A stretch of DNA of 64,000 nucleotides from Pseudoflavonifractor sp. AF19-9AC (GTDB lineage Bacteria; Bacillota; Clostridia; Oscillospirales; Oscillospiraceae): contig NZ_QUGI01000003.1 in the NCBI RefSeq assembly GCF_003478995.1, forward strand, positions 377,203 to 441,202, written 5' to 3'. Positions within the stretch are counted from its first letter, which is position 1. Every line of letters starts with the position of its first letter. Below the pieces are notes generated by a model, which saw nothing but the letters and a program-made list of their open reading frames with translations, was not told the origin of the DNA and did no database searches. A program made the position numbers and the translations under genes. Below, in pieces: positions 1 through 64,000 of this stretch.

Positions 1-1
1 C

Positions 2-562
2 TTCCACAACGTGGGCAACGTGCTGGTGCGCAAGCTGGTCAACCTCTTCTTCAAGGGAAACATTCAGGACATTATGACCGGCTACCGGGCCTTCAGCCGC
101 CTGTTTGTAAAGACCTATCCGGTTCTGTCCAAGGGCTTTGAGATTGAGACCGAAATGTCCATTCACGCCCTGGACAAGAACTTCCACCTGGTCAACGTCC
201 CTGTGGACTACCGGGACCGTCCCGCCGGCAGTCAATCCAAGCTGAACACCTACTCCGACGGGGCCAAGGTGCTGGCCACTATCTTCCGCCTGGTGAAGGA
301 CTATAAGCCGTTGGCCTTTTTCTCCACGGTAGCTCTGCTGCTGGCCGCCGTGGCCCTCGTCCTCTTTGTCCCTGTCTTTATGGACTATCTGGACACCGGC
401 CTGGTCCCCCGGTACCCCACACTGATTGTGGCTGGCTTCCTGTTTTTGGGCGGCCTGCTCACCTTCTGCTGCGGACTCATTCTGGACACCGTAATCAAAA
501 AGGACCGGCAGAATTTTGAGCTGTGGCTCAACCTGTTCCGGGCCACGGAAGAGAAGCCATGA
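2..562 (+). CDS. Family 2 glycosyltransferase, C-terminal part (5' end outside window)
   Basis: The reading frame is open from the first bases of the window, so the start lies upstream. The visible 186 residues look like the end of a dolichyl-phosphate-mannose-synthase-like family 2 glycosyltransferase. They include the conserved DIMTGYRAFSR segment, a FEIETEMSIHA segment and a VPVDYRDRPAGSQSKL motif typical of the end of the catalytic domain. Two hydrophobic helices follow (about 305-390 and 415-490 nt), which would anchor it in the membrane. It probably transfers a sugar to a polyprenyl phosphate on the inner face of the membrane. Its stop overlaps the start of the GtrA-like gene (ATGA), so the two are translationally coupled and likely act together: synthesis, then flipping, of the lipid-linked sugar. 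Confidence 0.85.
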   Translation, partial: FHNVGNVLVRKLVNLFFKGNIQDIMTGYRAFSRLFVKTYPVLSKGFEIETEMSIHALDKNFHLVNVPVDYRDRPAGSQSKLNTYSDGAKVLATIFRLVKDYKPLAFFSTVALLLAAVALVLFVPVFMDYLDTGLVPRYPTLIVAGFLFLGGLLTFCCGLILDTVIKKDRQNFELWLNLFRATEEKP

Positions 563-1011
563 GACGATTGACACAGTTTTTGAGACAGCTGGTGCGGGAC
601 CCCAGCCTGTATTCCTTCTTGCTCATCGGCCTGGGCAACACGGCCATCAGCCTGGCATTGCAGTTTCTCTTCTACTCCCACCTTCACTGGGGCTACTGGC
701 CCTCCAGCGCTCTGGCCTTCTTCTTGGCCAGCATCTCCAGCTTTTACCTGAACCGGAAGTACAGCTTCCATAGCCAGGGCAATGTGTGGATGGATGCCCT
801 TCGCTTCTCCATCAACATAGCCGTGTGCTATCTCATTGCCTACGGGATCGCCCAGCCCCTGACCAACTGGATCGTTCCCCTGCTGGGCTGGCCCCTGCTG
901 GTGAAGTGGCAGGGCGAGCTGTCCCTGCTGGCCGGCAACGGGCTGTTCACCTGCCTCAACTACTTCGGCCAGCGCTTTTTCGCCTTTGCAAGTCCAAAGA
1001 AAACATCCTGA
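559..1011 (+). CDS. GtrA-like membrane protein (lipid-linked sugar flippase family)
   Basis: 150 residues with four predicted transmembrane helices. The FLLIGLGNTAISLALQF segment at the N terminus and the second-helix ending SFYLNRKYSF match the GtrA/PF04138 pattern. GtrA proteins are thought to move undecaprenyl-linked glucose or similar sugars across the membrane for decoration of wall polymers. I chose the ATG at 559 because it overlaps the glycosyltransferase stop (ATGA); a GTG 36 bases upstream would run into that gene. The stop codon sits inside the left arm of a strong terminator, so this gene ends the operon. The sugar and acceptor cannot be read from the sequence. Confidence 0.85.
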   Translation: MRRLTQFLRQLVRDPSLYSFLLIGLGNTAISLALQFLFYSHLHWGYWPSSALAFFLASISSFYLNRKYSFHSQGNVWMDALRFSINIAVCYLIAYGIAQPLTNWIVPLLGWPLLVKWQGELSLLAGNGLFTCLNYFGQRFFAFASPKKTS

Positions 1012-1030
1012 TCACTCAGGATGTTTTCTT
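997..1030 (+). terminator. Rho-independent terminator of the glycosyltransferase/GtrA operon
   Basis: A 15-bp stem (AAGAAAACATCCTGA pairing with its reverse complement) closes a 4-base TCAC loop and runs into TTTTC. The TGA stop codon of the GtrA gene lies within the left arm. Confidence 0.85.
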
Positions 1031-1102
1031 TTTCCATTTCATGTATAGTTCTCCGGTTTGGGGGTATGCTACCAATACCCTCAAGGAAAGGAGGTCTGCA
1101 GC

Positions 1103-1231
1103 ATGAGTTCCAATCGTCAGAACACGCCCAATCCCCAGAATTCTTCCGACCCTCAGGCTTCCAAGAATCAGCAGCGGAGTCAGAAGAGCCAGAAGGGCCC
1201 GAAATCGCCCTCCAATCAGACCGAGCGCTGA
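1103..1231 (+). CDS. Hypothetical 42-residue Gln/Asn/Ser-rich hydrophilic protein
   Basis: A short frame of 42 codons follows an excellent ribosome site (AGGAAAGGAGG, 8-10 bases upstream) and is closed by a strong terminator, so I treat it as a real gene. The product (begins MSSNRQNTPNPQNSSDPQ) is almost entirely polar: Gln, Asn, Ser and Lys dominate, and there is no Cys, Trp, aromatic residue or Leu/Ile/Val. It should be disordered. Such small Q/N/K-rich proteins occur in spore-forming clostridia, where some are spore proteins, but I recognise no family motif here. No function is assigned. Confidence 0.65.
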   Translation: MSSNRQNTPNPQNSSDPQASKNQQRSQKSQKGPKSPSNQTER

Positions 1232-1273
1232 TCCCTCAAGCCATCCAAAGTCTTCCATCCCTCTCCAACCATG

Positions 1274-1304
1274 CCCGTCCACCCCTCTGTGGACGGGTTT
1301 TTTT
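1274..1304 (+). terminator. Terminator after the 42-residue gene
   Basis: Nine-bp stem CCCGTCCAC/GTGGACGGG with a 6-base loop, followed by seven T residues. Confidence 0.85.
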
Positions 1305-1527
1305 ATACTGATCTGCCCTGCCGACCGGGAACCCCCGTCACGTTATTTTGATTGTGTTAAGAACCTTCTTATGTATGTAAAGATTTTATAAATTATCTTT
1401 TCTTTTCCAGGCCTTTCCAGCCAGGCCGTTTTGTGAAATCCCTGATTTATCCCATTTCCCCCTGTTTTTTATTACTTTTTTCATTTGTTTTCCTGTCCTT
1501 TTGGGTTTTGTGCCCTGTTTTTGAAAT

Positions 1528-1557
1528 TTGACATCTCTTCCGATTCTCCTCTATAAT
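1528..1557 (+). promoter_or_regulatory. Sigma-A promoter for the DUF1538/PII-like operon
   Basis: Perfect -35 TTGACA (1528-1533) and -10 TATAAT (1552-1557) with an 18-bp spacer, in an AT-rich stretch. The next gene on this strand starts 250 bases downstream, leaving a long leader. Confidence 0.8.
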
Positions 1558-1563
1558 GGAGCA

Positions 1564-1807
1564 CATGGAGCAAAATTTGAACACTTAGCTCAGTTTTGGC
1601 AAAAAATTGGCGGAAATTCCTTTTTCCTCTGTGCTCAGCAAGGTGCTCAGACGCCCCACCGGGCTTCCACAGCCCGATGCGGCGCAGGTCCGCTCAGCCG
1701 TCCCACCGGAACCGGACGGGCAGGAGCGGCTCAGCCCCTGTGGTTCTCTGCTCCTGATCCAATAAACAGTGCCCGCCCTCCCGGCGGGCGCGGAAAGGAG
1801 CGCTCCC
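1564..1807 (+). other. Long structured 5' leader of the DUF1538 gene
   Basis: About 240 transcribed bases precede the TTG start. They can fold into a two-tier hairpin: CCGCTC 1690-1695 with GAGCGG 1724-1729, enclosing CCGTCC 1698-1703 with GGACGG 1714-1719. A second GC-only hairpin (GCCCGCC/GGCGGGC, about 1770-1788) lies just before the ribosome site. No poly-U follows, so it is not an ordinary terminator. I match it to no riboswitch class I know. Upstream, 1310-1527 is AT-rich and holds nothing I can name. Confidence 0.45.
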
Positions 1808-3328
1808 TTGCATTTAAACCCACAGTTTAAGGAAAAAAACCGGGAATCTCTCGCCAGCGTGCTGCCCATCACCGCCATCGTGTTTTTGCTCTCCATCACC
1901 ATCGCGCCCCTGGCGCCGGGCACTCTGGTCCTGTTTTTGTTCGGCGCCATTCTTCTGGTGGCCGGCATGGGCCTGTTCACCGTGGGGGTGGACATCTCCA
2001 TGATTCCCATGGGAGAGGGAATGGGGGTGGAGATCAGCCGGCACAAGGGGCCTTTGCTGTTCGTCGTCGCCTATTTTCTTCTGGGCGTACTTACCACGGT
2101 GGCGGAGCCCGATCTGCAGGTTCTGGCCGAACAGGTGCCCGCCATTGAGAACATTGTGCTGATTCTCACCGTGGGGGTGGGGGTCGGCATCTTTCTGGTG
2201 CTGGCCGCCCTGCGCATCCGAAAGGCCATTCCCCTGCGCCGGATGCTGATTATCTTCTACCTGCTGGTCTTTGCCCTGGCCGCCGCCGCCCCCGGCAATT
2301 TTATCCCCGTCTCCTTTGACTCGGGCGGCGTCACCACCGGCCCGATAACGGTTCCCTTCATCATGGCCCTGGGCCTTGGCATCGCCTCCACCCGGAGCGA
2401 CGCCAACTCCGCCAGCGACAGCTTCGGCCTGGTGTCTCTGTGTTCCATCGGCCCCATCCTGTCCGTGCTGATCCTGGGGATTGTCTACCGGCCGGAGGAG
2501 ACTCTGTACTCCTCCGCCCAGCTGCCGGAGGTAGAGACCACGGTGGATGCCGCCCGGTACTTTGTCTCCGCCCTGCCCCACTATTTCCAGGAGGTAGCCC
2601 TCTCTCTGCTTCCCATTGTGGCGCTGTTTGTCCTCTTCCAGCTGATCTCCCGCCGCTTTCAGGGCAATCAGATTTTGAAGATCTGCGCGGGGCTGCTGTA
2701 TACCTATCTTGGGCTGGTCCTGTTTTTGTGCGGCGTCAACGTGGGCTTTATGCCCGCGGGCCAGTTCATCGGCGCCACCGTAGCCCGCAGCAGCCAGCGC
2801 TGGCTGCTGGTGCCCATCGGCATGCTCATCGGCTATTACATCGTCAAGGCGGAGCCCGCCGTGGCCGTCCTCACCAAACAGGTGGAGGAGGTCTCCAACG
2901 GCTCCATCTCCCATAAATCCATGGGGCACGCCCTGTCCATCGGCGTATGCGTGTCTGTGGGCCTGGCGATGGTCCGGGTGCTCACTGGCCTGAACATCCT
3001 GTGGCTGCTCATTCCGGGCTATGGCGTTGCCCTGGCCCTCTCCTTCTTTGTCCCCCCCATCTTCACCGGCATCGCCTTCGACTCCGGCGGAGTGGCCAGC
3101 GGCCCCATGACCGCCACCTTCCTGCTCCCCTTTGCCATGGGGGCCTGCACCGCTGTGGGCGGCAATCTGATGACCGACGCCTTCGGCATTGTGGCCATGG
3201 TGGCCATGACGCCTCTTATTACCATCCAGACCATGGGCCTGGCCAGCCAGATTCGGCACAAGCTGGCCCGCCGCCGCCTGCGCTACCACATGGAGCGTGT
3301 GGAGGATGTGATGGTCTATTTCAACTGA
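1808..3328 (+). CDS. DUF1538 family integral membrane protein, internally duplicated
   Basis: About 506 residues, very hydrophobic, roughly a dozen membrane helices. The protein is built from two homologous halves. Each carries an FDSGGV-(T/A)-(T/S)-GP-(I/M)-T motif followed about 30 residues later by a D-(S/A)-FG-(L/I)-V segment, near residues 165-210 and 420-465. DUF1538 proteins are uncharacterised presumed transporters, often encoded beside PII-like proteins, as here. I prefer the TTG at 1808: GGAG lies 7 bases upstream, whereas a GTG at 1769 would place the ribosome site and the GC hairpin inside the coding region. The gap to the PII-like gene is 16 bases. The substrate is unknown; an ion or small metabolite is an inference from the PII partner. 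Confidence 0.85.
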   Translation: MHLNPQFKEKNRESLASVLPITAIVFLLSITIAPLAPGTLVLFLFGAILLVAGMGLFTVGVDISMIPMGEGMGVEISRHKGPLLFVVAYFLLGVLTTVAEPDLQVLAEQVPAIENIVLILTVGVGVGIFLVLAALRIRKAIPLRRMLIIFYLLVFALAAAAPGNFIPVSFDSGGVTTGPITVPFIMALGLGIASTRSDANSASDSFGLVSLCSIGPILSVLILGIVYRPEETLYSSAQLPEVETTVDAARYFVSALPHYFQEVALSLLPIVALFVLFQLISRRFQGNQILKICAGLLYTYLGLVLFLCGVNVGFMPAGQFIGATVARSSQRWLLVPIGMLIGYYIVKAEPAVAVLTKQVEEVSNGSISHKSMGHALSIGVCVSVGLAMVRVLTGLNILWLLIPGYGVALALSFFVPPIFTGIAFDSGGVASGPMTATFLLPFAMGACTAVGGNLMTDAFGIVAMVAMTPLITIQTMGLASQIRHKLARRRLRYHMERVEDVMVYFN

Positions 3329-3344
3329 GAAAGGAGGAGCTTTT

Positions 3345-4022
3345 ATGGCACAGTCCATGCGTTTGATTGTCTCTATCGTGGAGCGCGGCCACGGCGTGGC
3401 CATGCAGAAGCTGTACACCGCCCGCCAGGTGTTCCTCCACCTCCAGTGTGCCGGACGGGGGACAGCCACCTCGGAAATTATGGATATTCTGGGTCTCGGC
3501 TCCAGCGAGAAGGATGTGGTGCTCTCCTTCGCCCCCGCCTCCGCCTGCCAAAGCCTGCTGCAGGAACTGGACAGCGACCTTCGGGGCAGCACCGGTACGG
3601 CGGGCATTGTATTTTCCCTGCCTGTCAGCGCACTGAACAATCTGGCCGCCGCCCTGGTACTTTTTAAGGCGGAGCAGGCCAAGCGAAACGGAGGAGATAC
3701 CGCGATGAATCACAACGAGGAGAACACTCTGATTCTGGTGGCCTGCAGCCGGGGCCACACCGATGAGGTTATGTCCACCGCCAAGGAACAGGGGGCCCGG
3801 GGCGGCACCGTCATCAAGGCCCGCCTGTCCGGGCTGGAGGAGCTGGAGCAGGCCTACGACCTGGCTGACCTCACCGCTGAGCGGGAGATTGTAGCCATCG
3901 TGGTGCCCACTCATCTGCGCGCCCCCATTTTGGAGGCCATCAACGCCGCCCACGGCCTGCGCAGCCCCGCCCAGGCGGTGCTGTGCGCCCTGCCCATAGA
4001 GAAGATCGTACGGCTGGGATAA
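3345..4022 (+). CDS. Tandem PII-like regulatory protein
   Basis: 225 residues forming two PII-like modules in tandem. Residues about 5-105 begin with the MRLIVSIVERGHG strand and end VFSLPVSALNNL. Residues about 123-225 begin ENTLILVACSRGH, contain a GARGGTVIKAR segment resembling the PII T-loop/ligand region, and end VLCALPIEKIVRL. Canonical PII proteins are single-domain trimers that sense ATP/ADP and 2-oxoglutarate and bind transporters such as AmtB. A fused pair would give a pseudo-repeat trimer. Lying 16 bases after the DUF1538 gene and before a strong terminator, it probably gates that transporter. The uridylylated Tyr of GlnB is not evident. Confidence 0.75.
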   Translation: MAQSMRLIVSIVERGHGVAMQKLYTARQVFLHLQCAGRGTATSEIMDILGLGSSEKDVVLSFAPASACQSLLQELDSDLRGSTGTAGIVFSLPVSALNNLAAALVLFKAEQAKRNGGDTAMNHNEENTLILVACSRGHTDEVMSTAKEQGARGGTVIKARLSGLEELEQAYDLADLTAEREIVAIVVPTHLRAPILEAINAAHGLRSPAQAVLCALPIEKIVRLG

Positions 4023-4043
4023 CCGCGATTTATCTGTATGAAC

Positions 4044-4086
4044 AAAGCCGGGACTCCGCATATACAATGCGGAGTCCCGGCTTTTC
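4044..4086. terminator. Strong terminator between PII-like gene and clpC
   Basis: A 17-bp near-perfect stem (AAAGCCGGGACTCCGCA and complement) with a 7-base loop and flanking A and T runs. It can serve both converging genes. Confidence 0.85.
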
Positions 4087-4088
4087 CC

Positions 4089-6542
4089 TTATTCCAGCTC
4101 CGTGACGGGTCGGGCGGGCCGCCCCCGGACCTGTCCCTCCTCGGCTGTCACATGCAGGGTGTCCCCCTGCTTCAATGTCCCCGCCAGCAGCAGATCTGCC
4201 ACCGGGTCCTCCACCTGGGCGGCAATGGCCCGCCGCAGGGGGCGGGCACCGTACTCCCGGCTGCTCCCCTGCCCGGCCAGAAGAGCCACCGCCTGGTCTT
4301 CCGCCTCCAGCTTTATGCCCAGCTGGGCCATGCGGCGGCCGCTCTCCTCCAGCAGCTGCCGGGTAATGGCCTCCAGGACACCCCCGTCCAGGGGATGGAA
4401 CACCAGCATGGCGTCCAGCCGGTTGATAAACTCCGGGGAAAAGGCCCGCCGGGCGTCTCCCAGCACTTCCTGTTCCAGGCCCTCCCGCTCCGCCACACGA
4501 TCCCCTGACGCAAAGCCCAGCTTCTTGCCCTGGGCAAACCGTCCCGCCCCCAGGTTGGAGGTCATCACCAGGACGGTGTTGCGGAAGTCTGTCTTCCGCC
4601 CCTGAGCGTCGGTGAGGACACCCTCCTCCATGACCTGGAGGAGGATGGACCAGATGTCCCGGTTGGCCTTCTCCAGCTCGTCCAGCAGCACCACCGACCA
4701 GGGACAGCGCCGCACCCGCTCGGTGAGCTGCCCTCCCTCCTCATGGCCCACATAGCCCGGAGGGGAGCCGATGAGCCGGGAGACGGTGTGGGCCTCCATA
4801 TACTCTGACATGTCAAAACGCAGCAGGGCCTCCTCACTGCCGAAGAGGGCGGCGGCCAGGCTGCGGCACAGCTGGGTCTTGCCCACGCCGCTGGGCCCCA
4901 GCAGCAGGAAGCTGCCCACCGGGCGCCGGGGGTCCTTCAGGCCCAGGCGGCTGCGGCGGATGGCCTTGACCACCGTCTCCACCGCCCGGTCCTGTCCCAA
5001 CAGACTTCTGTGCAGGGTCTCTTCCAATTCCGCCAGGGCCTTGCGGTCTGCCTCGTCCGGGTCAGTGACCGGCACTCCCGTCCATTGGGTGAGTACCTCG
5101 CGAATGTGGCTCTCCTCCACCTGGCAGGGCTGGCAGCTGCTGATCCACTGCTTCTTGCCCTCCTCCAGCTGGCGGCGGAAGCTGCTCTCTGCGTCCCGGA
5201 GCATGGCCGCTTTCTCAAAATTCTGGCCCCGGATGGCTTGCTCCATTTGATGCCCCGCCTGGCAGGCCCGGCTCTCCAGTTCCTTCAGCTCCGGGGGCAG
5301 GGCCCGGCCCGACAGGCGGGCCCGGGAGGCCGCCTCGTCCACCAGATCGATGGCTTTGTCAGGGAGAAAGCGCTGGGGCAGATAACGGATGGACAGGTCC
5401 ACCGCCGCCTCCAGAGCCCGGTCGCTGATGGTCAGGTGGTGGTGGCTCTCATACCGCCCCCGCAGGCCCCGGAGAATGGCCAACGTCTTATCCCGGTCGG
5501 GTTCCCGGACGGTGACCGGCTGAAAGCGCCGCTCCAGGGCGGAGTCCTTCTCAATGTGGCGGCGGTACTCGTCCAGGGTGGTGGCTCCGATGACCTGCAG
5601 CTCTCCCCGGGCCAGGGCTGGCTTCAGGATATTGGCCGCGTCAATGGCCCCCTCGGCGCTGCCCGCCCCCACGATGGTGTGCAGCTCGTCGATAAATAAA
5701 ATGATGTTGCCCGCCTTGCGGACCTCATTCAGTACGTGTTTGAGCTTTTCCTCAAACTCCCCCCGATACTTGGTCCCTGCCACCATGGCGGACAAGTCCA
5801 GGGCACACACCCGCCGCCCCAACAAATGGCTGGGGGCGGTGCCGTCGGCAATGGCCAGGGCCAGCCCCTCCACCACCGCCGTCTTGCCCACGCCGGGCTC
5901 CCCTACCAGGGCGGGGTTATTTTTGGTGCGCCGGGACAGGATCTGGATGACCCGTTCCAGCTCCTCCTCCCGGCCGATGACCGGATCCAGCTTGCCGGAC
6001 GCCGCCATACGGGTCAGGTCCCGGGCACACTGGTCCAGCTGGCGGGTATCGGTGGGACCGGACCGCTGTTCCGGCTCCCTGGGGCGAAAGCGGGGCGTGT
6101 ACTCCTCCCCGCCCAGGGAGGCGCTCACCATCTGATAGAGTCCCTTGCAGTCCACCCCGCAGTCCCGCAGCAGGCGGAAGGCGCCGCTCTCCTCCGTCCC
6201 CAGCAGACCCAGCAGCAGATGTTCCGAATTGATGGCCCGCTGCCCCAGACGGCGGCTCTCCCCCACCGCCCCCTGAATGGCCTGGCAGCAGTGCGGTGTC
6301 AGCCCCTGGTGCAGCGCCGGGCATGGGACCCCAATGCCCACCCGCTGGGCAATGGCCGCCCGCAGCACCGGACTGCCCGCCCCCGACTTGCGCAGCGCCA
6401 TAGCCGCGGGACTATACTCCTGACTGGCCAATCCCAGCAGCAGGTGCTCGCTGCCCACGTAGCTGTGCCCCAGGCGGGCGGCATTTTCCTGGGCCAGACG
6501 AATGGCCCCCAGGGCGGTGGATGTGAAGCGGCTGTCGGACAT
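4089..6542 (-). CDS. clpC: ClpC-type AAA+ unfoldase
   Basis: 817 residues. Order: two Clp-N repeats (about 5-145, each with a SEHLLLGL motif), AAA module 1 with Walker A GEPGVGKT at 214-221 and [12 protein letters not shown], a short middle region containing a UVR-like stretch ([13 protein letters not shown]), and AAA module 2 with GPSGVGKT and a [11 protein letters not shown] pore loop. The short middle domain and UVR-like motif place it with ClpC rather than ClpB. ClpC feeds substrates to ClpP in the cytoplasm. The usual ctsR-mcsA-mcsB genes are absent here: the gene stands alone, and I see no clear CtsR operator upstream. The ATG at 6542 has a GGGAGGAA site. The first Clp-N repeat looks somewhat divergent ([10 protein letters not shown] insertion). 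Confidence 0.9.
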
Positions 6543-6603
6543 AGCAGTGTTCCTCCCTACGTAAATCTTCTGTTAATGATTCCCCCTTTTGAAAAATTTA
6601 GCA

Positions 6604-6631
6604 TTGCATTTTTGAAAAGTTGTGTTAGAAT
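6604..6631 (+). promoter_or_regulatory. Promoter of the ferredoxin gene
   Basis: TTGCAT (6604-6609), 16-bp spacer, TAGAAT (6626-6631). It is followed by the AAGGGAGG ribosome site of the ferredoxin. Confidence 0.55.
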
Positions 6632-6662
6632 GAATGTACATTCTAAGGGAGGTGTACTTATC

Positions 6663-6833
6663 ATGGCTTATGTTATCGGTGATGCTTGCATCAGCTGTGG
6701 TTCCTGCGCGGATTCCTGCCCCGTGGGCGCTATTTCTCAGGGCGACGACCACTACGTGATCGACGCTGGCGCTTGCCTGGACTGCGGTTCCTGCGCCGGC
6801 AACTGCCCCGTGGGCGCTATTTCCCAGGGCTAA
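6663..6833 (+). CDS. 2[4Fe-4S] ferredoxin (clostridial type)
   Basis: 56 residues, the usual length of clostridial ferredoxins. It has two C-x2-C-x2-C-x3-CP clusters (Cys 9/12/15/19 and 38/41/44/48), each continuing PVGAISQG. The two halves are nearly identical, reflecting the ancient duplication of this family. It carries low-potential electrons between pyruvate:ferredoxin oxidoreductase, hydrogenase and similar enzymes. ATG at 6663 has a GGGAGG site 7-8 bases upstream. It is monocistronic, with its own promoter and terminator, and its codons are strongly biased as in highly expressed genes. Confidence 0.95.
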   Translation: MAYVIGDACISCGSCADSCPVGAISQGDDHYVIDAGACLDCGSCAGNCPVGAISQG

Positions 6834-6843
6834 TGTCAAAAAG

Positions 6844-6873
6844 CAGCGCCGGGTTTTCCCGGCGTTGTTTTTT
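6844..6873 (+). terminator. Terminator of the ferredoxin gene
   Basis: Ten-bp stem CAGCGCCGGG/CCCGGCGTTG (one G-U) with a TTTT loop, then TTTTTT. Confidence 0.85.
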
Positions 6874-6920
6874 ATATTTCATAATCTAATTTTTAAAATT
6901 ATATTTAGTCATTTTTTATA

Positions 6921-6949
6921 TTGATATTTTTGGCGGATATGGATATACT
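6921..6949 (+). promoter_or_regulatory. Promoter of the hemolysin III-like gene
   Basis: TTGATA (6921-6926), 17-bp spacer, TATACT (6944-6949), in an AT-rich region 40 bases before the start codon. Confidence 0.65.
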
Positions 6950-6989
6950 GATGGTGTAAAGAATCGTTCCCCGGAAAGGAGTGTCCGCC

Positions 6990-7712
6990 ATGCGTTCCGA
7001 TGTATTGACCGCCCAGTCCCCTCTCTTTGAGCCCAGACCCCGGCGCCGCCGGGAGGTACGGGATCCCTATGACGGCCTGCGCCCCTGGTCGGCTATCACC
7101 CATGGAGCGGGCGCGGTATTGGCCGTTGTGGGTACGGCCGCACTGCTGCTGCGGGCCCTGCAGCTGGGTCATCCGTCCGAAATACTGCCCTTCTTGATTT
7201 ACGGGCTGTCCATGGTGGGGCTGTACACCGCCAGCACCCTGTACCACTGTCTTAACGTATCCGTTCCCGGACGCATTGCCCTGCGGAAATATGACCACTG
7301 CTCCATCTATCTGCTCATTGCCGGCAGCTATACGCCCATCTGTCTCACCGCCCTGCGCAACAGCGGCGGCCCCCTTCTGCTCAGCTGTATATGGACCCTG
7401 GCGGCGGCCGGACTGGTGCTCACCATCGCCAAGCTGGGAATCCCCCGCTGGCTCACCAGCACCATCTACCTCATTATGGGCTGGCTGGCCATTTTTGCCA
7501 TTGTCCCGCTCTATCGGGCGCTGCCCACTGCCGGATTCGTCTGGCTGCTGGCCGGCGGGCTGTCCTACACCGTAGGCGGTGTACTCTATGCCGTCAAATG
7601 GCCCGGACGAAACAATCCCCGCTTTGGCTGCCATGAGATCTTCCATCTGTTCATTTTGCTGGGCAGCATCTTTCACTTTATCCTCATGTACCAGGTAATC
7701 GTAGTCCTGTAA
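6990..7712 (+). CDS. Hemolysin III / PAQR family membrane protein
   Basis: 240 residues with seven predicted membrane helices. PAQR/hemolysin III hallmarks are visible: S-x-LYHC near residue 80, a KYDHCSIYLLIAGSYTP segment near 105-120, and H-x3-H in GCHEIFHLF near the C terminus. These His and Asp residues bind zinc in the family's structurally known members. Bacterial members are probably membrane hydrolases, and the haemolysin name is historical. I chose ATG 6990; the GTG at 6981 is part of the AAAGGAG ribosome site itself. A bidirectional terminator follows. Confidence 0.85.
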   Translation: MRSDVLTAQSPLFEPRPRRRREVRDPYDGLRPWSAITHGAGAVLAVVGTAALLLRALQLGHPSEILPFLIYGLSMVGLYTASTLYHCLNVSVPGRIALRKYDHCSIYLLIAGSYTPICLTALRNSGGPLLLSCIWTLAAAGLVLTIAKLGIPRWLTSTIYLIMGWLAIFAIVPLYRALPTAGFVWLLAGGLSYTVGGVLYAVKWPGRNNPRFGCHEIFHLFILLGSIFHFILMYQVIVVL

Positions 7713-7724
7713 TTTTTCCAAAAT

Positions 7725-7757
7725 AAAAAAGACGCATCCATATGGATGCGTCTTTTT
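7725..7757. terminator. Bidirectional terminator between hemolysin III-like and MATE genes
   Basis: AAAAAAGACGCATCCA pairs with TGGATGCGTCTTTTT across a two-base loop. A-rich on one side and T-rich on the other, it works for both converging genes. Confidence 0.85.
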
Positions 7758-7759
7758 CG

Positions 7760-9154
7760 TTAAGCGTTTTTCTGTTCCTGCCGCGTTTTCAGAGGCAGGA
7801 TTTCCTTGCGGTAAACCCGGCGCAAAAACAAGATACAAAGGGTTACAGACGCCAGCTCTGCAATGGGGAAGGCCCACCACACCGCCTGGAGGTCAAAGAG
7901 CCGGGAGAGCAGGAAGGCCACCGGCAGCAGCACCATCAGCTGACGCACCACCGACACCAGCAGAGAGAGCACTCCGTGGCCCAGGGCCTGGAACACAGAG
8001 GAGCTGACCACACAGAAACCTGCGAAGAGAAAGCTGCAGGAAATAATACGAAGAGCGGGCACGCCAATGGTCAGCATATCGCCCGCGGTCTCTCCATCTG
8101 CCATGAACATGGACAGAAATACATGGGGAATCAGCTGGAAGGCCAGCAGACCCAGCAGCATAATGCCCACTGCATACAGAACACTCAGACGAATGGTTTT
8201 AGAGATACGGTCCGGCCGGCCGGCGCCGTAATTGTAGGCCACAATGGGCACCATTCCGTTGTTCAGGCCAAAGACCGGCATAAAAATAAAGGACTGAAGC
8301 TTAAAGTACACACCGAATACCGCCGTGGCAGTGGCGGTAAAGGCCAGCAGGATCTGATTCATGCCGAATACCATGATGGAACCGATGGATTGCATGGCAA
8401 TGGAGGGCACGCCAACGCTGTAAATGCCCCGGATAATGGCCCCGTTGGGCCGGAAGCCGCGGAATCTCATCTGCACATCCGGGTTGTGGCGCAGATTAAA
8501 GTAGGCCGACAGGCACGCTCCGCAGATCTGGCCGATGACGGTGGCCAGGGCAGCGCCCGCTACCTCCATCCGCGGAAAGCCGAACAGGCCGAAAATCATG
8601 ATGGGGTCCAGGACAATGTTGATAATAGCCCCCACTGCCTGAGTAATCATGGTGAGGAAGGTCCGCCCGGTGGCCTGGAGAATCCGGTCCAGAGTCACAC
8701 CGGCAAACATACCCACACTGACGCCGCAGACGATGGTCAGATAGTCCTCACCATAGTCCACAATTGGGGCAATGTCCGTCTGGATGGCATAAAACAGGCG
8801 GGAACAGGTAAAGCCCAGCACGGTAAAGACCAGACAGCTGAGCAGCGCCAGAAACAGGCCGTTGGTGGCAGTCTGGTTTGCTTTCTCCTGGTCCTTCTGT
8901 CCCAGGCTCCTGGAGAGCAGGGCATTGATACCCACGCCGGTGCCCACGCCCACAGAAATCATCAGGTTCTGCACCGGAAACGCCAGAGAAACTGCGTTCA
9001 GCGCATCCTCACTGAGTTTGGCCACAAACACGCTGTCCACCACATTATAGAGGGCCTGTACCAGCATGGAGATCACCATGGGTACGGCCATGTTCAGCAG
9101 CAGACGATTGACGGGCATAACGCCCATTTTATTCTCATTTGCAGGTGTTCCCAC
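7760..9154 (-). CDS. MATE family multidrug/metabolite efflux transporter
   Basis: 464 residues, about 12 membrane helices in two six-helix halves. The first half has NVVDSVFVAKLSEDALNAVSLAFP, the classic MATE helix-1/2 signature; the second has a similar VFGVYFKLQSFIFMP segment. MATE proteins export drugs or metabolites using a Na+ or H+ gradient. The start is a GTG at 9154, placed 6 bases after GGGAGGAG; a downstream ATG at residue 10 has no such site. Transcription starts from a consensus promoter at 9197-9225. The substrate is not predictable. Confidence 0.88.
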   Translation of the reverse strand: MGTPANENKMGVMPVNRLLLNMAVPMVISMLVQALYNVVDSVFVAKLSEDALNAVSLAFPVQNLMISVGVGTGVGINALLSRSLGQKDQEKANQTATNGLFLALLSCLVFTVLGFTCSRLFYAIQTDIAPIVDYGEDYLTIVCGVSVGMFAGVTLDRILQATGRTFLTMITQAVGAIINIVLDPIMIFGLFGFPRMEVAGAALATVIGQICGACLSAYFNLRHNPDVQMRFRGFRPNGAIIRGIYSVGVPSIAMQSIGSIMVFGMNQILLAFTATATAVFGVYFKLQSFIFMPVFGLNNGMVPIVAYNYGAGRPDRISKTIRLSVLYAVGIMLLGLLAFQLIPHVFLSMFMADGETAGDMLTIGVPALRIISCSFLFAGFCVVSSSVFQALGHGVLSLLVSVVRQLMVLLPVAFLLSRLFDLQAVWWAFPIAELASVTLCILFLRRVYRKEILPLKTRQEQKNA

Positions 9155-9196
9155 CCTAATCTCCTCCCAACGTTCTCCTTTTTCACGCAGGAGTAA

Positions 9197-9225
9197 ATTA
9201 TAGTAGGAACAAATTTTAATGTCAA
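9197..9225 (-). promoter_or_regulatory. Promoter of the MATE gene
   Basis: On the minus strand, TTGACA (9225-9220), 17-bp spacer, TATAAT (9202-9197): a perfect sigma-A promoter. Confidence 0.8.
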
Positions 9226-9313
9226 CGTTCCCCCGTGCAAAAAACAGATTTTTTCTGATTTTCTCAAATTTCCGGTTTATTTTTTCCTATTCCATTACAA
9301 TTTCGGCCAAAGT

Positions 9314-9982
9314 TTATTCTACTCTTGCCAGGTCCGGAGCCGTACCGCACAGCTTATCCGCCATCCAATCTGCGCCGCTCTCCAAAGACATCACGGACAC
9401 CTCAAAGGCTGTGCGGAATTCCTGCTTGCCCTCCACGATCTTCGTATAGCCCCGGCTCTGGAGCCGCCCGGACATCTGGAGCCGGTCCCCCACCTCCATG
9501 GCGCCGCACCGACGTGCCAGACTGCCCCAGGTGATGCAGGGCAGATAGTCCGCCCGCCCATAGCGGCGATTCACCGCCAAAATCATATCGCAGATGGTCC
9601 GCCCCAAGGGCGTCACCCGCAGGCTCGGTTCCTTACACAGGGTGCCCGACAGCTCCAGACGGTTTTCGTCCTCCCCCGGCTCCCGCTGGAGCACCCGGGC
9701 AAAGACATTGATCACCAGGCGGCTGCCTGTTCCGCTGCGGTTGTTGAAGGTACGCACCTCTCCCAGAACGGTTACCTCCTCCCCGGCTCCAAGGCCGGAG
9801 CACTGCTCCAACAGGGTCCGGGGGGCCACCACATACACCCGGTCCTCCGCTCCGGACAGACGGGCAACACACAGGGGAAAGCGGAAAAATTCCACCTCAT
9901 GGTTCACGTGGGAAAACACAGGAGCCTCCTCAAGCCGGCCATGCAGGCGGATTCGGTTGAGGTCGGCGGAGCTTTGTCTCAT
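9314..9982 (-). CDS. SSB-like protein with two OB folds
   Basis: 222 residues. The C-terminal part (about 108-205) reads as a PriB/SSB OB fold: LELSGTLCKEPSLRVTPLGRTICDMILAVN, then YLPCITWGSLARRCG and a GRLQSRGY segment. The N-terminal 100 residues form a second, divergent OB-like unit (IRLHGRLEEAPVFSHV, then VTVLGEVRTFNN). It lacks the acidic DDDIPF-like tail of replicative SSBs and is not beside rpsF or rpsR, so it is probably an accessory single-strand-binding protein. Two-OB SSB-like proteins of this length are common in Clostridia. Its ATG (9982) has a GGGAGTG site. No convincing promoter is seen. Confidence 0.75.
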   Translation of the reverse strand: MRQSSADLNRIRLHGRLEEAPVFSHVNHEVEFFRFPLCVARLSGAEDRVYVVAPRTLLEQCSGLGAGEEVTVLGEVRTFNNRSGTGSRLVINVFARVLQREPGEDENRLELSGTLCKEPSLRVTPLGRTICDMILAVNRRYGRADYLPCITWGSLARRCGAMEVGDRLQMSGRLQSRGYTKIVEGKQEFRTAFEVSVMSLESGADWMADKLCGTAPDLARVE

Positions 9983-10060
9983 GGAATATCACACTCCCAA
10001 ATCGTTGGTTCCTTCCATGTATATGCCCCGCCTCTTCGGGATATGTTGGGCACGGACACA

Positions 10061-10100
10061 AAAAGAGGGCGCCGCCCCACGTGGGGACGACGCCCTTTTT
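10061..10100 (-). terminator. Terminator of the XpaC-TelA-TPM cluster
   Basis: Inverted repeat AAAAGAGGGCG.CGCCCCAC / GTGGGG.CG.CGCCCTTTTT with an A/T-rich base on both sides. It lies between the TPM gene and the SSB-like gene, both on the minus strand. Confidence 0.75.
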
Positions 10101-10118
10101 GCTCTCGTTTTAAATGAC

Positions 10119-11153
10119 TCAGCGCCGGCCAAAGCCTCCGCCGCGGCCACCGCCGAAGCCACCACCGCCCCGGCTGCCGCCGAAGCCGCCTCCGCGGCTG
10201 AAACCGCCGCCTCGGCTGCCGCCAGAGAAGCCTCCGCCACCCCGGCTTCCGCCAAAGCTGCCACCACGGCCCGGTCCGCTGAAGCCGGAGAAGCCCCCGC
10301 CGCCGGGGCGGGAGGAGTGATTTCCACCACCCGGACCGCCAAAGCCGCCGAAGCCGCCCGGTCCCCTGGGTCCTCCGGGGGGAGGAGGCGGGGGACGGCG
10401 CCAGCGCCGCCGGTACCAGCCGTAGCCCGGTCCATGCCAGAACAGAATGGGCCGGAACATCACGGGCGGATTGACCACGCCGTAATAGCGCTGCCGGTAA
10501 GAGGCGTAGCGGAGATTGTCCACCACCGTGGCAATGACCAGCAGGATCACCAACAGCATAACGATGCCGTAGACGTTGATTCCGCTCTGATAGCCATAGC
10601 TTCCATTGCCCAGATAGCCCAGGCCATACTGGTCCACATAGTACTCATTCACTTCCCGGAACAGCTCCAGGATGCCGGAGGCATACTCCTTGTCCGCCAC
10701 GCCCTCATAGAGGTAAGTGTTCATGTAGGAGTTGATCTGGCTGTCGGTAAGAGGGTAGTTATCTCCGGGAAGGAAGTAGGCGCTGCCGCTGCCCGTCTCA
10801 ATTACCAGCACGGCATCTGCCGCCGACAGCTCCCAGGCCATGGCCCGGTCATAGGCGTAGTCCTCCAGACTGCCGGACGCAGTGGGTACCACCGCCACCG
10901 CCACCAGGCTGTCATAGCGCTTCAGCCAGTTGGCGTTGTATAGGTTGATCTGGCGTTCCTGCTCCTGAGTCAGCACGTCCGCCTCGTCCAGCAAAAAGCC
11001 TTCGCTGTAGCTGGTAGACAGACTGGTGTCCAATCCCACCGACGCAGGACTGTTTGGCACGGTCTCCTCCCGGTTCAGGCCGATGAACACCGCCCCGGCT
11101 ACCATCGCCAGGGTGATGACCACCGCCACCCAGGTTTTCTGAAAAAATTTCAT
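10119..11153 (-). CDS. TPM-domain membrane protein with Gly/Arg/Phe-rich tail (YgcG-like)
   Basis: 344 residues. It has an N-terminal membrane anchor (about 8-26), then a TPM domain (about 50-165) starting LLDEADVLTQEQERQINL, the usual entry motif. A second membrane helix lies at about 193-212. The final 100 residues are Pro- then Gly-rich with repeated FGG, FSGG and RGG units. TPM proteins are envelope proteins of poorly known role; some have phosphatase-like or photosystem-assembly functions. The Gly-rich tail would be cytoplasmic and disordered. It ends a four-gene cluster with XpaC and TelA homologues. The ATG at 11153 has an AAAGGAA site. Confidence 0.8.
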   Translation of the reverse strand: MKFFQKTWVAVVITLAMVAGAVFIGLNREETVPNSPASVGLDTSLSTSYSEGFLLDEADVLTQEQERQINLYNANWLKRYDSLVAVAVVPTASGSLEDYAYDRAMAWELSAADAVLVIETGSGSAYFLPGDNYPLTDSQINSYMNTYLYEGVADKEYASGILELFREVNEYYVDQYGLGYLGNGSYGYQSGINVYGIVMLLVILLVIATVVDNLRYASYRQRYYGVVNPPVMFRPILFWHGPGYGWYRRRWRRPPPPPPGGPRGPGGFGGFGGPGGGNHSSRPGGGGFSGFSGPGRGGSFGGSRGGGGFSGGSRGGGFSRGGGFGGSRGGGGFGGGRGGGFGRR

Positions 11154-11286
11154 TGCCGGTTCCTTTCTTCGCTGTGCTTGTTCCGGTTCTCATTTCTGCC
11201 GCGCGGCGATCCTTCGCGCTTCGCGCTGTCACGCTGCGGATTGGCCGCACGGACGGGTCAATAACTCCGCCGTCTCTGCGCTGCTT

Positions 11287-12495
11287 TTATCCTCTCAGCT
11301 CCAGCAGTTTCTGCTTCAGCTCGCCCTCGATGCGGCCCAGCTCGGCCTCGGCCTCTTTCCGCTTCTGGGCGCCCTCGGTCTGGATCTTCATGACCTCGTC
11401 CAGAGTGGAGATGAGCTGCTCGTTGGTGTGCTGGAGGGTCTGGATATCCACCACGCTGCGCTCGGCCTCCCGAGCGGTCTCGATGGTGCCCATCTTCAGC
11501 ATATCTGCGTTCTTCTTCAGCAGGTCGTTGGTCATGTTGGTCACAGCAGTCTGAGCCGCAGTGGCCTGACGGCCGTGCTCCAGACCCAGGGCCAACACCA
11601 TCTGGCTCTTCCACAGGGGGATGGTGTTTACCAGAGAGGACTGGATCTTCTCCAGCATCTGGGTGTCATTGTTCTGCAGAAGGCGGGTCTGGGGACCCAT
11701 CTGGATGGAAATCATCCGGGTCAGCTCCAGGTCGTGGAGCTTCTTCTCAAAGCGGGTGCACAGGTTGGCAAAGTCGTTGTAGGCCTGAGCATCCTCCTGG
11801 GCACCGGTCTGGGCAGCCTTCTTCTTCAGCTCCTCCAGATCGTGGGTGCGCAGGTACTCCAGGCGCTTCTTGCCCGCGATGATATACATGGTGAGCTCTT
11901 TATAATACTTGGTGTTCAGGTCATACATCTGGTCGAACATAGCGATGTCCTTCATGAGGACAATCTGGTGGTTCTCCAGCACCTTCACAATCTTGTTTAC
12001 GTTGGTCTCCGCCTTGGAGTAGCTGGCTTTCAGTGCCTCCAGCTCGTCCTTCTTCTTCTGGAAAAAGCCGAAGATACCGCCCTTCTTCTCCTCGCCCTGG
12101 CCGAAGTTCTTCAGCTCCACCACCAGGGAGGACAGGGCCTCGCCCACTTCGCCCAGGTCCTTGGTCTTTACGTTGTTCAGGGCACTCTCCGAGAAGGCGG
12201 CGATGTTCTTCTGGGCCGCCGCGCCGTACTGGAGCACCATGTTGGAGTCGGTGACGTCGATCTTCTGGGCAAAGTCGTCCACCATCTTCCGCTCCGCCTC
12301 GCTGAGCATGGACTCATCCAGCTTCACCGCGTTGGCATCCCGCTGGGCCTGAACGGCCTCCGCCTGGGCCTGAGCCGTGTCGACGGGGGGTTCCAGGGTG
12401 AGCGCAGGCGCTTCGGGGGCTGCAGGGGCCTGGGCAGCCGCGGCGGTATCCGGGGTCAGGGTCAGCTCCGGGGTCAGATTCAGTTCATCGCTCAT
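11287..12495 (-). CDS. Toxic anion resistance protein, TelA/KlaA family
   Basis: 402 residues. After a Pro/Ala-rich N-terminal 60 residues comes the long alpha-helical TelA domain, with coiled-coil-like heptads (FGFFQKKKDELEALKASYSKAETNVNKIV), the QMGPQTRLLQ and IPLWKSQMVLALG motifs, and a C-terminal coiled coil rich in Glu and Lys. The family is named for plasmid tellurite resistance, but chromosomal copies paired with xpaC are widespread in Firmicutes and their true function is open. Its start overlaps the end of the upstream 85-residue membrane protein gene by 11 bases, so the two are coupled. Confidence 0.88.
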   Translation of the reverse strand: MSDELNLTPELTLTPDTAAAAQAPAAPEAPALTLEPPVDTAQAQAEAVQAQRDANAVKLDESMLSEAERKMVDDFAQKIDVTDSNMVLQYGAAAQKNIAAFSESALNNVKTKDLGEVGEALSSLVVELKNFGQGEEKKGGIFGFFQKKKDELEALKASYSKAETNVNKIVKVLENHQIVLMKDIAMFDQMYDLNTKYYKELTMYIIAGKKRLEYLRTHDLEELKKKAAQTGAQEDAQAYNDFANLCTRFEKKLHDLELTRMISIQMGPQTRLLQNNDTQMLEKIQSSLVNTIPLWKSQMVLALGLEHGRQATAAQTAVTNMTNDLLKKNADMLKMGTIETAREAERSVVDIQTLQHTNEQLISTLDEVMKIQTEGAQKRKEAEAELGRIEGELKQKLLELRG

Positions 12496-12742
12496 GTGGA
12501 TTTCCTCCTAAATTGTTGTTATCGTTCGATTTTTTCCAATTATATGCCAGATAGCAGTACCATTGAAGGGCGCAGCACAGGACTTGAAGCAAAACCAGGA
12601 CCGCTGCCAAGCTCATGCTCACCCCGTCCAGGCTGCGGCCGGCAGCGAGAAAAAAGCCTAGCTGGATAGCCAGTACCAGCGTCCAGAGCAGGGCGGCCGC
12701 CAGGCACTCGTCCCGGCTGATCCGGTTCCGATATCCCATCAC
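12485..12742 (-). CDS. Hypothetical small membrane protein
   Basis: 85 residues (84 if the second codon, ATG, is used instead of the GTG). Two hydrophobic helices, about residues 13-32 and 42-66, are joined by a short loop. The C terminus is polar and Asn-rich (KKSNDNNNLGG). AAGGAGG lies 7 bases before the GTG. It sits between the xpaC-like and telA-like genes, 12 bases after the first and overlapping the second, so it is part of that operon. I recognise no family. Confidence 0.65.
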   Translation of the reverse strand: MMGYRNRISRDECLAAALLWTLVLAIQLGFFLAAGRSLDGVSMSLAAVLVLLQVLCCALQWYCYLAYNWKKSNDNNNLGGNPHER

Positions 12743-12754
12743 CGCAAGCCCTCC

Positions 12755-13480
12755 TTACAGCTCCAGGTTCACGTCCGTATCCTTCTTCTGTTCCTGTCCC
12801 ATCTGCATCCCGCCCAGGCCCTCCCGGGCCAGCAGGTTTTCCATTACGGTAATGTCGGTGGAGATGTCCAGTGCCTCCTCCCCAAAGAGGGCGTCCAGCT
12901 GCTTGTCAAAGGCCTGGACAATGGTATCCATCATGGTCTCCACCTTGCCCTTGGTGGCGTCGATGTTGCTGCCGGAGATGCCGGCGGCATCCATCCGGTC
13001 ATAGGCGTTGAGAATCTTCAGCGTGGTGGGCAGGTAGTAGTCCAGGAAGCGGCGGATCTGAGGCAGCTTCTTGGGCTGAGCCACCACCTGGTCGATGATC
13101 TTGCCCGTGACCTCCTCCAGGTGGTCGATCTGGGCAGAAATCTTCTCGTCCTCAATGCTGTCGTTGAGCCGACGCATCTCACTCAAAGCCCGCTCCCGCT
13201 CTTTCAGCAGAGCATCAATCTCCGGGTTTCCGGTGGATTTGGGGGTCTCCTTCTTGGGGGCCTCCTCCTTTTTCTTGGGTTCCTCTTTCTTCTCCTCCCC
13301 AGGCATGGCGTAGGCTTTATCCGGGAATATGGCTTTGCCCACCACAAATACCACGGCACATACCGCCGCACACAGGGCGTAGTGGACCGGACGGCGAAGG
13401 GGGAAAACCAGGGCATAAACCAAGCTGGTCACCCCGATGAGATAGATGGGAAGTACCGAGCGCTTTACATGCTTTGCCAT
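12755..13480 (-). CDS. xpaC: XpaC family protein (5-bromo-4-chloroindolyl phosphate hydrolysis protein)
   Basis: 241 residues. Two N-terminal membrane helices (about 8-50) are followed by a Lys/Glu/Pro-rich linker and a helical domain (about 85-240) with the TGNPEIDALLKERERALSEM entry and LPQIRRFLDYYLPTTLKIL core typical of XpaC. The B. subtilis gene was named from hydrolysis of a chromogenic substrate, and its enzymatic role is unproven. The ATG at 13480 is supported by GGAGG six bases upstream; a longer frame to 13510 lacks a site. It is first in the xpaC-small protein-telA-TPM operon, driven by the promoter at 13558-13586. Confidence 0.85.
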   Translation of the reverse strand: MAKHVKRSVLPIYLIGVTSLVYALVFPLRRPVHYALCAAVCAVVFVVGKAIFPDKAYAMPGEEKKEEPKKKEEAPKKETPKSTGNPEIDALLKERERALSEMRRLNDSIEDEKISAQIDHLEEVTGKIIDQVVAQPKKLPQIRRFLDYYLPTTLKILNAYDRMDAAGISGSNIDATKGKVETMMDTIVQAFDKQLDALFGEEALDISTDITVMENLLAREGLGGMQMGQEQKKDTDVNLEL

Positions 13481-13557
13481 AACAAACCTCCACAGCTCAC
13501 AGCCTTCCATGCCGCGGCGAAATCGGGCCGGGCGCTGGGTATTTTTCTTATGAATGC

Positions 13558-13586
13558 ATTATATCCTTCCCAAAGAGGGGTGTCAA
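13558..13586 (-). promoter_or_regulatory. Promoter of the xpaC-telA-TPM operon
   Basis: Minus strand TTGACA (13586-13581), 17-bp spacer, TATAAT (13563-13558): perfect consensus, about 80 bases before the xpaC start. Confidence 0.85.
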
Positions 13587-13611
13587 GTTGCCCATTTTCT
13601 CCGATTCCCGC

Positions 13612-13640
13612 TTGAAATCCGAATTTAATCGCGCTACAAT
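13612..13640 (+). promoter_or_regulatory. Promoter of the LtaS-like gene
   Basis: TTGAAA (13612-13617), 17-bp spacer, TACAAT (13635-13640). It is divergent from the xpaC promoter, with the two -35 boxes about 25 bp apart. Confidence 0.75.
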
Positions 13641-13756
13641 AGCGATATCTGTTGTCAAAGATTGTCCTTTTTTCTCCCCACCGGCAGCCATCGGCTGCCG
13701 TCTCATAATTTAGGGCATTTTTTATGCCCATTCTTTGCAAAGGAGTTGTGATTTCC

Positions 13757-15628
13757 ATGCCCGACTTGCTGATGCCTGCCGCTCCCGCAGGCGAAGCGGT
13801 CTCCTCTCCCCTGGCCCGTATCCGCGGGACGCGGGTGCTTATTGGGCTGGGGTGGCTGAGCACCCCCTTCTTCCCCCTGTTCTGTCTGTTTGTCATGGAC
13901 TACATGAACTTCGGCGGCCACCTGACCGTCCAGTTCACCTTCTGGGAGCGGCACCCCCGCTCCGCACTCTTTGAAGTGGTGGTGGTGCTTCTTCTGTTTG
14001 CGGTCCTCACCCTGATTCTCCGCCGTCTTTGGATCTCGGGGCTGATCTTCGGACTGTTGTCCCTGATTGCCGCCTACGTCAATTACACCAAGGCCGCCCT
14101 CAACGGCGACCACCTCTATCCCCAGGATCTGGCCATGGTCACTCAGGCCAAGGAGCTGACCTCCTTCATCAGCGGAGATACCCCTGTCTGGTTCTGGCTG
14201 GGTGTCGCGGCGGTGCTGCTGTGGGTGGGCTGGTTCTGGCTGTTCCGCATCGCCCTGCTCCGCCCCTTCTTCTGGCGCTGGTCCACAGCGGCCCTGATCA
14301 TTCTGGCCGTCTACTTATCGGTGAACACCACCACCAAGACTGAGCGGGTGCTCAACCGCTTTGGCATGTCCACCATCGATTCCGCCCTTCAGAGCTCCAA
14401 CTATGCCGCCAATGGCTTTGTGGGCGCCTTCACCATCAACGTACTCAGTATGCAGGTCCAGCCCCCCGCCGGGTACAGTCAGGACACCATTCAGTCCATT
14501 CTGGAGCCCTATCAGGCCGTGGCCGCCGATCCTGACGCCCAGGTCTTCGACGTGGTGGTAGTCCTCAGCGAGAGCTTCTTCGACCCCCGCATTCTGCCCG
14601 GAGTCTCTTTCTCGGAAAATCCGCTGGACAACTATGACCGGCTGCTGGACGACCCCAACAGTTACAGCGGACTTATTTATACCACCGCTCTGGGAGGCGG
14701 CACCGTACGTCCGGAATTCGCCCTGCTCACCGGACTGACCACCGACTACATGCCCGACGTCACCACCCCCTACTGGTATGTGGATCACGCCTTCCCCACC
14801 TATGTATCCAATTATAAGGACGCGGGCTACACCACCCTGGCCGTCCATCCCTACGACAAGAAATTCTACGCCCGAAACACCGCCTATCCCCTGCTGGGCT
14901 TTGATGAATTCTACGGCCAGGAGGAGGTGGCCGAGCTGGTGGAGCCCACCTATAAGCGCAGCTACATCAGCGATGACACCACCTTCCAGGCCATCCGCAC
15001 CCTGGTAGACAGCCAGGAGGATCCGGTCTTCCTCTTTGCCATTACCATGGAAAATCACCAGCCCTTCAATGCCCTGGACGCGGAGGACATCCACATTCAG
15101 GTGGACTGCCCCGCCATGTCTGAGGCCTCTCTCACCGCCCTGACCACCTACACCCAGGGGCTCTACGATGCGGACCAGATGCTGGGCTCCCTGGCAGACT
15201 GGATTGACATCCGGGAAAAGCCCACTGTACTGCTCTTCTTCGGTGACCATCTGCCTACCCTGGGCAGCAACTTCTCCGCTTACGATGAAACGGGATTTGT
15301 GGACGCCAGCGGGAATCAGACCACGGAAGACCGGCAGCTGCTCTACTCCACCCCCTTTATCATCTACTCCAACCGGGAGCTGGAGGGCGGACTGCTGGAG
15401 GAGCACACCGGAAACCAGATCTCCGACTACAACCTGCTCAACTCCCTGGCCCGCTCCACCGGCATGGCCCGCACCCCCTACATGGAGCTGCTGGCCGACT
15501 TCTATCAGAACGTCCCCTTCTACAATAACCGTCTGCTCCTTCCCCTGAGTCAGGAGGACACCTTCTTCCCCCAGGCCATGGAGCAGATCACCTATGACCG
15601 GGTACTGGGTGAAGGCTGGTCCAATTGA
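13757..15628 (+). CDS. LtaS-like sulfatase-family phosphoglycerol transferase
   Basis: 623 residues. It has about five N-terminal membrane helices (to about residue 195) and an extracellular alkaline-phosphatase/sulfatase domain. Visible motifs: VVVLSESFFD (metal-binding Glu), LGGGTVRPEFALLTG with the predicted nucleophile Thr, ITMENHQPF and FFGDHLPTLG with metal-binding Asp-His. The family polymerises glycerol phosphate for lipoteichoic acid or adds it to envelope glycans. I prefer ATG 13757 (AGGAG ending 11 bases before); an ATG at 13724 has no clear site. Together with the GT2/GtrA pair it suggests a decorated envelope polymer. No terminator follows. Confidence 0.85.
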   Translation: MPDLLMPAAPAGEAVSSPLARIRGTRVLIGLGWLSTPFFPLFCLFVMDYMNFGGHLTVQFTFWERHPRSALFEVVVVLLLFAVLTLILRRLWISGLIFGLLSLIAAYVNYTKAALNGDHLYPQDLAMVTQAKELTSFISGDTPVWFWLGVAAVLLWVGWFWLFRIALLRPFFWRWSTAALIILAVYLSVNTTTKTERVLNRFGMSTIDSALQSSNYAANGFVGAFTINVLSMQVQPPAGYSQDTIQSILEPYQAVAADPDAQVFDVVVVLSESFFDPRILPGVSFSENPLDNYDRLLDDPNSYSGLIYTTALGGGTVRPEFALLTGLTTDYMPDVTTPYWYVDHAFPTYVSNYKDAGYTTLAVHPYDKKFYARNTAYPLLGFDEFYGQEEVAELVEPTYKRSYISDDTTFQAIRTLVDSQEDPVFLFAITMENHQPFNALDAEDIHIQVDCPAMSEASLTALTTYTQGLYDADQMLGSLADWIDIREKPTVLLFFGDHLPTLGSNFSAYDETGFVDASGNQTTEDRQLLYSTPFIIYSNRELEGGLLEEHTGNQISDYNLLNSLARSTGMARTPYMELLADFYQNVPFYNNRLLLPLSQEDTFFPQAMEQITYDRVLGEGWSN

Positions 15629-15644
15629 ATCTGATTCTCCTACA

Positions 15645-15673
15645 TTGACTTATCCCTTATAATTATGTATATT
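15645..15673 (+). promoter_or_regulatory. Promoter of the threonine deaminase gene
   Basis: TTGACT (15645-15650), 17-bp spacer, TATATT (15668-15673), 46 bases before the ATG. Confidence 0.7.
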
Positions 15674-15719
15674 TAATGGTAAATCGTATTTTGCGAAACG
15701 AAATAAAGGAGACGGAACC

Positions 15720-16937
15720 ATGACCCTCGAACAGTTTAAAAACGCCCGGAATGTGCTCCAGGGCGTTTTGCGGCCCACTCACCTCATTGATTCCCCCTAC
15801 CTGTCCCGGCTGTGCGGAAACCATGTGTACCTCAAGCCGGAGAACATGCAGGTCACCGGGGCCTACAAGATTCGAGGCGCTTTCTATAAAATCAGCACCC
15901 TGACTCCGGAGGAAAAGGAGCGCGGTCTGGTCACCGCCTCCGCCGGAAACCACGCCCAGGGTGTGGCCTATGCGGCCCAGGCCGCCGGCGTGGCCGCCAC
16001 CATCGTCATGCCCACCACCACTCCCCTGGTGAAGGTGAACAACACCAAGGACTACGGAGCCAAGGTGGTGCTCCATGGCGAGGTCTTTGACGACGCCGCT
16101 GAGCTGGCCGCCAAGCTCTCCCAGGAGCAGGGGCTCACCTACGTCCATCCCTTCAACGACCTCACCCTGGCCACCGGCCAGGGCACCATCGCCTATGAGA
16201 TTTTCCAGGACCTGCCCGATGTGGACGTCATCCTGGTCCCCATCGGCGGCGGCGGTCTGGCCGCCGGCGTATCCACCCTGGCCAAGCTTCTCAACCCCAA
16301 CGTGGAGGTCATCGGCGTGGAGCCGGTGGGGGCCGCCTCCATGAAGGCCAGCCTGGAGGCCGGCCATGTGGTCACCCTGCCCACCGCCACCACCATTGCT
16401 GACGGCGTGGCGGTGAAGACTCCGGGCGATCTGGTCTTCCCCTATGTCCAGAAAAACGTGGACCGGGTGCTGGCTCTGGAGGACACCGAGCTGGTGGAGG
16501 CCTTCCTGGATTTGATGGAGCGGCACAAGATGGTGGTGGAAAACGCCGGTCTTCTCACCGTGGCCGCCCTGCGTCACCTGGACTGCCGGGGCAAGAACGT
16601 GGTCTCCGTCCTCTCCGGCGGCAACATGGACGTCATCACCATGGCCTCCCTGGTCCAGCACGGCCTTATCCGCCGGGGCCGGATCTTCACCTTCGCCGTG
16701 CAGCTGCCTGACCGGCCCGGCGAACTGCTGCGGGTGGCTGAGGTGCTGGCCAAAAACAACGGCAACATCATCAAGCTGGAGCACAACCAGTTCATTAACA
16801 TCAACCGCCAGTCCGGCGTGGAGCTTCGGGTCACGCTGGAGGCCTTCGGCCACGAGCACAAGGAGCAGATTCTCCAGGCCCTGGGTGAGGCGGGCTATCA
16901 CGCCGTGGAGACGGACACCGCCGATTTCTACAACTAA
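15720..16937 (+). CDS. ilvA: Threonine ammonia-lyase with ACT domain
   Basis: 405 residues. A fold-type II PLP domain (1-320) carries Lys50 in GAYKIRGA as the Schiff-base lysine, the SAGNHAQG phosphate-loop partner and the tetraglycine loop in VPIGGGGLAAG. A C-terminal ACT domain (about 328-400; TFAVQLPDRPGELLRVAEVLA) follows. The enzyme converts threonine to 2-oxobutyrate and ammonia, for isoleucine synthesis or catabolic use. This short single-ACT layout is the one usually called TdcB- or catabolic-like, so a degradative role is possible; no ilv genes adjoin it. The ATG has an AAAGGAGA site. A terminator-like hairpin without U-run follows. Confidence 0.9.
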   Translation: MTLEQFKNARNVLQGVLRPTHLIDSPYLSRLCGNHVYLKPENMQVTGAYKIRGAFYKISTLTPEEKERGLVTASAGNHAQGVAYAAQAAGVAATIVMPTTTPLVKVNNTKDYGAKVVLHGEVFDDAAELAAKLSQEQGLTYVHPFNDLTLATGQGTIAYEIFQDLPDVDVILVPIGGGGLAAGVSTLAKLLNPNVEVIGVEPVGAASMKASLEAGHVVTLPTATTIADGVAVKTPGDLVFPYVQKNVDRVLALEDTELVEAFLDLMERHKMVVENAGLLTVAALRHLDCRGKNVVSVLSGGNMDVITMASLVQHGLIRRGRIFTFAVQLPDRPGELLRVAEVLAKNNGNIIKLEHNQFININRQSGVELRVTLEAFGHEHKEQILQALGEAGYHAVETDTADFYN

Positions 16938-16971
16938 ACCGGAAGTGGAAGCGGAACCTTGTTCTTCCTCT

Positions 16972-17009
16972 GCCGCCCGCCGGGGAGTGAGGCTCCTCCG
17001 GCGGGCGGC
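16972..17009 (+). other. GC-rich hairpin without U-tract, ilvA-rpe intergenic region
   Basis: GCCGCCCGCCGG pairs with CCGGCGGGCGGC, with GGAG/CTCC extending inwards. The bases after it (TATCTGAAAAG) are not a U-run, so it is a weak terminator or an RNA-stability element. The rest of the 274-base gap to rpe (17010-17211) is GC-rich and holds no gene or clear promoter that I can support. Confidence 0.45.
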
Positions 17010-17211
17010 TATCTGAAAAGCGGCGGGCCGGCCGGGATGGAACGGACGGGGGTGGGCCGTGGGCTCGGCCCGGAGCAAATCCGTTCTCCCGGAGGCTCCC
17101 GGGAAGCGTCCGCTCCCCTTCTCCGCCCTGTATCCTATGCGCCCGGAGTCCGGGCTGCCCCTGATGCAACCGCTTTGTTATTTTGTCGTATGGAAAGTGA
17201 GGCTGTCAGTT

Positions 17212-17856
17212 ATGGTAAAAATCGCCCCTTCAATTCTGTCCGCTGACTTTGCAAATCTGGGACGGGACATTCAGCGCGTCTCCTCCGCGGAATACCTCCA
17301 TGTGGATGTAATGGACGGCGCCTTTGTGCCCAATATCACCCTGGGCGTGCCGGTGGTCCAGTCCATCCGCAAGTGCACGGACATGTTTTTGGACGTCCAC
17401 CTGATGGTGGACAAGCCCGTTCGCTACATTGAGGCCTTTGCCAAGGCGGGAGCCGACCTGCTCTCCGTCCACCTGGAGGCCGACCACCCCAAGCACATTG
17501 CCCAGGCGCTGGACATTATGGGCCAGTGCGGCGTGAAGAAAGCCGTCGCCCTTCGCCCCATCACCTCTCCCAATGCCATTCTGCCCTACATTGAGCAGCT
17601 GGACATGGTGCTGGTGATGACGGTGGAGCCCGGCTTCGGCGGCCAGTCCTTTATGGAAAACCAGCTGGACACCATCCGCCAGGTCCGGGCCATTATCGAC
17701 CGCTATAACCCCGCCTGCGAGCTGGAGGTGGACGGCGGTGTCTCCCCCAAGACCGCCCCGCTGGTGATAGAGGCGGGTGCCAACGTGCTGGTGGCTGGCT
17801 CCGCCGTGTACGGCACTCCCGACCCCGCCGCCGCCATCGCCGCCCTGCGAGGCTGA
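17212..17856 (+). CDS. rpe: Ribulose-phosphate 3-epimerase
   Basis: 214 residues, the usual length. TIM-barrel motifs are present: KIAPSILSADFANLG at the N terminus, HVDVMDGAFVPNITLG, HLMVDKP, VMTVEPGFGGQSF and ELEVDGGVSPKT, giving the two His, two Asp and metal-binding set. It interconverts ribulose-5-phosphate and xylulose-5-phosphate in the pentose phosphate pathway. ATG 17212 gives the family's canonical start; the open frame continues upstream to 17059 but without homology. The ribosome site (GTGAGG) is weak. It is outside its frequent rsgA-prkC neighbourhood. Confidence 0.95.
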   Translation: MVKIAPSILSADFANLGRDIQRVSSAEYLHVDVMDGAFVPNITLGVPVVQSIRKCTDMFLDVHLMVDKPVRYIEAFAKAGADLLSVHLEADHPKHIAQALDIMGQCGVKKAVALRPITSPNAILPYIEQLDMVLVMTVEPGFGGQSFMENQLDTIRQVRAIIDRYNPACELEVDGGVSPKTAPLVIEAGANVLVAGSAVYGTPDPAAAIAALRG

Positions 17857-17869
17857 CCAAAACCGCGGC

Positions 17870-18022
17870 ATAAAGGAATACCAGTTCCTCACCGCAGACA
17901 GTCCAGAGCAGGTCATGAACGACATGGTTCAGGCGGGCTGGCGGGTGGCTGGAACCTCCCGTCAGCCCCGGTTCCAACTCAAATTTATCATTACTCTGGA
18001 ACGGGAATCCCAAAATTCCTAA
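17870..18022 (+). CDS. DUF4177-like small protein, start codon unclear
   Basis: About 50 residues with the DUF4177 look: KEYQFLTADSPEQVMNDMVQ, then AGWRVAGTS and a basic-to-hydrophobic ending (FQLKFIITLERE). The family usually begins Met just before KEYKF. Here the matching codon is ATA (17870-17872), and no ATG, GTG or TTG exists in frame between the rpe stop and it. The only in-frame start is a GTG at 17777, deep inside rpe, which would add 30 Pro/Cys-rich residues. Either ATA is used, the gene is translated by coupling with rpe, or the start codon has been lost. Function unknown. Confidence 0.5.
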   Translation: MKEYQFLTADSPEQVMNDMVQAGWRVAGTSRQPRFQLKFIITLERESQNS

Positions 18023-18064
18023 CTCCTAAATTTCTCATTTCTCATCCCCTGGAGGTCAGTCCCC

Positions 18065-18667
18065 ATGGAATACTTTCCCCCCGCCCTTGAAAATCTGGTG
18101 GAACAGTTTGCCAAGCTGCCCGGCATCGGCCGAAAGAGCGCCCAGCGCCTGGCCTTCCACGTCCTCTCCCTGTCTCCGGAAGAGGCGGAGGCCTTTGCCC
18201 AGGCCGTTGTAGAGGCCAAGCGTGCCATCCACTGCTGCCCCGTGTGCCAGAACCTTACGGAGGGGGACGGCCCCTGCTCCATCTGTGCCAGCCCCCGCCG
18301 GGACACCTCTCTCATCTGCGTGGTGGCCGACCCCAAGGATGTGGTGGCCATGGAGCGCTCCCGGGAGTATCAGGGGCTCTATCACGTGCTTCATGGGGTC
18401 ATCTCCCCCATGAACCATGTAAGCCCCGACGATCTGCACATCAAGTCCCTGTTGGAGCGTGTGGCTGCCGGGGGAGTGTCCGAGGTCATCATGGCCACCA
18501 ACCCGGATACAGAGGGGGAGGCCACCGCCATGTACCTCTCCCGGCTGCTGAAGCCCTTCCAGGTGAAGGTCACCCGCCTGGCCTACGGCATCCCCGTGGG
18601 CAGCCACCTGGAGTACACCGATGACGCCACCCTCATGCGGGCGCTGGAGGGCCGGCGGGAAATGTAA
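18065..18667 (+). CDS. recR: Recombination mediator RecR
   Basis: 200 residues, standard length. It has a helix-hairpin-helix near the N terminus (KLPGIGRKSAQRLAFH), a C4 zinc finger (CPVCQNLTEGDGPCSIC), a Toprim domain (ICVVADPKDVVAMERS; ATNPDTEGEATAMYL) and a Walker-like C-terminal strand (GIPVGSHLEYTD). RecR with RecO/RecF loads RecA onto SSB-coated gaps. The ATG has a TGGAGG site 8-9 bases upstream. The usual dnaX-ybaB partners are not upstream here. Confidence 0.97.
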   Translation: MEYFPPALENLVEQFAKLPGIGRKSAQRLAFHVLSLSPEEAEAFAQAVVEAKRAIHCCPVCQNLTEGDGPCSICASPRRDTSLICVVADPKDVVAMERSREYQGLYHVLHGVISPMNHVSPDDLHIKSLLERVAAGGVSEVIMATNPDTEGEATAMYLSRLLKPFQVKVTRLAYGIPVGSHLEYTDDATLMRALEGRREM

Positions 18668-18700
18668 GCGCCACACCACTGAGAAAGGAGCGTCACGGCA

Positions 18701-19441
18701 ATGCCCACCATCCCCAAGCTGTCCAAGGTGACCCGGCACTATCTGCGGGATTTTTCCTTTCGCCTGGCGGTCTTTCTCTTTGTGGCCACTCTCTTTCTCT
18801 TTCGGCCGGATTGGCTGGACTTCACGGGAAACGCTCCGGTCCTGCCCCTTCTGCTGCTCTGGCTGGCTGTGGCCGGCTCCATGGTGGTTCAGCTCAACCC
18901 CAACAGCCTGCTGACCACCGGATGCCTCAAGCAGTATCCCACCCGCTATGACCCGGTGGACCATTACCGTCCGGAGGATCTGCGGCAGGCGGTAAAAATT
19001 CAGGACCGCGGCGCTTTGAAGGTGGCTGTGGTATGGCTGGCCATCAACCTGTGCTTCGGCATTCTCTATCACCGCGGTGTGCTGTCTGTACCGGTGCTGG
19101 TTCTGCTGTGTGCCCTGTGCTACCTCTGCGACCTCATCTGCGTGCTGTTCTTCTGTCCCTTCCAGACCTTTCTCATGAAAAACCGATGCTGCGTCAACTG
19201 CCGGATCTTTGCCTGGGGCTCCTGGATGATGGCCGCTCCCCTCATGTGCGTCCCCCACTGGTACGCCCAGAGCCTGTTCTGGATTGGCGTGGTGGTGCTG
19301 ATCTTCTGGGAGGTGCGCTACCGCCGCCACCCGGAGCGGTTCTGGTACGGTTCCAACAAGCTGCTCCAATGCGCCCACTGCCCGGAGCAGCTGTGCCGCT
19401 ACAAAGTTCCCCGCTCCCCCCGTTTCCGAAAGCCCCTGTGA
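18701..19441 (+). CDS. Conserved-looking hypothetical polytopic membrane protein with Cys pairs
   Basis: 246 residues with about five membrane helices (near 22-38, 47-64, 107-125, 130-155 and 195-212). It has cytosolic-looking Cys pairs: CCVNC in the fourth loop and CAHCPEQLC near the C terminus, which could bind a metal. Between helices 2 and 3 is a polar YDPVDHYRPEDL segment. ATG 18701 has GAAAGGAG. It follows recR by 33 bases and is closed by a terminator, so it is probably co-transcribed with recR. I cannot name the family. Confidence 0.65.
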   Translation: MPTIPKLSKVTRHYLRDFSFRLAVFLFVATLFLFRPDWLDFTGNAPVLPLLLLWLAVAGSMVVQLNPNSLLTTGCLKQYPTRYDPVDHYRPEDLRQAVKIQDRGALKVAVVWLAINLCFGILYHRGVLSVPVLVLLCALCYLCDLICVLFFCPFQTFLMKNRCCVNCRIFAWGSWMMAAPLMCVPHWYAQSLFWIGVVVLIFWEVRYRRHPERFWYGSNKLLQCAHCPEQLCRYKVPRSPRFRKPL

Positions 19442-19443
19442 CT

Positions 19444-19479
19444 CCCTGCCTCCCGTTCTGCAAGGCAGGGGCTTTTTTT
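19444..19479 (+). terminator. Terminator of the rpe-recR-membrane protein run
   Basis: CCCTGCCT pairs with AGGCAGGG, followed by GC and seven T residues. Confidence 0.85.
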
Positions 19480-19600
19480 ACCCGTCTAATCTGTTTTCTC
19501 TCTGTGTTTTACGGGCATTGGGGGAACTTTTTCCTGTTTTATCCGTCTAAAGAGACAGAACAAACCGGCATCTGTCCGTTTTGGAAAGGAGTGCATTGTC

Positions 19601-20974
19601 TTGAAACGACGAATCCTCACCGCCGCACTGGCCGCTTTGCTGGCCCTTTCTCTCACTGCCTGCGGCTCCCCCGCTCACTCCGGCTCCGGAAGCTCCCTGC
19701 CCCCTTCTGTCTCCAAGCTGGCTCTCAACCAGCCTGTCTATCCCGACTTTCCTCAGCAGCCCGACTTGAGCGAGTTTGGGGAGGACTGGGAGTCCTATGA
19801 CCGGGCCTCCTCGGAATATTATGAAGATCTCTCTGCCCTGCGGGGTGACGGAATCGCCCCGGACACGGTGCAGGCCCTCTCTGACTTTGCCGGGCGCAGC
19901 ACCGCCCTGGCCATCGCCGGCATGGAGGGGGAGAACACCGTCTACTCCCCCCTGTCTCTGTGGTCCGCTCTGGCTATGCTGGCCCAGTGCTCCGGGGGTG
20001 AGAGCCGTCAGCAGGTGCTCACGGCCCTGGGCAGCGACGGGCTGGAATCCCTTCAGGAGCAGGTGGCTCAGGTGTGGCAGGGGCTCTACACAGACAACGG
20101 AGTCAGTTCCCTGCTTCTGGCCAACTCCATCTGGCTCAACAGCAGCATGGAGGGCTCCTACGTGGAGGAGACTCTGGAGGCCCTGGCTCAGAACTACTAC
20201 GCCGGCGCCTTTGCCGTCCCCATGGGCACTGCTGAGGCCGACCAGGCGGTCACCGACTGGGTGAGCCAGCAGACCCACGGTCTCATCGGCGGGGAGGAGC
20301 CCGTGGTGGAGACCAAGGAGTACACCCTGGCCCTGCTGGCCTCCTCTCTCTACTACAAAGCCCCCTGGGCGGAGGAGTTCTCAGAGTCCCAGACCTGGGC
20401 CGACACCTTCACCGATGCCGCAGGAAATTCCTCTCAGGTGGACTTCATGCATCAGGAACACCACGGCACCATGCTCACCGGAGCGGGCTGGCAGGCGGCC
20501 AGTCTCAGCACTCAGCTGGGCGAGGTAGTCTTTGTCCTGCCTGACCAGGGCGTCACTCCCGAGTCCCTGCTGGAGGACGGAAGCCTTCTGTCCAGCCTGG
20601 ACTTCAATGACCCCGGGGCCCAAAGCGGCGCTATCACGTGGTCGGTCCCCAAATTTGACGTGGATTCCGAGCTGGATCTGCTCCCGGCCTTAGAAGCGCT
20701 GGGTATCACCGATCTGCTGGATGCGGATGCTGCCGACCTCTCTCCCCTCACCTCCATCGGTGCCTACCTCTCCGGCGCCACCCAGATGGCCCGGGTAAAG
20801 GCAGACGAGGAGGGCGTGGAGGCCGCCGCCGTCACCATCCTCACCATGGACGCCACCGCCGCTCTGGAAGATCCCGAGCCTATGGTGATGGATCTGGACC
20901 GCCCCTTCCTTTTTGTCATCCGCACCGAGGGCGTTCCCCTCTTTGTGGGCATCGTCAACCAGGTGAACGGATAA
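19601..20974 (+). CDS. Serpin-family lipoprotein (predicted secreted protease inhibitor)
   Basis: 457 residues. The lipoprotein signal has LTAC at 18-21, so the mature protein is anchored by Cys21. An acidic/Pro linker runs to about 95, then the serpin fold follows: NTVYSPLSLWSALAMLAQCSGGES, LLANSIWLNSS, ASSLYYKAPWAEEF, a MHQ strand, and the C-terminal RPFLFVIRTEGVPLFVGIV signature. The hinge EEGVEAAAV near residue 400 keeps the small-residue pattern of inhibitory serpins. The reactive loop is about five residues longer than in antitrypsin, so the P1 residue is uncertain. The start is TTG 19601, nine bases after AAAGGAG. Gut bacteria use serpins against host or bacterial serine proteases; the target here is unknown. 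Confidence 0.88.
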   Translation: MKRRILTAALAALLALSLTACGSPAHSGSGSSLPPSVSKLALNQPVYPDFPQQPDLSEFGEDWESYDRASSEYYEDLSALRGDGIAPDTVQALSDFAGRSTALAIAGMEGENTVYSPLSLWSALAMLAQCSGGESRQQVLTALGSDGLESLQEQVAQVWQGLYTDNGVSSLLLANSIWLNSSMEGSYVEETLEALAQNYYAGAFAVPMGTAEADQAVTDWVSQQTHGLIGGEEPVVETKEYTLALLASSLYYKAPWAEEFSESQTWADTFTDAAGNSSQVDFMHQEHHGTMLTGAGWQAASLSTQLGEVVFVLPDQGVTPESLLEDGSLLSSLDFNDPGAQSGAITWSVPKFDVDSELDLLPALEALGITDLLDADAADLSPLTSIGAYLSGATQMARVKADEEGVEAAAVTILTMDATAALEDPEPMVMDLDRPFLFVIRTEGVPLFVGIVNQVNG

Positions 20975-21104
20975 CGCTCTCCTCAACGCCCAATTCGGCA
21001 TTGTGCTGCCGGCCAGAACGCTATGTATCATTCTACATCCAGTTGAACAAAGCTAAAAGTTTCAAGAGCTCACCCAATGTGATTACAGATTGGAAGTGCA
21101 TGCG

Positions 21105-21731
21105 ATGAAGAAATTTTTAACACTGCTGCTTGCCTTTACTACGGTATGTTCTCTTGTGGCCTGCGGTGGACACAACGATTATTCACCCAAAAGCAATATG
21201 CAGGATGGTCAGCAACAGAATCGCGCCCAATCGTCCATGGGCGAAACTGACATAACAGAAGCAATCGACTTTGATGCTTCTGTTTCTTGGGCAAACTGGT
21301 CGGATGACCCCAAAATCAGAGAATTGGCGCTTAACAGGGACACATTTGAACTTCGTTCGGCTGGACATATTCCCGTCTACAAGTGCGACACATTAGAAGA
21401 ACTAAAGGAGTTCAAAACAACATTTTCAGGTACCTTTACTATGGACGGAGCTTGGGACGAAGTACCCTCTTTTGAGGAAGTGACCGCAGATTATACGGAT
21501 GATTTCTTTACTGAAAACACCTTGCTTTTGGTCTATGTGGAGGCAGGCAGCTGCACGCCTCGATTTGGGATAGATTCTGTTTTGAAAGAGAACGACACGC
21601 TCTCCGTCTACGTCAAATGCACTTATAACCCCGAAGAAGGCGACTGTGCAATGGCAGGGTGGCTGTTTACGATCTCTGTCAACAACGACCAGGTACAAGA
21701 TTGCACTCACTTTGATGCTGTTCTGAAGTAA
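21105..21731 (+). CDS. Hypothetical lipoprotein
   Basis: 208 residues. The signal peptide ends LVAC, so Cys20 should be lipidated. A Gln/Asn/Ser-rich linker follows, and a globular domain of about 150 residues with the SFEEVTADYTDDFFTENTLLLVYVEAGSC stretch, which has the beta-strand alternation of extracellular domains. ATG 21105 is favoured over a TTG at 21090 because the signal peptide starts there. Base composition is clearly lower in GC than its neighbours, and codon use is less biased, hinting at later acquisition. No family recognised. A terminator follows. Confidence 0.7.
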   Translation: MKKFLTLLLAFTTVCSLVACGGHNDYSPKSNMQDGQQQNRAQSSMGETDITEAIDFDASVSWANWSDDPKIRELALNRDTFELRSAGHIPVYKCDTLEELKEFKTTFSGTFTMDGAWDEVPSFEEVTADYTDDFFTENTLLLVYVEAGSCTPRFGIDSVLKENDTLSVYVKCTYNPEEGDCAMAGWLFTISVNNDQVQDCTHFDAVLK

Positions 21732-21752
21732 GAAAACAATAAAATTTTGACA

Positions 21753-21794
21753 AACCCCTCTGCCTGTTCACCGGAGCAGACAGAGGGGTTTTAA
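21753..21794 (+). terminator. Terminator of the lipoprotein gene
   Basis: AACCCCTCTG pairs with CAGAGGGGTT; TTTT follows. The inner loop is about 18 bases. Between this and the next terminator (21795-21955) I see no gene. Confidence 0.75.
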
Positions 21795-21955
21795 TCCATT
21801 CAAATCAGAGGGATCATGTTCGTGTTGCCGGTCGCTGCACCCCCCACACGAATAACGCCCAAGGTACCAAACTGAAGTTTCCCAATCGTGATTCACTGAG
21901 TTGGACGGAAGATACACCGGCAGCACATGATGGAATTGGGAGTTTCTCAAAAAGA

Positions 21956-21994
21956 CCCGCCGGGAACCAAGTTCGTTCCCGGCGGGCCTTTTTT
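21956..21994. terminator. Terminator, probably bidirectional, at the end of the XRE gene
   Basis: CCCGCCGGGAAC pairs perfectly with GTTCCCGGCGGG across a 7-base loop. TTTTTT lies on the plus side and AAAAAG on the other, so it also stops the minus-strand regulator. Confidence 0.85.
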
Positions 21995-22005
21995 CTTTCA
22001 TTCGT

Positions 22006-22401
22006 TCAGCGCCGGCGGATCTCCAGCACAATTTTCCGGGTACAGCCCAGCATCACCAGAATCAGCACTACCACCGCCAGTTCCAGGGGTTCCCAGCGGC
22101 CAAAGAGCGCCTGCAGGGCCAGATAGGTGACCACTGAGCCCATGAGCACCCCAAACACCGCACCCCCCAGGTTGGGGCCCCAGAAGCGGGAACGGCTCTC
22201 ACTGTCGGGGTAGATGAGCTCGTCCACACCCACCTGAAAGAACTCCGCCAGCTTCATCAAATCGTCGATAGAGGGGTTGGTCTGTCCCCGTTCCCAGTTG
22301 GAGATGGTCTGCCGGGTGGTGTGCAGCTGGGCAGCCACGGTCTCCTGGCTCATCCCCCTCCGCTCCCGGATGCGCTTCAAATTTCGGGCTACGTCGTTCA
22401 T
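22006..22401 (-). CDS. XRE-family HTH regulator with C-terminal membrane helices
   Basis: 131 residues. The N-terminal HTH_3 domain (about 5-60) contains RRGMSQETVAAQLHTTRQTISNWERG, the recognition helices. It is followed by a short linker and two hydrophobic helices (about 78-97 and 106-124). Membrane-linked XRE regulators of this size are usually autoregulatory and sense envelope stress or peptides. The ATG at 22401 has GAGGAGG seven bases upstream. It has its own promoter and terminator. The regulated genes cannot be read here. Confidence 0.85.
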   Translation of the reverse strand: MNDVARNLKRIRERRGMSQETVAAQLHTTRQTISNWERGQTNPSIDDLMKLAEFFQVGVDELIYPDSESRSRFWGPNLGGAVFGVLMGSVVTYLALQALFGRWEPLELAVVVLILVMLGCTRKIVLEIRRR

Positions 22402-22433
22402 CGCCTGTCCTCCTCGGTCCCTTTTCTGTCTCC

Positions 22434-22462
22434 AACATAGGGCGCTGCGTGGAAAAAGTCAA
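22434..22462 (-). promoter_or_regulatory. Promoter of the XRE regulator
   Basis: Minus strand TTGACT (22462-22457), 17-bp spacer, TATGTT (22439-22434), 33 bases before the ATG. Confidence 0.65.
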
Positions 22463-22483
22463 GCAAGGATTCCTTGCCCCGCC

Positions 22484-23176
22484 TCAAAGCCGCACGGGGA
22501 GCGGATGAACCACCCGCAGCTCCTCCGGGGTGACGGCGCACTCCATGGCCAGCACCTCCACGCCTGCCTTGGCTGCCCGGCGCAGAGCGTCGCCGAACTG
22601 GGGGTGGGTGGCGTCGTTGGGCTCCAGATACTTCATCCCCTCCATCTGGACGATGAAGCACACCGCCGCCTCATAGCCCGCCGCCTTGGCAGCCGCCAGT
22701 TCTTCCAGATGCTTCACCCCCCGCAGGGTGGGGGCGTCGGGGAAGCGGACCACGCCCTCCTCCTCCAGGGTGACCCCCTTCACCTCCACAAAGCCCCGGG
22801 CAGAGGAAGACTCCCAATAGAAATCAAAGCGTGAGGCGCCGTAGGTGGTCTCCGGGCGCAGCAGGGTAAGCTCCGGCCGGAAGCCCCCGGCGGAGGCCCA
22901 CTCTCCAAACACCTTGTTGGGGGCCTGAGAATCCATGTTGATGAGCAGGGGACCGTTCCCCGTCTCTTTTTCCACGGCCACCAGATCAAAACGGGTCTTG
23001 CGCGTGGGGTTGGTGCTCTCCTCCAGATACACCAGCGCCCCGGGCACCAGCAGCTCCCGGCAGCGGCCGGTATTCTTTACATGGCACACCTCCGTTCCGC
23101 CCTCCACCTCCACATGGGCAATAAACCGGTTGGGCCGGGCCAGAAAACGGCCCGGTGAAATATTCGTATAGCGCAT
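22484..23176 (-). CDS. sfsA: SfsA family nuclease (sugar fermentation stimulation protein)
   Basis: 230 residues. Motifs: RFIAHVEVEGGTEVCHVKNTGRCRELL at the N terminus (OB-like part) and a nuclease core with ASRFDFYWESSSARGFVEVKGVTLEEEG, in which Asp, Glu and the Glu-x-Lys pair form the PD-(D/E)XK-like site. It ends HPQFGDALRRAAKAGVEVLAMEC. SfsA was named from maltose metabolism and is now considered a DNA/RNA-binding nuclease-fold protein. The frame opens at 23212, but ATG 23176 has GGGAG nine bases upstream and matches the family's start. Confidence 0.92.
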   Translation of the reverse strand: MRYTNISPGRFLARPNRFIAHVEVEGGTEVCHVKNTGRCRELLVPGALVYLEESTNPTRKTRFDLVAVEKETGNGPLLINMDSQAPNKVFGEWASAGGFRPELTLLRPETTYGASRFDFYWESSSARGFVEVKGVTLEEEGVVRFPDAPTLRGVKHLEELAAAKAAGYEAAVCFIVQMEGMKYLEPNDATHPQFGDALRRAAKAGVEVLAMECAVTPEELRVVHPLPVRL

Positions 23177-23444
23177 CTTGTATTTCTCCCACTTTTTCTG
23201 GTATGATAGCATCGTTCGAGCTTCTATGATAAACGGCTTTCCAAGTCAGTTGGTCTTGCACTTCCCGTTGGGAGACTCAATGCACCAACGGAACTACGCA
23301 TTGCAGCAACAGCTGAATTTTATAAAAACAACCATTCTGAGCCGTTTTTATGGAATCGGGCGGCTGCCGCCGCACAAACAAACTGCATCGCGGTTGATTC
23401 AGCAGAAATTATTATAGTGCATCTGCAAGGGGGAGACAAGTCTC

Positions 23445-24329
23445 ATGCAGGCAAAAGCTACCTGGTCCATTGTCCTCGCCGCTGCCCTATGGGGTGGAAT
23501 CGGCGTTTTTTTGAAGCTGCTCACCGCCGCCGGTCTGTCCTCCATGGAAGGTGTCGCCGTGCGCAGCGCCGTATCCGCCATTCTGTACGGCCTGTTCCTG
23601 GCTGTCACAGACCGGAAGGCTTTGCTCATTCACCCCCGTCACTGGTACTATTTTTTCGGCACCGGAGTCTGCTCCCTGGTATTTTTTAACTGGTGCTATT
23701 TTACTACTATCTCCCAGAGCTCTATGTCGGTGGCCGCTGTACTTCTGTACACCTCCCCCGTCTTTGTCGCCCTGCTGTCCGCCCTCTTCCTTCGGGAACG
23801 GTTTACCGCTCAAAAAGCCAGCGTCCTTCTGCTCACCTTCGCAGGGTGTGCCCTGGTGACCGGCCTGTTTCCTTTGGGACAGCAGCATGTGTCCCTGATT
23901 ACCCTTCTGCTGGGTCTGGGTTCCGGATTCGGCTACGCTCTTTATTCCATTTTCGGAAAATTTGCTCTGGAAAAGTACACCCCTTCCACCGTAACCTTCT
24001 ATACGTTTTTATTCGCCGCGGTGGCTTCTGTCCCCATCTCCGGGCTTTACCGTCATCTGCATCTGCTGGTCAGCTGGAAGGCAGCGGCAGGCGGTCTGGG
24101 CATCGGCCTTTTCTGCTGTATTCTACCCTATCTGCTCTACACCGCAGGCCTACAGCATGTGGAGGCGGGTAAGGCCGCCATTCTGGCCACCATTGAGCCT
24201 TTTGTGGCCGCTCTGCTGGGTATCTTACTCTTTCACGAGGAAATCACTTTTTTCAAGCTGCTGGGCATGGCCGCCATTTTCGGTGCCGTCCTCCTGCTTA
24301 ACCGCCCGATCCTGAAAAAGGAAACTTAA
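23445..24329 (+). CDS. EamA (DMT superfamily) transporter
   Basis: 294 residues, ten predicted membrane helices in two homologous five-helix EamA halves. Typical end-of-half motifs: LLYTSPVFVALLSALFLRERFTAQK in the first and ATIEPFVAALLGILLFHEEITFFK in the second. DMT proteins export or import amino acids, drugs or cofactors. ATG 23445 follows GGGGGAG. The stop is 10 bases before the promoter of the T-box/TrpB-like unit; there is no obvious terminator. A link to aromatic amino acids is suggested only by that position. The 268 bases upstream (23177-23444) hold no gene I can support. Confidence 0.85.
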   Translation: MQAKATWSIVLAAALWGGIGVFLKLLTAAGLSSMEGVAVRSAVSAILYGLFLAVTDRKALLIHPRHWYYFFGTGVCSLVFFNWCYFTTISQSSMSVAAVLLYTSPVFVALLSALFLRERFTAQKASVLLLTFAGCALVTGLFPLGQQHVSLITLLLGLGSGFGYALYSIFGKFALEKYTPSTVTFYTFLFAAVASVPISGLYRHLHLLVSWKAAAGGLGIGLFCCILPYLLYTAGLQHVEAGKAAILATIEPFVAALLGILLFHEEITFFKLLGMAAIFGAVLLLNRPILKKET

Positions 24330-24339
24330 AAATTGGGGC

Positions 24340-24368
24340 TTGACACCCGAACTTCATCTCGCTATAAT
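24340..24368 (+). promoter_or_regulatory. Promoter of the T-box/TrpB-like transcript
   Basis: TTGACA (24340-24345), 17-bp spacer, TATAAT (24363-24368): perfect consensus. Confidence 0.85.
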
Positions 24369-24374
24369 AGCACC

Positions 24375-24670
24375 AAATTAAATCAGAAAACCGATGAGAA
24401 AGAGGAGTAGCAGCGAGTCGGAACCTTACAGAGAGCCGCAGGCGGTGGAATTGCGGCAGGGGACGCCGGTGTGAATGGACTTTCGAGGGCTAAGCGAACG
24501 GGAAACCAAGTAGCGCGACGGGGACTCCGCCCGTTATCAGGGGAGCATGGGCTGTTTGGCCTGTGAAAGTGAGCGGGCGTATCTTCATACGTCAATCCGG
24601 GTGGCACCGCAGAGGCTGATTGCAGTCCTTTGTCCCAGAATGAAAATTTCGGGGACGAAGGGCTTTTTTG
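24375..24670 (+). promoter_or_regulatory. T-box riboswitch, predicted tRNA-Trp specific
   Basis: A typical T-box leader. Stem I contains the AGTAGCAG element (about 24406-24413) and the AGAGAG bulge region. The specifier loop has GTGAA followed by TGG (24476-24478), the tryptophan codon. The T-box proper is GGGTGGCACCGC (about 24599-24610); its TGGC would pair with a tRNA 3' end GCCA, fitting the G discriminator base of bacterial tRNA-Trp. A terminator hairpin (GTCCTTTGTCCC/GGGACGAAGGGC plus TTTTTT, about 24625-24666) competes with the antiterminator. Uncharged tRNA-Trp should therefore switch on the TrpB-like gene. Confidence 0.9.
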
Positions 24671-24705
24671 TTGCCTTCTCCCCAGACGAAAAGGAGAAAT
24701 GAACC

Positions 24706-26100
24706 ATGAGCACTGTGAAAAAAATCCCTCACCGCCTGTATTTGACCGAAGACCAGATGCCCCGCCAGTGGTTCAACCTGCGCTCGGCCATGCCGGAGCA
24801 GCCCGACCCTCTCATCCACCCCGGCACCCTTCAGCCCCTGGGGGTAAGCGATTTGGCTCCCATCTTCTGCGAGGAGCTGGCAAAGCAGGAGCTGGACGGC
24901 ACCACCCCCCATGTGGACATTCCCGAGGAGGTGCTGGAGGTTTACAAGATGTACCGCCCCTCCCCCCTCATCCGGGCCTATGAGCTGGAGAAGGCTCTGG
25001 GCACCCCCGCCCGCATCTACTACAAGTTTGAGGGCAATAACACCTCCGGCTCCCACAAGCTCAATTCCGCTGTGGCCCAGGCCTACTACGCCAAGATGCA
25101 GGGGCTCACCGGTGTCACCACCGAGACCGGTGCCGGCCAGTGGGGCACCGCCCTCAGCGAGGCCTGCTCATACTTCGGCCTCACCTGCGACGTTTACATG
25201 GTCAAGTGCTCCTATGAGCAGAAGCCCTTCCGCAAGGCGGTGATGGGAGTCTTTAACGCCAGTGTCACTCCCTCCCCCTCCATGACCACCGAAGCCGGGC
25301 GGAAAATTCTGGCCGAAAATCCGGGCACCACCGGCAGCCTGGGCTGCGCCATCTCCGAGGCGGTGGAGGCCGCCGTCCAGAGCGGCGGCAAGAAACGCTA
25401 TGTGCTGGGCAGCGTCCTCAACCAGGTGCTGCTCCACCAGTCCATCATCGGTCTGGAGAGCAAGCTGGCTATGGAGCAGCTGGGCGAGTACCCCGATGTA
25501 GTGGTGGGCTGCTCCGGCGGCGGCTCCAACCTGGGCGGCCTCATTGCCCCCTTCATGGCCGACAAGCTCCAGGGCGTAAAGAACCCCCGCATTGTGGCGG
25601 TGGAGCCCGCTTCCTGCCCCTCCTTTACCCGGGGCAAGTACGCCTACGACTTCTGCGACACCGGCAAGGTGACCCCTCTGGCCCGGATGTACACCCTGGG
25701 CTCCGGCTTCATCCCCTCCGCCAACCACGCCGGCGGCCTGCGCTACCACGGCATGAGCCCCATCCTCTCCAAGCTCTATCACGACGGATACATGGAGGCG
25801 GTGAGCTACAAGCAGTCCCAGGTCTTTGAGGCCGCGGTCCTCTTCGCCAAGCGGGAGACCATCCTCCCTGCCCCCGAGTCCGCCCATGCCATCAAGGGAG
25901 CCATCGACGAGGCCCTGAAGTGCAAGGAAACCGGCGAGGCCAAGACCATTCTCTTCGGTCTCACCGGAACCGGCTACTTCGACATGACCGCCTATGAGTC
26001 CTATCTCTCCGGCTCCATGACTGACTATGTCCCCACCGACGAGGACCTTCAGAAGGGCTTTGATTCCCTGCCCAAGATTCCCCAGAACAAGAACATTTAA
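24706..26100 (+). CDS. TrpB-like PLP-dependent tryptophan synthase beta subunit (TrpB2 type)
   Basis: 464 residues, longer than the 390-400 of standard TrpB and fitting the TrpB2 group. The PLP lysine is Lys118 in GSHKLNSA. The phosphate-binding loop is GCSGGGSNLGG and TETGAGQWG is the substrate-carboxylate loop. The N-terminal 70 residues (MPRQWFNLRSAMPEQPDPL) are characteristic of TrpB2. No trpA adjoins, as expected for a stand-alone enzyme using free indole and serine. Control by a Trp T-box supports tryptophan synthesis or indole salvage. ATG 24706 has AAAAGGAGA. A hairpin terminator follows at 26165. Confidence 0.92.
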   Translation: MSTVKKIPHRLYLTEDQMPRQWFNLRSAMPEQPDPLIHPGTLQPLGVSDLAPIFCEELAKQELDGTTPHVDIPEEVLEVYKMYRPSPLIRAYELEKALGTPARIYYKFEGNNTSGSHKLNSAVAQAYYAKMQGLTGVTTETGAGQWGTALSEACSYFGLTCDVYMVKCSYEQKPFRKAVMGVFNASVTPSPSMTTEAGRKILAENPGTTGSLGCAISEAVEAAVQSGGKKRYVLGSVLNQVLLHQSIIGLESKLAMEQLGEYPDVVVGCSGGGSNLGGLIAPFMADKLQGVKNPRIVAVEPASCPSFTRGKYAYDFCDTGKVTPLARMYTLGSGFIPSANHAGGLRYHGMSPILSKLYHDGYMEAVSYKQSQVFEAAVLFAKRETILPAPESAHAIKGAIDEALKCKETGEAKTILFGLTGTGYFDMTAYESYLSGSMTDYVPTDEDLQKGFDSLPKIPQNKNI

Positions 26101-26164
26101 CGTTCAATCTTTCAAATTTCTTAATCTTTTCTTCGAGCCTTTTTAATTCTCAGGGTGTATGATT

Positions 26165-26208
26165 CATAGTGCGGCAGAGAAAATGCTCTGCCGCACTATG
26201 GCTTTATT
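26165..26208 (+). terminator. Terminator of the TrpB-like gene
   Basis: CATAGTGCGGCAGAG pairs with CTCTGCCGCACTATG across a 6-base loop. The tail (GCTTTATT) is a modest U-run. Confidence 0.7.
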
Positions 26209-26222
26209 AAGATGGTGATTGT

Positions 26223-27092
26223 ATGTATTCCTCTCCGGATTCCGATAACCGTTCCAATGCCCCCAGGCGCTCCCGCTCCTCCCAGCGGCGGCGGAAACGC
26301 CGAAGCCCTCTGCCCAAGCTGTTTGCTGCCGGCGTTCTGCTGGGGCTGGCTATCTTCTTCCTGCCCCGGCTCTACGAAGGATTGTATTCCGCGCCTCAGC
26401 TTCCCCAGACCCTGACCGATGAATTGGAGGCCCTGGCGGACAGCCAGCCCGAGGCCCAGCCGCTGCTGGACCATCCCAACCGATACCCTCAGAAGCTTTT
26501 AGAGCTGGCCGCCCGCAACCCGGAGGCCCTGGACTTTGTGCTGGACTACCCCCAGAAAAAGGACGAGCCCGCCGCAAAAACGGTAGGCGAGGTACAAAAG
26601 GGGGAGTTCCCCCTGCTTCTGCAGTGGGATGAGCGCTGGGGCTACCAGACCTATGGGGATGGCCTGATGGGCCTCACCGGCTGCGGGCCCACCGTCCTGT
26701 CCATGGCGGTGTGCGGCCTGACGGGAGACAACACCATTACTCCCTGGGTGGTGGCCCGGTACGCCCAGGAGGCTGGCTGGTACGTAGATGGTTCCGGCTC
26801 CAGCTGGGATCTCATGCGGGAGGGCTGCCACCACTATGGCTTGCAGGCGGAGGAGCTCCCCTTGGACGAGGGAATCGTGACCCGGGAACTGGAAAAGGGA
26901 CACCCCGTCATATGCAGCATGGGTCCAGGCGACTTCACCACCAGCGGCCACTTCATTCTTCTCACTGGAATGGAGGACGGACAAATCTGCCTCAACGACC
27001 CCAACCGCCCCTCCAACAGCGAAAAGCGGTGGGATTTTGATACCCTGGCCTCTCAGATCCGCAATCTGTGGGCCTGTTCCCCGGTGGAGTAA
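26223..27092 (+). CDS. Membrane-anchored C39-like cysteine peptidase
   Basis: 289 residues. A very basic cytosolic N terminus (RRSRSSQRRRKRR) precedes one membrane helix (about 32-50), an external linker, and a papain-like C39_2 domain from about 125. The predicted catalytic set is Cys154 in LTGCGPT, His243 in TSGHFILLTG and Asp259 in LNDPN. The QWDERWGYQTYGDG segment is a usual entry to this domain. It likely cleaves a peptide outside the membrane; its substrate is unknown. The ribosome site before ATG 26223 is weak (GGTGATT). A bidirectional terminator follows. Confidence 0.8.
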   Translation: MYSSPDSDNRSNAPRRSRSSQRRRKRRSPLPKLFAAGVLLGLAIFFLPRLYEGLYSAPQLPQTLTDELEALADSQPEAQPLLDHPNRYPQKLLELAARNPEALDFVLDYPQKKDEPAAKTVGEVQKGEFPLLLQWDERWGYQTYGDGLMGLTGCGPTVLSMAVCGLTGDNTITPWVVARYAQEAGWYVDGSGSSWDLMREGCHHYGLQAEELPLDEGIVTRELEKGHPVICSMGPGDFTTSGHFILLTGMEDGQICLNDPNRPSNSEKRWDFDTLASQIRNLWACSPVE

Positions 27093-27114
27093 ATCCCTCA
27101 CTCCATCGATAAAA

Positions 27115-27163
27115 AATCCCCCGTGTTCTCTGCTTTGACAGAGAGCACGGGGGATTGATTTTT
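27115..27163. terminator. Bidirectional terminator between the C39-like peptidase and clpB
   Basis: AATCCCCCGTG-TTCTCTG pairs with CAGAGAG-CACGGGGGATT, with A-run before and TTTTT after. Confidence 0.85.
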
Positions 27164-27180
27164 ATGGCAGCACAGTTGGC

Positions 27181-29811
<2,631 letters not shown>

Positions 29812-29857
29812 ATGAAAGAAACCTCCTTTTTTGGGTTTCCATTTTTTGTATTAAGTT

Positions 29858-29884
29858 TTAGCACTCGCATTATCTAAGTGCTAA
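29858..29884. promoter_or_regulatory. CIRCE operator (HrcA binding site) of clpB
   Basis: TTAGCACTC-N9-AAGTGCTAA: consensus except one base in the second arm. It begins five bases after the -10 box on the minus strand, covering the start of transcription, as expected for HrcA repression. Confidence 0.9.
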
Positions 29885-29888
29885 AATT

Positions 29889-29917
29889 ATGATAGCCTAT
29901 TTCCTCCTATTTGACAA
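29889..29917 (-). promoter_or_regulatory. Promoter of clpB
   Basis: Minus strand TTGTCA (29917-29912), 17-bp spacer, TATCAT (29894-29889), immediately upstream of the CIRCE element. Confidence 0.75.
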
Positions 29918-29942
29918 GGGGGGCAGGCAAATTTTTTTAAAG

Positions 29943-29970
29943 AAAAGGCAGGCCCGCAGGCCTGCCTTTT
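29943..29970 (-). terminator. Terminator of the Hsp20 gene
   Basis: AAAAGGCAGG pairs with CCTGCCTTTT across an 8-base loop. On the minus strand T-rich sequence follows. It separates hsp20 from clpB, so the two are independent CIRCE units. Confidence 0.75.
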
Positions 29971-29984
29971 CCGCATATCCACCC

Positions 29985-30416
29985 TTACTGGATGGCGATC
30001 TTCCGGCTCTGGGGCTCGGGCTCACCCTGCTTGGGCAGAGTCAGCTTCAGCACGCCGTTTTCATAGCTGGCGCTGATGGCGTCTTCCTGAATGCCGGAGA
30101 CATTGAAGGAACGGGTGAAGCTGCCCACACGGCGCTCCCGGCAGACATACTTGCCGTTCTCGTCCTTGTTCTCCGTGGTCTCATCGTGCTTGGCGGTGAT
30201 GGTCAGCAGGCCATCCTGCAGGTGCAGGTCAATGTCCTCCTTCTGGAAACCAGGCAGGTCGGCCTCCAGCAGGAAGTGGTCGCCCTCGTCCTTGATATCG
30301 GTACGGAAGGCGGGCATCTGGCTGCGGTCCACGGGGAAGAAGCTGCGCTCAAAATCATCAAACAGGCTGTTCAAACTATTATTGGTGTAACGTCCAAAGG
30401 GAAGCAAACTATACAT
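29985..30416 (-). CDS. Hsp20/alpha-crystallin small heat shock protein
   Basis: 143 residues. The alpha-crystallin domain (about 38-135) shows FRTDIKDEGDHFLLEADLPGFQKEDIDLHLQDGLLTI and the GVLKLTLPK motif of the last strand. The C-terminal I-x-I-type motif (KIAIQ) is at the very end. It holds unfolding proteins for ClpB/DnaK. The ATG follows AAAGGAG. The N terminus (LLPFGRYTNNSLNSLFDDFERSFF) is typical of clostridial Hsp18. A CIRCE element lies 130 bases upstream. Confidence 0.95.
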   Translation of the reverse strand: MYSLLPFGRYTNNSLNSLFDDFERSFFPVDRSQMPAFRTDIKDEGDHFLLEADLPGFQKEDIDLHLQDGLLTITAKHDETTENKDENGKYVCRERRVGSFTRSFNVSGIQEDAISASYENGVLKLTLPKQGEPEPQSRKIAIQ

Positions 30417-30545
30417 AACTCAAAACTCCTTTCGGGCCGGGTTTCTGCGACACCTCGCCGTTCCCTGGGCCCTTCTTAACTTTGGCTTTAGTATAGCTCC
30501 GGATTATGAACAATTCTCGCAAACTTTATGTCCAAATTGTAAATT

Positions 30546-30572
30546 CTAGCACTCTCGAATATAGAGTGCTAA
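30546..30572. promoter_or_regulatory. CIRCE operator upstream of hsp20
   Basis: CTAGCACTC-N9-GAGTGCTAA, one mismatch to the consensus. Read on the minus strand it could overlap a promoter (TTAGCA, 18 bp, TAGAAT) driving hsp20. The leader from here to the hsp20 ATG is about 130 bases. Confidence 0.88.
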
Positions 30573-30599
30573 TTTCGCTTTTTCCATCTCCCCCTCTTC

Positions 30600-30628
30600 T
30601 TGCCGGAGGAATAAAAGAATGTTATACT
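30600..30628 (+). promoter_or_regulatory. Promoter of the 2-hydroxyacid dehydrogenase operon
   Basis: TTGCCG (30600-30605), 17-bp spacer, TATACT (30623-30628), 34 bases before the TTG start and divergent from the hsp20 CIRCE. Confidence 0.6.
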
Positions 30629-30662
30629 TGATTTTGTCGATTCTATTCCGGGAGGGATTTGT

Positions 30663-31652
30663 TTGAAGGTACTTATTTTTGGTTCTCAGGCCCGTTACCA
30701 GGCCTATCAGCCGGATTTTGTGGCCCAGCTGCCCGTGGAGCCGGTGTTCTGCCCCATTGACCAGCCTCTGCACGAGGCCGCCGCCCGGCACCCCGACGCT
30801 CAGGCCCTGTTTGTGGACGCCATCACCCCGGTGGACCGGGCCATGATGGAGCTGCTGCCCCAGCTGAAGCTCATCCACTCCGAGGGCGTAGCCTTTAACC
30901 GCATTGATCTGGAGGCCGCCCGGGAACGTGGTATTTTTGTGTGCAACAACAAGGGCTGCAACGCCGCCTCCGTGGCCGAGCACACGGTCATGCTCATGCT
31001 CATGGCTCTGCGCCACGGCATTACCGGCCACAACGCCGTCAAAGCCGGACAACAAATTACCATGAAGGAGGACGTAATGGCCTCCGACTCTCCGGAGCTG
31101 GGTCTGTGCACCGTGGGTCTTGTGGGTTTTGGCGACATCGCCCAGGCCACCGCCCGCCGCCTCCAGCCCTTCGGCTGCCCCATCTATTACTACGCCCCTC
31201 ACCGCCGCTCTGAAGAGGTGGAACAGGACTTCGGCGTCACCTACCTGCCCCTGGAGGAGCTGGCCGCCCGGTGTGACATTCTCTCCCTCCACTGCGCGGT
31301 GACCGATGAGACCCGTGAGATGGTCAATGCGGACCTCCTCTCCAAAATGAAGCCCACCGCCATTCTGGTAAATACCGCCCGGGGCGACCTGCTGGACAAC
31401 CAGGCAGTTCGTCAGGCCCTCATGGAGGGACGTCTGGGCGGCATCGCCGTGGACACTCTGGCGCCCGAGCCCACCCCCGCCGACCACCCTCTGGTGGATC
31501 TGCCTCCTGAGGTGCAGGACCGGGCCATCTACTCCCCCCACCTGGGCGGCATCACCGGCGGCTCCTTCCGCCGGGCCCACGCCAACATGTGGAACAGCCT
31601 GCGCCTGGTGCTGGAGGGCAAGCGCCCCAACTTCATCGTCAACGGACTGTAA
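30663..31652 (+). CDS. D-isomer-specific 2-hydroxyacid dehydrogenase
   Basis: 329 residues. The NAD-binding Rossmann domain has VGLVGFGDIAQATARRL. The family catalytic triad is visible as Arg in VNTARGD, Glu in LAPEPTP and His in SPHLGGITGGSF. The N-terminal NNKGCNAASVAEHTV is the usual substrate-side motif. It reduces a 2-keto acid or oxidises a D-2-hydroxy acid in the cytoplasm, substrate unknown. The start is a TTG at 30663, seven bases after GGGAGG. It is followed 10 bases later by the DUF1294 gene. Confidence 0.88.
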   Translation: MKVLIFGSQARYQAYQPDFVAQLPVEPVFCPIDQPLHEAAARHPDAQALFVDAITPVDRAMMELLPQLKLIHSEGVAFNRIDLEAARERGIFVCNNKGCNAASVAEHTVMLMLMALRHGITGHNAVKAGQQITMKEDVMASDSPELGLCTVGLVGFGDIAQATARRLQPFGCPIYYYAPHRRSEEVEQDFGVTYLPLEELAARCDILSLHCAVTDETREMVNADLLSKMKPTAILVNTARGDLLDNQAVRQALMEGRLGGIAVDTLAPEPTPADHPLVDLPPEVQDRAIYSPHLGGITGGSFRRAHANMWNSLRLVLEGKRPNFIVNGL

Positions 31653-31662
31653 AGGAGTTTCT

Positions 31663-31947
31663 ATGCCCGCCTTTCTCATAAAAGCCGCCCTCGTCTGGCT
31701 GGCTGCCCTCAATCTCATTGCCTTCATCCTCATGGGGCTGGACAAATGGAAGGCCCGGCGAGGCGCCTGGCGCATCCCGGAAAAGACGCTGTTTCTGGCC
31801 GCCCTGTTGGGGGGAGCTCTGGGCGGCACGGTGGGGATGCATCTCTTCCACCACAAAACCCGTCACTGGTATTTCCGCTTCGGCTTTCCCATTTTGCTGG
31901 TTCTCCAGCTGCTGCTGGCCGGATTTCTGGCCTTCCGACTTCAATAA
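31663..31947 (+). CDS. DUF1294 family small membrane protein
   Basis: 94 residues. Two to three membrane helices flank the family core: FILMGLDKWKARRGAWRIPEKTLFLAALLGGALGGTVGMHLFHHKTRH. The W-R-I-P-E-x2-L and GG-x2-G-x4-M-x2-F-x-HKT-x-H strings are diagnostic of DUF1294. Function is unknown; some members are fused to cold-shock domains. ATG 31663 has AAAGGAG. It is the last gene of the operon before a bidirectional terminator. Confidence 0.88.
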   Translation: MPAFLIKAALVWLAALNLIAFILMGLDKWKARRGAWRIPEKTLFLAALLGGALGGTVGMHLFHHKTRHWYFRFGFPILLVLQLLLAGFLAFRLQ

Positions 31948-31985
31948 AAAATCCCCTGCTGTCCACAGACAGCAGGGGATTTTTC
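31946..31985. terminator. Bidirectional terminator
   Basis: AAAAATCCCCTGCTGT pairs with an AGCAGGGGATTTTT arm. It separates DUF1294 from the convergent P-type-ATPase-like gene. Confidence 0.8.
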
Positions 31986-31989
31986 ATGT

Positions 31990-34257
31990 TCAGAACCGGT
32001 GCACCCATCCGGAGGAGAACCAGACGGGCATCAGCCAGGCCACAGAATAAATGAGCAGGTTCAACGGGGAAAGGGAACCGTAGGCCACAGCGGACACCAG
32101 ATAGGCCGCCAGGGCCATGCCCAGAACCGCACTCATACAGCACAGCACTGCACCCACCCGGGCGGCCCGGCGGAGGCGGCGTGCCGCGGTAACGGCCTCG
32201 GCAAAGGGGAAGATACCCTCCCGGCACAAAAGGGCGGTGAGGGTGTCCCCGTGGGATTGCTCCGGGTCGGACAGCTCCCGGCGGCGCTCCACCGGCGGGA
32301 AGTCCATCTTGTCCGCCGCCAGCTTGAACCGCTGCTGAAGCATGGCGGGAATGAGGTTAAAGTCCCGGGTAGCCAGCACCAGCCCGATTTTCTCTCCCAT
32401 CAGCTCCTCCACCGAGGGGAAAACCGTATCGGGCAGGGTATAATTCAGGGCGAAAATGCCCGCCAGCTCTCCGTTGATGGCGCAGAACACGGCACTTTTT
32501 ACGTTCAGGCCCGGGGGCAGAGGAATTTCCATCAGGTTCATGAAGGCTGCCGAGCCCACCAGCACCTGGTCCCCCCGGATGTTGGCGGACAGACCACCGC
32601 CCTCGTAGCAGCACAGGCGCTCGGCGTTGCGCAGCAGTCCGCCCATGGCCCGCAGCTGCTCATGGAACAGCCGGGCCAGGCCGCTGCCCGCATCCCGCAG
32701 GAGGGTGGCCGTATAGGCCATCACCCGCTCCATGGGGAAATTTCCCATGACCTTATAGCCATTAAACTCCACATAGCCCGGGGGGAACAGGTCGGTATCG
32801 GTAATGAGCACCCGCCCGCCCCGGCGGGACCCGGCCACTCCCGGCCACCCGGCCAGAGCCGCACCGCTCTGGCTCAGGCGGCGGGCCAGCTTGTGGAAGG
32901 ACCGGCCGTAGGCCAGACCGCTGCCAAAGGCGGCGGAGGCGCTGAACAGCGCCGACAGGCCCCAGGCCAGATTTTCTGTGTGTCCCGTACCCACCGTGGC
33001 CAGCATGGCCAGTACCAGGTCGCCCAGCAGCAGCAGCGGGCAGACCCGGTGGAAAATCCGCTGGGCTCCGTCGTCCATCTGAATCTGACTGCCGAAGCCC
33101 TCTGCCGTGCCCGACCACTTGGTATAGGCGTCCCGGCCGTTCCACTTTCCCTCATCCTGAGTCACCCGGTAGGGGCTGGAAGAGGCCGCCGCCACCCGGC
33201 AGGACAGCCGCTGGGCGCAGCGCTTATGATACCGACCGTGGAGCAGCAGGAAGAGATCTGCCAGCACCACCACCGTATAGGGGAGGCGCAATTCCTCTCT
33301 CGGCTCCAGAGCCAGAAGGATTCCATCCGCCAGGGTAAAGAGACAGGCCAGGGCAGCCAGGGTGTCCATTTCCACCTTGCCCCGGAAGGCCCGGCCAATG
33401 CCGGTCCCCAGCACATCCAGTGACAGGAGCGCGCCCGCGCCCAGCAGGCCCACGGCAATCCAGCCCTGTACCTGCACCCCGTCCAGCGGAGGCAACCAGA
33501 CAAATCCGGCGGCGGGAATGACCAGCTGGACCAGGGCGGCCACAGCCAGGAGAAACACCAGGAGCGCGCGGGTGCGAAGACCCTTCAGGCCCTTTCCGTA
33601 GGTTCGGGCCAGCTCCTGAGGCGGCGTGTCCGGCGGAGGCGGCTCCACCTTGGGCGGGCGGCGGAATCGCCGCACATCCTCCTCCGGCTCCTCCTCCTGG
33701 TCAGTACCAGGAATCAGCCGCTCCAGGCGGCGCACCTCCTCCGGGTCGGTGCGCTCGTCCTCCTCAAACATCCGGTCGGCGTAATCGTCCGCCTTCCGGG
33801 TCACGCCCTTCAAAAAGGAGCCCAGGACGCTCTCCTCTTCCGGGAACTGGATGACTTCGTTTTCCTCTTCCTCGGAATCCTCCTCGTCAGAGGCCTCGTC
33901 CTCCTGCTCCTCGTCCGGTTCTTCCTCGGCGTCCTCCTCGGGCATCAAGCTGTGAGGCTGCTCCTCATCCTCCGGCTCGTCCTCCTCATCCGACTCCTGC
34001 CGGACCATTTTCCCAGGGAAGGAGACGACCTTTGCCTGGTTGGAGGTGTGGGGTCGGCGGGGAGGCGTGGGCCAGGGGAGGTCCACCTCCTCCTTCCCGG
34101 TCTGCACCGGTACAGCCCTTCTTCCCGCAGGGCGGCCCGTTCCAAACTCCGCCAGAATGTCGTCCAGAGAAAATCCATCCCCGTCGGCTTCCCCGATGAG
34201 CGATTTGACCTGCTGCAGGTCGTCGTTGTTCAGTTGTTTCTTATCGCGGTCGCCCAT
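31990..34257 (-). CDS. Degenerate P-type-ATPase-like membrane protein with acidic N-terminal tail
   Basis: 755 residues. Residues 1-80 are polar. About 85-145 is extremely acidic (long Glu/Asp runs), and up to about 220 is charged and Pro-rich. The rest has the plan of a heavy-metal P-type ATPase: helices from about 232, a shortened actuator-like region, two helices, then RVLITDTDLFPPG near 485 where DKTGT should be. An N-domain-like segment with GDQVLVGSAAFMN lies near 560, and two final helices. The TGES, DKTGT and GDGxNDxP motifs and the CPC-type metal site are all absent, so it should not pump. It may be a regulatory or scaffold pseudo-ATPase. It lies 37 bases after rlmB. Its own function is unknown. 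Confidence 0.65.
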   Translation of the reverse strand: MGDRDKKQLNNDDLQQVKSLIGEADGDGFSLDDILAEFGTGRPAGRRAVPVQTGKEEVDLPWPTPPRRPHTSNQAKVVSFPGKMVRQESDEEDEPEDEEQPHSLMPEEDAEEEPDEEQEDEASDEEDSEEEENEVIQFPEEESVLGSFLKGVTRKADDYADRMFEEDERTDPEEVRRLERLIPGTDQEEEPEEDVRRFRRPPKVEPPPPDTPPQELARTYGKGLKGLRTRALLVFLLAVAALVQLVIPAAGFVWLPPLDGVQVQGWIAVGLLGAGALLSLDVLGTGIGRAFRGKVEMDTLAALACLFTLADGILLALEPREELRLPYTVVVLADLFLLLHGRYHKRCAQRLSCRVAAASSSPYRVTQDEGKWNGRDAYTKWSGTAEGFGSQIQMDDGAQRIFHRVCPLLLLGDLVLAMLATVGTGHTENLAWGLSALFSASAAFGSGLAYGRSFHKLARRLSQSGAALAGWPGVAGSRRGGRVLITDTDLFPPGYVEFNGYKVMGNFPMERVMAYTATLLRDAGSGLARLFHEQLRAMGGLLRNAERLCCYEGGGLSANIRGDQVLVGSAAFMNLMEIPLPPGLNVKSAVFCAINGELAGIFALNYTLPDTVFPSVEELMGEKIGLVLATRDFNLIPAMLQQRFKLAADKMDFPPVERRRELSDPEQSHGDTLTALLCREGIFPFAEAVTAARRLRRAARVGAVLCCMSAVLGMALAAYLVSAVAYGSLSPLNLLIYSVAWLMPVWFSSGWVHRF

Positions 34258-34294
34258 GGATCCGTTCCTCGGTCTGTGTTTTAAGTGAAAAAGT

Positions 34295-35083
34295 TCAGCC
34301 CTCGCCCATGCGCTGGCGCACGGCCTCGTAAAGCAGCACAGCTGCCGCAGCCGAGGCGTTCAGAGAGTTGATCTTGCCAAACATGGGGATGGAGACGGTA
34401 AAGTCACAGTTCTCCGTCACCAGACGGCCCATGCCCTCTCCCTCACTGCCGATGACAATGGCGGCGGGGCCCTTCAAATCGGCCTTATAGAGGGAGGTGG
34501 TCCCCTGGGCGGCGGTGCCGAAGACCCAGATTCCCTCTTCCTTCAGCTCCTTCAGCAGGGTGGGCAGGTTGGGCACCCGGGCCACGGGCACATGGGCCAC
34601 TGCCCCCGCGGAGGTCTTGGCCACCACGGCGGTCAGTCCGGCGGAGCGGCGCTTGGGGATGATCACCCCGTGGGCACCGGCGGCGTCGGCGGTGCGGATC
34701 ACCGCGCCCAGATTGTGGGGATCGCTGAGCTCGTCACACACCACGATGAGAGGGGGCTCCCCCTTCTCCCGGGCGATGTTCAGGATATCCTCTACACTGG
34801 CGTACTCCCGCACGGCCGCCTGGGCAATGACACCCTGGTGAGAGTGGGTACGGCTCATGTTGTCCAGCTTGCGCCGGTCAGCGTCCACCACCACAATGCC
34901 CTTCTCCCGGGCCGTGGACGCAATGTGCCCCAGAGCGGCGTCATGCTCGCCCTTCAGCAGAAAAATTTTATCAATGGCCACGCCGGCACGCAGCGCTTCA
35001 ATCACCGCGTTGCGGCCCTCGATGATTCCGTCGTTCTCCGTCTCCACCGGCGCGGAGCGGCGCAGGGGCGGTCTGTTGTTCAT
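34295..35083 (-). CDS. rlmB: TrmH/RlmB family 23S rRNA 2'-O-methyltransferase
   Basis: 262 residues. The substrate-binding domain (GIIEGRNAVIEALRAGVAIDKIFLLKG) precedes a SPOUT knot domain with the three TrmH motifs: DPHNLGAVIRTADAAGAHGVI, AIVIGSEGEGM and SIPMFGKINSLNASAAAAVLLYE. It methylates a ribosomal guanosine (G2251 in E. coli numbering) using AdoMet. I chose ATG 35083, which has GGGAGG nine bases upstream; the frame also opens at 35110 without a site. The P-type-ATPase-like gene downstream is probably co-transcribed. Confidence 0.9.
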   Translation of the reverse strand: MNNRPPLRRSAPVETENDGIIEGRNAVIEALRAGVAIDKIFLLKGEHDAALGHIASTAREKGIVVVDADRRKLDNMSRTHSHQGVIAQAAVREYASVEDILNIAREKGEPPLIVVCDELSDPHNLGAVIRTADAAGAHGVIIPKRRSAGLTAVVAKTSAGAVAHVPVARVPNLPTLLKELKEEGIWVFGTAAQGTTSLYKADLKGPAAIVIGSEGEGMGRLVTENCDFTVSIPMFGKINSLNASAAAAVLLYEAVRQRMGEG

Positions 35084-35127
35084 GCCTGCATCCTCCCAGT
35101 TCAATTCCATTCGACAGGTACTGTTCA

Positions 35128-35156
35128 GTATATCATATTTACCCGCCCGGTGGAAG
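35128..35156 (-). promoter_or_regulatory. Possible promoter of rlmB
   Basis: Minus strand TTCCAC (35156-35151), 17-bp spacer, TATACT (35133-35128). The -35 is weak. Confidence 0.45.
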
Positions 35157-35214
35157 TGGCAAATTGCCCGACAGGGTTTTTTCTTCTTTCACAGAAAGTT
35201 TACACCCCTCTTCC

Positions 35215-35243
35215 TTGTTTTTAAAAAAGGAATGTGCTATCAT
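35215..35243 (+). promoter_or_regulatory. Promoter of ftsH
   Basis: TTGTTT (35215-35220), 17-bp spacer, TATCAT (35238-35243), 60 bases before the TTG start. Confidence 0.6.
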
Positions 35244-35303
35244 AAACTCCAGTCCATCCTGTTTGATCAGGAAAATTATAGGGAAACACGGAGGTATTCT
35301 CCT

Positions 35304-37496
35304 TTGAAACCAGACAAGGGAAACAACAAGAAAAACACCTTCGGCCTCATTACCCTCATTTTGTGGGCGCTGGTGCTGACGCTGCTGTTCCGCAGCTGCT
35401 CGGCCTCCTACGCCAGCGCCAACGAGGTGCAGGTGGATTACTCCACCTTCAAGCAGTGGGTGGAAGAGGACAAGGTGGAACGGGTCCACATGCAATCGGG
35501 TAAATACACCATCACGCTCCGGGAGGGCGTCACGGTAGAGCTGCCCGAGGAGGACAAAACAACCAACAGCGCCTTCTCCTGGCTGCCCCAGGGCAATCAG
35601 GAGGTGGTCTACGTCACCATCCCCACTTCGGTGCCGGATGTGGCCATCTACGATTTGATGGACCAGCACAACACCGAGTACTACGACGACCCGGTGGACA
35701 GCTCCTCCTACATTCTGTCCCTGGTGCTCTCCTACCTGCTGCCTGTGGTGATCATGGTGGGCGCTATGCTCTTCCTCTACCGCGGCATCGGCGGAAAGAG
35801 CGGCATCGGCGGCATCGGCAATGTGGGCAAGTCCAACGCCAAGGTCTATGTGGAAAAGTCCACCGGCGTCACCTTCCGGGACGTGGCTGGACAGGACGAG
35901 GCCAAGGAATCCCTGCAGGAGGTCATTGACATCCTGCATAATCCCCAAAAGTACACGGAAATCGGCGCGAAGCTCCCCAAGGGCGCTCTGCTGGTGGGCC
36001 CTCCGGGCACCGGTAAGACCCTGCTGGCCAAGGCCGTGGCCGGAGAGGCGGGCGTGCCCTTCTTCTCCATCAGCGGCTCGGACTTCGTGGAGATGTTTGT
36101 GGGCGTGGGCGCCAGCCGTGTCCGCGACCTCTTCAAGGAGGCCAGCAAGATGGCCCCCTGTATCATCTTCATCGACGAGATCGACACCATCGGCAAGTCC
36201 CGCGACAACCGCATGGGCGGCAACGACGAGCGGGAGCAGACTTTGAACCAGCTGTTGGCTGAGCTGGACGGCTTTGACCCCGGCAAGGGCGTCATCGTTC
36301 TGGGCGCCACTAACCGCCCGGAGGTTCTGGACAAGGCTCTGCTCCGTCCCGGCCGCTTCGACCGGCGCATCACCATTGACCGTCCCAACCTGGCCGGCCG
36401 TCTGGCCACCCTCCAGGTTCATACCCGGAAGATCAAGCTGGCGGAGGACGTGGACCTGAAGAAGATCGCTCTGGCCACCGCCGGCACCGTGGGTGCCGAC
36501 CTGGCCAACCTGGTGAACGAGGCCGCCCTGCGGGCCGTCCGCCACGGGCGCAAGCTGGTCACCCAGGAGGACCTTCTGGCCTCCTTCGAGTTCGTCATCG
36601 CCGGCAGTGAGAAGAAGAACTCTGTTCTCACGGAGTTTGAGAAGAAGCTGGTGGCCTATCATGAGGTTGGTCACGCCATGGTAGCCTACAAGCAGAAGAA
36701 CGCCGAGCCGGTACAGAAGATTACCATCGTTCCCCACACCGAGGGCTCTCTGGGCTACACCCTGCTGATGCCCGAGGAGGACAAGACCAACCTGCGCACC
36801 AAGGAAGAGCTGATGGCCAAGATCGCCGTCTCCATGGGCGGCCGCGCCGCCGAGCAGGTGGTGCTGAACACCATGACCAACGGCGCCTCCCAGGACATCC
36901 AGGAGGCCACCAACGTGGCCCGGAACATGGTGGCCATGTTCGGTATGAGCGAGGAGTTCGGCATGATGGCTCTGGGCTCTGTCCGCAACCAGTATCTGGA
37001 CGGCGGCTATGGTCTGGACTGTGCTCAGGACACCGCCGCTGTGATGGACAAGGCCGTGAAGGCCATTCTGGACGTATGCTATGAGGACGCGGTGAAGGTC
37101 ATCCAGGAGAACCTGGAGGACATGCACAAGGTGGTTGCCTACCTGCTGGAGAAGGAAACCATTACCGGCGGCGAGATGGTGGCTATCATCGAGGGCCGGG
37201 ACCCCGCTCTGGTAGAGGATGCCTACGCCTCCACCCGCAAGCAGGAGCAGCCCGCTTTCCGCCCCTCCCAGCCCGATCACATTGAGCCCCCCGCCCGGCA
37301 CATCCACATGATCAGCGAGGAGATCAAGGCCCCTGCTCTGGAGGAGGACACTCCGTCCCAGGAGGAGGAGACCGCTGAGGCGAGCACGCAGGAGTCTGAG
37401 ACTCCTGACCAGCCCTCCGATTTCACTCCTGCTCAGGATGCTTCCGCGGAGACCAATTCTGCTCCCGCTCAGGAGGAGCAGGAGGACAACAAATAA
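35304..37496 (+). CDS. ftsH: ATP-dependent zinc metalloprotease FtsH
   Basis: 730 residues. Two N-terminal membrane helices (about 15-35 and 145-165) flank the periplasm-side domain. The AAA module has Walker A GPPGTGKT at 232-239, Walker B IIFIDEID and the second region of homology. The protease domain has HEVGH at 453-457. FtsH degrades membrane and short-lived regulatory proteins. Start: TTG 35304, nine bases after GGAGG; the open frame extends upstream antisense to rlmB but without homology. The C-terminal 95 residues after the protease domain are Glu/Gln/Pro-rich and disordered, longer than in most FtsH. Two AAA changes are conservative. It has its own promoter and terminator. Confidence 0.95.
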   Translation: MKPDKGNNKKNTFGLITLILWALVLTLLFRSCSASYASANEVQVDYSTFKQWVEEDKVERVHMQSGKYTITLREGVTVELPEEDKTTNSAFSWLPQGNQEVVYVTIPTSVPDVAIYDLMDQHNTEYYDDPVDSSSYILSLVLSYLLPVVIMVGAMLFLYRGIGGKSGIGGIGNVGKSNAKVYVEKSTGVTFRDVAGQDEAKESLQEVIDILHNPQKYTEIGAKLPKGALLVGPPGTGKTLLAKAVAGEAGVPFFSISGSDFVEMFVGVGASRVRDLFKEASKMAPCIIFIDEIDTIGKSRDNRMGGNDEREQTLNQLLAELDGFDPGKGVIVLGATNRPEVLDKALLRPGRFDRRITIDRPNLAGRLATLQVHTRKIKLAEDVDLKKIALATAGTVGADLANLVNEAALRAVRHGRKLVTQEDLLASFEFVIAGSEKKNSVLTEFEKKLVAYHEVGHAMVAYKQKNAEPVQKITIVPHTEGSLGYTLLMPEEDKTNLRTKEELMAKIAVSMGGRAAEQVVLNTMTNGASQDIQEATNVARNMVAMFGMSEEFGMMALGSVRNQYLDGGYGLDCAQDTAAVMDKAVKAILDVCYEDAVKVIQENLEDMHKVVAYLLEKETITGGEMVAIIEGRDPALVEDAYASTRKQEQPAFRPSQPDHIEPPARHIHMISEEIKAPALEEDTPSQEEETAEASTQESETPDQPSDFTPAQDASAETNSAPAQEEQEDNK

Positions 37497-37520
37497 GCCA
37501 ACTGCCATAAGTAAGCACAG

Positions 37521-37556
37521 AGACAGCCTGGAGCAACCGCTCCAGGCTGTCTTTTC
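37521..37556 (+). terminator. Terminator of ftsH
   Basis: AGACAGCCTGGAGC pairs with GCTCCAGGCTGTCT across 4 bases, followed by TTTTCC. The next 140 bases (37560-37697) are pyrimidine-rich and hold no gene I can see. Confidence 0.85.
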
Positions 37557-37697
37557 CTATGGTCTATGGTGTGATCAGGAAGAGGCACATCCCCCTCTCG
37601 CCTGTGGTTGCTTCTGCCCTTCCCCTCTGTTCCTCCTCTTTCCCGGCAGGTGCGCTCCCTCCCCGACAGTCCCATCCACTCTCGTTCCCATAAAAGC

Positions 37698-37743
37698 ACC
37701 CGGCCCGGATACCACATGGCATCCGGGCCGGGTCTTTCTTTTT
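37698..37743. terminator. Terminator downstream of the feo cluster
   Basis: ACCCGGCCCGGAT pairs perfectly with ATCCGGGCCGGGT across 10 bases, with a T-rich tail on the plus side and CTTTTA on the minus side after the stem. Confidence 0.7.
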
Positions 37744-37749
37744 GATCGC

Positions 37750-37950
37750 TTATCTATCCTGGGAATGACAGCTGCAGGTATGTCCGCCGCAGCTGCCGGA
37801 GCAGGAGGACGGCTCGCCCTGCTTATGGGAACAGCATCCGCCTGCCGGACAGCCAATGCACTTGGCCCCGCTGCGCTTGGCCTTGATGATGTACCAAGCG
37901 GCTGCCAGCACCATGGCTCCAATGGCCGCTGCAAGGATAATATCCGTCAT
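37750..37950 (-). CDS. FeoB-associated Cys-rich membrane protein
   Basis: 66 residues: one N-terminal helix (IILAAAIGAMVLAAAWYIIK), a basic stretch, then a Cys-rich tail (CIGCPAGGCC... CSGSCGGHTCSCH) with nine Cys and two His. This is the layout of the small FeoB-associated proteins that follow feoB in Firmicutes, thought to help Fe(II) transfer. I prefer the ATG at 37950, nine bases after GGAG, over the ATG at 37956, only three bases after it. It lies 29 bases after the feoB stop and ends the operon. Confidence 0.88.
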   Translation of the reverse strand: MTDIILAAAIGAMVLAAAWYIIKAKRSGAKCIGCPAGGCCSHKQGEPSSCSGSCGGHTCSCHSQDR

Positions 37951-37979
37951 AACCATAATCTCCTTTCAAAAAGCGGGTG

Positions 37980-40022
37980 TTACTTCGCCGCGCCGCTCAG
38001 GGCGTATTCCGCCGCCAGCGTCCGGTCCGTCCGCTTCACCAGGTACACCAGCACGGCGGCAAAGGCGCACACCGCCACAAGGCCGGGGACAAAGGCGGCA
38101 CCCAGGCTGCCGGTGGTGACAAAGGTACCGATCTGGTAAACCAGGAAGCCCACGGTATAACCGGTGCCCAGCTGCAGGCCGATGCCGGCCCAGAGCCACT
38201 TGGCGCTCTTCATCTCGGAATTCATGGCGCCGATGGCGGCAAAGCAGGGCGGGGTGTAGAGGTTAAACATGAGGTAGGCCAGGGCGGCCACCTTGGTGAT
38301 GGCGATGAAGCCCGCCACCTCAGCTCCGGCTCCTTCCATCATTTCCAGCGTATCGGTGTCAATGAAGTTCTCCAGGCCCACAAAGCACACGGCCAGGGTG
38401 CCCACCACGTTCTCCTTGGCGATAAAGCCGGTGATGGCGGCGGCGGCCAGCTGCCAACTGAGGACACCCACAATGGGCACCAGCAGGTAGGCGAAGGGTC
38501 CGGCGATGGAGGCCAGGATGGAGCTGTCGGCCGTCTCGGCCACCTGGAAGCTCCAGTTGAAGGTCTGCATCACCTGCACGGCGGTGTTGCACAGCAGGAT
38601 AATAGTGGCGGCCTTCACGATGTAGGCCCAGCCCCGGCTGCACATAGCCTTGAAAGCAAAAAGCAGTGAGGGCACCTTATATTCGGGCAGCTCAATGATA
38701 AAGAAGGACTTGCGATTCTTATAGCCCGCAATCTTGTTGACCAGCAGGGCGCCCAGGAAGATGAGCACGATGCCGGTGAAGTACATGGTGAAGCTCACCC
38801 AGCCGGCATCGTCAAAGAAGGCTCCGGCAAAGAGGGCGATGACGGGAATCTTGGCGCCGCAGGGCATGAAGGGGGTGAGCATGGCAGTGGCCCGGCGCTC
38901 CCGCTCGTTGCGGATGGTGCGGCTGGCCATAACGCCGGGGATGGCGCAGCCGGTGCCGATGACAAAGGGAATGACCGACTTACCGGACAGGCCCACCTTC
39001 TTGAAGATGGGGTCCAGCACCACAGCCACACGGGCCATGTAGCCGCAGTCCTCCAGCAGGGCGATGAGGAAGTACATCACCATGACCAGAGGCAGGAAGC
39101 CCACTACGGCGCCCACGCCGCCGATGATGCCCTCTGCCAGCAGAGCAGTTAGCAGGGGGTTGGCATCGGAGAGCAGTTCAGATACATAGACTTTGAGGCT
39201 GTCGATCAGTGTTACCAGGCCCGGAATGGTGGTGCCATTGGCAAATTCATATCCCTCTGCGATCCAGGGACCCACCCACACCTGGGAAATTTGGAACACC
39301 AGGAACATCACCACCGCGAAGATGGGAATGCCCAGGAACTTGTTGGTCAGGACAGCGTCAATGGTATCGTCGGAGTTCTTCTCCCGGCTGAGCACCTTGC
39401 GCTTCTCCACCTGGGAGACCATCTCATTGACAAAGGCAAAGCGGCGGCGGTCGGCCTCCTCCACCTGCTTTTTGTCGGTGAGGTCAATAGTGCCTTCCGT
39501 ATAGGGGGCCTGCTGCCCCTTCCCCTTCTGGGCGGCCGCCGCCCGGACCACCTCGGCCAGTCCCTTGCCGTCACCGGAGGTGGAGACGGTGGCGATCACC
39601 GGGCAGCCCAGCTTTCTGGACAGGGCGTCCACATCAATGGTGGTCCCCTTCTTCTCATTGAGGTCGCTCTTATTAAGGGCCACCACCACGGGAATGCCCA
39701 GCTCCAGCAGCTGGGTGGTGAAAAACAGGCTGCGGCTCAGGTTGGTGGCGTCCACAATGTTGATGATGGCGTCGGGGTTCTCGTGCTTGACATAGCTGCT
39801 GGTGATGCTCTCCTCCGAGGTGAAGGGGGACATGGAGTAGGCGCCGGGCAGATCCACGGCGATCAGCTCCTCGCTGCCCGACCAATAGGTCTTCTTGATG
39901 GGGCTCTGCTTCTTTTCCACCGTGACCCCCGCCCAGTTGCCCACCTTCTCGCTGCGTCCGGTGAGGGCGTTATACATGGTGGTTTTTCCGCTGTTGGGAT
40001 TGCCCGTCAGCGCAATTCTCAT
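37980..40022 (-). CDS. feoB: Ferrous iron transporter FeoB
   Basis: 680 residues. The N-terminal G domain has G1 GNPNSGKTT at 8-16, G3 DLPGAYS and G4 NKSDL. The membrane part contains two gate (nucleoside-recognition) domains, with VIGTGCAIPGVMASRTI and MPCGAKIPV as the conserved Cys-containing motifs thought to form the iron path. It imports Fe(II) under anaerobic, reducing conditions. The ATG is preceded by GAGGAGG. Order is feoA - 126 bp - feoB - FeoB-associated protein, with a palindromic operator in the feoA-feoB gap. Confidence 0.97.
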   Translation of the reverse strand: MRIALTGNPNSGKTTMYNALTGRSEKVGNWAGVTVEKKQSPIKKTYWSGSEELIAVDLPGAYSMSPFTSEESITSSYVKHENPDAIINIVDATNLSRSLFFTTQLLELGIPVVVALNKSDLNEKKGTTIDVDALSRKLGCPVIATVSTSGDGKGLAEVVRAAAAQKGKGQQAPYTEGTIDLTDKKQVEEADRRRFAFVNEMVSQVEKRKVLSREKNSDDTIDAVLTNKFLGIPIFAVVMFLVFQISQVWVGPWIAEGYEFANGTTIPGLVTLIDSLKVYVSELLSDANPLLTALLAEGIIGGVGAVVGFLPLVMVMYFLIALLEDCGYMARVAVVLDPIFKKVGLSGKSVIPFVIGTGCAIPGVMASRTIRNERERRATAMLTPFMPCGAKIPVIALFAGAFFDDAGWVSFTMYFTGIVLIFLGALLVNKIAGYKNRKSFFIIELPEYKVPSLLFAFKAMCSRGWAYIVKAATIILLCNTAVQVMQTFNWSFQVAETADSSILASIAGPFAYLLVPIVGVLSWQLAAAAITGFIAKENVVGTLAVCFVGLENFIDTDTLEMMEGAGAEVAGFIAITKVAALAYLMFNLYTPPCFAAIGAMNSEMKSAKWLWAGIGLQLGTGYTVGFLVYQIGTFVTTGSLGAAFVPGLVAVCAFAAVLVYLVKRTDRTLAAEYALSGAAK

Positions 40023-40090
40023 AACTGATTCCTCCTCTTTTCTCCAGATTCAAAATAAAATCATATGTCAGCGATCCACACACCCGCAAG

Positions 40091-40104
40091 TTAGCAATCG
40101 CTAA
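40091..40104. promoter_or_regulatory. Palindromic operator TTAGC-N4-GCTAA between feoA and feoB
   Basis: TTAGCAATCGCTAA, a perfect 5-bp inverted repeat that matches 12 of 14 bases of the palindrome in front of feoA. On the minus strand it falls between a possible -35 (TTGAAG) and -10 (TAACTT), so feoB may have its own regulated promoter. It resembles DtxR/IdeR-family iron boxes; the regulator is inferred, not shown. Confidence 0.6.
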
Positions 40105-40115
40105 TCACGCTTCAA

Positions 40116-40142
40116 AAAAAGACAGCGGCGCTCCGCCCTCCG
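40116..40142 (-). terminator. Weak terminator after feoA
   Basis: On the minus strand a short GC stem (GGCGGAGCGCCGCT) is followed by TGTCTTTTTTT. Partial termination here would lower feoB relative to feoA. Confidence 0.45.
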
Positions 40143-40148
40143 ACCCGG

Positions 40149-40370
40149 TCAGATCTGGATGGCGGATGCCAGCTGGCGATCGATATTATACCGTCCGTCC
40201 TTGATGGAGACCACACAGCCGCCCTTCTTGTGGGCAATGACGGTGATGGGCTCCCCACTGTAACAGCCCAGAGAGAATAAGAACGCGTCCAGCTCCTCAT
40301 CCTCCGTCTCGATCTGGCGAATGATGTACTCCGTTCCCTCCTGTGCCTGGGTCAGATTCAAGTTTAACAC
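40149..40370 (-). CDS. feoA: FeoA family SH3-like protein
   Basis: 73 residues with the FeoA pattern: a short beta barrel with a helix containing DAFLFSLGCYSGEPITVI and the closing strands GGCVVSIKDGRYNIDRQLASAI. FeoA is a cytosolic partner of FeoB. The N terminus (LNLTQAQEGTEYIIRQIETEDEEL) is slightly different from typical FeoA proteins. The gene is first in the feo operon behind a perfect promoter carrying an operator at the transcription start. Confidence 0.9.
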   Translation of the reverse strand: MLNLNLTQAQEGTEYIIRQIETEDEELDAFLFSLGCYSGEPITVIAHKKGGCVVSIKDGRYNIDRQLASAIQI

Positions 40371-40382
40371 CTGCCTTTATTG

Positions 40383-40398
40383 GTTAGCTATCTCTAAC
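40383..40398. promoter_or_regulatory. Palindromic operator at the feoA transcription start
   Basis: GTTAG-N6-CTAAC (GTTAGCTATCTCTAAC), nine bases downstream of the -10 box on the minus strand. Position and form suit an iron-responsive repressor of the DtxR/IdeR type. It shares 12 of 14 core bases with the site before feoB. Confidence 0.65.
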
Positions 40399-40406
40399 TC
40401 GCTCAC

Positions 40407-40435
40407 AATATAGCACACCAGCCCCCTCTTGTCAA
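40407..40435 (-). promoter_or_regulatory. Promoter of the feo operon
   Basis: Minus strand TTGACA (40435-40430), 17-bp spacer, TATATT (40412-40407). Confidence 0.8.
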
Positions 40436-40483
40436 CCCTTTTTCCAGTCTTTGGGCCGTCTTTTTCCCTCTGCCCCCTTTGAC

Positions 40484-40513
40484 TTGACAAACAGGGGCGG
40501 CCGCCCGTACAAT
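40484..40513 (+). promoter_or_regulatory. Promoter of csoR with palindrome in the spacer
   Basis: TTGACA (40484-40489), 18-bp spacer, TACAAT (40508-40513). The spacer holds the perfect palindrome GGGCGGCCGCCC (40495-40506), a GC-rich element at the place where a CsoR-family autoregulator would bind. Confidence 0.7.
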
Positions 40514-40546
40514 AATCGGGAAGTCCCTGGTTTGGAGGTGCCGGAA

Positions 40547-40822
40547 ATGAAACAGTGTATGGACGCGGACAATCTGCACCGCAGATTGAAAAAGATCATC
40601 GGTCAGGTCCAGGCCATTGACCGCATGGTGGACGAGGACGTCCCCTGTGAGGATATTCTCGCCCAGATCAATGCGGCCAAATCCGCCCTGAACAAGGCGG
40701 GCCAGGTGGTGCTGGAGGGACACATTCAGCACTGCATCCGGGACGCCCTGGAACAGGGGGACGCGGAGCAGACTATCAAGCGCTTTACCAAGGCCGTGGA
40801 GCGGTTTGCCAACATGCAATAG
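40547..40822 (+). CDS. csoR: CsoR/RcnR family metal-sensing repressor
   Basis: 91 residues, all-helical. The N-terminal LHRRLKKIIGQVQAIDRMVDED is the family's DNA-binding helix. The ligand set Cys34 (VPCEDIL), His59 and Cys63 (GHIQHC) corresponds to the Cys-His-Cys copper site of CsoR. ATG 40547 lies about eight bases after GGAGG. It has its own promoter and terminator and precedes a P1B ATPase whose promoter carries a CsoR-like box, so it most likely represses that pump and itself until Cu(I) or another soft metal binds. Confidence 0.88.
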   Translation: MKQCMDADNLHRRLKKIIGQVQAIDRMVDEDVPCEDILAQINAAKSALNKAGQVVLEGHIQHCIRDALEQGDAEQTIKRFTKAVERFANMQ

Positions 40823-40843
40823 ATCTGATTCGGATTCTGAATG

Positions 40844-40878
40844 GGCGGGACGGTTTTTGCCGTCCCGCCTTTGTTTTT
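40844..40878 (+). terminator. Terminator of csoR
   Basis: GGCGGGACGG pairs with CCGTCCCGCC across a 6-base loop, followed by TTTGTTTTT. Confidence 0.85.
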
Positions 40879-40880
40879 CC

Positions 40881-40909
40881 TTGACAACCCATACCCCTAT
40901 GGGTATAAT
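40881..40909 (+). promoter_or_regulatory. Promoter of the P1B ATPase with CsoR-type box
   Basis: TTGACA (40881-40886), 17-bp spacer, TATAAT (40904-40909). The spacer and -10 contain the palindrome ATACCC-CTAT-GGGTAT (40891-40906), closely resembling the TACCC-N4-GGGTA operator of CsoR proteins. Confidence 0.85.
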
Positions 40910-40944
40910 GACCTCAGATTTTCCATTGTGAAAGAAGGGTCCTG

Positions 40945-42825
40945 ATGAAACGTTGGGTACAGCCTCTGGAAAGGCTTCTGGAGTGGGGCGGCATGAAGCG
41001 GGATATCCTGTTTCTGGTCCTGTCGGGACTGGCTTTGGCCGCCAGCATTTCAGGCCTGCTCCCCCTCCCCTTCGATCCGGCCTGGGTAGCCATCGTTCTG
41101 TGCGGAGCCCCTATCCTCCTGGAGGCCTTCATCGGTCTGGTCACCGCCTTTGACATCAAGGCGGATGTACTGGTGTCCCTGGCTCTCATTGCCTCGGTGT
41201 ACATCGGGGAGGACTTTGCCGCCGGAGAGGTGGCCTTCATCATGCAGCTGGGCGCGCTGCTGGAGGATCTCACCGTGGCCCGGGCTCGGGCGGGTATTGA
41301 AAAGCTGGTCCGCCTCACCCCCCAGACCGCCCGAATCCTGACCCCCAAGGGCGAGACGGTGGTCCCCGCCCAGCAGGTGCAGATTGGTGACTGCCTCCGG
41401 GTGCTGCCCGGAGAGACGGTGCCGGTGGACGGCGTCATTCGCTCCGGCGAAACCTCCATCAACCAGGCGGTGATGACGGGAGAGTCCATGCCGGTGGACA
41501 AGGGGCCCGGCGACCTGGTGTCCAGCGGCACCGTCAATCAGTTCGGCGCCTTTGAGATGGAGGCCGTGAAGGTGGGCGAGGACAGCTCCATCCAGCGCAT
41601 GATCCGTCTGGTGCAGTCCGCCGACGCGGGCAAGGCCAAAATTGTTGGGCTGGCCGACCGCTGGGCCACCTGGATTGTGGTCATTGCCCTGACTGCGGCG
41701 GTGCTGACCTGGCTGGTCACCGGGGAGAGCATCCGGGCGGTGACCATTCTGGTGGTGTTCTGCCCCTGCGCTCTGGTGCTGGCCACCCCCACCGCCATTA
41801 TGGCCGCCATCGGCAACGCCACCAAGCACGGCTTTCTGGTGCGGGAGGGAGACGCGCTGGAGCGGCTGGCCTCAGTCTCCAAGGTCACCTTTGACAAGAC
41901 CGGCACGCTGACCCGGGGTACGCCCCAGGTAATCGCTGTGCTCCCCTTCTCCGGCTGGCCGGAGGAGGAGCTTTACACTCTGGCTGCCGCCGCGGAGCAG
42001 CTCTCTGAGCATCCCCTTGGCAAGGCCATTCTCCGCTGCCGCCGACAGAGCAGTCCAGCCCCCCTTCCCCCAGCAGAGCAGTTCCAGATGATCCCCGGCC
42101 AGGGAGTGTCCGCCCGGGTGGACGGCCGAGCGGTCCTGGCGGGCAACGAGAAGCTGCTGGCTCAGAATGGCGTTGCTCTGGAGGAAGAACACCGGGCGGC
42201 GGTACAGGACTTCCTGGACCAGGGCCACACCGTCACCTGGCTGGCGGTGGACGGCAGTCCGGCCGGCTGTGCGGTGCTGGCCGACACCCTGCGTCCGGAC
42301 AGCGCGGTCATGGTGGACCGCCTGCTCACTCTGGGGGTACAGCCCGTGCTGCTCACTGGCGACCACGAGAATGTGGCCCGCTCCATCGCCGGACAGCTTC
42401 ACATCCAGGAGGTCCACGCCAACTGCCTGCCGGAGGATAAGCTCCGGCACATTGGTACTTTGCAGTCCGACGGGCATCGGGTGTGCATGATCGGGGACGG
42501 CATCAACGACGCCCCCGCCCTGAAAAAGGCGGACGTGGGCATCGCCATGGGCGGCGTGGGCAGCGACGTGGCGGTGGAGGCCGCCGACATTGCCCTGGTG
42601 GACGACGAGATTCAGGAGCTCCCCCACCTGCTGGCCCTGTCCCGCCGGATGATGGCCACCATCAAGCTCAACCTTACCTTCTCCATGACTCTGAACTTCC
42701 TGGCCATTCTTCTGGCCATCACCAAGGTACTCAACCCGGTCACCGGCGCTCTGGTCCACAACGCCGGCTCGGTACTGGTCATTCTCAACTCCGCATTTCT
42801 TCTCACCTGGCACGCCCGGAAATAA
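40945..42825 (+). CDS. Heavy-metal-translocating P1B-type ATPase without metal-binding domain
   Basis: 626 residues. There is no N-terminal HMA domain: the protein starts almost directly with membrane helices. Motifs: MTGESMPV, the transmembrane CPC at 273-275 in VVFCPCALVLATPTAI, DKTGTLT at 317-323, SEHPLGKAI (the HP locus) and MIGDGINDAPAL. The last helix pair reads LVHNAGSVLVILNSAFLL, which is unlike the N-Y and M-x2-S-S motifs of Cu(I) pumps and closer to Zn/Cd- or Co-type members. The CsoR-like operator argues for copper; metal identity is therefore open. A strong terminator follows. Confidence 0.92.
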   Translation: MKRWVQPLERLLEWGGMKRDILFLVLSGLALAASISGLLPLPFDPAWVAIVLCGAPILLEAFIGLVTAFDIKADVLVSLALIASVYIGEDFAAGEVAFIMQLGALLEDLTVARARAGIEKLVRLTPQTARILTPKGETVVPAQQVQIGDCLRVLPGETVPVDGVIRSGETSINQAVMTGESMPVDKGPGDLVSSGTVNQFGAFEMEAVKVGEDSSIQRMIRLVQSADAGKAKIVGLADRWATWIVVIALTAAVLTWLVTGESIRAVTILVVFCPCALVLATPTAIMAAIGNATKHGFLVREGDALERLASVSKVTFDKTGTLTRGTPQVIAVLPFSGWPEEELYTLAAAAEQLSEHPLGKAILRCRRQSSPAPLPPAEQFQMIPGQGVSARVDGRAVLAGNEKLLAQNGVALEEEHRAAVQDFLDQGHTVTWLAVDGSPAGCAVLADTLRPDSAVMVDRLLTLGVQPVLLTGDHENVARSIAGQLHIQEVHANCLPEDKLRHIGTLQSDGHRVCMIGDGINDAPALKKADVGIAMGGVGSDVAVEAADIALVDDEIQELPHLLALSRRMMATIKLNLTFSMTLNFLAILLAITKVLNPVTGALVHNAGSVLVILNSAFLLTWHARK

Positions 42826-42843
42826 ATACGGCCTGATAAAACG

Positions 42844-42878
42844 CGCCCGGCAGCTCGTTGTGAGCTGCCGGGCGTTTT
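42844..42878. terminator. Terminator after the P1B ATPase
   Basis: CGCCCGGCAGCTC pairs with GAGCTGCCGGGCG across 5 bases, then TTTTG. Confidence 0.85.
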
Positions 42879-42900
42879 GTCTCTTCCTACGGACTTCCCT

Positions 42901-44514
42901 TTACTCGGTGAAGCAGACGTAGACATTGCAATAATTCCGGCGCACCGTGCCATCCGGCCATGTGACCGTACAGGTAATGGTGGCCACACCATAGTCCTTC
43001 GTGTAAAAGCGGACCCAGTGAGTCCCGTCCTCATCCACCTGAGGCTCCAGGGTCAGAATGGGGTTGTCCACGCTCCACTCCACCGTGTAGCCCTCCCCAT
43101 ATTTGTCCGCACTGTCTTTTTGCAGAGAGGTGCTTCCACTGCTGTCTACATAGGCCGCTCTCCCCACTGTGGTAAGCAGAATGACCCCCTTGGAGTCCAT
43201 GATATGTATGGTGCTCTTAGCCGTATATCCGTTCCAGGAAGCTGACAGCACCGCAGTTCCGTAACCTTTGAGTGTCGCCTTTCCTTCGCTGTCGATCGAC
43301 ACCAGGTCCGGTGTCTCCGTGGTCCAGGTCACCTCATTTTGGGGCACACCTGTCCCATCTGCCAGATTGCTGACGCTCAGCAGGTAGCTCCCGGGCCAGG
43401 TACTGGTCTCTCTGGGCCAGATGGCAATGCCCTGCTGGGGCGTTCTGGGATCCTCCGGCTCCGGTTCCGGTTCAGGCTCGGGTTCTGGCTCTGGCTGGGA
43501 CTCCGGTTCGGGTTCCGGCTCGGGCTCGGGCGGCTCATGCAGCAGTACACCTCCCGCCACCGCTCCCGTCAGAACCAGGCCCGCCAGGGCGGCAGCTCCC
43601 TTATGGGCTACCAGTGCAGAGAGCTTCCCAAGTCCTGCGGCGGCCTTGGCTGCTCCCGCGGCGGATGTGCCCGCTGCACCACCCGCAGCCGTGCTTCCGG
43701 CGGCCCCTGTGGCAGCCGCTGCGCCCTCGGCAGCCGCTGACCCGGTCATGGCAGCCGCTCCTTCTGCGGCGGCTCCTCCGGCAGCGCCGCTGGCCGCGGC
43801 CCCCACCGCAGCGGACCCGGCACCGGTGAGCACCGCCTGGGCCAGGCCCTGAACCGCACTCTGACTGATCCCGCCGGTTTCCGCGTCCTTCTGAAGAAAA
43901 TACAGCAGGAAGGGCAGGGGCGAGAAGGAGTAGAGCTTGATGCCCTGGGCCGCATAGCGCTCTACGCCTTCCTTGATGGCCTTGCGGGCGTAGTTCAGCC
44001 GGCTCTTGATGGTGCCCTCCGAGGTCTCCAGCACCGCGGCAATGTCCCGCACGCTCATCTCGTCGTAATAGTACATCAGTACGCACAGCCGCTGGGCCTC
44101 AGGCAGATTGTCCACCAGCTCCACCACCATGCGCCTGGTCTCGTCGTTATCCAGTGCTTTCTCCGGGACCAGCTGCTCGTCCTGGGTTTCGAACTGGTCC
44201 AGCAGGCTGTTCCCCTCCTCGTCCTCCGGGATGGCCACCTCCCGCCCTCTCCGCCGCAGCACGTTGCGGCAGTAATTGGCTGTGATCCCGCTGAGCCAGC
44301 CCCAGAAGGCCGCCGGCTCCCGCAGGCTCCCCAAATTGGTAAGCATGGAGATCAGAATCTCCTGGGTCGCGTCCAGGGCGTCCTCCTGCTTCAGCATTTT
44401 CTTGCAGTGGTAATAAACCCGTTTCTGGGCCAACAGGACCAACTGCTCCTGGCTTGTCCGGTCTCCCGCCAGACAACCCGGCAAAAGCTTGGTCACTTCT
44501 CCTTTTTCCACCAT
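42901..44514 (-). CDS. ECF sigma factor fused to a membrane helix and extracellular Ig-like domain
   Basis: 537 residues. Sigma region 2 (about 20-95) has DALDATQEILISMLTNLGSL and FWGWLSGITANYCRNVLRRR. Region 4 (about 135-190) has LPEAQRLCVLMYYYDEMSVRDIAAVLETSEGTIKSRLNYARKAI. An Ala/Gly-rich stretch runs to about 310 and one membrane helix to about 335 (AAALAGLVLTGAVAGGVLL). A spacer of Pro-Glu repeats follows, then about 170 residues outside with Ig-like (BIG2-type) sequence: VTWTTETPDLVSIDSEGKATLKGYGTAVLSASW. ATG 44514 has GAGGAGA. It should be a sigma factor tethered by its own sensor. It has its own promoter and lies 142 bases after the SLH protein gene. Confidence 0.82.
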   Translation of the reverse strand: MVEKGEVTKLLPGCLAGDRTSQEQLVLLAQKRVYYHCKKMLKQEDALDATQEILISMLTNLGSLREPAAFWGWLSGITANYCRNVLRRRGREVAIPEDEEGNSLLDQFETQDEQLVPEKALDNDETRRMVVELVDNLPEAQRLCVLMYYYDEMSVRDIAAVLETSEGTIKSRLNYARKAIKEGVERYAAQGIKLYSFSPLPFLLYFLQKDAETGGISQSAVQGLAQAVLTGAGSAAVGAAASGAAGGAAAEGAAAMTGSAAAEGAAAATGAAGSTAAGGAAGTSAAGAAKAAAGLGKLSALVAHKGAAALAGLVLTGAVAGGVLLHEPPEPEPEPEPESQPEPEPEPEPEPEPEDPRTPQQGIAIWPRETSTWPGSYLLSVSNLADGTGVPQNEVTWTTETPDLVSIDSEGKATLKGYGTAVLSASWNGYTAKSTIHIMDSKGVILLTTVGRAAYVDSSGSTSLQKDSADKYGEGYTVEWSVDNPILTLEPQVDEDGTHWVRFYTKDYGVATITCTVTWPDGTVRRNYCNVYVCFTE

Positions 44515-44609
44515 GCAGCTCTCCTCTTCGTCGTTGCTGTACCTTTCCTTCCAATCCTGCCCCAAACGCGCCCGTGCAGGGCACGGGGCCTGTCAAGACA
44601 TTCGTCCTT

Positions 44610-44638
44610 ATCATAGCCCCATGCCCTGCCTGCGTCAA
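44610..44638 (-). promoter_or_regulatory. Promoter of the tethered sigma factor gene
   Basis: Minus strand TTGACG (44638-44633), 17-bp spacer, TATGAT (44615-44610): a housekeeping-type promoter inside the gap after the SLH gene. Confidence 0.65.
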
Positions 44639-44656
44639 TGGCCGGTATGATTCACA

Positions 44657-47600
44657 TTATGGCATTTGGTCCACTCGATCCAACAGGCCGCTGAGTACCA
44701 CACAGGCCTGGGCGCGGGTCATTCTGCTGGCGCCGTCAAACCGTCCGCCGTCCCCGCCGCTGAGCAGATTCCAGGCATAACAGGTTGCCACGGCCTGCTG
44801 ATATTCCTCCGGAATCTCGTTCCAGTCCCGGATGGCCGCCCGGGCGGCCTCCAGCTTCGTCTCCTCCGGCAGCTCGAAGCCCTTCTCCCGGACCAGATTG
44901 TACATCATCTGCGCCATGTCATAGCGGGTGAGAGGGACCTCCGCCTGTCCGCCATAGCTTCCATCCGCTGTGGCAGCGTCCAGGAGGGTGGTGTTGTCAA
45001 GCACACCTGCCTGGTTGGCTGTCTCCACAAAGCTCTCCCACCAGAAGGAGGTTTCGGGAACATAGCTCTCCAGAGCGTTGGAATAGAAGCCCCGGGTCAA
45101 CATGGTACAGAACTGGGCAGCGGTGACACTGGCATCCGGCTGGAAAGTGCCGTCGGGACAGCCAGCCACCAGCCCGCGCCGGCTGGCCTTCATAATGTAG
45201 GAATAGCCCCAGTAGCTGCTGCGCACATCGGGGTAGGAGACGGTCCCCGGCTGTTCCGGGTTTACGGGCTGCTCCGGATTCTCCGGTTGTTCCGGGTTCT
45301 CAGGCTGTTCGGGCTGTTCCGTGCCGCTGCTGTTTCCCCAGCTTTTCAGCGCACCGGAATTCACATCCATGGCGTAGAAGGTGGGCAGAGACTGGTTGGT
45401 CACATACCACACCACCTGACTGCCCGCCAGAATGGGCTGGCAGTCGGACAGGCTGGCCTGGGCGGTGCGTACCTGCCCCGACAGATTTCCCTTTCCGTCC
45501 ACAAAGGCATAGCCGATGGTTCCGCTGCTGCGGTAATTGCCGTAGCTGTCCTTTTTCTGAATGTCCCACAGCACCAAAAACCGGTTGTCAGAAAGTTTTA
45601 CCATCTGGGGCACGCCTGCACTCTCGCTGCCGCCCTCGGTGTAATTGGTCAGCGTGCGAAGCTCCGTAAGCCCGGTCTGGGTGGAGTAGGAGTGATCAAT
45701 GTTCTGCCCAGTCACCGCCAGGGCCACATTGTGTACCTTATAGAGGTCCACATCAGTCTTCTGGGAAACTGTGGAAAGGGCCAGAAGATAGCTGCTCCCA
45801 GAGGCCTCCAAGCCGCCCAGCCAGGCTCCGGTATAGTTGTAGGAGGTACTGCTGGGGGCAAATTTCATGGTCTCAACGGAGCTGACTTTGAAGTTTACAA
45901 ATTTGTCCTCCCCCGCCGGCAGGTCATACCGGAGCAGGATGGCGCCTCTGGGGATGGCATCGCCGTGGTTGACGGTCACCAGCCGTCCCTGCTGATCCAC
46001 CAGCACAAACTGGTTGAAGGAATGGCTCACATACCCTTCATAGACGGCGCTCACCCGGTACTGGCTGTCGGTAATGCTCATGTCCGACTGGCGGACGCTG
46101 AAGATGAGGTTTGCCTGATGATGCAGGCCATCCCGGGAGGAGGCATACATGGTGTGACAGGTATGGACGTAGAGCATCCCATTGTATTCCGCACAGCGGA
46201 GGGAGCCGGCCTCGAAGGCTTCGTAGGTGTTGGCGCCCTTCAGGCTGGCCTGGCCCAGGCGCTCCCAGTCCTTGGAGTACTTTACCACCCGGATGACCTC
46301 TTTGCTGTCCGATTCTGTGGGGTTATCCTGGCCGAAGGCCAGGAAGTTATAGCTCTCGCCGGCAAAAAATCCGCCGAACAGGGGCAGTTCCATGGAAACG
46401 GTGGAGGAGGTGAGCAGCTGGAAGTTCTTGTCATAGGCCTCCACCACCACCGAACCGTCCACAGCTTCCACCCGGGTGAAGCCACCGTCACTCCGCTGGT
46501 AGAGGTAGGATTTCATGGGGTTGGCGAAGTAATAGGTGTAGGCGTTGTCGCCCAGGTTGTCCGAGGCCGTGGCCTTGGCGCTGGGGTCCTTCTGAATGGG
46601 GGACTCCTGGGTGCCTGCCAGCTTGGGAATGGCCTCTGTGTAGCTGTCCCCGCAGCGGCTGCAGGTGTAGGTGCGCAGGCCTTCCCGCTGGGCGGTGGCC
46701 GGCCGGGTAATGGTGTCGGTATATTGATGCCCCAGCTTGGGGAAGGTGCTCAGCACTTCCTTCTCCCCGCACAGGGTGCAGGTGCGGAAGCTCTGCCCCT
46801 CCTGGGTGCAGGTGGCTGACAGTGCCCCGCTCTTCCAGCGATGGCTGGTTTTGGGCAGGGTTTTGATCACCTCTTTGGTCCCGCAGACCTTACAGGTGCG
46901 GTTGCTCTCCCCCTCCCGGATACAGGTGGCAGGGACAGTATCATAGTACCAGCTGTGGCTGCTCTTGGGCAGAGTCTGGACGACCTCCCGTTCCCCGCAG
47001 GCAGTACAGATGCGCACCTTCTCTCCGGTCTGCGTGCAGGTGGCCGGTACCGTTTCGTAGCGCCACTGGTGCTGGGTACATTCCGTCTGCTCCCCATCAC
47101 CGGAGCCGGTCTCCTGGGGCGGCAATTTGTCCAGCTTTTTCGTATAGCGGTCCCCGCAGAGGGAGCAGGTGTAAATTTCTTTGCCCTCCTGCTGGGTGGT
47201 GGCGGGGATGGTCTCGGTCACTTTATACTGATGTCCCTTGGCCGGGTCGGTGCGCAGCACCTCCTGATTGCCGCAGAGGGAACAGGTGCGGGTGTACTGC
47301 CCCTGCTGGGTGCAGGTGGCCGTGGTGGTCTCATAGCGCCACACATGCGCGCAGACCTGTGTGCCGCTTCCCTCTCCCCCATCCACATTTCCGTTCCCTG
47401 TGCCGCCCTGGTCGGGAACCTGACCCGGCTGCTGTCCATTGGGATCCTCCTCCCCACAGCGGGTGCAGATGCCGTCCACATAGTTGTGGCCCAGGGCCGG
47501 CTGATTGAGGGAATTCCAGTAGGGAGTCCCTGCCATCAGGCAGCGCATTCCGCAGTCCTGACAGGTCCAGAAACACCCGCCGGACTGGGTGCAGGTGGGC

Positions 47601-47752
47601 TTTTTAATCTCCTCTGTCATACTGCGGCTGCCGCAGCCGGGACATGGAATGTCCCCTGCCTCCGTGGCCCCCACGGGCAGGCAGAGCATGCCCACGCTCA
47701 ATACCGCGGCCAGGGCCAGAGATACTCCTTTTTTGAACCGGTTTCGTTTCAT
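44657..47752 (-). CDS. Large secreted SLH-domain protein with Cys-rich tandem repeats
   Basis: 1031 residues. Signal peptide (1-30, ends LPVGA). Residues about 33-395 hold seven to eight repeats of about 35 residues with C-x2-CG, a conserved PATCTQxG before it and LPKxxHxW after it, resembling zinc-ribbon-like cell-surface repeats. A middle domain of about 400 residues (starting DNLGDNAYTYYFANP) is beta-rich and may be a propeller. A linker of Pro-Glu-Gln repeats leads to C-terminal SLH modules (YPDVRSSYWGYSYIMKA, CPDGTFQPDASVTAAQF, RYDMAQMMYNLV, MTRAQACVVLSGLL) that bind wall polymers. ATG 47752 has AAGGAGG. It may be the target or partner of the adjoining sigma factor; no promoter is clear. 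Confidence 0.8.
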   Translation of the reverse strand: MKRNRFKKGVSLALAAVLSVGMLCLPVGATEAGDIPCPGCGSRSMTEEIKKPTCTQSGGCFWTCQDCGMRCLMAGTPYWNSLNQPALGHNYVDGICTRCGEEDPNGQQPGQVPDQGGTGNGNVDGGEGSGTQVCAHVWRYETTTATCTQQGQYTRTCSLCGNQEVLRTDPAKGHQYKVTETIPATTQQEGKEIYTCSLCGDRYTKKLDKLPPQETGSGDGEQTECTQHQWRYETVPATCTQTGEKVRICTACGEREVVQTLPKSSHSWYYDTVPATCIREGESNRTCKVCGTKEVIKTLPKTSHRWKSGALSATCTQEGQSFRTCTLCGEKEVLSTFPKLGHQYTDTITRPATAQREGLRTYTCSRCGDSYTEAIPKLAGTQESPIQKDPSAKATASDNLGDNAYTYYFANPMKSYLYQRSDGGFTRVEAVDGSVVVEAYDKNFQLLTSSTVSMELPLFGGFFAGESYNFLAFGQDNPTESDSKEVIRVVKYSKDWERLGQASLKGANTYEAFEAGSLRCAEYNGMLYVHTCHTMYASSRDGLHHQANLIFSVRQSDMSITDSQYRVSAVYEGYVSHSFNQFVLVDQQGRLVTVNHGDAIPRGAILLRYDLPAGEDKFVNFKVSSVETMKFAPSSTSYNYTGAWLGGLEASGSSYLLALSTVSQKTDVDLYKVHNVALAVTGQNIDHSYSTQTGLTELRTLTNYTEGGSESAGVPQMVKLSDNRFLVLWDIQKKDSYGNYRSSGTIGYAFVDGKGNLSGQVRTAQASLSDCQPILAGSQVVWYVTNQSLPTFYAMDVNSGALKSWGNSSGTEQPEQPENPEQPENPEQPVNPEQPGTVSYPDVRSSYWGYSYIMKASRRGLVAGCPDGTFQPDASVTAAQFCTMLTRGFYSNALESYVPETSFWWESFVETANQAGVLDNTTLLDAATADGSYGGQAEVPLTRYDMAQMMYNLVREKGFELPEETKLEAARAAIRDWNEIPEEYQQAVATCYAWNLLSGGDGGRFDGASRMTRAQACVVLSGLLDRVDQMP

Positions 47753-48000
47753 AATTCTTCCTCCTTGTTCCGGTTTTCTTTGTCCTCTGCTAATCAGTAA
47801 CATGAGGCTGCAGTCCGGTTTTAAATGGTGGAAGAATTTTTTAAAAATTTTTCAGCGGTCTGTCGCTGCTTCTGCACGGGTCTTAGGCATTCAACCCGTT
47901 TCGGTCGCCTGTGCCCGGATCTGCTTCGCTCCCTGTCTCTGTGCTGCAAACGCATATGCCAAAACGATAAAGCCATTTATGGGCTGAGTAAACCCTCGAA
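47753..48000. other. Intergenic region without a supported gene
   Basis: About 250 bases upstream of the SLH gene. The first 100 are AT-rich and must carry its promoter, but I find no clear -35/-10 pair. The rest shows no hairpin or frame that I trust; a minus-strand frame (47891-48166) runs through the terminator at 48001 and looks spurious. Confidence 0.4.
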
Positions 48001-48039
48001 AACAAAACAATCGCCGTGGACCTTGCATTGTCCGCGGCG
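48001..48039 (-). terminator. Terminator of an unidentified minus-strand transcript
   Basis: CGCCGTGGAC pairs with GTCCGCGGCG (one G-U). On the minus strand the stem is followed by ATTGTTTTGTT. It lies 117 bases beyond the terminator of the tRNA-Leu gene, with no gene between. Confidence 0.65.
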
Positions 48040-48155
48040 CTTGTTTGCTTAACATAGTATGGATATCAGCAGGAGCTAGAGCCCCGCATGGCGGGGTACT
48101 GCCTTTGTACCGTACAAGCGTCCCCACCTCTGGGAAAACCGTTTCGCACAGGGTT
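48040..48155 (-). other. Unassigned stretch, possible small RNA
   Basis: Bounded by two minus-strand terminators. It contains a short perfect hairpin (CCCCGC-CAT-GCGGGG, about 48085-48100) and a GTAC-rich inverted segment. No family (SRP, 6S, RNase P, tmRNA) matches by eye, and no promoter of its own was found. Confidence 0.25.
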
Positions 48156-48202
48156 AAAAAAAGCAAAACAAAAGGTCATCCTTTCGGATGACCTTTTGTT
48201 TT
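48156..48202 (-). terminator. Terminator of tRNA-Leu
   Basis: AAAACAAAAGGTCATCC pairs with GGATGACCTTTTGTTTT across TTTC, with a T-run beyond on the minus strand. It begins at the CCA end of the tRNA. Confidence 0.85.
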
Positions 48203-48288
48203 GGTGCGGCTGACGGGAGTCGAACCCGTACGCCCGTCCGGACACAAGCACCTCAAGCTTGCCAGTCTACCAATTCCAGCACAGCCGC
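48202..48288 (-). tRNA. tRNA-Leu (anticodon GAG)
   Basis: 87 bases including an encoded CCA. Acceptor stem GCGGCTG/CAGCCGC, D-arm GGAATTGGTAGAC, anticodon loop TTGAGGT giving GAG, a long variable arm (GTGTCCGGACGGGCGT region) as in class II tRNAs, and T-loop GGTTCGACTCC. Reads CUC and CUU. Confidence 0.95.
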
Positions 48289-48317
48289 AAACAGCGGTTT
48301 TTTCAAACCGCTAGACT

Positions 48318-48346
48318 ATTATACTGTCCACAGGCAGTTTTGTCAA
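48318..48346 (-). promoter_or_regulatory. Promoter of tRNA-Leu
   Basis: Minus strand TTGACA (48346-48341), 17-bp spacer, TATAAT (48323-48318): perfect consensus. Confidence 0.88.
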
Positions 48347-48387
48347 CGGGATTTTTCCATCTTTCCCACATTTCTTCATGGGCAGGC

Positions 48388-48768
48388 TCAGTGCTGAGCC
48401 TGCTCTCCGGCTGCGATGGCCTCCCGCTCCTTCTTCAGCTCCTCATAGAGCTGCACCGTGTCCCACTCCCGATTGGACTCAGTAAGCACGGCCTTCAGAG
48501 GAATGGGGGGTAGCTTGGCCACCCGAATGACCTCCAGAACCTGGTTCAACAGTGCCTGTCCCAGGCCGCAGAAGACCAGCATAGCCTCAGGGATGGCCTC
48601 GGCGGGCTCGCCGTTCTCACCCTTGCCCTCTGCCAGCTCCCCCAGGGGCACATGGTACCGCTCCGGCTCCACCGGGCGCATGCGCAGACGCAGCATGGCA
48701 AAAATCTGCCGCAGCTTGGAGAACTCCGGACCGGAGCAATTATACATCAAAATGGTTCCTGATCTCAT
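48388..48768 (-). CDS. DUF3783 family protein
   Basis: 126 residues. The family core is clear: ILMYNCSGPEFSKLRQIFAMLRLRMRPV at the N terminus and LLNQVLEVIRVAKLPPIPLKAVLTESNREWDTVQLYEELKKE at the C terminus. DUF3783 proteins are short, cytosolic and of unknown function. The start follows an AGGAAGAG site. It lies 51 bases after metY with a hairpin between, so co-transcription is possible. It ends just before the tRNA-Leu promoter. Confidence 0.85.
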   Translation of the reverse strand: MRSGTILMYNCSGPEFSKLRQIFAMLRLRMRPVEPERYHVPLGELAEGKGENGEPAEAIPEAMLVFCGLGQALLNQVLEVIRVAKLPPIPLKAVLTESNREWDTVQLYEELKKEREAIAAGEQAQH

Positions 48769-48783
48769 CTTCCTCTTCCTTTC

Positions 48784-48813
48784 CGTCGGGGCGGAGGTGC
48801 TCCGCCCCGACGT
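48784..48813. other. Perfect GC hairpin between metY and the DUF3783 gene
   Basis: CGTCGGGGCGGAG pairs with CTCCGCCCCGACG across GTG. On the minus strand no U-run follows, so it may modulate rather than end transcription. Confidence 0.5.
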
Positions 48814-48819
48814 TGTTTG

Positions 48820-50103
48820 TTACACCTGTTCCAGGGCCTGCTCGATATCAGCAATCAGATCGGCAGCGTTCTCGATTCCGCAGGAGAAGCGCACCAGATC
48901 GGGGGTAATGCCGGCGGCCACCAGCTCCTGGTCGTTCATCTGCCGATGGGTGGCAGAGGCGGGGTGCAGGCAGCAGGTACGGGCGTCGGCCACGTGGGTC
49001 TCGATGGCAGCCAGCTTCAGATGCTTCATGAAGGTCTCCGCCGCGGTCCGGCCGCCCTTGAAGCCGAAGGAAACCACGCCGCAGGTACCGTTGGGCATAT
49101 ACTTCTGGGCCAGCTCATAGTATTTGTCGCCCTCCAGGCCGGGATAGGTGACAAAGGAGATCTTGGGGTGGTTCTTCAGATACTTGGCCACCGCCAGACC
49201 GTTCTCACAGTGCTTGGGCATACGCACGTGGAGGCTCTCTAGGCCCAGGTTCAGCAGGAAGGCGTTCTGGGGGGACTGGATGGAACCGAAGTCCCGCATG
49301 AGCTGAGCGGTACACTTGGTGATAAACGCGCCGCCCTGGCCGAACTTCTCGGCATAGGTGATGCCGTGATAGCTCTCGTCGGGAGTGGTAAGGCCGGGGA
49401 ACTTGTCGGCGTGGGCCATCCAGTCAAACTTGCCGCTGTCCACAATGCAGCCGCCCACACCGGCGCCGTGGCCATCCATATACTTGGTGGTGGAGTGGGT
49501 GACAATGTCGCAGCCCCACTCGAAGGGACGGCAGTTCACGGGGGTGGCAAAGGTGTTGTCAATGATCAGGGGCACGCCGTGGTCGTGGGCCGCCTTAGCA
49601 AAGCGCTCGATATCCAGCACGGTGAGGGCGGGGTTGGCAATGGTCTCGCCGAACACGGCCTTGGTGTTGGGCTTGAAGGCCGCCTCCAGTTCCTCATCGG
49701 AGCAGTCGGGTTCCACGAAGGTGAAGTCGATGCCCATCTTCCGCATGGTGACATGGAAGAGGTTGTAGGTGCCGCCGTAGATGGTGGAGGAAGCTACCAC
49801 ATGGTCACCGCAGTTGGCGATGTTGAAGATGGCATAAAAATTAGCCGCCTGGCCGGAGGAGGTGAGCATGGCGGCAGTACCGCCCTCCATGTCACAGATC
49901 TTGGCCGCCACCATGTCGTTGGTGGGGTTCTGCAGGCGGGTATAGAAATATCCGCTGGCTTCCAGATCAAACAGCTTGCCCATATCCTCGCTGGTGGCGT
50001 ACTTGAAGGTGGTGGACTGGATGATGGGGATCTGCCGGGGCTCCCCGTTGCCGGGGGTGTAGCCGCCCTGGACGCACTTGGTATCAATGGAATAGTTGCT
50101 CAT
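48820..50103 (-). CDS. metY: O-acetylhomoserine sulfhydrylase
   Basis: 427 residues, the length of MetY (Cys/Met-metabolism PLP family). Lys207 in HSTTKYMDGHG is the predicted PLP lysine. Other motifs: STTFKYATSEDMGKLF and YTRLQNPTNDMVAAKI at the N terminus, SSGQAAN as the phosphate loop, and DNTFATP. It makes homocysteine from O-acetylhomoserine and sulfide (or methionine with methanethiol). ATG 50103 has an AGAAGG site. Its promoter overlaps the stop codon of the GerMN gene. Confidence 0.93.
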   Translation of the reverse strand: MSNYSIDTKCVQGGYTPGNGEPRQIPIIQSTTFKYATSEDMGKLFDLEASGYFYTRLQNPTNDMVAAKICDMEGGTAAMLTSSGQAANFYAIFNIANCGDHVVASSTIYGGTYNLFHVTMRKMGIDFTFVEPDCSDEELEAAFKPNTKAVFGETIANPALTVLDIERFAKAAHDHGVPLIIDNTFATPVNCRPFEWGCDIVTHSTTKYMDGHGAGVGGCIVDSGKFDWMAHADKFPGLTTPDESYHGITYAEKFGQGGAFITKCTAQLMRDFGSIQSPQNAFLLNLGLESLHVRMPKHCENGLAVAKYLKNHPKISFVTYPGLEGDKYYELAQKYMPNGTCGVVSFGFKGGRTAAETFMKHLKLAAIETHVADARTCCLHPASATHRQMNDQELVAAGITPDLVRFSCGIENAADLIADIEQALEQV

Positions 50104-50136
50104 GGATAAACCTTCTTTCTGTGTAGGTTGTAGTTA

Positions 50137-50165
50137 AGGGTACAAAATCAGAGGCCGTTTGTCAA
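50137..50165 (-). promoter_or_regulatory. Probable promoter of metY
   Basis: Minus strand TTGACA (50165-50160), 17-bp spacer, TACCCT (50142-50137). The -35 is perfect and overlaps the GerMN stop codon; the -10 is poor. No S-box or T-box leader fits in the short gap. Confidence 0.5.
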
Positions 50166-50668
50166 GTCCCCGTTGCCTGGGGCAGGACCAGCTCCGCCTC
50201 CTCCGGGCGCAGAAGCTGGTGGCTGCGGTAATTGACGGAATAGCCGGCGGACTGAATCTCCACTCCCTCCACCCCCGGCAGCTGGCTGAGGGTGAGGACG
50301 ATGCAGTAGTCGGCCAGGGTCAGGGAAATATCCGCCAAACCGCTGTACTGCTCGGACAAGGTAATGCAGAGGACCCCGTCCTCCTTCCATTCCCACGCAA
50401 TCAGGGACACATTTCGGGGGAAGGGGGAAATCAGCGTGTCCCGGGTCGGACCCTGCAGCAGAGCCTCCATCAGGCTCTCCACACTGGGCTCCGCCTCCCC
50501 TTCATAGGGCTGGGTATCCAGCGCGGAGCCATAGACCTCCTGGCGGCTGTCCACGGGGAAATAGAGGAGATAGTCCCCCTCCTCCCACTTGCCGCCCGAC
50601 TCCCGGGCACAGCCCGCCCCGGCGGCCAGCAGAGCCAGCGCCAGCAGCAGCATCAGCCATCGCCTCAT
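50162..50668 (-). CDS. GerMN-domain lipoprotein
   Basis: 168 residues. The signal peptide ends AGAGC (Cys20), so it is a lipoprotein. The GerMN domain (about 35-150) shows YLLYFPVDSRQEVYGSAL, the LMEALLQGPTRDTLISPFP motif and a VLCITLSEQYSGL strand. GerMN domains occur in the spore germination/sporulation protein GerM and in lipoproteins beside two-component systems such as YycH-like and LpqB partners. The start overlaps the kinase stop by four bases (ATGA), so it is the last gene of the ComEA-regulator-kinase-GerMN operon. Confidence 0.88.
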   Translation of the reverse strand: MRRWLMLLLALALLAAGAGCARESGGKWEEGDYLLYFPVDSRQEVYGSALDTQPYEGEAEPSVESLMEALLQGPTRDTLISPFPRNVSLIAWEWKEDGVLCITLSEQYSGLADISLTLADYCIVLTLSQLPGVEGVEIQSAGYSVNYRSHQLLRPEEAELVLPQATGT

Positions 50669-52158
50669 GTTGCTTCCTCCTCTGTCTCGGGGACGTACAG
50701 CGGGAACCCAACGGTGAACACGCTGCCCTCCGGATTTCTGGGCCGGGCCGTGACCCAGCCTCCGTGGCGGCGCACCGTGTCCCGGACAATGGACAGTCCC
50801 AGCCCGGTTCCCCCCGCAGCGCGGGAGCGGGCCTTATCCACCCGGTAGAAGCGGTTGAAGACCTTGGGCAGATCCTCCTCGGGAATGCCGATTCCCGTGT
50901 CCTCCACCTCCAGCAGCACCTGATCCCGCTCCGGATAGACCGAGAGGTACACATGTCCCCCGACAAAGTTATACTTTACCGCGTTCTCCAGCAGATTAAA
51001 ACAAATCTGATAGAGTTCATCCTCGGTGCACAAAATCACGCAGCCCGGCTTCAAGCTGGATTCAATGGTCACGCCCGCCGCATCCGCCACCGGTCCCAGG
51101 CGACCAGCCGCCCGCTGTGCCACCTTGGACACATCCACCGGCACCGTCTTTTTGGCCGGCAGACTGTCCAGCCGGGTCAGGGCCAGCAGATGTTCTGTGA
51201 TACGGGTCAGGCGCTCTGCCTCGTCCCCGATGTCGCTGACAAAATCCCGGACGGTCTCCTGGTCCATGTGGTCATTCTGCAAAATGGAATCGGTGAGCAG
51301 CCGGATGGAGGCCAGGGGGGTCTTCAGCTCGTGGCTGGCGTCGGAGACAAAGCGCCTTCGCACCTCCTCCGTGGTCTGGAGGCGGTCGGTGAGCTGGTTA
51401 AATTCCTCTGCCAGCTGGGCCATCTCATCCCGGCCCACGGGCTGCAGCCGGTGGCCGTACTCTCCCTCTCCCACAATGCGGATGGCCCGCAGCAGGGCTG
51501 CAATGCGGGCGGTGAGCATCTTGGAAAAGAAGGCGCTGAGCACCAGGGTGGTGGCGGCAATCACTAGAGAAATGTACCGCAGATTCTGCTGCAGACCCAC
51601 CAGCAGAGCGCCCTGGGCCTCGTCCTGCTCCAGAATGTAGATGGCTCCAATGGTCATCCCCCGGTACACAATGGGCCAGGCTACCGTGGACACAAAGGTA
51701 TTGTTCACAAACTGGGAACAAAACACATCCTTGCCCCGCAGCGCCAGCACAATCTCCTGGTAGAGGGCGTAGCGGTACACCGGCTCCTGCTGCTCCGGCT
51801 CTTCCTGCTCCTCCTGGTCCTGCGTTCCGCTGTCCGTGAGACTGTCATAGAGGATGAAGCCGGCAGGATCGGTCACCAGAATCCGGGTCAGGCCGGAGTT
51901 GTCCAGCATGTTCATTACCCGCACCACCTGGTCTGAGGTGAGGGTCTCCAGCTCCATGAGGGCCGAAGCCATCACCGCCGCCTGGCTTTTCAGCGAGTCC
52001 CGCTTGGAACGGAACAGCAGGTCCTGGGAGGCAATGACCGGGTAGGTGTTCAGCAGCACCAGCACTACCGCGAAAATGACCAGGTAGCTCAGGGCATACT
52101 TCACCTGCAGCGAGGAAAAAAAGGGGATTTTATGCTTTTTCCGCTGTCCCTCTTCCAA
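50665..52158 (-). CDS. Sensor histidine kinase, HAMP-HisKA-HATPase type
   Basis: 497 residues. Membrane helix 1 (about 18-38), an extracellular sensing domain of about 140 residues with a Glu/Gln-rich insert, helix 2 (about 190-210), HAMP, HisKA with the phospho-acceptor His in SDASHELKTPLASI, and HATPase_c with NAVKYN (N box), DTGIGIP (G1) and GGTGLGLSIV (G2). I place the start at TTG 52158, ten bases after GGAGG; an upstream start at 52239 would overlap the regulator gene. It pairs with the response regulator 32 bases upstream. Domain order resembles PhoR/WalK-type kinases but without PAS. Confidence 0.92.
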   Translation of the reverse strand: MEEGQRKKHKIPFFSSLQVKYALSYLVIFAVVLVLLNTYPVIASQDLLFRSKRDSLKSQAAVMASALMELETLTSDQVVRVMNMLDNSGLTRILVTDPAGFILYDSLTDSGTQDQEEQEEPEQQEPVYRYALYQEIVLALRGKDVFCSQFVNNTFVSTVAWPIVYRGMTIGAIYILEQDEAQGALLVGLQQNLRYISLVIAATTLVLSAFFSKMLTARIAALLRAIRIVGEGEYGHRLQPVGRDEMAQLAEEFNQLTDRLQTTEEVRRRFVSDASHELKTPLASIRLLTDSILQNDHMDQETVRDFVSDIGDEAERLTRITEHLLALTRLDSLPAKKTVPVDVSKVAQRAAGRLGPVADAAGVTIESSLKPGCVILCTEDELYQICFNLLENAVKYNFVGGHVYLSVYPERDQVLLEVEDTGIGIPEEDLPKVFNRFYRVDKARSRAAGGTGLGLSIVRDTVRRHGGWVTARPRNPEGSVFTVGFPLYVPETEEEAT

Positions 52159-52190
52159 GGTTCCAGCGCCTCCTTTCCCGGCCTGCAAGC

Positions 52191-52892
52191 TCAGTTCTGG
52201 CCCCCGCTGCGGTTGGCCAGGTAGTAGCCCACGCCCCATTTGGTTCGGATATACTCAGGGTTGGCAGGGTCCATCTCCAGCTTCTCCCGCAGGCGGCGCA
52301 CATGGACGTCCACCGTGCGGTAGTCCCCAATGTACTCATAGCCCCACACCACATTGAGCAGGTTCTCCCGGCTGAACACCCGCCCGGGATTGCGCATCAG
52401 AAGCTCCATCAGGTCAAATTCCTTGGCCGTCAGGTCCACACTCCTGCCCGACTTCCAGGCCGAGCGCTCTCCGGTGTCCAGCTTGATGTGGCCCGCCGTC
52501 AGCACATTCTCCGACTGCTTCTGCTCCGTCGCTCCGGAGCGGCGCAGCAGGGCTCGAATACGGGCCTTGACCTCCAGGATGTTGAAGGGCTTTGTAATGT
52601 AATCATCCGCTCCGTACTCAAAGCCGATGATCTTGTCCGTGTCCTCGCTGCGGGCAGTGAGCATGATAATGGGCACGTTGGAAAACTCCCGAATCCGCAT
52701 ACAGGCCTGCAGCCCGTCGATTTTGGGCATCATCAGGTCCAGGATAATGAGATCGAAGCTACCCTCCCGGGCCAGCTCCACCGCCTGCTCCCCGTCGTAG
52801 CCCACTTCCACCTGGTAGCCCTCGTGCTCCAGATTAAATTTGATGCCTTTGACCAGCACCTGCTCGTCATCCACTACTAAAATTTTTGCCAT
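52191..52892 (-). CDS. OmpR/PhoB family response regulator
   Basis: 233 residues. Receiver domain with VVDDE at 6-10, phospho-acceptor Asp52 in LIILDLMMP, Thr in MLTARSE and Lys in YITKPF. A winged-helix domain (about 135-230) follows with VDLTAKEFDLMELLMRNPGRVFSRENLL and GDYRTVDVHVRRLREKL. Closest by eye to the WalR/PhoP group. It regulates transcription after phosphorylation by the downstream kinase; targets are unknown, but envelope genes are usual. It lies 10 bases after the ComEA-like gene. Confidence 0.95.
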   Translation of the reverse strand: MAKILVVDDEQVLVKGIKFNLEHEGYQVEVGYDGEQAVELAREGSFDLIILDLMMPKIDGLQACMRIREFSNVPIIMLTARSEDTDKIIGFEYGADDYITKPFNILEVKARIRALLRRSGATEQKQSENVLTAGHIKLDTGERSAWKSGRSVDLTAKEFDLMELLMRNPGRVFSRENLLNVVWGYEYIGDYRTVDVHVRRLREKLEMDPANPEYIRTKWGVGYYLANRSGGQN

Positions 52893-52902
52893 GTACTGCT
52901 CC

Positions 52903-53328
52903 TTATTCTTCCGGCACCTGTGTGCCCACGGTCACATAGTCCCGAAGGCCTGAGAGGATGCCCTCCCCAATTCCGTCTACGTTATCCAGCTCGTCCACCG
53001 ACCGGAAGGGGCCGTGCTCCTCCCGGTAGTCCGCAATGGCCTGGGCACGCTTCTCCCCAATACCGGGCAGGCGCTGCAAATCCTCCAGGCCGGCGGTATT
53101 GATGTCAATGACCTCGCCCTCCAGAAGGCTGTCCGGGCGCTCCTCCGAAGACTCCGGCGGCAGAGCTGAGGAATCCTCCTTCTCCTGCTCCGGAGAAATC
53201 GTCTGAGCCGTGGTCACCTGATAGGGCTGGGCCTCACTCTGCCGGGCCAGAAACCATCCGCCGGTGAACAGCACAAAGGCCGCCGTCAGCCCCAGCGCCA
53301 CCTGCTCATACCGTGATATTCCAGCCAT
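52903..53328 (-). CDS. ComEA-like helix-hairpin-helix membrane protein
   Basis: 141 residues. One N-terminal membrane helix (about 9-27), a polar Glu/Ser-rich linker, then a ComEA-type double HhH (about 73-135): IDINTAGLEDLQRLPGIGEKRAQAIADYREEHGPFRSVDELDNVDGIGEGIL. ComEA binds DNA outside the membrane during uptake. The SLBB domain of full ComEA is missing and no comEC adjoins. ATG 53328 follows AAGGGGGAG. It heads the two-component operon, an unusual position, and may serve another DNA- or envelope-related role. Confidence 0.85.
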   Translation of the reverse strand: MAGISRYEQVALGLTAAFVLFTGGWFLARQSEAQPYQVTTAQTISPEQEKEDSSALPPESSEERPDSLLEGEVIDINTAGLEDLQRLPGIGEKRAQAIADYREEHGPFRSVDELDNVDGIGEGILSGLRDYVTVGTQVPEE

Positions 53329-53347
53329 GGTTCTCCCCCTTCTGCTC

Positions 53348-53376
53348 TTGCGCAGCCGGTTTGCCTTTGTTATAAT
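53348..53376 (+). promoter_or_regulatory. Promoter of the DacF-like gene
   Basis: TTGCGC (53348-53353), 17-bp spacer, TATAAT (53371-53376). It lies within the gap shared with the divergent ComEA-like gene. Confidence 0.6.
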
Positions 53377-53446
53377 AAAAAGTAATCCTTCCGGCAGGTT
53401 ATCTGCACATACGCAATTAGTATATCATACATGTGGAGAATTTCCT

Positions 53447-54817
53447 ATGAAAAAAAATCGTTTTTTTGCCTGGCTGCTTCTTGTCCCCCTTGTCCTGTCC
53501 CTGTTTGTTCCCATTCCCGCCGCCGCTTTGGATGAACCGGAGCTCTACTGCACCAATGCAGTTTTGCTGGATGCCAACTACGGCGAGGTTCTGTACGACA
53601 AAGGGGCCTACGAAAAGGCCTATCCCGCCAGCACCACCAAAGTAATGACCGCCCTGCTGGTGCTGGACGCCATTGAGAGCGGCCAGCTCACGGCGGACAC
53701 CATGGTCACCGCCGGTGAGACCCGGATGCAGGGCATTCCCTCCGGAGCCAGCTACGTGGTTGCCAACCTCAAGCTGGGCGAGGAGATGTCGGTAAAAGAG
53801 CTCCTCTACTGCTTGCTGGTCCCCTCCGCCGCGGACGCCGCCAATGTGTTGGCCGTGGCCGTGGACGGCACCATTGAGGCCTTTGTGGAGCACATGAACC
53901 GCAAGGCCGGTGAGCTGGGCTGTCAGGGCACCCACTTCACCAATACCTCCGGCGTCCACAGCGAGGAGCACTACTCCACCGCCTATGACCTGGCTCTCAT
54001 TATGAATGCCGCCCTCCAGTATGACCTGTTCCGCACCATCATCGGCACCGCCGTTCACACCGTTCCCGCCACCAACATGTCCGAGGAGCGGATGTACTAC
54101 AACACCAACGGTCTGATCTCCAACTGGACCTACAGCGGCTACGTCTATGATAAGTGCATCGGCGGCAAGACGGGCAACACCGACGAGGCCGGCCGCTGTC
54201 TGGTGGCCGCCGCAGAGGACGGGGACACCCTGCTCATCTCTGTGGTGCTGGGCTCCGGTCCCGTGCAGGTGGAGGGCTACGCCGATTTGCGGCAGGGCCA
54301 GCTGATTTCCAGCTCCAACCTGCTGAAATGGGGCTTCAGCAACTTCCAGCGGGTGACCATCACCCGCGGCGATGAGCCGGTGGCTGAAGTTGCCGTCACC
54401 CTGTCCCGCCAGGCCGACTCGGTGCTGGTCAAGCCCCAGGGCTCCATCACCCGCACCTTGCCCAAGGACCTGGACACCGAGCTCATTGAAAGCGAAATCA
54501 CCCTCTTCTCCGATACCGTGGAGGCCCCTGTGAAGGCTGGGGATGTACTGGGCATCATGAAGCTCTCCTATGAGGGCGAGACCTACGGTGAGCTGGATCT
54601 GGTGGCGGTCACCTCGGTGGAACGCTCCGAGCTTCTGTACAAAAAGCAGCAGTTTATTGAGTTCTTCCAGTCCTCCACCGTCAAGCTGGTCCTGGTGGTT
54701 ATCTTCCTGCTGGCCGCCTTTATTCTGCTGAAACTTCTGGTCTTCCGCAAGCGCCGCCGCTACCGTGCCGGTACAGGCGCCCACCGGCGGGGCAACTACC
54801 GCGGCACCCGAAGATAA
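53447..54817 (+). CDS. D-alanyl-D-alanine carboxypeptidase (DacF-like, class C low-MW PBP)
   Basis: 456 residues. Signal peptide (1-27), S11 peptidase domain with S-x2-K at Ser62-Lys65 (ASTTKVM) and K-T-G at 241-243, then a PBP5_C beta domain and a C-terminal membrane helix (about 405-425) with a basic tail. It trims the terminal D-Ala from peptidoglycan stem peptides. The second motif, normally S-x-N, reads Ser127-Ala-Ala (PSAADAAN), so the Asn seems lost. Start ATG 53447 is preceded by TGGAGA. A terminator follows. Confidence 0.88.
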   Translation: MKKNRFFAWLLLVPLVLSLFVPIPAAALDEPELYCTNAVLLDANYGEVLYDKGAYEKAYPASTTKVMTALLVLDAIESGQLTADTMVTAGETRMQGIPSGASYVVANLKLGEEMSVKELLYCLLVPSAADAANVLAVAVDGTIEAFVEHMNRKAGELGCQGTHFTNTSGVHSEEHYSTAYDLALIMNAALQYDLFRTIIGTAVHTVPATNMSEERMYYNTNGLISNWTYSGYVYDKCIGGKTGNTDEAGRCLVAAAEDGDTLLISVVLGSGPVQVEGYADLRQGQLISSSNLLKWGFSNFQRVTITRGDEPVAEVAVTLSRQADSVLVKPQGSITRTLPKDLDTELIESEITLFSDTVEAPVKAGDVLGIMKLSYEGETYGELDLVAVTSVERSELLYKKQQFIEFFQSSTVKLVLVVIFLLAAFILLKLLVFRKRRRYRAGTGAHRRGNYRGTRR

Positions 54818-54847
54818 TGACATACATATCCCAAATCAAATAACAGG

Positions 54848-54885
54848 AGGGGCGGAGAACTGATGATTCTCCGCCCCTCATTTTT
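54848..54885 (+). terminator. Terminator of the DacF-like gene
   Basis: AGGGGCGGAGAA pairs with TTCTCCGCCCCT across 7 bases, followed by CATTTTT. Confidence 0.85.
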
Positions 54886-54907
54886 ACAAAAGTTTCATTA
54901 TGCTATG

Positions 54908-54941
54908 AAAAAGTCCTGAAATCAATTGATTTCAGGACTTT

Positions 54942-54942
<1 letters not shown>
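54908..54942 (-). terminator. Terminator of the first tRNA-Ala
   Basis: Perfect palindrome AAAGTCCTGAAATCA/TGATTTCAGGACTTT starting at the CCA end, with T residues following on the minus strand. Confidence 0.8.
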
Positions 54943-55017
<75 letters not shown>

Positions 55018-55061
55018 AAGTATTCTGTTCTCCTTGCGGCAGCACCGCAAGACCGTAGATT

Positions 55062-55089
55062 ATTATAGCATGTATTCTCTCTTTGTCAA
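55062..55089 (-). promoter_or_regulatory. Promoter of tRNA-Ala copy 1
   Basis: Minus strand TTGACA (55089-55084), 16-bp spacer, TATAAT (55067-55062). A small hairpin (CCTTGCGG-CAG-CACCGCAAGG) lies in the leader, 55032-55051. Confidence 0.8.
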
Positions 55090-55114
55090 GAAAAAATTTC
55101 TTTTTTGTAAAATT

Positions 55115-55153
55115 TTCTGCTGCGGCCGGACAAACCGCCCGGCCGCAGCAGAA
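55115..55153 (-). terminator. Terminator of the threonine-aldolase-like gene
   Basis: TTCTGCTGCGGCCGG pairs perfectly with CCGGCCGCAGCAGAA across 9 bases. On the minus strand AAAATTTTACAAAAAAG follows; the T-run is imperfect. Confidence 0.75.
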
Positions 55154-55155
55154 GC

Positions 55156-56199
55156 TTATTCCTTTACTTCCCGCTGAAGATCGGCCACAAGGGCCTCCAC
55201 ATGCTCCCGCTTGGTGGCCCAGCTGGTGCAGAAACGCACCGCACAGTGGTTCTCATCCACCCGCTGGTAATGAGAAAAGCTGTACTTCTCCTTCAGCTTC
55301 TCAATGGCCTTATCCGGAAGGACGGGGAAAATCAGATTGGTACGGCTGTGCACCAGAAGCGGGCAGCCCGCCTTCTCCAGGCCCTCCCGCAGCAGATCCG
55401 CCAGCTCATCGGCGTGGCGGGCCAGGCGCAGGTACAGTCCGTCTTCAAACAGGGTCAAAAACTGAATTCCCAGCAGCCGTCCCTTGGCCAGCATGCCGCC
55501 CCGCTGCTTGATGAGGTAGCGGAAATCCTCCTTCAGACGGGGCTGGAGAATGACCACAGCCTCGCCGAACAGCGCGCCCTGCTTGGTGCCTCCGATGTAA
55601 AATACGTCGCACAGGCGGGCCAGGTCGGGCAGCGTCAGGGTATTGTCCTCTGCCGCCAGGCCATAGCCCAGGCGGGCACCGTCCAGATACAGCGGCAGGC
55701 CATGGCTGCGGCACACCGCAGAAAGGGCCTCCAGTTCTTCCAAGGTATAGAGGGTTCCCAGCTCCGTGGGATTGGAGATGTACACCATACCCGGCTTGAC
55801 GGTATGCTCCTTGGTCTCGTCGGCCTGATGGGCCGCCCAATACGCCTCTACCTGCGCGGCGGTAAGCTTTCCGTCCTCATTGGGTACCGTCAGCACCTTG
55901 TGCCCTGTGGCTTCAATGGAGCCCGTCTCATGGCTGCTGATGTGGGCGGTATCGGTAGCAATTACGCCCTCGTGGGGCCGCAGGGTCGCCGCAATAACCG
56001 TCAGATTGGCCTGGGTTCCTCCCACCAGGAAGTGAACGTCCGCCTGAGGTGCCTCACACAGCGTCTGAATGTGCGCCCGGGCCTCCTGGCAGAAATGGTC
56101 CTCTCCGTAGCCCTCGGTCTGTTCCAGGTTGGTCTGGGCCAGCTTCTCCAGAATTGCGGGATGGGCCCCTTCGGCATAGTCGCAGTAAAATCGGATCAT
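55156..56199 (-). CDS. Low-specificity L-threonine aldolase-like PLP enzyme
   Basis: 347 residues, beta-eliminating lyase/threonine aldolase family. Motifs: DYAEGAHPAIL at the N terminus (family start: D-x-AEG-x-HP), YGEDHFCQEA, FLVGGTQAN as the PLP phosphate loop, LDGARLGYG with the PLP-nitrogen Asp, and Lys206 in YIGGTKQGALFGEA. It probably splits threonine or a related beta-hydroxy amino acid to glycine and an aldehyde. ATG 56199 has GGAGG nine bases upstream; the frame runs on into the tRNA gene but that part is not coding. It lies between two identical tRNA-Ala genes. Confidence 0.87.
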   Translation of the reverse strand: MIRFYCDYAEGAHPAILEKLAQTNLEQTEGYGEDHFCQEARAHIQTLCEAPQADVHFLVGGTQANLTVIAATLRPHEGVIATDTAHISSHETGSIEATGHKVLTVPNEDGKLTAAQVEAYWAAHQADETKEHTVKPGMVYISNPTELGTLYTLEELEALSAVCRSHGLPLYLDGARLGYGLAAEDNTLTLPDLARLCDVFYIGGTKQGALFGEAVVILQPRLKEDFRYLIKQRGGMLAKGRLLGIQFLTLFEDGLYLRLARHADELADLLREGLEKAGCPLLVHSRTNLIFPVLPDKAIEKLKEKYSFSHYQRVDENHCAVRFCTSWATKREHVEALVADLQREVKE

Positions 56200-56234
56200 G
56201 GCTCGTTTCCTCCATTCCCTCTTATCTCCGATAT

Positions 56235-56270
56235 AAAAAATCGTCGCAAGTCGTTCAGACTTGCGACGAT

Positions 56271-56271
<1 letters not shown>
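56235..56271 (-). terminator. Terminator of the second tRNA-Ala
   Basis: AATCGTCGCAAGTC pairs with GACTTGCGACGATT across GTTCA, with TTTTTT beyond on the minus strand. Confidence 0.85.
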
Positions 56272-56346
<75 letters not shown>

Positions 56347-56391
56347 ATATTGTTCTGAACCAGACCGCTTGTCTCGTTCAGCGCAAGGGAT

Positions 56392-56420
56392 ATGATACCA
56401 GAAACCTTTTTATTTGTCAA
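56392..56420 (-). promoter_or_regulatory. Promoter of tRNA-Ala copy 2
   Basis: Minus strand TTGACA (56420-56415), 17-bp spacer, TATCAT (56397-56392). Confidence 0.8.
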
Positions 56421-56450
56421 TGCCAAATTTAAATTTTTTTCGGTTTCTGT

Positions 56451-56487
56451 AAAAAAGCACCGCAGCCTGAGCTGCGGTGCTTTTTTA
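56451..56487 (-). terminator. Terminator of rpsU
   Basis: AAAAAAGCACCGCAGC pairs with GCTGCGGTGCTTTTTT across 4 bases. Confidence 0.88.
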
Positions 56488-56491
56488 AGTC

Positions 56492-56674
56492 TTAGTAAAA
56501 CTTCTTACGATTCTTGCGGGCGGCCTCAGACTTCTTGCGGCGCTTGACGCTGGGGCTCTCGTAGTGCTCACGCTTACGAACCTCGGCCAGCACGCCAGAC
56601 TTGGCACAGCTGCGCTTGAAGCGCTTCAGGGCGCTCTCCAGAGACTCGTTTTCTCTCACACGGACTTCCGACAT
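56492..56674 (-). CDS. rpsU: 30S ribosomal protein S21
   Basis: 60 residues, full length. It begins [28 protein letters not shown] and ends with a very basic tail ([17 protein letters not shown]), both diagnostic of bS21. ATG 56674 follows GGGAGGGAA. It has its own perfect promoter and terminator; the gatB/yqeY neighbours common in Firmicutes are not here. Confidence 0.97.
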
Positions 56675-56750
56675 TTATATTTCCCTCCCTCCGGCGCGGC
56701 GGGGCGTCCCCCGTCCACGTAAGGGCCATTTGTATGGCTTTAACAGTAGT

Positions 56751-56779
56751 ATTATATTCGTTACAGCTCCCCCTGTCAA
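56751..56779 (-). promoter_or_regulatory. Promoter of rpsU
   Basis: Minus strand TTGACA (56779-56774), 17-bp spacer, TATAAT (56756-56751): perfect consensus. Confidence 0.9.
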
Positions 56780-56810
56780 GGGGGAATTGTGAACGCGCTG
56801 TAAACCTTGC

Positions 56811-59240
56811 TCAGGCCTGGGGCTTGAAAATGAGGCTCACCAATTTCCCTTTGACCACGATGGACTTCACCAGGGTCATGCCGTCGGCCAGCTTCTGGAT
56901 CTTGGGCTCGGCCAGGGCGGCAGCCACGATCTCCTCGTCAGAGGCATCCACGGGCACCACGATGTTGGCCTTCACCTTGCCGCTGACCTGGACGGCCATC
57001 TGGACGGAAGCGGCCATGGTCTTGCTCTCGTCGTACTCGGGCCAGGGCTGCAGGCACACCTGTCCGCCGTAGCCCGCCATCTCCCACAGCTCCTCACACA
57101 TGTGGGGGGCGAAGGGAGAGAGCATCAGCAGCAGGGCCTTCATATCGCCCCGGCTGGCTCCGTTGGCGTAGAAGTCGTTGACCAGGGCCATCAGAGCAGC
57201 GATGGCGGTGTTGAACTTCATGGCCTCGATATCCTCGGACACCTTCTTGATGGCCTTGTGGACGGCCGCCTCGTTGGCCTTGGAGTACTCGTCGCCCACA
57301 TGCTCCTGCTCAGTGGCCAGGTTCCACACGCGGTCCAGGAAGCGCTTACAGCCCTTCACCGCGTTGGCAGACCAGGCGGCGGCCTTCTCGAAGTCGCCGA
57401 TGAACATGATATAGGTGCGCATGGTGTCGGCGCCGTACTGGTCGATGATGTCGTTGGGATTCACCACGTTGCCGCGGCTCTTGGACATCTTCTCGCCGCC
57501 CTCGCCCAGGATCATGCCGTGGGAGGTACGCTTCTTATAGGGCTCCTTGGTGGGCACCACGCCGATGTCATAGAGGAACTTGTGCCAGAAGCGGCTATAC
57601 AGTAGGTGGAGGGTGGTGTGCTCCATACCGCCGTTGTACCAGTCCACGGGAGACCAGTACTCCAGCGCCTCTTTGCTGGCCAGAGCCTTATCGTTGTGGG
57701 GATCCATATACCGCAGGAAATACCAGCTAGACCCGGCCCACTGGGGCATGGTGTCGGTCTCCCGCTTGGCGGGGCCGCCGCAGCAGGGGCAGGTGGTATT
57801 CACCCAGTCGGTCATCTTGGAGATGGGAGACTCGCCGTCGTCGGTGGGCTCGTAGGAATCCACCTCGGGCAGCAGCAGGGGCAGCTGGTCCTCGGGCAGG
57901 GGCTGCCAGCCGCACTTCTCGCAGTAGATCATGGGGATGGGCTCGCCCCAGTAGCGCTGACGGGAGAACACCCAGTCGCGCAGCTTGTAGTTCACCTGGG
58001 CGTGGCCGATGCCCTTCTCCTCCAGCCACTTGGTGATGACGGGAATGGCGTCCTTGACGGTGAGGCCGTTGAGGAAGTCGGAGTTGACCAGAATGCCGGT
58101 CTCGTCCTTGGCGGTGAAGGCAGCCTTCTGCACGTCCTCGCCGCCGGAGACCACCTCGATGATCTCACAGCCGAACTTCTTGGCAAACTCCCAGTCGCGG
58201 TCATCGTGGGCAGGAACGGCCATGATGGCGCCGGTGCCGTAGGTGGCCAGGACGTAGTCGGAGATGAAGATGGGGATCTCCTTGCCGTTGACGGGGTTGA
58301 TGCCCTTCACGCCGTCCAGCTGGACGCCGGTCTTCTCCTTGTTGAGCTCGGTACGCTCCAGGTCGGACTTGGAGGCGGCCTCCTTCTGGTAAGCCTTCAC
58401 CTCGTCGGCATTCTTCAGCAGGCCGGTCTCCAGCCACTTGCGGATAAACTCATGCTCGGGAGAGAGGACCATATAGGTGGCGCCGAAGAGGGTGTCGGGA
58501 CGGGTGGTGTAGACCACGATGTCCTCCCCGGTGGTGGCCTTGAAGGTGACCTCGGCACCGGTGGAGCGGCCGATCCAGTTCTTCTGCTGGATCTTCACCC
58601 GCTCGATGAAGTCCAGGCCGTCCAGGTCGTCAATGAGGCGCTGGGCGTAAGCGGTGATCTTCAGCATCCACTGGCTCTTCTCCTTGCGGATGACGGGGGA
58701 GCCGCAGCGCTCGCACACGCCCTCCACAACCTCCTCGTTGGCCAGCACGCACTTGCAGGAGGTACACCAGTTCACGGGCATGGTGGTCTTATAGGCCAGG
58801 CCGTGCTTATAGAGCTGCAGGAAGATCCACTGGGTCCACTTATAGTAGCTGGGGTCGGTGGTGTTGACCACCCGGTCCCAGTCGAAGGAGTAGCCCAGCA
58901 TGTGCAGCTGCTTGGTAAAGTTGGCAATGTTGTCGTGGGTCACCTTGGCGGGGTGAATGTGGTTCTTGATGGCAAAGTTCTCCGTGGGCAGGCCGAAGGC
59001 ATCAAACCCAATGGGGAACATGACGTTATAGCCGTCCATCCGCTTCTTGCGGGCCACCACGTCCATGGCGGTGTAGGGCCGGGCGTGGCCCACATGCAGG
59101 CCGTTGCCCGAGGGATAGGGGAACTCCACCAGGCCGTAGAACTTGGGCTTGCTGGTGTCCCCGGTCTTGCAGGCGAAGGTCTTCTCGTCCTTCCAGCGGG
59201 TCTGCCACTTCTTTTCAATCGCGGTGAAATCGTACTTCAC
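56811..59240 (-). CDS. leuS: Leucyl-tRNA synthetase
   Basis: 809 residues, bacterial class Ia LeuRS. HIGH-type motif [12 protein letters not shown] near 45-55, the CP1 editing domain with the T-rich [13 protein letters not shown] loop and [34 protein letters not shown] as KMSKS, and a C-terminal anticodon/C-terminal domain. I favour the GTG at 59240 ([12 protein letters not shown]), because the GTG at 59249 lies one base after the putative AAGG site. No T-box leader fits between the promoter and start. No terminator was found after the stop. Confidence 0.96.
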
Positions 59241-59331
59241 AGTTATCACGCCTTCTCGTATTGTTCCGCCGAACCTCGGCTTATCTCACATGGCCGCGTT
59301 TGCAGCCATTCTCGCAAAACGATTCCGTAAT

Positions 59332-59360
59332 ATTATACAAGAATATAGTCCCGATTGCAA
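59332..59360 (-). promoter_or_regulatory. Promoter of leuS
   Basis: Minus strand TTGCAA (59360-59355), 17-bp spacer, TATAAT (59337-59332). Confidence 0.75.
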
Positions 59361-59397
59361 GGGCCGGACCGGAAAATTCGCCTTTCCCCTCCCTTTC

Positions 59398-59427
59398 TTG
59401 ACGGGCAGACTGTTTTTGTGATAGTAT
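59398..59427 (+). promoter_or_regulatory. Promoter of the ModE-like/MobA-like pair
   Basis: TTGACG (59398-59403), 18-bp spacer, TAGTAT (59422-59427). Confidence 0.6.
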
Positions 59428-59495
59428 CGTTATGTTCCCATTCCAATAACGGCTCCGCCCCGGGCGGCTGCCTGACGAAAGGAAGCGGACCGACC

Positions 59496-59885
59496 ATGAA
59501 AGTCAAACTGAAAGTCACCCTCTGTACCGACGACGGGGAGCGCCTGTTCGGCGAGGGCCCCTATCAGCTTCTCTCAGGCGTGCAGGAGCTGGGAAGCCTC
59601 CGAGCCTCCGCCCAGCGCATGGGCATGGCTTATACCAAAGCCTTCCACATGGTCAAGCATGTGGAGGAGGCCCTCCACATGCCTCTGACCCAGCGCACCA
59701 TCGGCGGCCGGGGCGGCGGCGGGAGCACCCTCACCCCGGAGGGGCAGGAGCTGCTGAAACGCTACGAGGCCTATCGAACCGCCTGCGATCAGGCCGCCCA
59801 CGACCTGTATCGGCAGTACATGGGGGATTTTGCCCCTCCGCAGGAATCCCAGTCGGCCCGGGAGGATCTGCCCCATCAGGCCTGA
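59496..59885 (+). CDS. ModE-type winged-helix regulator lacking molybdate-binding domain
   Basis: 129 residues. The N-terminal HTH_1 domain (about 10-105) follows ModE: GPYQLLSGVQELGSLRASAQRMGMAYTKAFHMVKHVEEAL, then the wing TIGGRGGGGSTLTPEGQELLKRYEAY. The molbindin (TOBE) domains of full ModE are missing, and the C-terminal 25 residues are polar. Single-domain ModE-like proteins are common in Clostridia near molybdenum genes. ATG 59496 has AAAGGAAG. It precedes the MobA-like gene by 35 bases, so it probably regulates molybdenum or selenium/purine-related genes. Confidence 0.85.
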   Translation: MKVKLKVTLCTDDGERLFGEGPYQLLSGVQELGSLRASAQRMGMAYTKAFHMVKHVEEALHMPLTQRTIGGRGGGGSTLTPEGQELLKRYEAYRTACDQAAHDLYRQYMGDFAPPQESQSAREDLPHQA

Positions 59886-59920
59886 GGGCACGGCACCCTT
59901 CCCCCATCAGGAGGTCATTT

Positions 59921-60517
59921 ATGAAACTTGGCTGTGTGGTGCTGGCGGCCGGACGGGGCGTCCGGTTCGGCGGCAACAAACTGATTTATCCCCTGGCCGG
60001 GCGGCCGGTGCTGTCCCGGGTGCTGGGCAGTCTGCCCCGGGAACAGCTCTCCTCCCTTGTGGTGGTGGCCAGCTCCCCGGAGGTGGTGCAGCTTTGCCGG
60101 GAGGCGGACACTCCCTGTCTCTGCTACGAGGGGGGGCCCCAGAGCGACAGCATCCGGCTGGGAATCGGCGCCATGGCGAGGACAGACGGCTGTATGTTTG
60201 TCATGGGGGATCAGCCCCTGTGCTCCCGCCGGAGTATGGAGCGGCTGCTGGAGACCTTTCGTTCCCAGCCGGAGGCAGTGGTCCGTCTGTCCTTTCAGGG
60301 GCGGCCCTGCAGCCCGGTCCTCTTCCCCAGTCGCTATTACCCCAATCTGGCCTCGCTCACCGGGGAACAGGGCGGCATTGCCGCGGTGCGCCATCTCAAC
60401 CCCACCTTCCGTTTCGTGGAGGCGGAGGAGGAGGCTGAGCTGTGGGACACCGACACCCCGGAGGAGCTCAACCACATCGAACATTACCTATTCAAAAAAG
60501 AAGGACGTGCCCCCTGA
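59921..60517 (+). CDS. MobA/MocA-like nucleotidyltransferase
   Basis: 198 residues, NTP_transf_3 fold. The N-terminal nucleotide motif is LAAGRGVRFGGNKLIYPLAG, with the L-A-A-G-x4-G-x2-K signature. The metal-binding Asp is in FVMGDQPLCS, and GRPCSPVLFP follows. MocA-type enzymes attach CMP to molybdopterin; MobA uses GMP. The sequence is too divergent to decide, and it could serve a xanthine-dehydrogenase-like enzyme not in this window. ATG 59921 has CAGGAGG. The gene end overlaps its terminator stem. Confidence 0.8.
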   Translation: MKLGCVVLAAGRGVRFGGNKLIYPLAGRPVLSRVLGSLPREQLSSLVVVASSPEVVQLCREADTPCLCYEGGPQSDSIRLGIGAMARTDGCMFVMGDQPLCSRRSMERLLETFRSQPEAVVRLSFQGRPCSPVLFPSRYYPNLASLTGEQGGIAAVRHLNPTFRFVEAEEEAELWDTDTPEELNHIEHYLFKKEGRAP

Positions 60518-60538
60518 GGGGCACGTCCTTCTTCTTTT
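60498..60538. terminator. Bidirectional terminator between MobA-like and HAL-like genes
   Basis: AAGAAGGACGTGCCCCCT pairs with AGGGGCACGTCCTTCTT, with A- and T-rich ends on both sides. It contains the MobA-like stop codon. Confidence 0.85.
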
Positions 60539-60546
60539 ATTGTTTT

Positions 60547-62067
60547 TTAGTTCAGAGGACCCACCACGCCCTCCACCAGCTTCACAAGCTCGCCGGAGTG
60601 GATGAGATCGCGCAGGTACTCGATGTGGGGATGGAGGAACATGTCCTCCTTCATGACAGGCACGTGCTCCCCAATCTCCCGGAGCAGCTTGGCCGTGGCC
60701 GGGCTGCGGGAGAGCTTCTCGTCCAGGAACTGCTGGGCCTGGAAGCCGGAAAGCAGCTCGATGGCCAGGATGTACTCCAGCTTCTCCACCACCTGAATGG
60801 CCTTCTTGGAGGCATTATAGCCCATGGCCACATAGTCCTCCTGGTTGCAGCAGGTGGGAGTGTTGTCGATGACCGCTGGAGTGGACAAAATCCGCATGTC
60901 GTTGAGGAGGCCCGCCTGGCCATACTGGGGAATCATCAGGCCGGAGTTGAGGCCGGGGTTGCTGATGAGGAAGGCGGGGTAACCGGAGAAGGCCTCGTCG
61001 ATGATGCGGTTGTTGCGCCGCTCGGACATCTTGGCCAGCATGGTGCAGGCAATGGAGGCGCTGTCCATGGCCAGGCCCACATAGGAGGAGTCACAGTTGC
61101 AGGCGGAAATCACGTCCGCATCGTCCCCCATGTCCCAGATAATGGGGTTGTCGCAACAGGAGTTCATCTCGATCTCAATGGTGCCCTTGGCGTCGTAGAA
61201 GGCCTTCTTGGAGGCGCCGTGGAGCTGGGGGATGCACCGCAGGGACAGGGCGTCCTGAAGGCGGGTGCCCTCGTAGTGCTTCAGCACCTCCGAACCGGCC
61301 AGAATCCGGCGCACGTTGTCCGCGCTGCCGTCCTGCTCCTTGTGGGGCCGCACCGACATGACCCGGGGGTCAAAGGCCCGCATGACGCCCTTCAGCACCT
61401 CCAGGGAAACGGAGCCAATGACGTCAGCGGCCTTGGCCGCGTTGATCATGTCGTACAGGGCCAGACTGGCCAGAGCCGTCACCGAGGTGGTGCCGGAGAC
61501 CAGGGCCAGGCCCTCCTTGGCGGCCAGAGGTATGGGTTCCAGGCCCGCCTTCTCCAGGGCGGCCTTGCCGGGCATCAGCTCGCCCTGATAGTAGGCCTGT
61601 CCCTCGCCGATGAGCACCAGGGCCATGTGAGCCTCGGGAGACAGGTAACCCACCGAGCCCTCCCGGGGCATCCAGGGGGTCACGTCCCGGTTAAGCATCT
61701 CCCGCAGCAGCTCCAGCACCTCCAGGCGCACACCGCTGTGTCCCTGGCCCACATTCTGGAGCACCATGAGCATGGTGGCCCGGGCCTGCTCTTTGGTATA
61801 GGGCTCGCCCACGGAGATGGAGTGGGAAAGGACAATGTTCCGCTGCAGCTGCTGAGCCTCCTCCTTGTTGATAACCCGCGTGCTCAGAGAGCCAAAGCCG
61901 GTGGTGACGCCGTACATCACCCGGTCCTCGCTGATGGCCTTTTCAATGAGCTCACGGGCACGGCTGACTCGGCTGCAATAATCGGGGGAAAATGCCACCT
62001 CTGCCCCAAAACGGGCAATCTGAATAAACTGCTCCAGATTCAACGGAGCACCCAGTGTGATAACCAT
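60547..62067 (-). CDS. Histidine-ammonia-lyase homologue lacking the MIO triad (copy 1)
   Basis: 506 residues, clearly of the HAL/PAL family: Tyr52 in MYGVTTGFG, LQRNIVLSHS, IGEGQAYYQGE, QDALSLRCIPQLHG, MNSCCDNPII and CCNQEDYVAMG. Yet the cofactor loop, normally GSVGASGDLAPLAH, reads GSVG (137-140) directly followed by YLSPEAH: exactly three residues are missing, including all of Ala-Ser-Gly that cyclises to MIO. The ING-T-Q motif is VSGTTSV (Asn replaced by Ser191). A classical ammonia-lyase reaction is therefore unlikely. Start ATG 62067 has GAAGGAGG; a longer frame to 62151 lacks a site. It is divergent from copy 2, with 368 bases between. Confidence 0.88.
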   Translation of the reverse strand: MVITLGAPLNLEQFIQIARFGAEVAFSPDYCSRVSRARELIEKAISEDRVMYGVTTGFGSLSTRVINKEEAQQLQRNIVLSHSISVGEPYTKEQARATMLMVLQNVGQGHSGVRLEVLELLREMLNRDVTPWMPREGSVGYLSPEAHMALVLIGEGQAYYQGELMPGKAALEKAGLEPIPLAAKEGLALVSGTTSVTALASLALYDMINAAKAADVIGSVSLEVLKGVMRAFDPRVMSVRPHKEQDGSADNVRRILAGSEVLKHYEGTRLQDALSLRCIPQLHGASKKAFYDAKGTIEIEMNSCCDNPIIWDMGDDADVISACNCDSSYVGLAMDSASIACTMLAKMSERRNNRIIDEAFSGYPAFLISNPGLNSGLMIPQYGQAGLLNDMRILSTPAVIDNTPTCCNQEDYVAMGYNASKKAIQVVEKLEYILAIELLSGFQAQQFLDEKLSRSPATAKLLREIGEHVPVMKEDMFLHPHIEYLRDLIHSGELVKLVEGVVGPLN

Positions 62068-62330
62068 TCCGTTCTCCTCCTTCAAACTGCCTGAGAAATT
62101 CCTTCCGCAGTCCTGTGTACGTGGGCCACGAATGCCGAACACTCCGCCCACGCTATTGCCTTTATACTAATCCTTTTTTGTGGAAACATCCAGTCTTTTT
62201 CTTTGATTTTTCAAAAATCATCGTTTTTTCTCCTTCTCCCCCCTGTTTCTCTTCGGTTCCTTCCTTTTTTCTCCCTTTGGCCCTTCCAAATCCTTTGGTG
62301 CTGGTTTTTCCTGAAATCGTGAAAAATCAG

Positions 62331-62359
62331 GTGACTTTTCGACGCTTTTGTTGTATAAT
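62331..62359 (+). promoter_or_regulatory. Promoter of HAL-like copy 2
   Basis: GTGACT (62331-62336), 17-bp spacer, TATAAT (62354-62359). The -10 is perfect and the -35 weak, suggesting an activator or moderate strength. On the other strand a possible -10 (TATAAA, about 62168-62163) for copy 1 has no good -35. The remaining intergenic region is AT-rich and pyrimidine-rich on the plus strand. Confidence 0.55.
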
Positions 62360-62369
62360 GAATTAAACT

Positions 62370-62399
62370 ATGCTGGGTGCGTCCATAAGTACCCGGCAT
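62370..62399 (+). promoter_or_regulatory. Leader hairpin of HAL-like copy 2
   Basis: ATGCTGGGT pairs with ACCCGGCAT across a 12-base loop, about 11 bases downstream of the -10. It could be an operator or RNA structure; it lies 37 bases before the start codon. Confidence 0.4.
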
Positions 62400-62435
62400 T
62401 CAATCTGCTAACGCGGAAACGATGGAGGAATTTAC

Positions 62436-63953
62436 ATGAGTGATACGCTGATTCTCAACGGCTCGAATTTGACTTTGGAAGATCTCAATGACGTGGTCTA
62501 TCGCGGCCGCAAGGTCCAGATTGATCCCGATGTCATTCCCCGGGTGAAGGCTGCCCGTCAGGTGCTCTTTGATCTGGCTGCCACCGGCCAGCCCGTTTAC
62601 GGCCTGAACCACGGCGTGGGCTGGAACAAAGACCGGGAGTTCAGCCAGGACTTCTTCGAGCAGTACAACCGCAACCTTATTAACAGCCACTCTCTTGGCA
62701 TCGCCCCTTACTGCAGCGTAGAGGAGGTCCGGGCCATGCTGTGCATCCGCCTGAACACCGCCCTGTGCGGCTGCACCGGTATCTCCCTGAACATTCTGGA
62801 GATGTACCAGGAGTTTTTGAACCGGGGCATCCATCCCCGTGTCCTCCGCCGGGGCGCCGTGGGCGAGGGTGACGTGAGCACCCTGCCCCTCATCGGCCAG
62901 ACTATCATCGGTGAGGGCGAAGTGGAGTACCACGGCAAGATCGTCCCCTCCATCGAGGCTCTGCGGGCCGAGGGTATAGAGCCCGCCATTCTGGGCCCCA
63001 AGGACGGCCTGTCCATCGCCTCCTCCAATGCCCAGGGCGAGTCTCTGGTGGTCATGCTGGTGAAGGAGACCGAGGAGATCATCAAGCTGTCCAACGTCAT
63101 CTACTGCATGGGGCTGGAGGGCCTCAACGGCGGACTGCAGCCCCTGGGTGAGGCGGTCAACGCAAAGCGCGGCCTGCCCGGTCAGATGCGCTGCGCCGCT
63201 GACTGCCGCCGCTACCTCCAGGGCAGCTACCTGGAGCAGCCCGATCCCAAGCGCGCCCTGCAGGACCCCCTGTGCTACCGCTGCGGCGCCGCCATCAACG
63301 GCTCGGTGGTGGATGCGCTGGAGTTCGTGAAGCAGTATCTGGAGCTGCAGATCAACCGCACCGACGATAACCCCTGCATCCTTGTGGAGGAGAACAACAC
63401 CTCGGTGAGCCCCAACTTTGAGACCACCACCCTAGCCCTGGGTGTGGATATGCTGGCCGCCGCCCTGTGCCACATGTCCCAGGCCATCACCAACCGCCTC
63501 ATCAAGATCGTGGCCCCAGTGTTCACTGGCCTGCCCCGCTTCCTCACTCCCCACGAGGTGAAGACCATCGCCTACTCCACCATGCAGAAGACCTTTGCCT
63601 CCCTCCACGCAGAGAACCGCTGGCTGGCCAACGTGACCACCCTGGATATGGTGCCCATTGCCGGCGGCATCGAGGACCACGCCTCCGGCCTGCCTCTGGC
63701 TGCTATGCGTACCCTCCAGATCGTGGACAACCTCCGGTACATGCTGGGCATGGAAGCCATGCACGCCGCCCAGGCCACCGATATGCGGGGTGACATCGCT
63801 CTGGGTAAGGTCACCGGTCCGGTGAAGGCCAAGTTCCGCCAGGTCATCCCCTATCTGGACAAGGACCGCAATCTGAGTCTGGACATCGAGGCCGCCTACC
63901 AGTGCATCCGCAGCGGCGAGCTGCTCAAGGCCCTGGAAGAAGCGGACCGCTGA
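62436..63953 (+). CDS. Histidine-ammonia-lyase homologue lacking the MIO triad (copy 2)
   Basis: 505 residues. Family features: Tyr55 in VYGLNHGVGWN, LINSHSLG, IIGEGEVEYHGK, LQDPLCYRC and RTDDNPCI. The loop that should read G-S-V-G-A-S-G-D instead reads GAVGEGDVSTL (140-150): Ala-Ser-Gly is replaced by Glu-Gly, one residue shorter, and the conserved His of LAPLAH is Gly. The NALNG motif is SNAQGES. The C-terminal NQED-like site is GIEDHASG. It is distantly related to copy 1, not a recent duplicate. ATG 62436 has GGAGG eight bases upstream. A partial hairpin near 63980 may be the start of a terminator cut by the window end. Confidence 0.85.
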   Translation: MSDTLILNGSNLTLEDLNDVVYRGRKVQIDPDVIPRVKAARQVLFDLAATGQPVYGLNHGVGWNKDREFSQDFFEQYNRNLINSHSLGIAPYCSVEEVRAMLCIRLNTALCGCTGISLNILEMYQEFLNRGIHPRVLRRGAVGEGDVSTLPLIGQTIIGEGEVEYHGKIVPSIEALRAEGIEPAILGPKDGLSIASSNAQGESLVVMLVKETEEIIKLSNVIYCMGLEGLNGGLQPLGEAVNAKRGLPGQMRCAADCRRYLQGSYLEQPDPKRALQDPLCYRCGAAINGSVVDALEFVKQYLELQINRTDDNPCILVEENNTSVSPNFETTTLALGVDMLAAALCHMSQAITNRLIKIVAPVFTGLPRFLTPHEVKTIAYSTMQKTFASLHAENRWLANVTTLDMVPIAGGIEDHASGLPLAAMRTLQIVDNLRYMLGMEAMHAAQATDMRGDIALGKVTGPVKAKFRQVIPYLDKDRNLSLDIEAAYQCIRSGELLKALEEADR

Positions 63954-64000
63954 ATTTCATTTTTGAACCAATAAAAAAGAAGCGGCTGTGCCAAAGGCAC

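Follow-up and report, generated by a model that had tools for sequence, protein, structure and literature searches.

Histidine ammonia-lyase (HAL, or HutH; EC 4.3.1.3) carries an MIO electrophile that activates the substrate and enables ammonia to depart, and it is established that ergothionase needs no MIO. The ergothionase of T. denticola (PDB 6s7j and 6s7q) has a MIO-less loop, GEGD, which is one residue shorter than that of HutH. Trimethylamine from gut bacteria is converted to TMAO, and every enzyme that makes trimethylamine is relevant to TMAO studies. Choline trimethylamine-lyase CutC is described as a glycyl radical enzyme, and carnitine monooxygenase CntAB is a Rieske-type oxygenase. 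Both release trimethylamine in bacteria (PMC13405746, PMC11353897), as is proposed below for the two genes of this study, from which they differ by unrelated folds and unrelated chemistry. Ergothionase is called rare in a 2026 paper on the basis of BLAST returning proteins named HAL, PAL or TAL, and the same paper states that divergent homologues may escape (PMC13405746). No hercynine lyase is named in the titles or abstract openings among the openly licensed PMC papers listed for the topic, and one may have been published elsewhere.

The window, that is, the whole 64-kb stretch of DNA analysed, contains near its end two divergent genes of this family, here called copy 1 and copy 2, with the following features in and around them:

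59355 to 59885, forward strand: context gene for a ModE-type DNA-binding protein (TIGR00637, 64.8 bits, below the cut-off of 98.5)
59921 to 60517, forward strand: context gene for a MocA-like NTP transferase, similar to molybdenum cofactor cytidylyltransferase (TIGR03310, 123.8 bits, below the cut-off of 186.45)
60498 to 60533: terminator-like stem of 16 pairs with a T-rich tail, between the MocA-like gene and the 3' end of copy 1 (consensus match only)
60547 to 62067, reverse strand: copy 1, a MIO-free HutH-like protein of 506 residues, predicted hercynine (histidine betaine) trimethylamine-lyase (from family scores, loop, neighbourhoods of relatives and active-site table)
61642 to 61659, reverse strand: GSVGYL, residues 137-142 of copy 1, where HutH reads GSVG-Ala-Ser-Gly-Asp-Leu (alignment; position counted from the ORF start)
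62068 to 62435: divergent intergenic region, with a sigma-70-like site at 62331-62359 on the forward strand (consensus match only)
62436 to 63953, forward strand: copy 2, predicted ergothionase (ergothioneine trimethylamine-lyase) of 505 residues (match to PDB 6s7j)
62853 to 62873, forward strand: GAVGEGD, residues 140-146 of copy 2, a MIO-less loop, where 6s7j reads SSIGEGD

As the original prediction had it, the two genes are intact, belong to the aromatic ammonia-lyase family and lack the MIO-forming Ala-Ser-Gly. The open reading frames are uninterrupted over their full length, that of copy 1 running from the ATG at 62067 to a stop codon ending at 60547 (a GTG upstream in the same frame, at 62151, gives an alternative of 534 residues), and PF00221 is covered almost end to end by copy 1 (549 bits) and copy 2 (403 bits). 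The predicted details of the sequence were also borne out: against the HutH loop GSVGASGD, copy 1 has GSVG fused to YLSPEAH with three gaps and the GAVGEGD of copy 2 has one gap; the Asn of the next catalytic motif (HAL Asn195) is Ser in copy 1; the N-terminal catalytic Tyr (HAL Tyr53) is kept in both; and the two genes are divergent, 368 bp separating their start codons. A pseudogene or a sequencing error was considered and rejected: the 120 best homologues out of 4909, with 66-98% identity to copy 1, all read GSVGYL, and this, together with the GEGD loop of 6s7j, makes a sequencing error very unlikely. Members of this conserved copy-1 subfamily occur in Clostridia, Negativicutes, Bacilli, Acinetobacter and one deltaproteobacterium.

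Copy 2 is very probably an ergothionase. It matches 6s7j over residues 3-497 (E=2.9e-181, 606.6 bits) with 54% identity over 495 residues, and the two share a branch in a 25-row FastTree tree, shown without support values. The idea that copy 2 represents an orphan subfamily thus gives way, as it groups with the published enzyme; a published assignment had been named beforehand as something that would refute the prediction, and for the copy 2 half of the pair there is one.

Copy 1 is a different protein, with 27% identity to copy 2 in the alignment and 28% to 6s7j. It shares with ergothionase the fold (Foldseek TM 0.86 for the model of copy 1), the absence of MIO and the change of HAL Tyr280 to Leu, and differs from it in a loop that has lost three residues where ergothionase has lost one. 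Its resemblance to HutH is in the fold (TM 0.90 to 1gk3 and 1gkj, for the copy 1 model only), in the retention of HAL Tyr53, His83, Gln277, Arg283 and Glu414, and in relatives that lie near hut genes; it departs from HutH in the missing triad and in changes at Asn195, Tyr280 and Phe329. Against the hutH equivalog TIGR01225 copy 1 scores 523.1 bits and copy 2 329.6, both below the cut-off of 539.15. Copy 1 does pass the looser cut-off of 524 of the 'histidine ammonia-lyase' subfamily NF006871, with 528.4 bits, and could therefore be misnamed a histidine ammonia-lyase, as is likely for the subfamily as a set. A paralogue in locus L102 with GSVGYLQPGAH reaches 543.7 bits, above the hutH cut-off, so the HutH score is no clean separator of MIO-free proteins and true HutH.

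The active-site alignment groups its rows by loop motif, so that loop counts are circular and it is the other positions that are evidence; rows with neither loop motif were assigned to the ergothionase group, and the MIO rows L163, L169 and L173, which are not HutH-like, were kept out of the HutH column. At position 280 all 36 HutH-like rows have Tyr, and Leu takes its place in 93 of the 98 copy-1-type rows and in all 21 ergothionase-type rows, copy 1 and copy 2 included; the original prediction had not named this change. Asn195, replaced by Ser in both copies, is retained in 21 of the 98 copy-1-type rows, and Tyr280 in four. Arg283 and Glu414 are conserved in all 98 and, with Tyr53, are present in both copies. 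Three of the 161 rows, all shorter than 481 residues, were excluded; two of these, L091 and L092, are truncated pieces of a paralogue that scores as HutH and reads GSLGSSD.

A tree by a quick method took 56 of the 161 rows, grouped by the same motifs, and has a very long branch to L163. The loop-named copy-1 subfamily forms one side of a branch with SH-aLRT 97, and copy 1 itself falls in a 13-row branch (support 88) with the hut-linked loci L019, L048, L068, L077 and L079. It lies outside the ergothionase-type branch (support 100), as it does in the 25-row FastTree tree. The best tree places copy 1 with MIO rows and joining the two MIO-free families is not rejected (p-AU 0.44), so that one and two losses of MIO are indistinguishable and no claim is made for either.

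Taken together, the pair probably represents two betaine trimethylamine-lyases on the HAL fold, copy 2 being the ergothionase and copy 1 most likely a hercynine lyase. Of the functions originally suggested, non-MIO chemistry in a shared pathway fits best. We infer a substrate and an activity for copy 1, a mechanism, and a connection between copy 1 and copy 2 in their host, as follows. Copy 2 would convert ergothioneine to thiourocanate and trimethylamine, and copy 1 would convert hercynine (N-alpha-trimethylhistidine) to urocanate and trimethylamine, the urocanate then entering histidine degradation at HutU, followed by HutI and the remaining Hut reactions. In the proposed active site of copy 1, Arg283 (HAL numbering) would grip the carboxylate and Glu414 the imidazole, Tyr53 would act as the base on the beta-carbon, and the trimethylammonium group would occupy the room vacated by MIO, Tyr280 and Phe329. 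The quaternary trimethylammonium would depart as neutral trimethylamine, and because trimethylamine leaves readily the MIO electrophile would be unnecessary. If this is true, the HAL fold dispenses with its electrophile where a quaternary group leaves, and the copy-1 subfamily, which keeps the fold, Tyr53 and the residues for binding but has no electrophile, is a natural test of the role of MIO. It would also mean that a source of trimethylamine from hercynine is concealed in databases under the name histidine ammonia-lyase. Hercynine is described as a main urinary metabolite in people after ergothioneine intake (PMC7653990), so a bacterial lyase acting on it would open one more possible way to trimethylamine. 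The fuller proposition, that copy 1 stands for a second family of MIO-free trimethylamine-lyases, so far undescribed, which is specific for hercynine, lost MIO independently of ergothionase and in some of its hosts is encoded in dedicated operons for betaine import and Hut catabolism, has in our judgement an even chance of being correct.

The neighbourhoods of the relatives of copy 1 were counted by tblastn in 80 copy-1-type loci, the best of 377, several of them short; these loci are related to one another and the counts are therefore not independent. In 58 of the 80 loci the copy-1-type gene has a gene for a BCCT (betaine/carnitine/choline) transporter no more than 1 kb away, and in 61 there is one at any position; nine of the remaining 19 have an SSF-type symporter instead and ten have neither. 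In the control, 19 true-HutH regions in 16 of these genomes, BCCT was found within 1 kb in none (20 regions less L213, which has no HutH; several others are cut by contig ends). Counted by genome, BCCT adjoins the copy-1-type gene in 38 of 52, where about 0.2 would be expected if BCCT were placed at random, and in 17 of the 24 genomes with a single BCCT gene this sole gene is the adjoining one. BCCT carriers typically transport quaternary amines. A carnitine cluster of Acinetobacter is described as including one (PMC11353897).

Genes for urocanase and imidazolonepropionase, hutU and hutI, are near the copy-1-type gene in only 16 of the 80 loci. The order is BCCT-copy 1-hutU-hutI-hutG in L077 and L079, the genomes of which also carry a separate hutH-hutU-hutI operon, and hutC-(HutD-like)-hutU-hutI-hutG-(glutamate dehydrogenase-like)-copy 1-BCCT in L068. 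These operons, along with the closeness of copy 1 to HutH (523 bits; median identity 39%), would also suit a MIO-free histidine ammonia-lyase that acts on plain histidine by another mechanism, and in the genome of A. celticus (G006) no HutH above the cut-off was found, only a 385-bit relative with Ala-Ser-Gly (L163). However, of 17 genomes inspected, namely the genome of L036 and the 16 with hut linkage, 16 also encode a HutH with the MIO triad, so that they have another histidine-type lyase besides copy 1 and plain histidine is not the main reading; in addition, the subfamily is linked to carriers typical of quaternary amines and the HAL residues round MIO and the amino group have changed jointly. 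Action on plain histidine is accordingly considered very unlikely.

The excess of BCCT over hut genes, 61 loci against 16, means that most loci lack hut and raises the alternative that copy 1 does release trimethylamine, but from another aromatic or imidazole betaine, such as S-methyl-ergothioneine, ergothioneine sulfonate or the betaine of tryptophan or phenylalanine, or that copy 1 belongs to one of the other kinds in a mixed subfamily. Several loci, for example L004, L047 and L050, contain two copy-1-type paralogues, from which it follows that the subfamily may have several substrates. Nevertheless, seven HutU proteins from these loci score as urocanate hydratase: those of L077, L078 and L068 reach 984-1019 bits, and these three together with those of L007, L040, L042 and L030 are above the urocanate hydratase cut-off and below the cut-offs of the models for the hydratases of thiourocanate and S-methyl-thiourocanate (a truncated HutU from L019 has 317 bits against a cut-off of 375). 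This, the invariance of Glu414 and the position of copy 1 in the branch of hut-linked loci argue against another betaine, which is rather unlikely.

A hetero-oligomer or a binding role had been raised originally; in the version weighed here the two copies form one hetero-oligomeric enzyme, or copy 1 is a non-catalytic partner with a regulatory or binding role. The case for it is that active sites in this family are composed across subunits and that the two genes adjoin here. Their low identity speaks against a hetero-oligomer, as does the absence of an ergothionase-type gene from 74 of the 80 loci (again, several short). Where such a gene is near, in the other six loci, both genes are on one strand, the divergent layout being unseen among these six, and an ergothionase-type gene above 300 bits is found in 13 of 40 genomes with a copy-1-type gene. 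A pure binding role fits poorly with the retained Tyr53, Gln277, Arg283 and Glu414 and with relatives that have operon partners of their own, catabolic genes among them. Either version is thus judged most improbable. Both types are rare in the family of G019: among 300 genomes the copy-1 type was found in two at E 1e-150 and ergothionase in none at E 1e-100, the same query having matched other genomes, and no close relative of the copy 1/copy 2 locus of the window was found among them.

Local context is thin, the window ending 47 bp past copy 2. One query each at E 1e-3 found no BCCT, SSF symporter, hutU, hutI or molybdenum hydroxylase in the window; the other screen of the window, in which every ORF from the first 80 loci served as a query, took only the best match per 1500 bases. 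The MocA-like and ModE-like genes adjoining copy 1 would be in keeping with a molybdenum hydroxylase that converts ergothioneine to hercynine, followed by cleavage by copy 1, in parallel to the ergothionase route. Molybdenum hydroxylase genes are indeed present in seven of the 80 copy-1-type loci (that of L080 lies at the edge and matches weakly, at 26%) and adjoin ergothionase in L143-L146 and L149-L151. Yet in L143-L145 and L149-L151 there is no copy-1-type gene within the 20 kb, so that action on thiourocanate fits better, and L068-L070, L073 and L077-L079 have copy 1 with hut genes and neither hydroxylase nor ergothionase. There is accordingly very little probability in this route, which would add one step and is compatible with copy 1 as a hercynine lyase. 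In one locus, L146, copy-1-type and ergothionase-type genes occur together with BCCT and molybdenum hydroxylase.

The divergent pair consists of two open reading frames that match PF00221 over nearly their whole length, at the same coordinates as in the original prediction and with start codons 368 bp apart:

60498-60533: terminator-like 16-pair stem between copy 1 and a MocA-like gene
60547-62067, minus strand: copy 1, ORF of 506 aa
62436-63953, plus strand: copy 2, ORF of 505 aa

The ORF sequences also bear out the claim that both loops lack the Ala-Ser-Gly that forms MIO, reading GSVGYLSPEAH in copy 1 and GAVGEGD in copy 2 where a HutH example has GSVGASGDLAPLAH. Comparison of copy 2 with PDB sequences gave Treponema denticola ergothionase (6s7j) as the top match, at 606.6 bits (E=2.9e-181) and 54% identity across 495 residues, the second match reaching 226 bits, and in the tree copy 2 lies within the branch containing 6s7j. 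Ergothionase, as described in an excerpt of PMC13405746, has no MIO and converts ergothioneine to trimethylamine and thiourocanate. Judged by sequence, copy 2 is very probably a member of this known enzyme family. Among 14 stretches from relatives, six (L143, L145, L146, L149, L150 and L151) carry an ergothionase-type gene with a BCCT (betaine/carnitine/choline) carrier and an XDH-type molybdenum hydroxylase. One 26 kb contig (L141, genome G027) has three ergothionase-type genes and two molybdenum hydroxylase genes, and the ergothionase-type ORFs of L139 and L140 (643 and 646 aa) exceed copy 2 by about 140 aa, which may reflect an alternative start codon or an N-terminal extension. In the window, ModE-like and MocA-like genes (59355-60517) directly adjoin copy 1; given these neighbours and the hydroxylase beside ergothionase in several relatives, a molybdenum hydroxylase gene may lie beyond the window.

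By sequence comparison, copy 1 is a member of a conserved MIO-free subfamily. The protein search scored 7997 candidates, of which 4909 had E<=0.001, and GSVGYL was present in all of the best 120 of these 4909. Since copy 1 falls near the cut-offs of both hutH models, slightly below for TIGR01225 (523.1 bits) and slightly above for NF006871 (528.4 bits), automatic annotation could name it histidine ammonia-lyase (HAL). A contig scan of genomes with a 19-sequence alignment found 377 relatives, the best 80 of which were taken as loci; record titles include Clostridia-type bacteria, Sporomusa, Acidaminococcus, bacilli, Acinetobacter, a deltaproteobacterium and a spirochaete MAG, among others. Two copy-1-type genes occur in tandem or near one another in L004, L023, L026, L029, L035, L047, L048, L050, L054, L059, L061, L064, L071 and L075, mostly with differing loops (for example SPEAHM and CAEAHI), and possibly serve different betaines.

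The active-site alignment covered 158 of 161 family rows, in HAL numbering offset from Ser143, which agrees with the residues in the PDB mutant titles D145A, Y280F and F329A. Because the groups were named by loop motif, only positions outside the loop count as evidence. Asn195, Tyr280 and Phe329 are each found in 36/36 HutH-like rows. Among the 98 copy-1-type rows, position 195 is Ser in 76 and Asn in 21, position 280 is Leu in 93 and Tyr in 4, and position 329 is Ala, Pro or Cys in 93; ergothionase-type rows have Leu280 (21/21), Ser195 (15/21) and Phe329 (21/21). Tyr53, Arg283 and Glu414 are each present in 98/98 copy-1-type rows and in 21, 20 and 21 of the 21 ergothionase-type rows. With residue roles taken from HAL work, these counts show that the carboxylate- and ring-binding parts stay and that some of those near MIO and the amino group are lost. 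Modelled with AlphaFold (mean pLDDT 83.4, pTM 0.89; pLDDT below 50 at 52-62, 366-368, 370-372 and 406-408, partly active-site loops), copy 1 matches HAL with a TM of 0.90 and ergothionase with 0.86.

In 58/80 loci the best copy-1-type gene has a BCCT gene (PF02028; 378.7 bits for an example gene) no more than 1 kb away, and 61/80 contain one anywhere; these counts and the genome counts that follow are not independent, given that the loci are akin to one another. This adjacency was observed in 38/52 genomes against about 0.2 expected under random BCCT placement, and where a genome has a single BCCT, it adjoins copy 1 in 17 of 24 cases. In 19 control regions around true HutH, drawn from 16 of the same genomes, no BCCT lay within 1 kb of HutH; three regions contained one anywhere, and all three of these BCCT genes adjoin a copy-1-type gene (L196, with L073; L209; L210). 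The 19 loci without BCCT comprise ten with neither carrier and nine in which an SSF symporter gene replaces it (L029, L030, L033, L034, L040, L046, L048, L056 and L065); eight of these nine also encode a small conserved protein (about 181 aa), and its L030 version had no match among NCBIfam models.

Both hutU and hutI are present in 16/80 copy-1-type loci. Among the clearest cases, the order is BCCT-copy1-hutU-hutI-hutG in L077 and L079 (L077 HutG, at 228.0, falls short of the 229.15 cut-off) and hutU-hutI-hutG-BCCT-copy1 in L078 and L080. The L077 and L079 genomes also have a separate hutH-hutU-hutI operon, with HutU 77% and 69% identical to that of the copy-1 operon. In Acinetobacter celticus (L068) the row runs from hutC through an ORF judged HutD-like by eye to hutU, hutI and hutG, and then through a gene resembling glutamate dehydrogenase, which scores below its cut-offs, to copy 1 and BCCT. 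In this genome, whose assembly may be incomplete, no HutH was seen to pass the cut-off; only a lower-scoring relative that carries ASG (385 bits) turned up. As urocanate hydratase, HutU of L077, L078 and L068 reaches 984-1019 bits; with the thiourocanate and S-methyl-thiourocanate models, whose cut-offs are 930 and 880, the same proteins reach 689-730 bits. HutU of L007, L040 and L042 reaches 425-429 bits, above the hutU cut-off of 375, and a cut fragment in L019 scores 317. Given these scores, the product of copy 1 in hut operons would most simply be urocanate, and this product together with a betaine-family carrier would make its substrate most simply hercynine, the trimethyl betaine of histidine. 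Copy 1 is most likely an MIO-free betaine trimethylamine-lyase with hercynine as predicted substrate, and the reading of the pair as a whole, an ergothionase beside such a lyase, is considered probable.

An ergothionase-type gene occurs in 6/80 copy-1 loci, none with the divergent layout of the window, and above 300 bits in 13/40 copy-1 genomes; in the family of genome G019, at the limits used, ergothionase was found in 0/300 genomes and a copy-1-type gene in 2/300. In L146, which comes from the same Acidaminococcus massiliensis genome as L036, a single row holds FTCD genes, copy 1, molybdenum hydroxylase, ergothionase and BCCT. By these counts and L146, the window pair exemplifies an association of two predicted betaine lyases that recurs, though in a minority of cases. 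In a tree of 56 rows built by a quick method, copy-1-type rows form one side of a branch with support 97, and ergothionase-type rows likewise with support 100; a tree joining both MIO-free families was not rejected (p-AU 0.44, same method and rows). In L091 and L092 (genomes G014 and G010), a tandem paralogue adjoining a normal HutH (GSLGASGD) reads GSLGSSDLAPL or GSLGSSDLSPL, its MIO triad one residue short, yet scores 611-614 bits to hutH, above cut-off.
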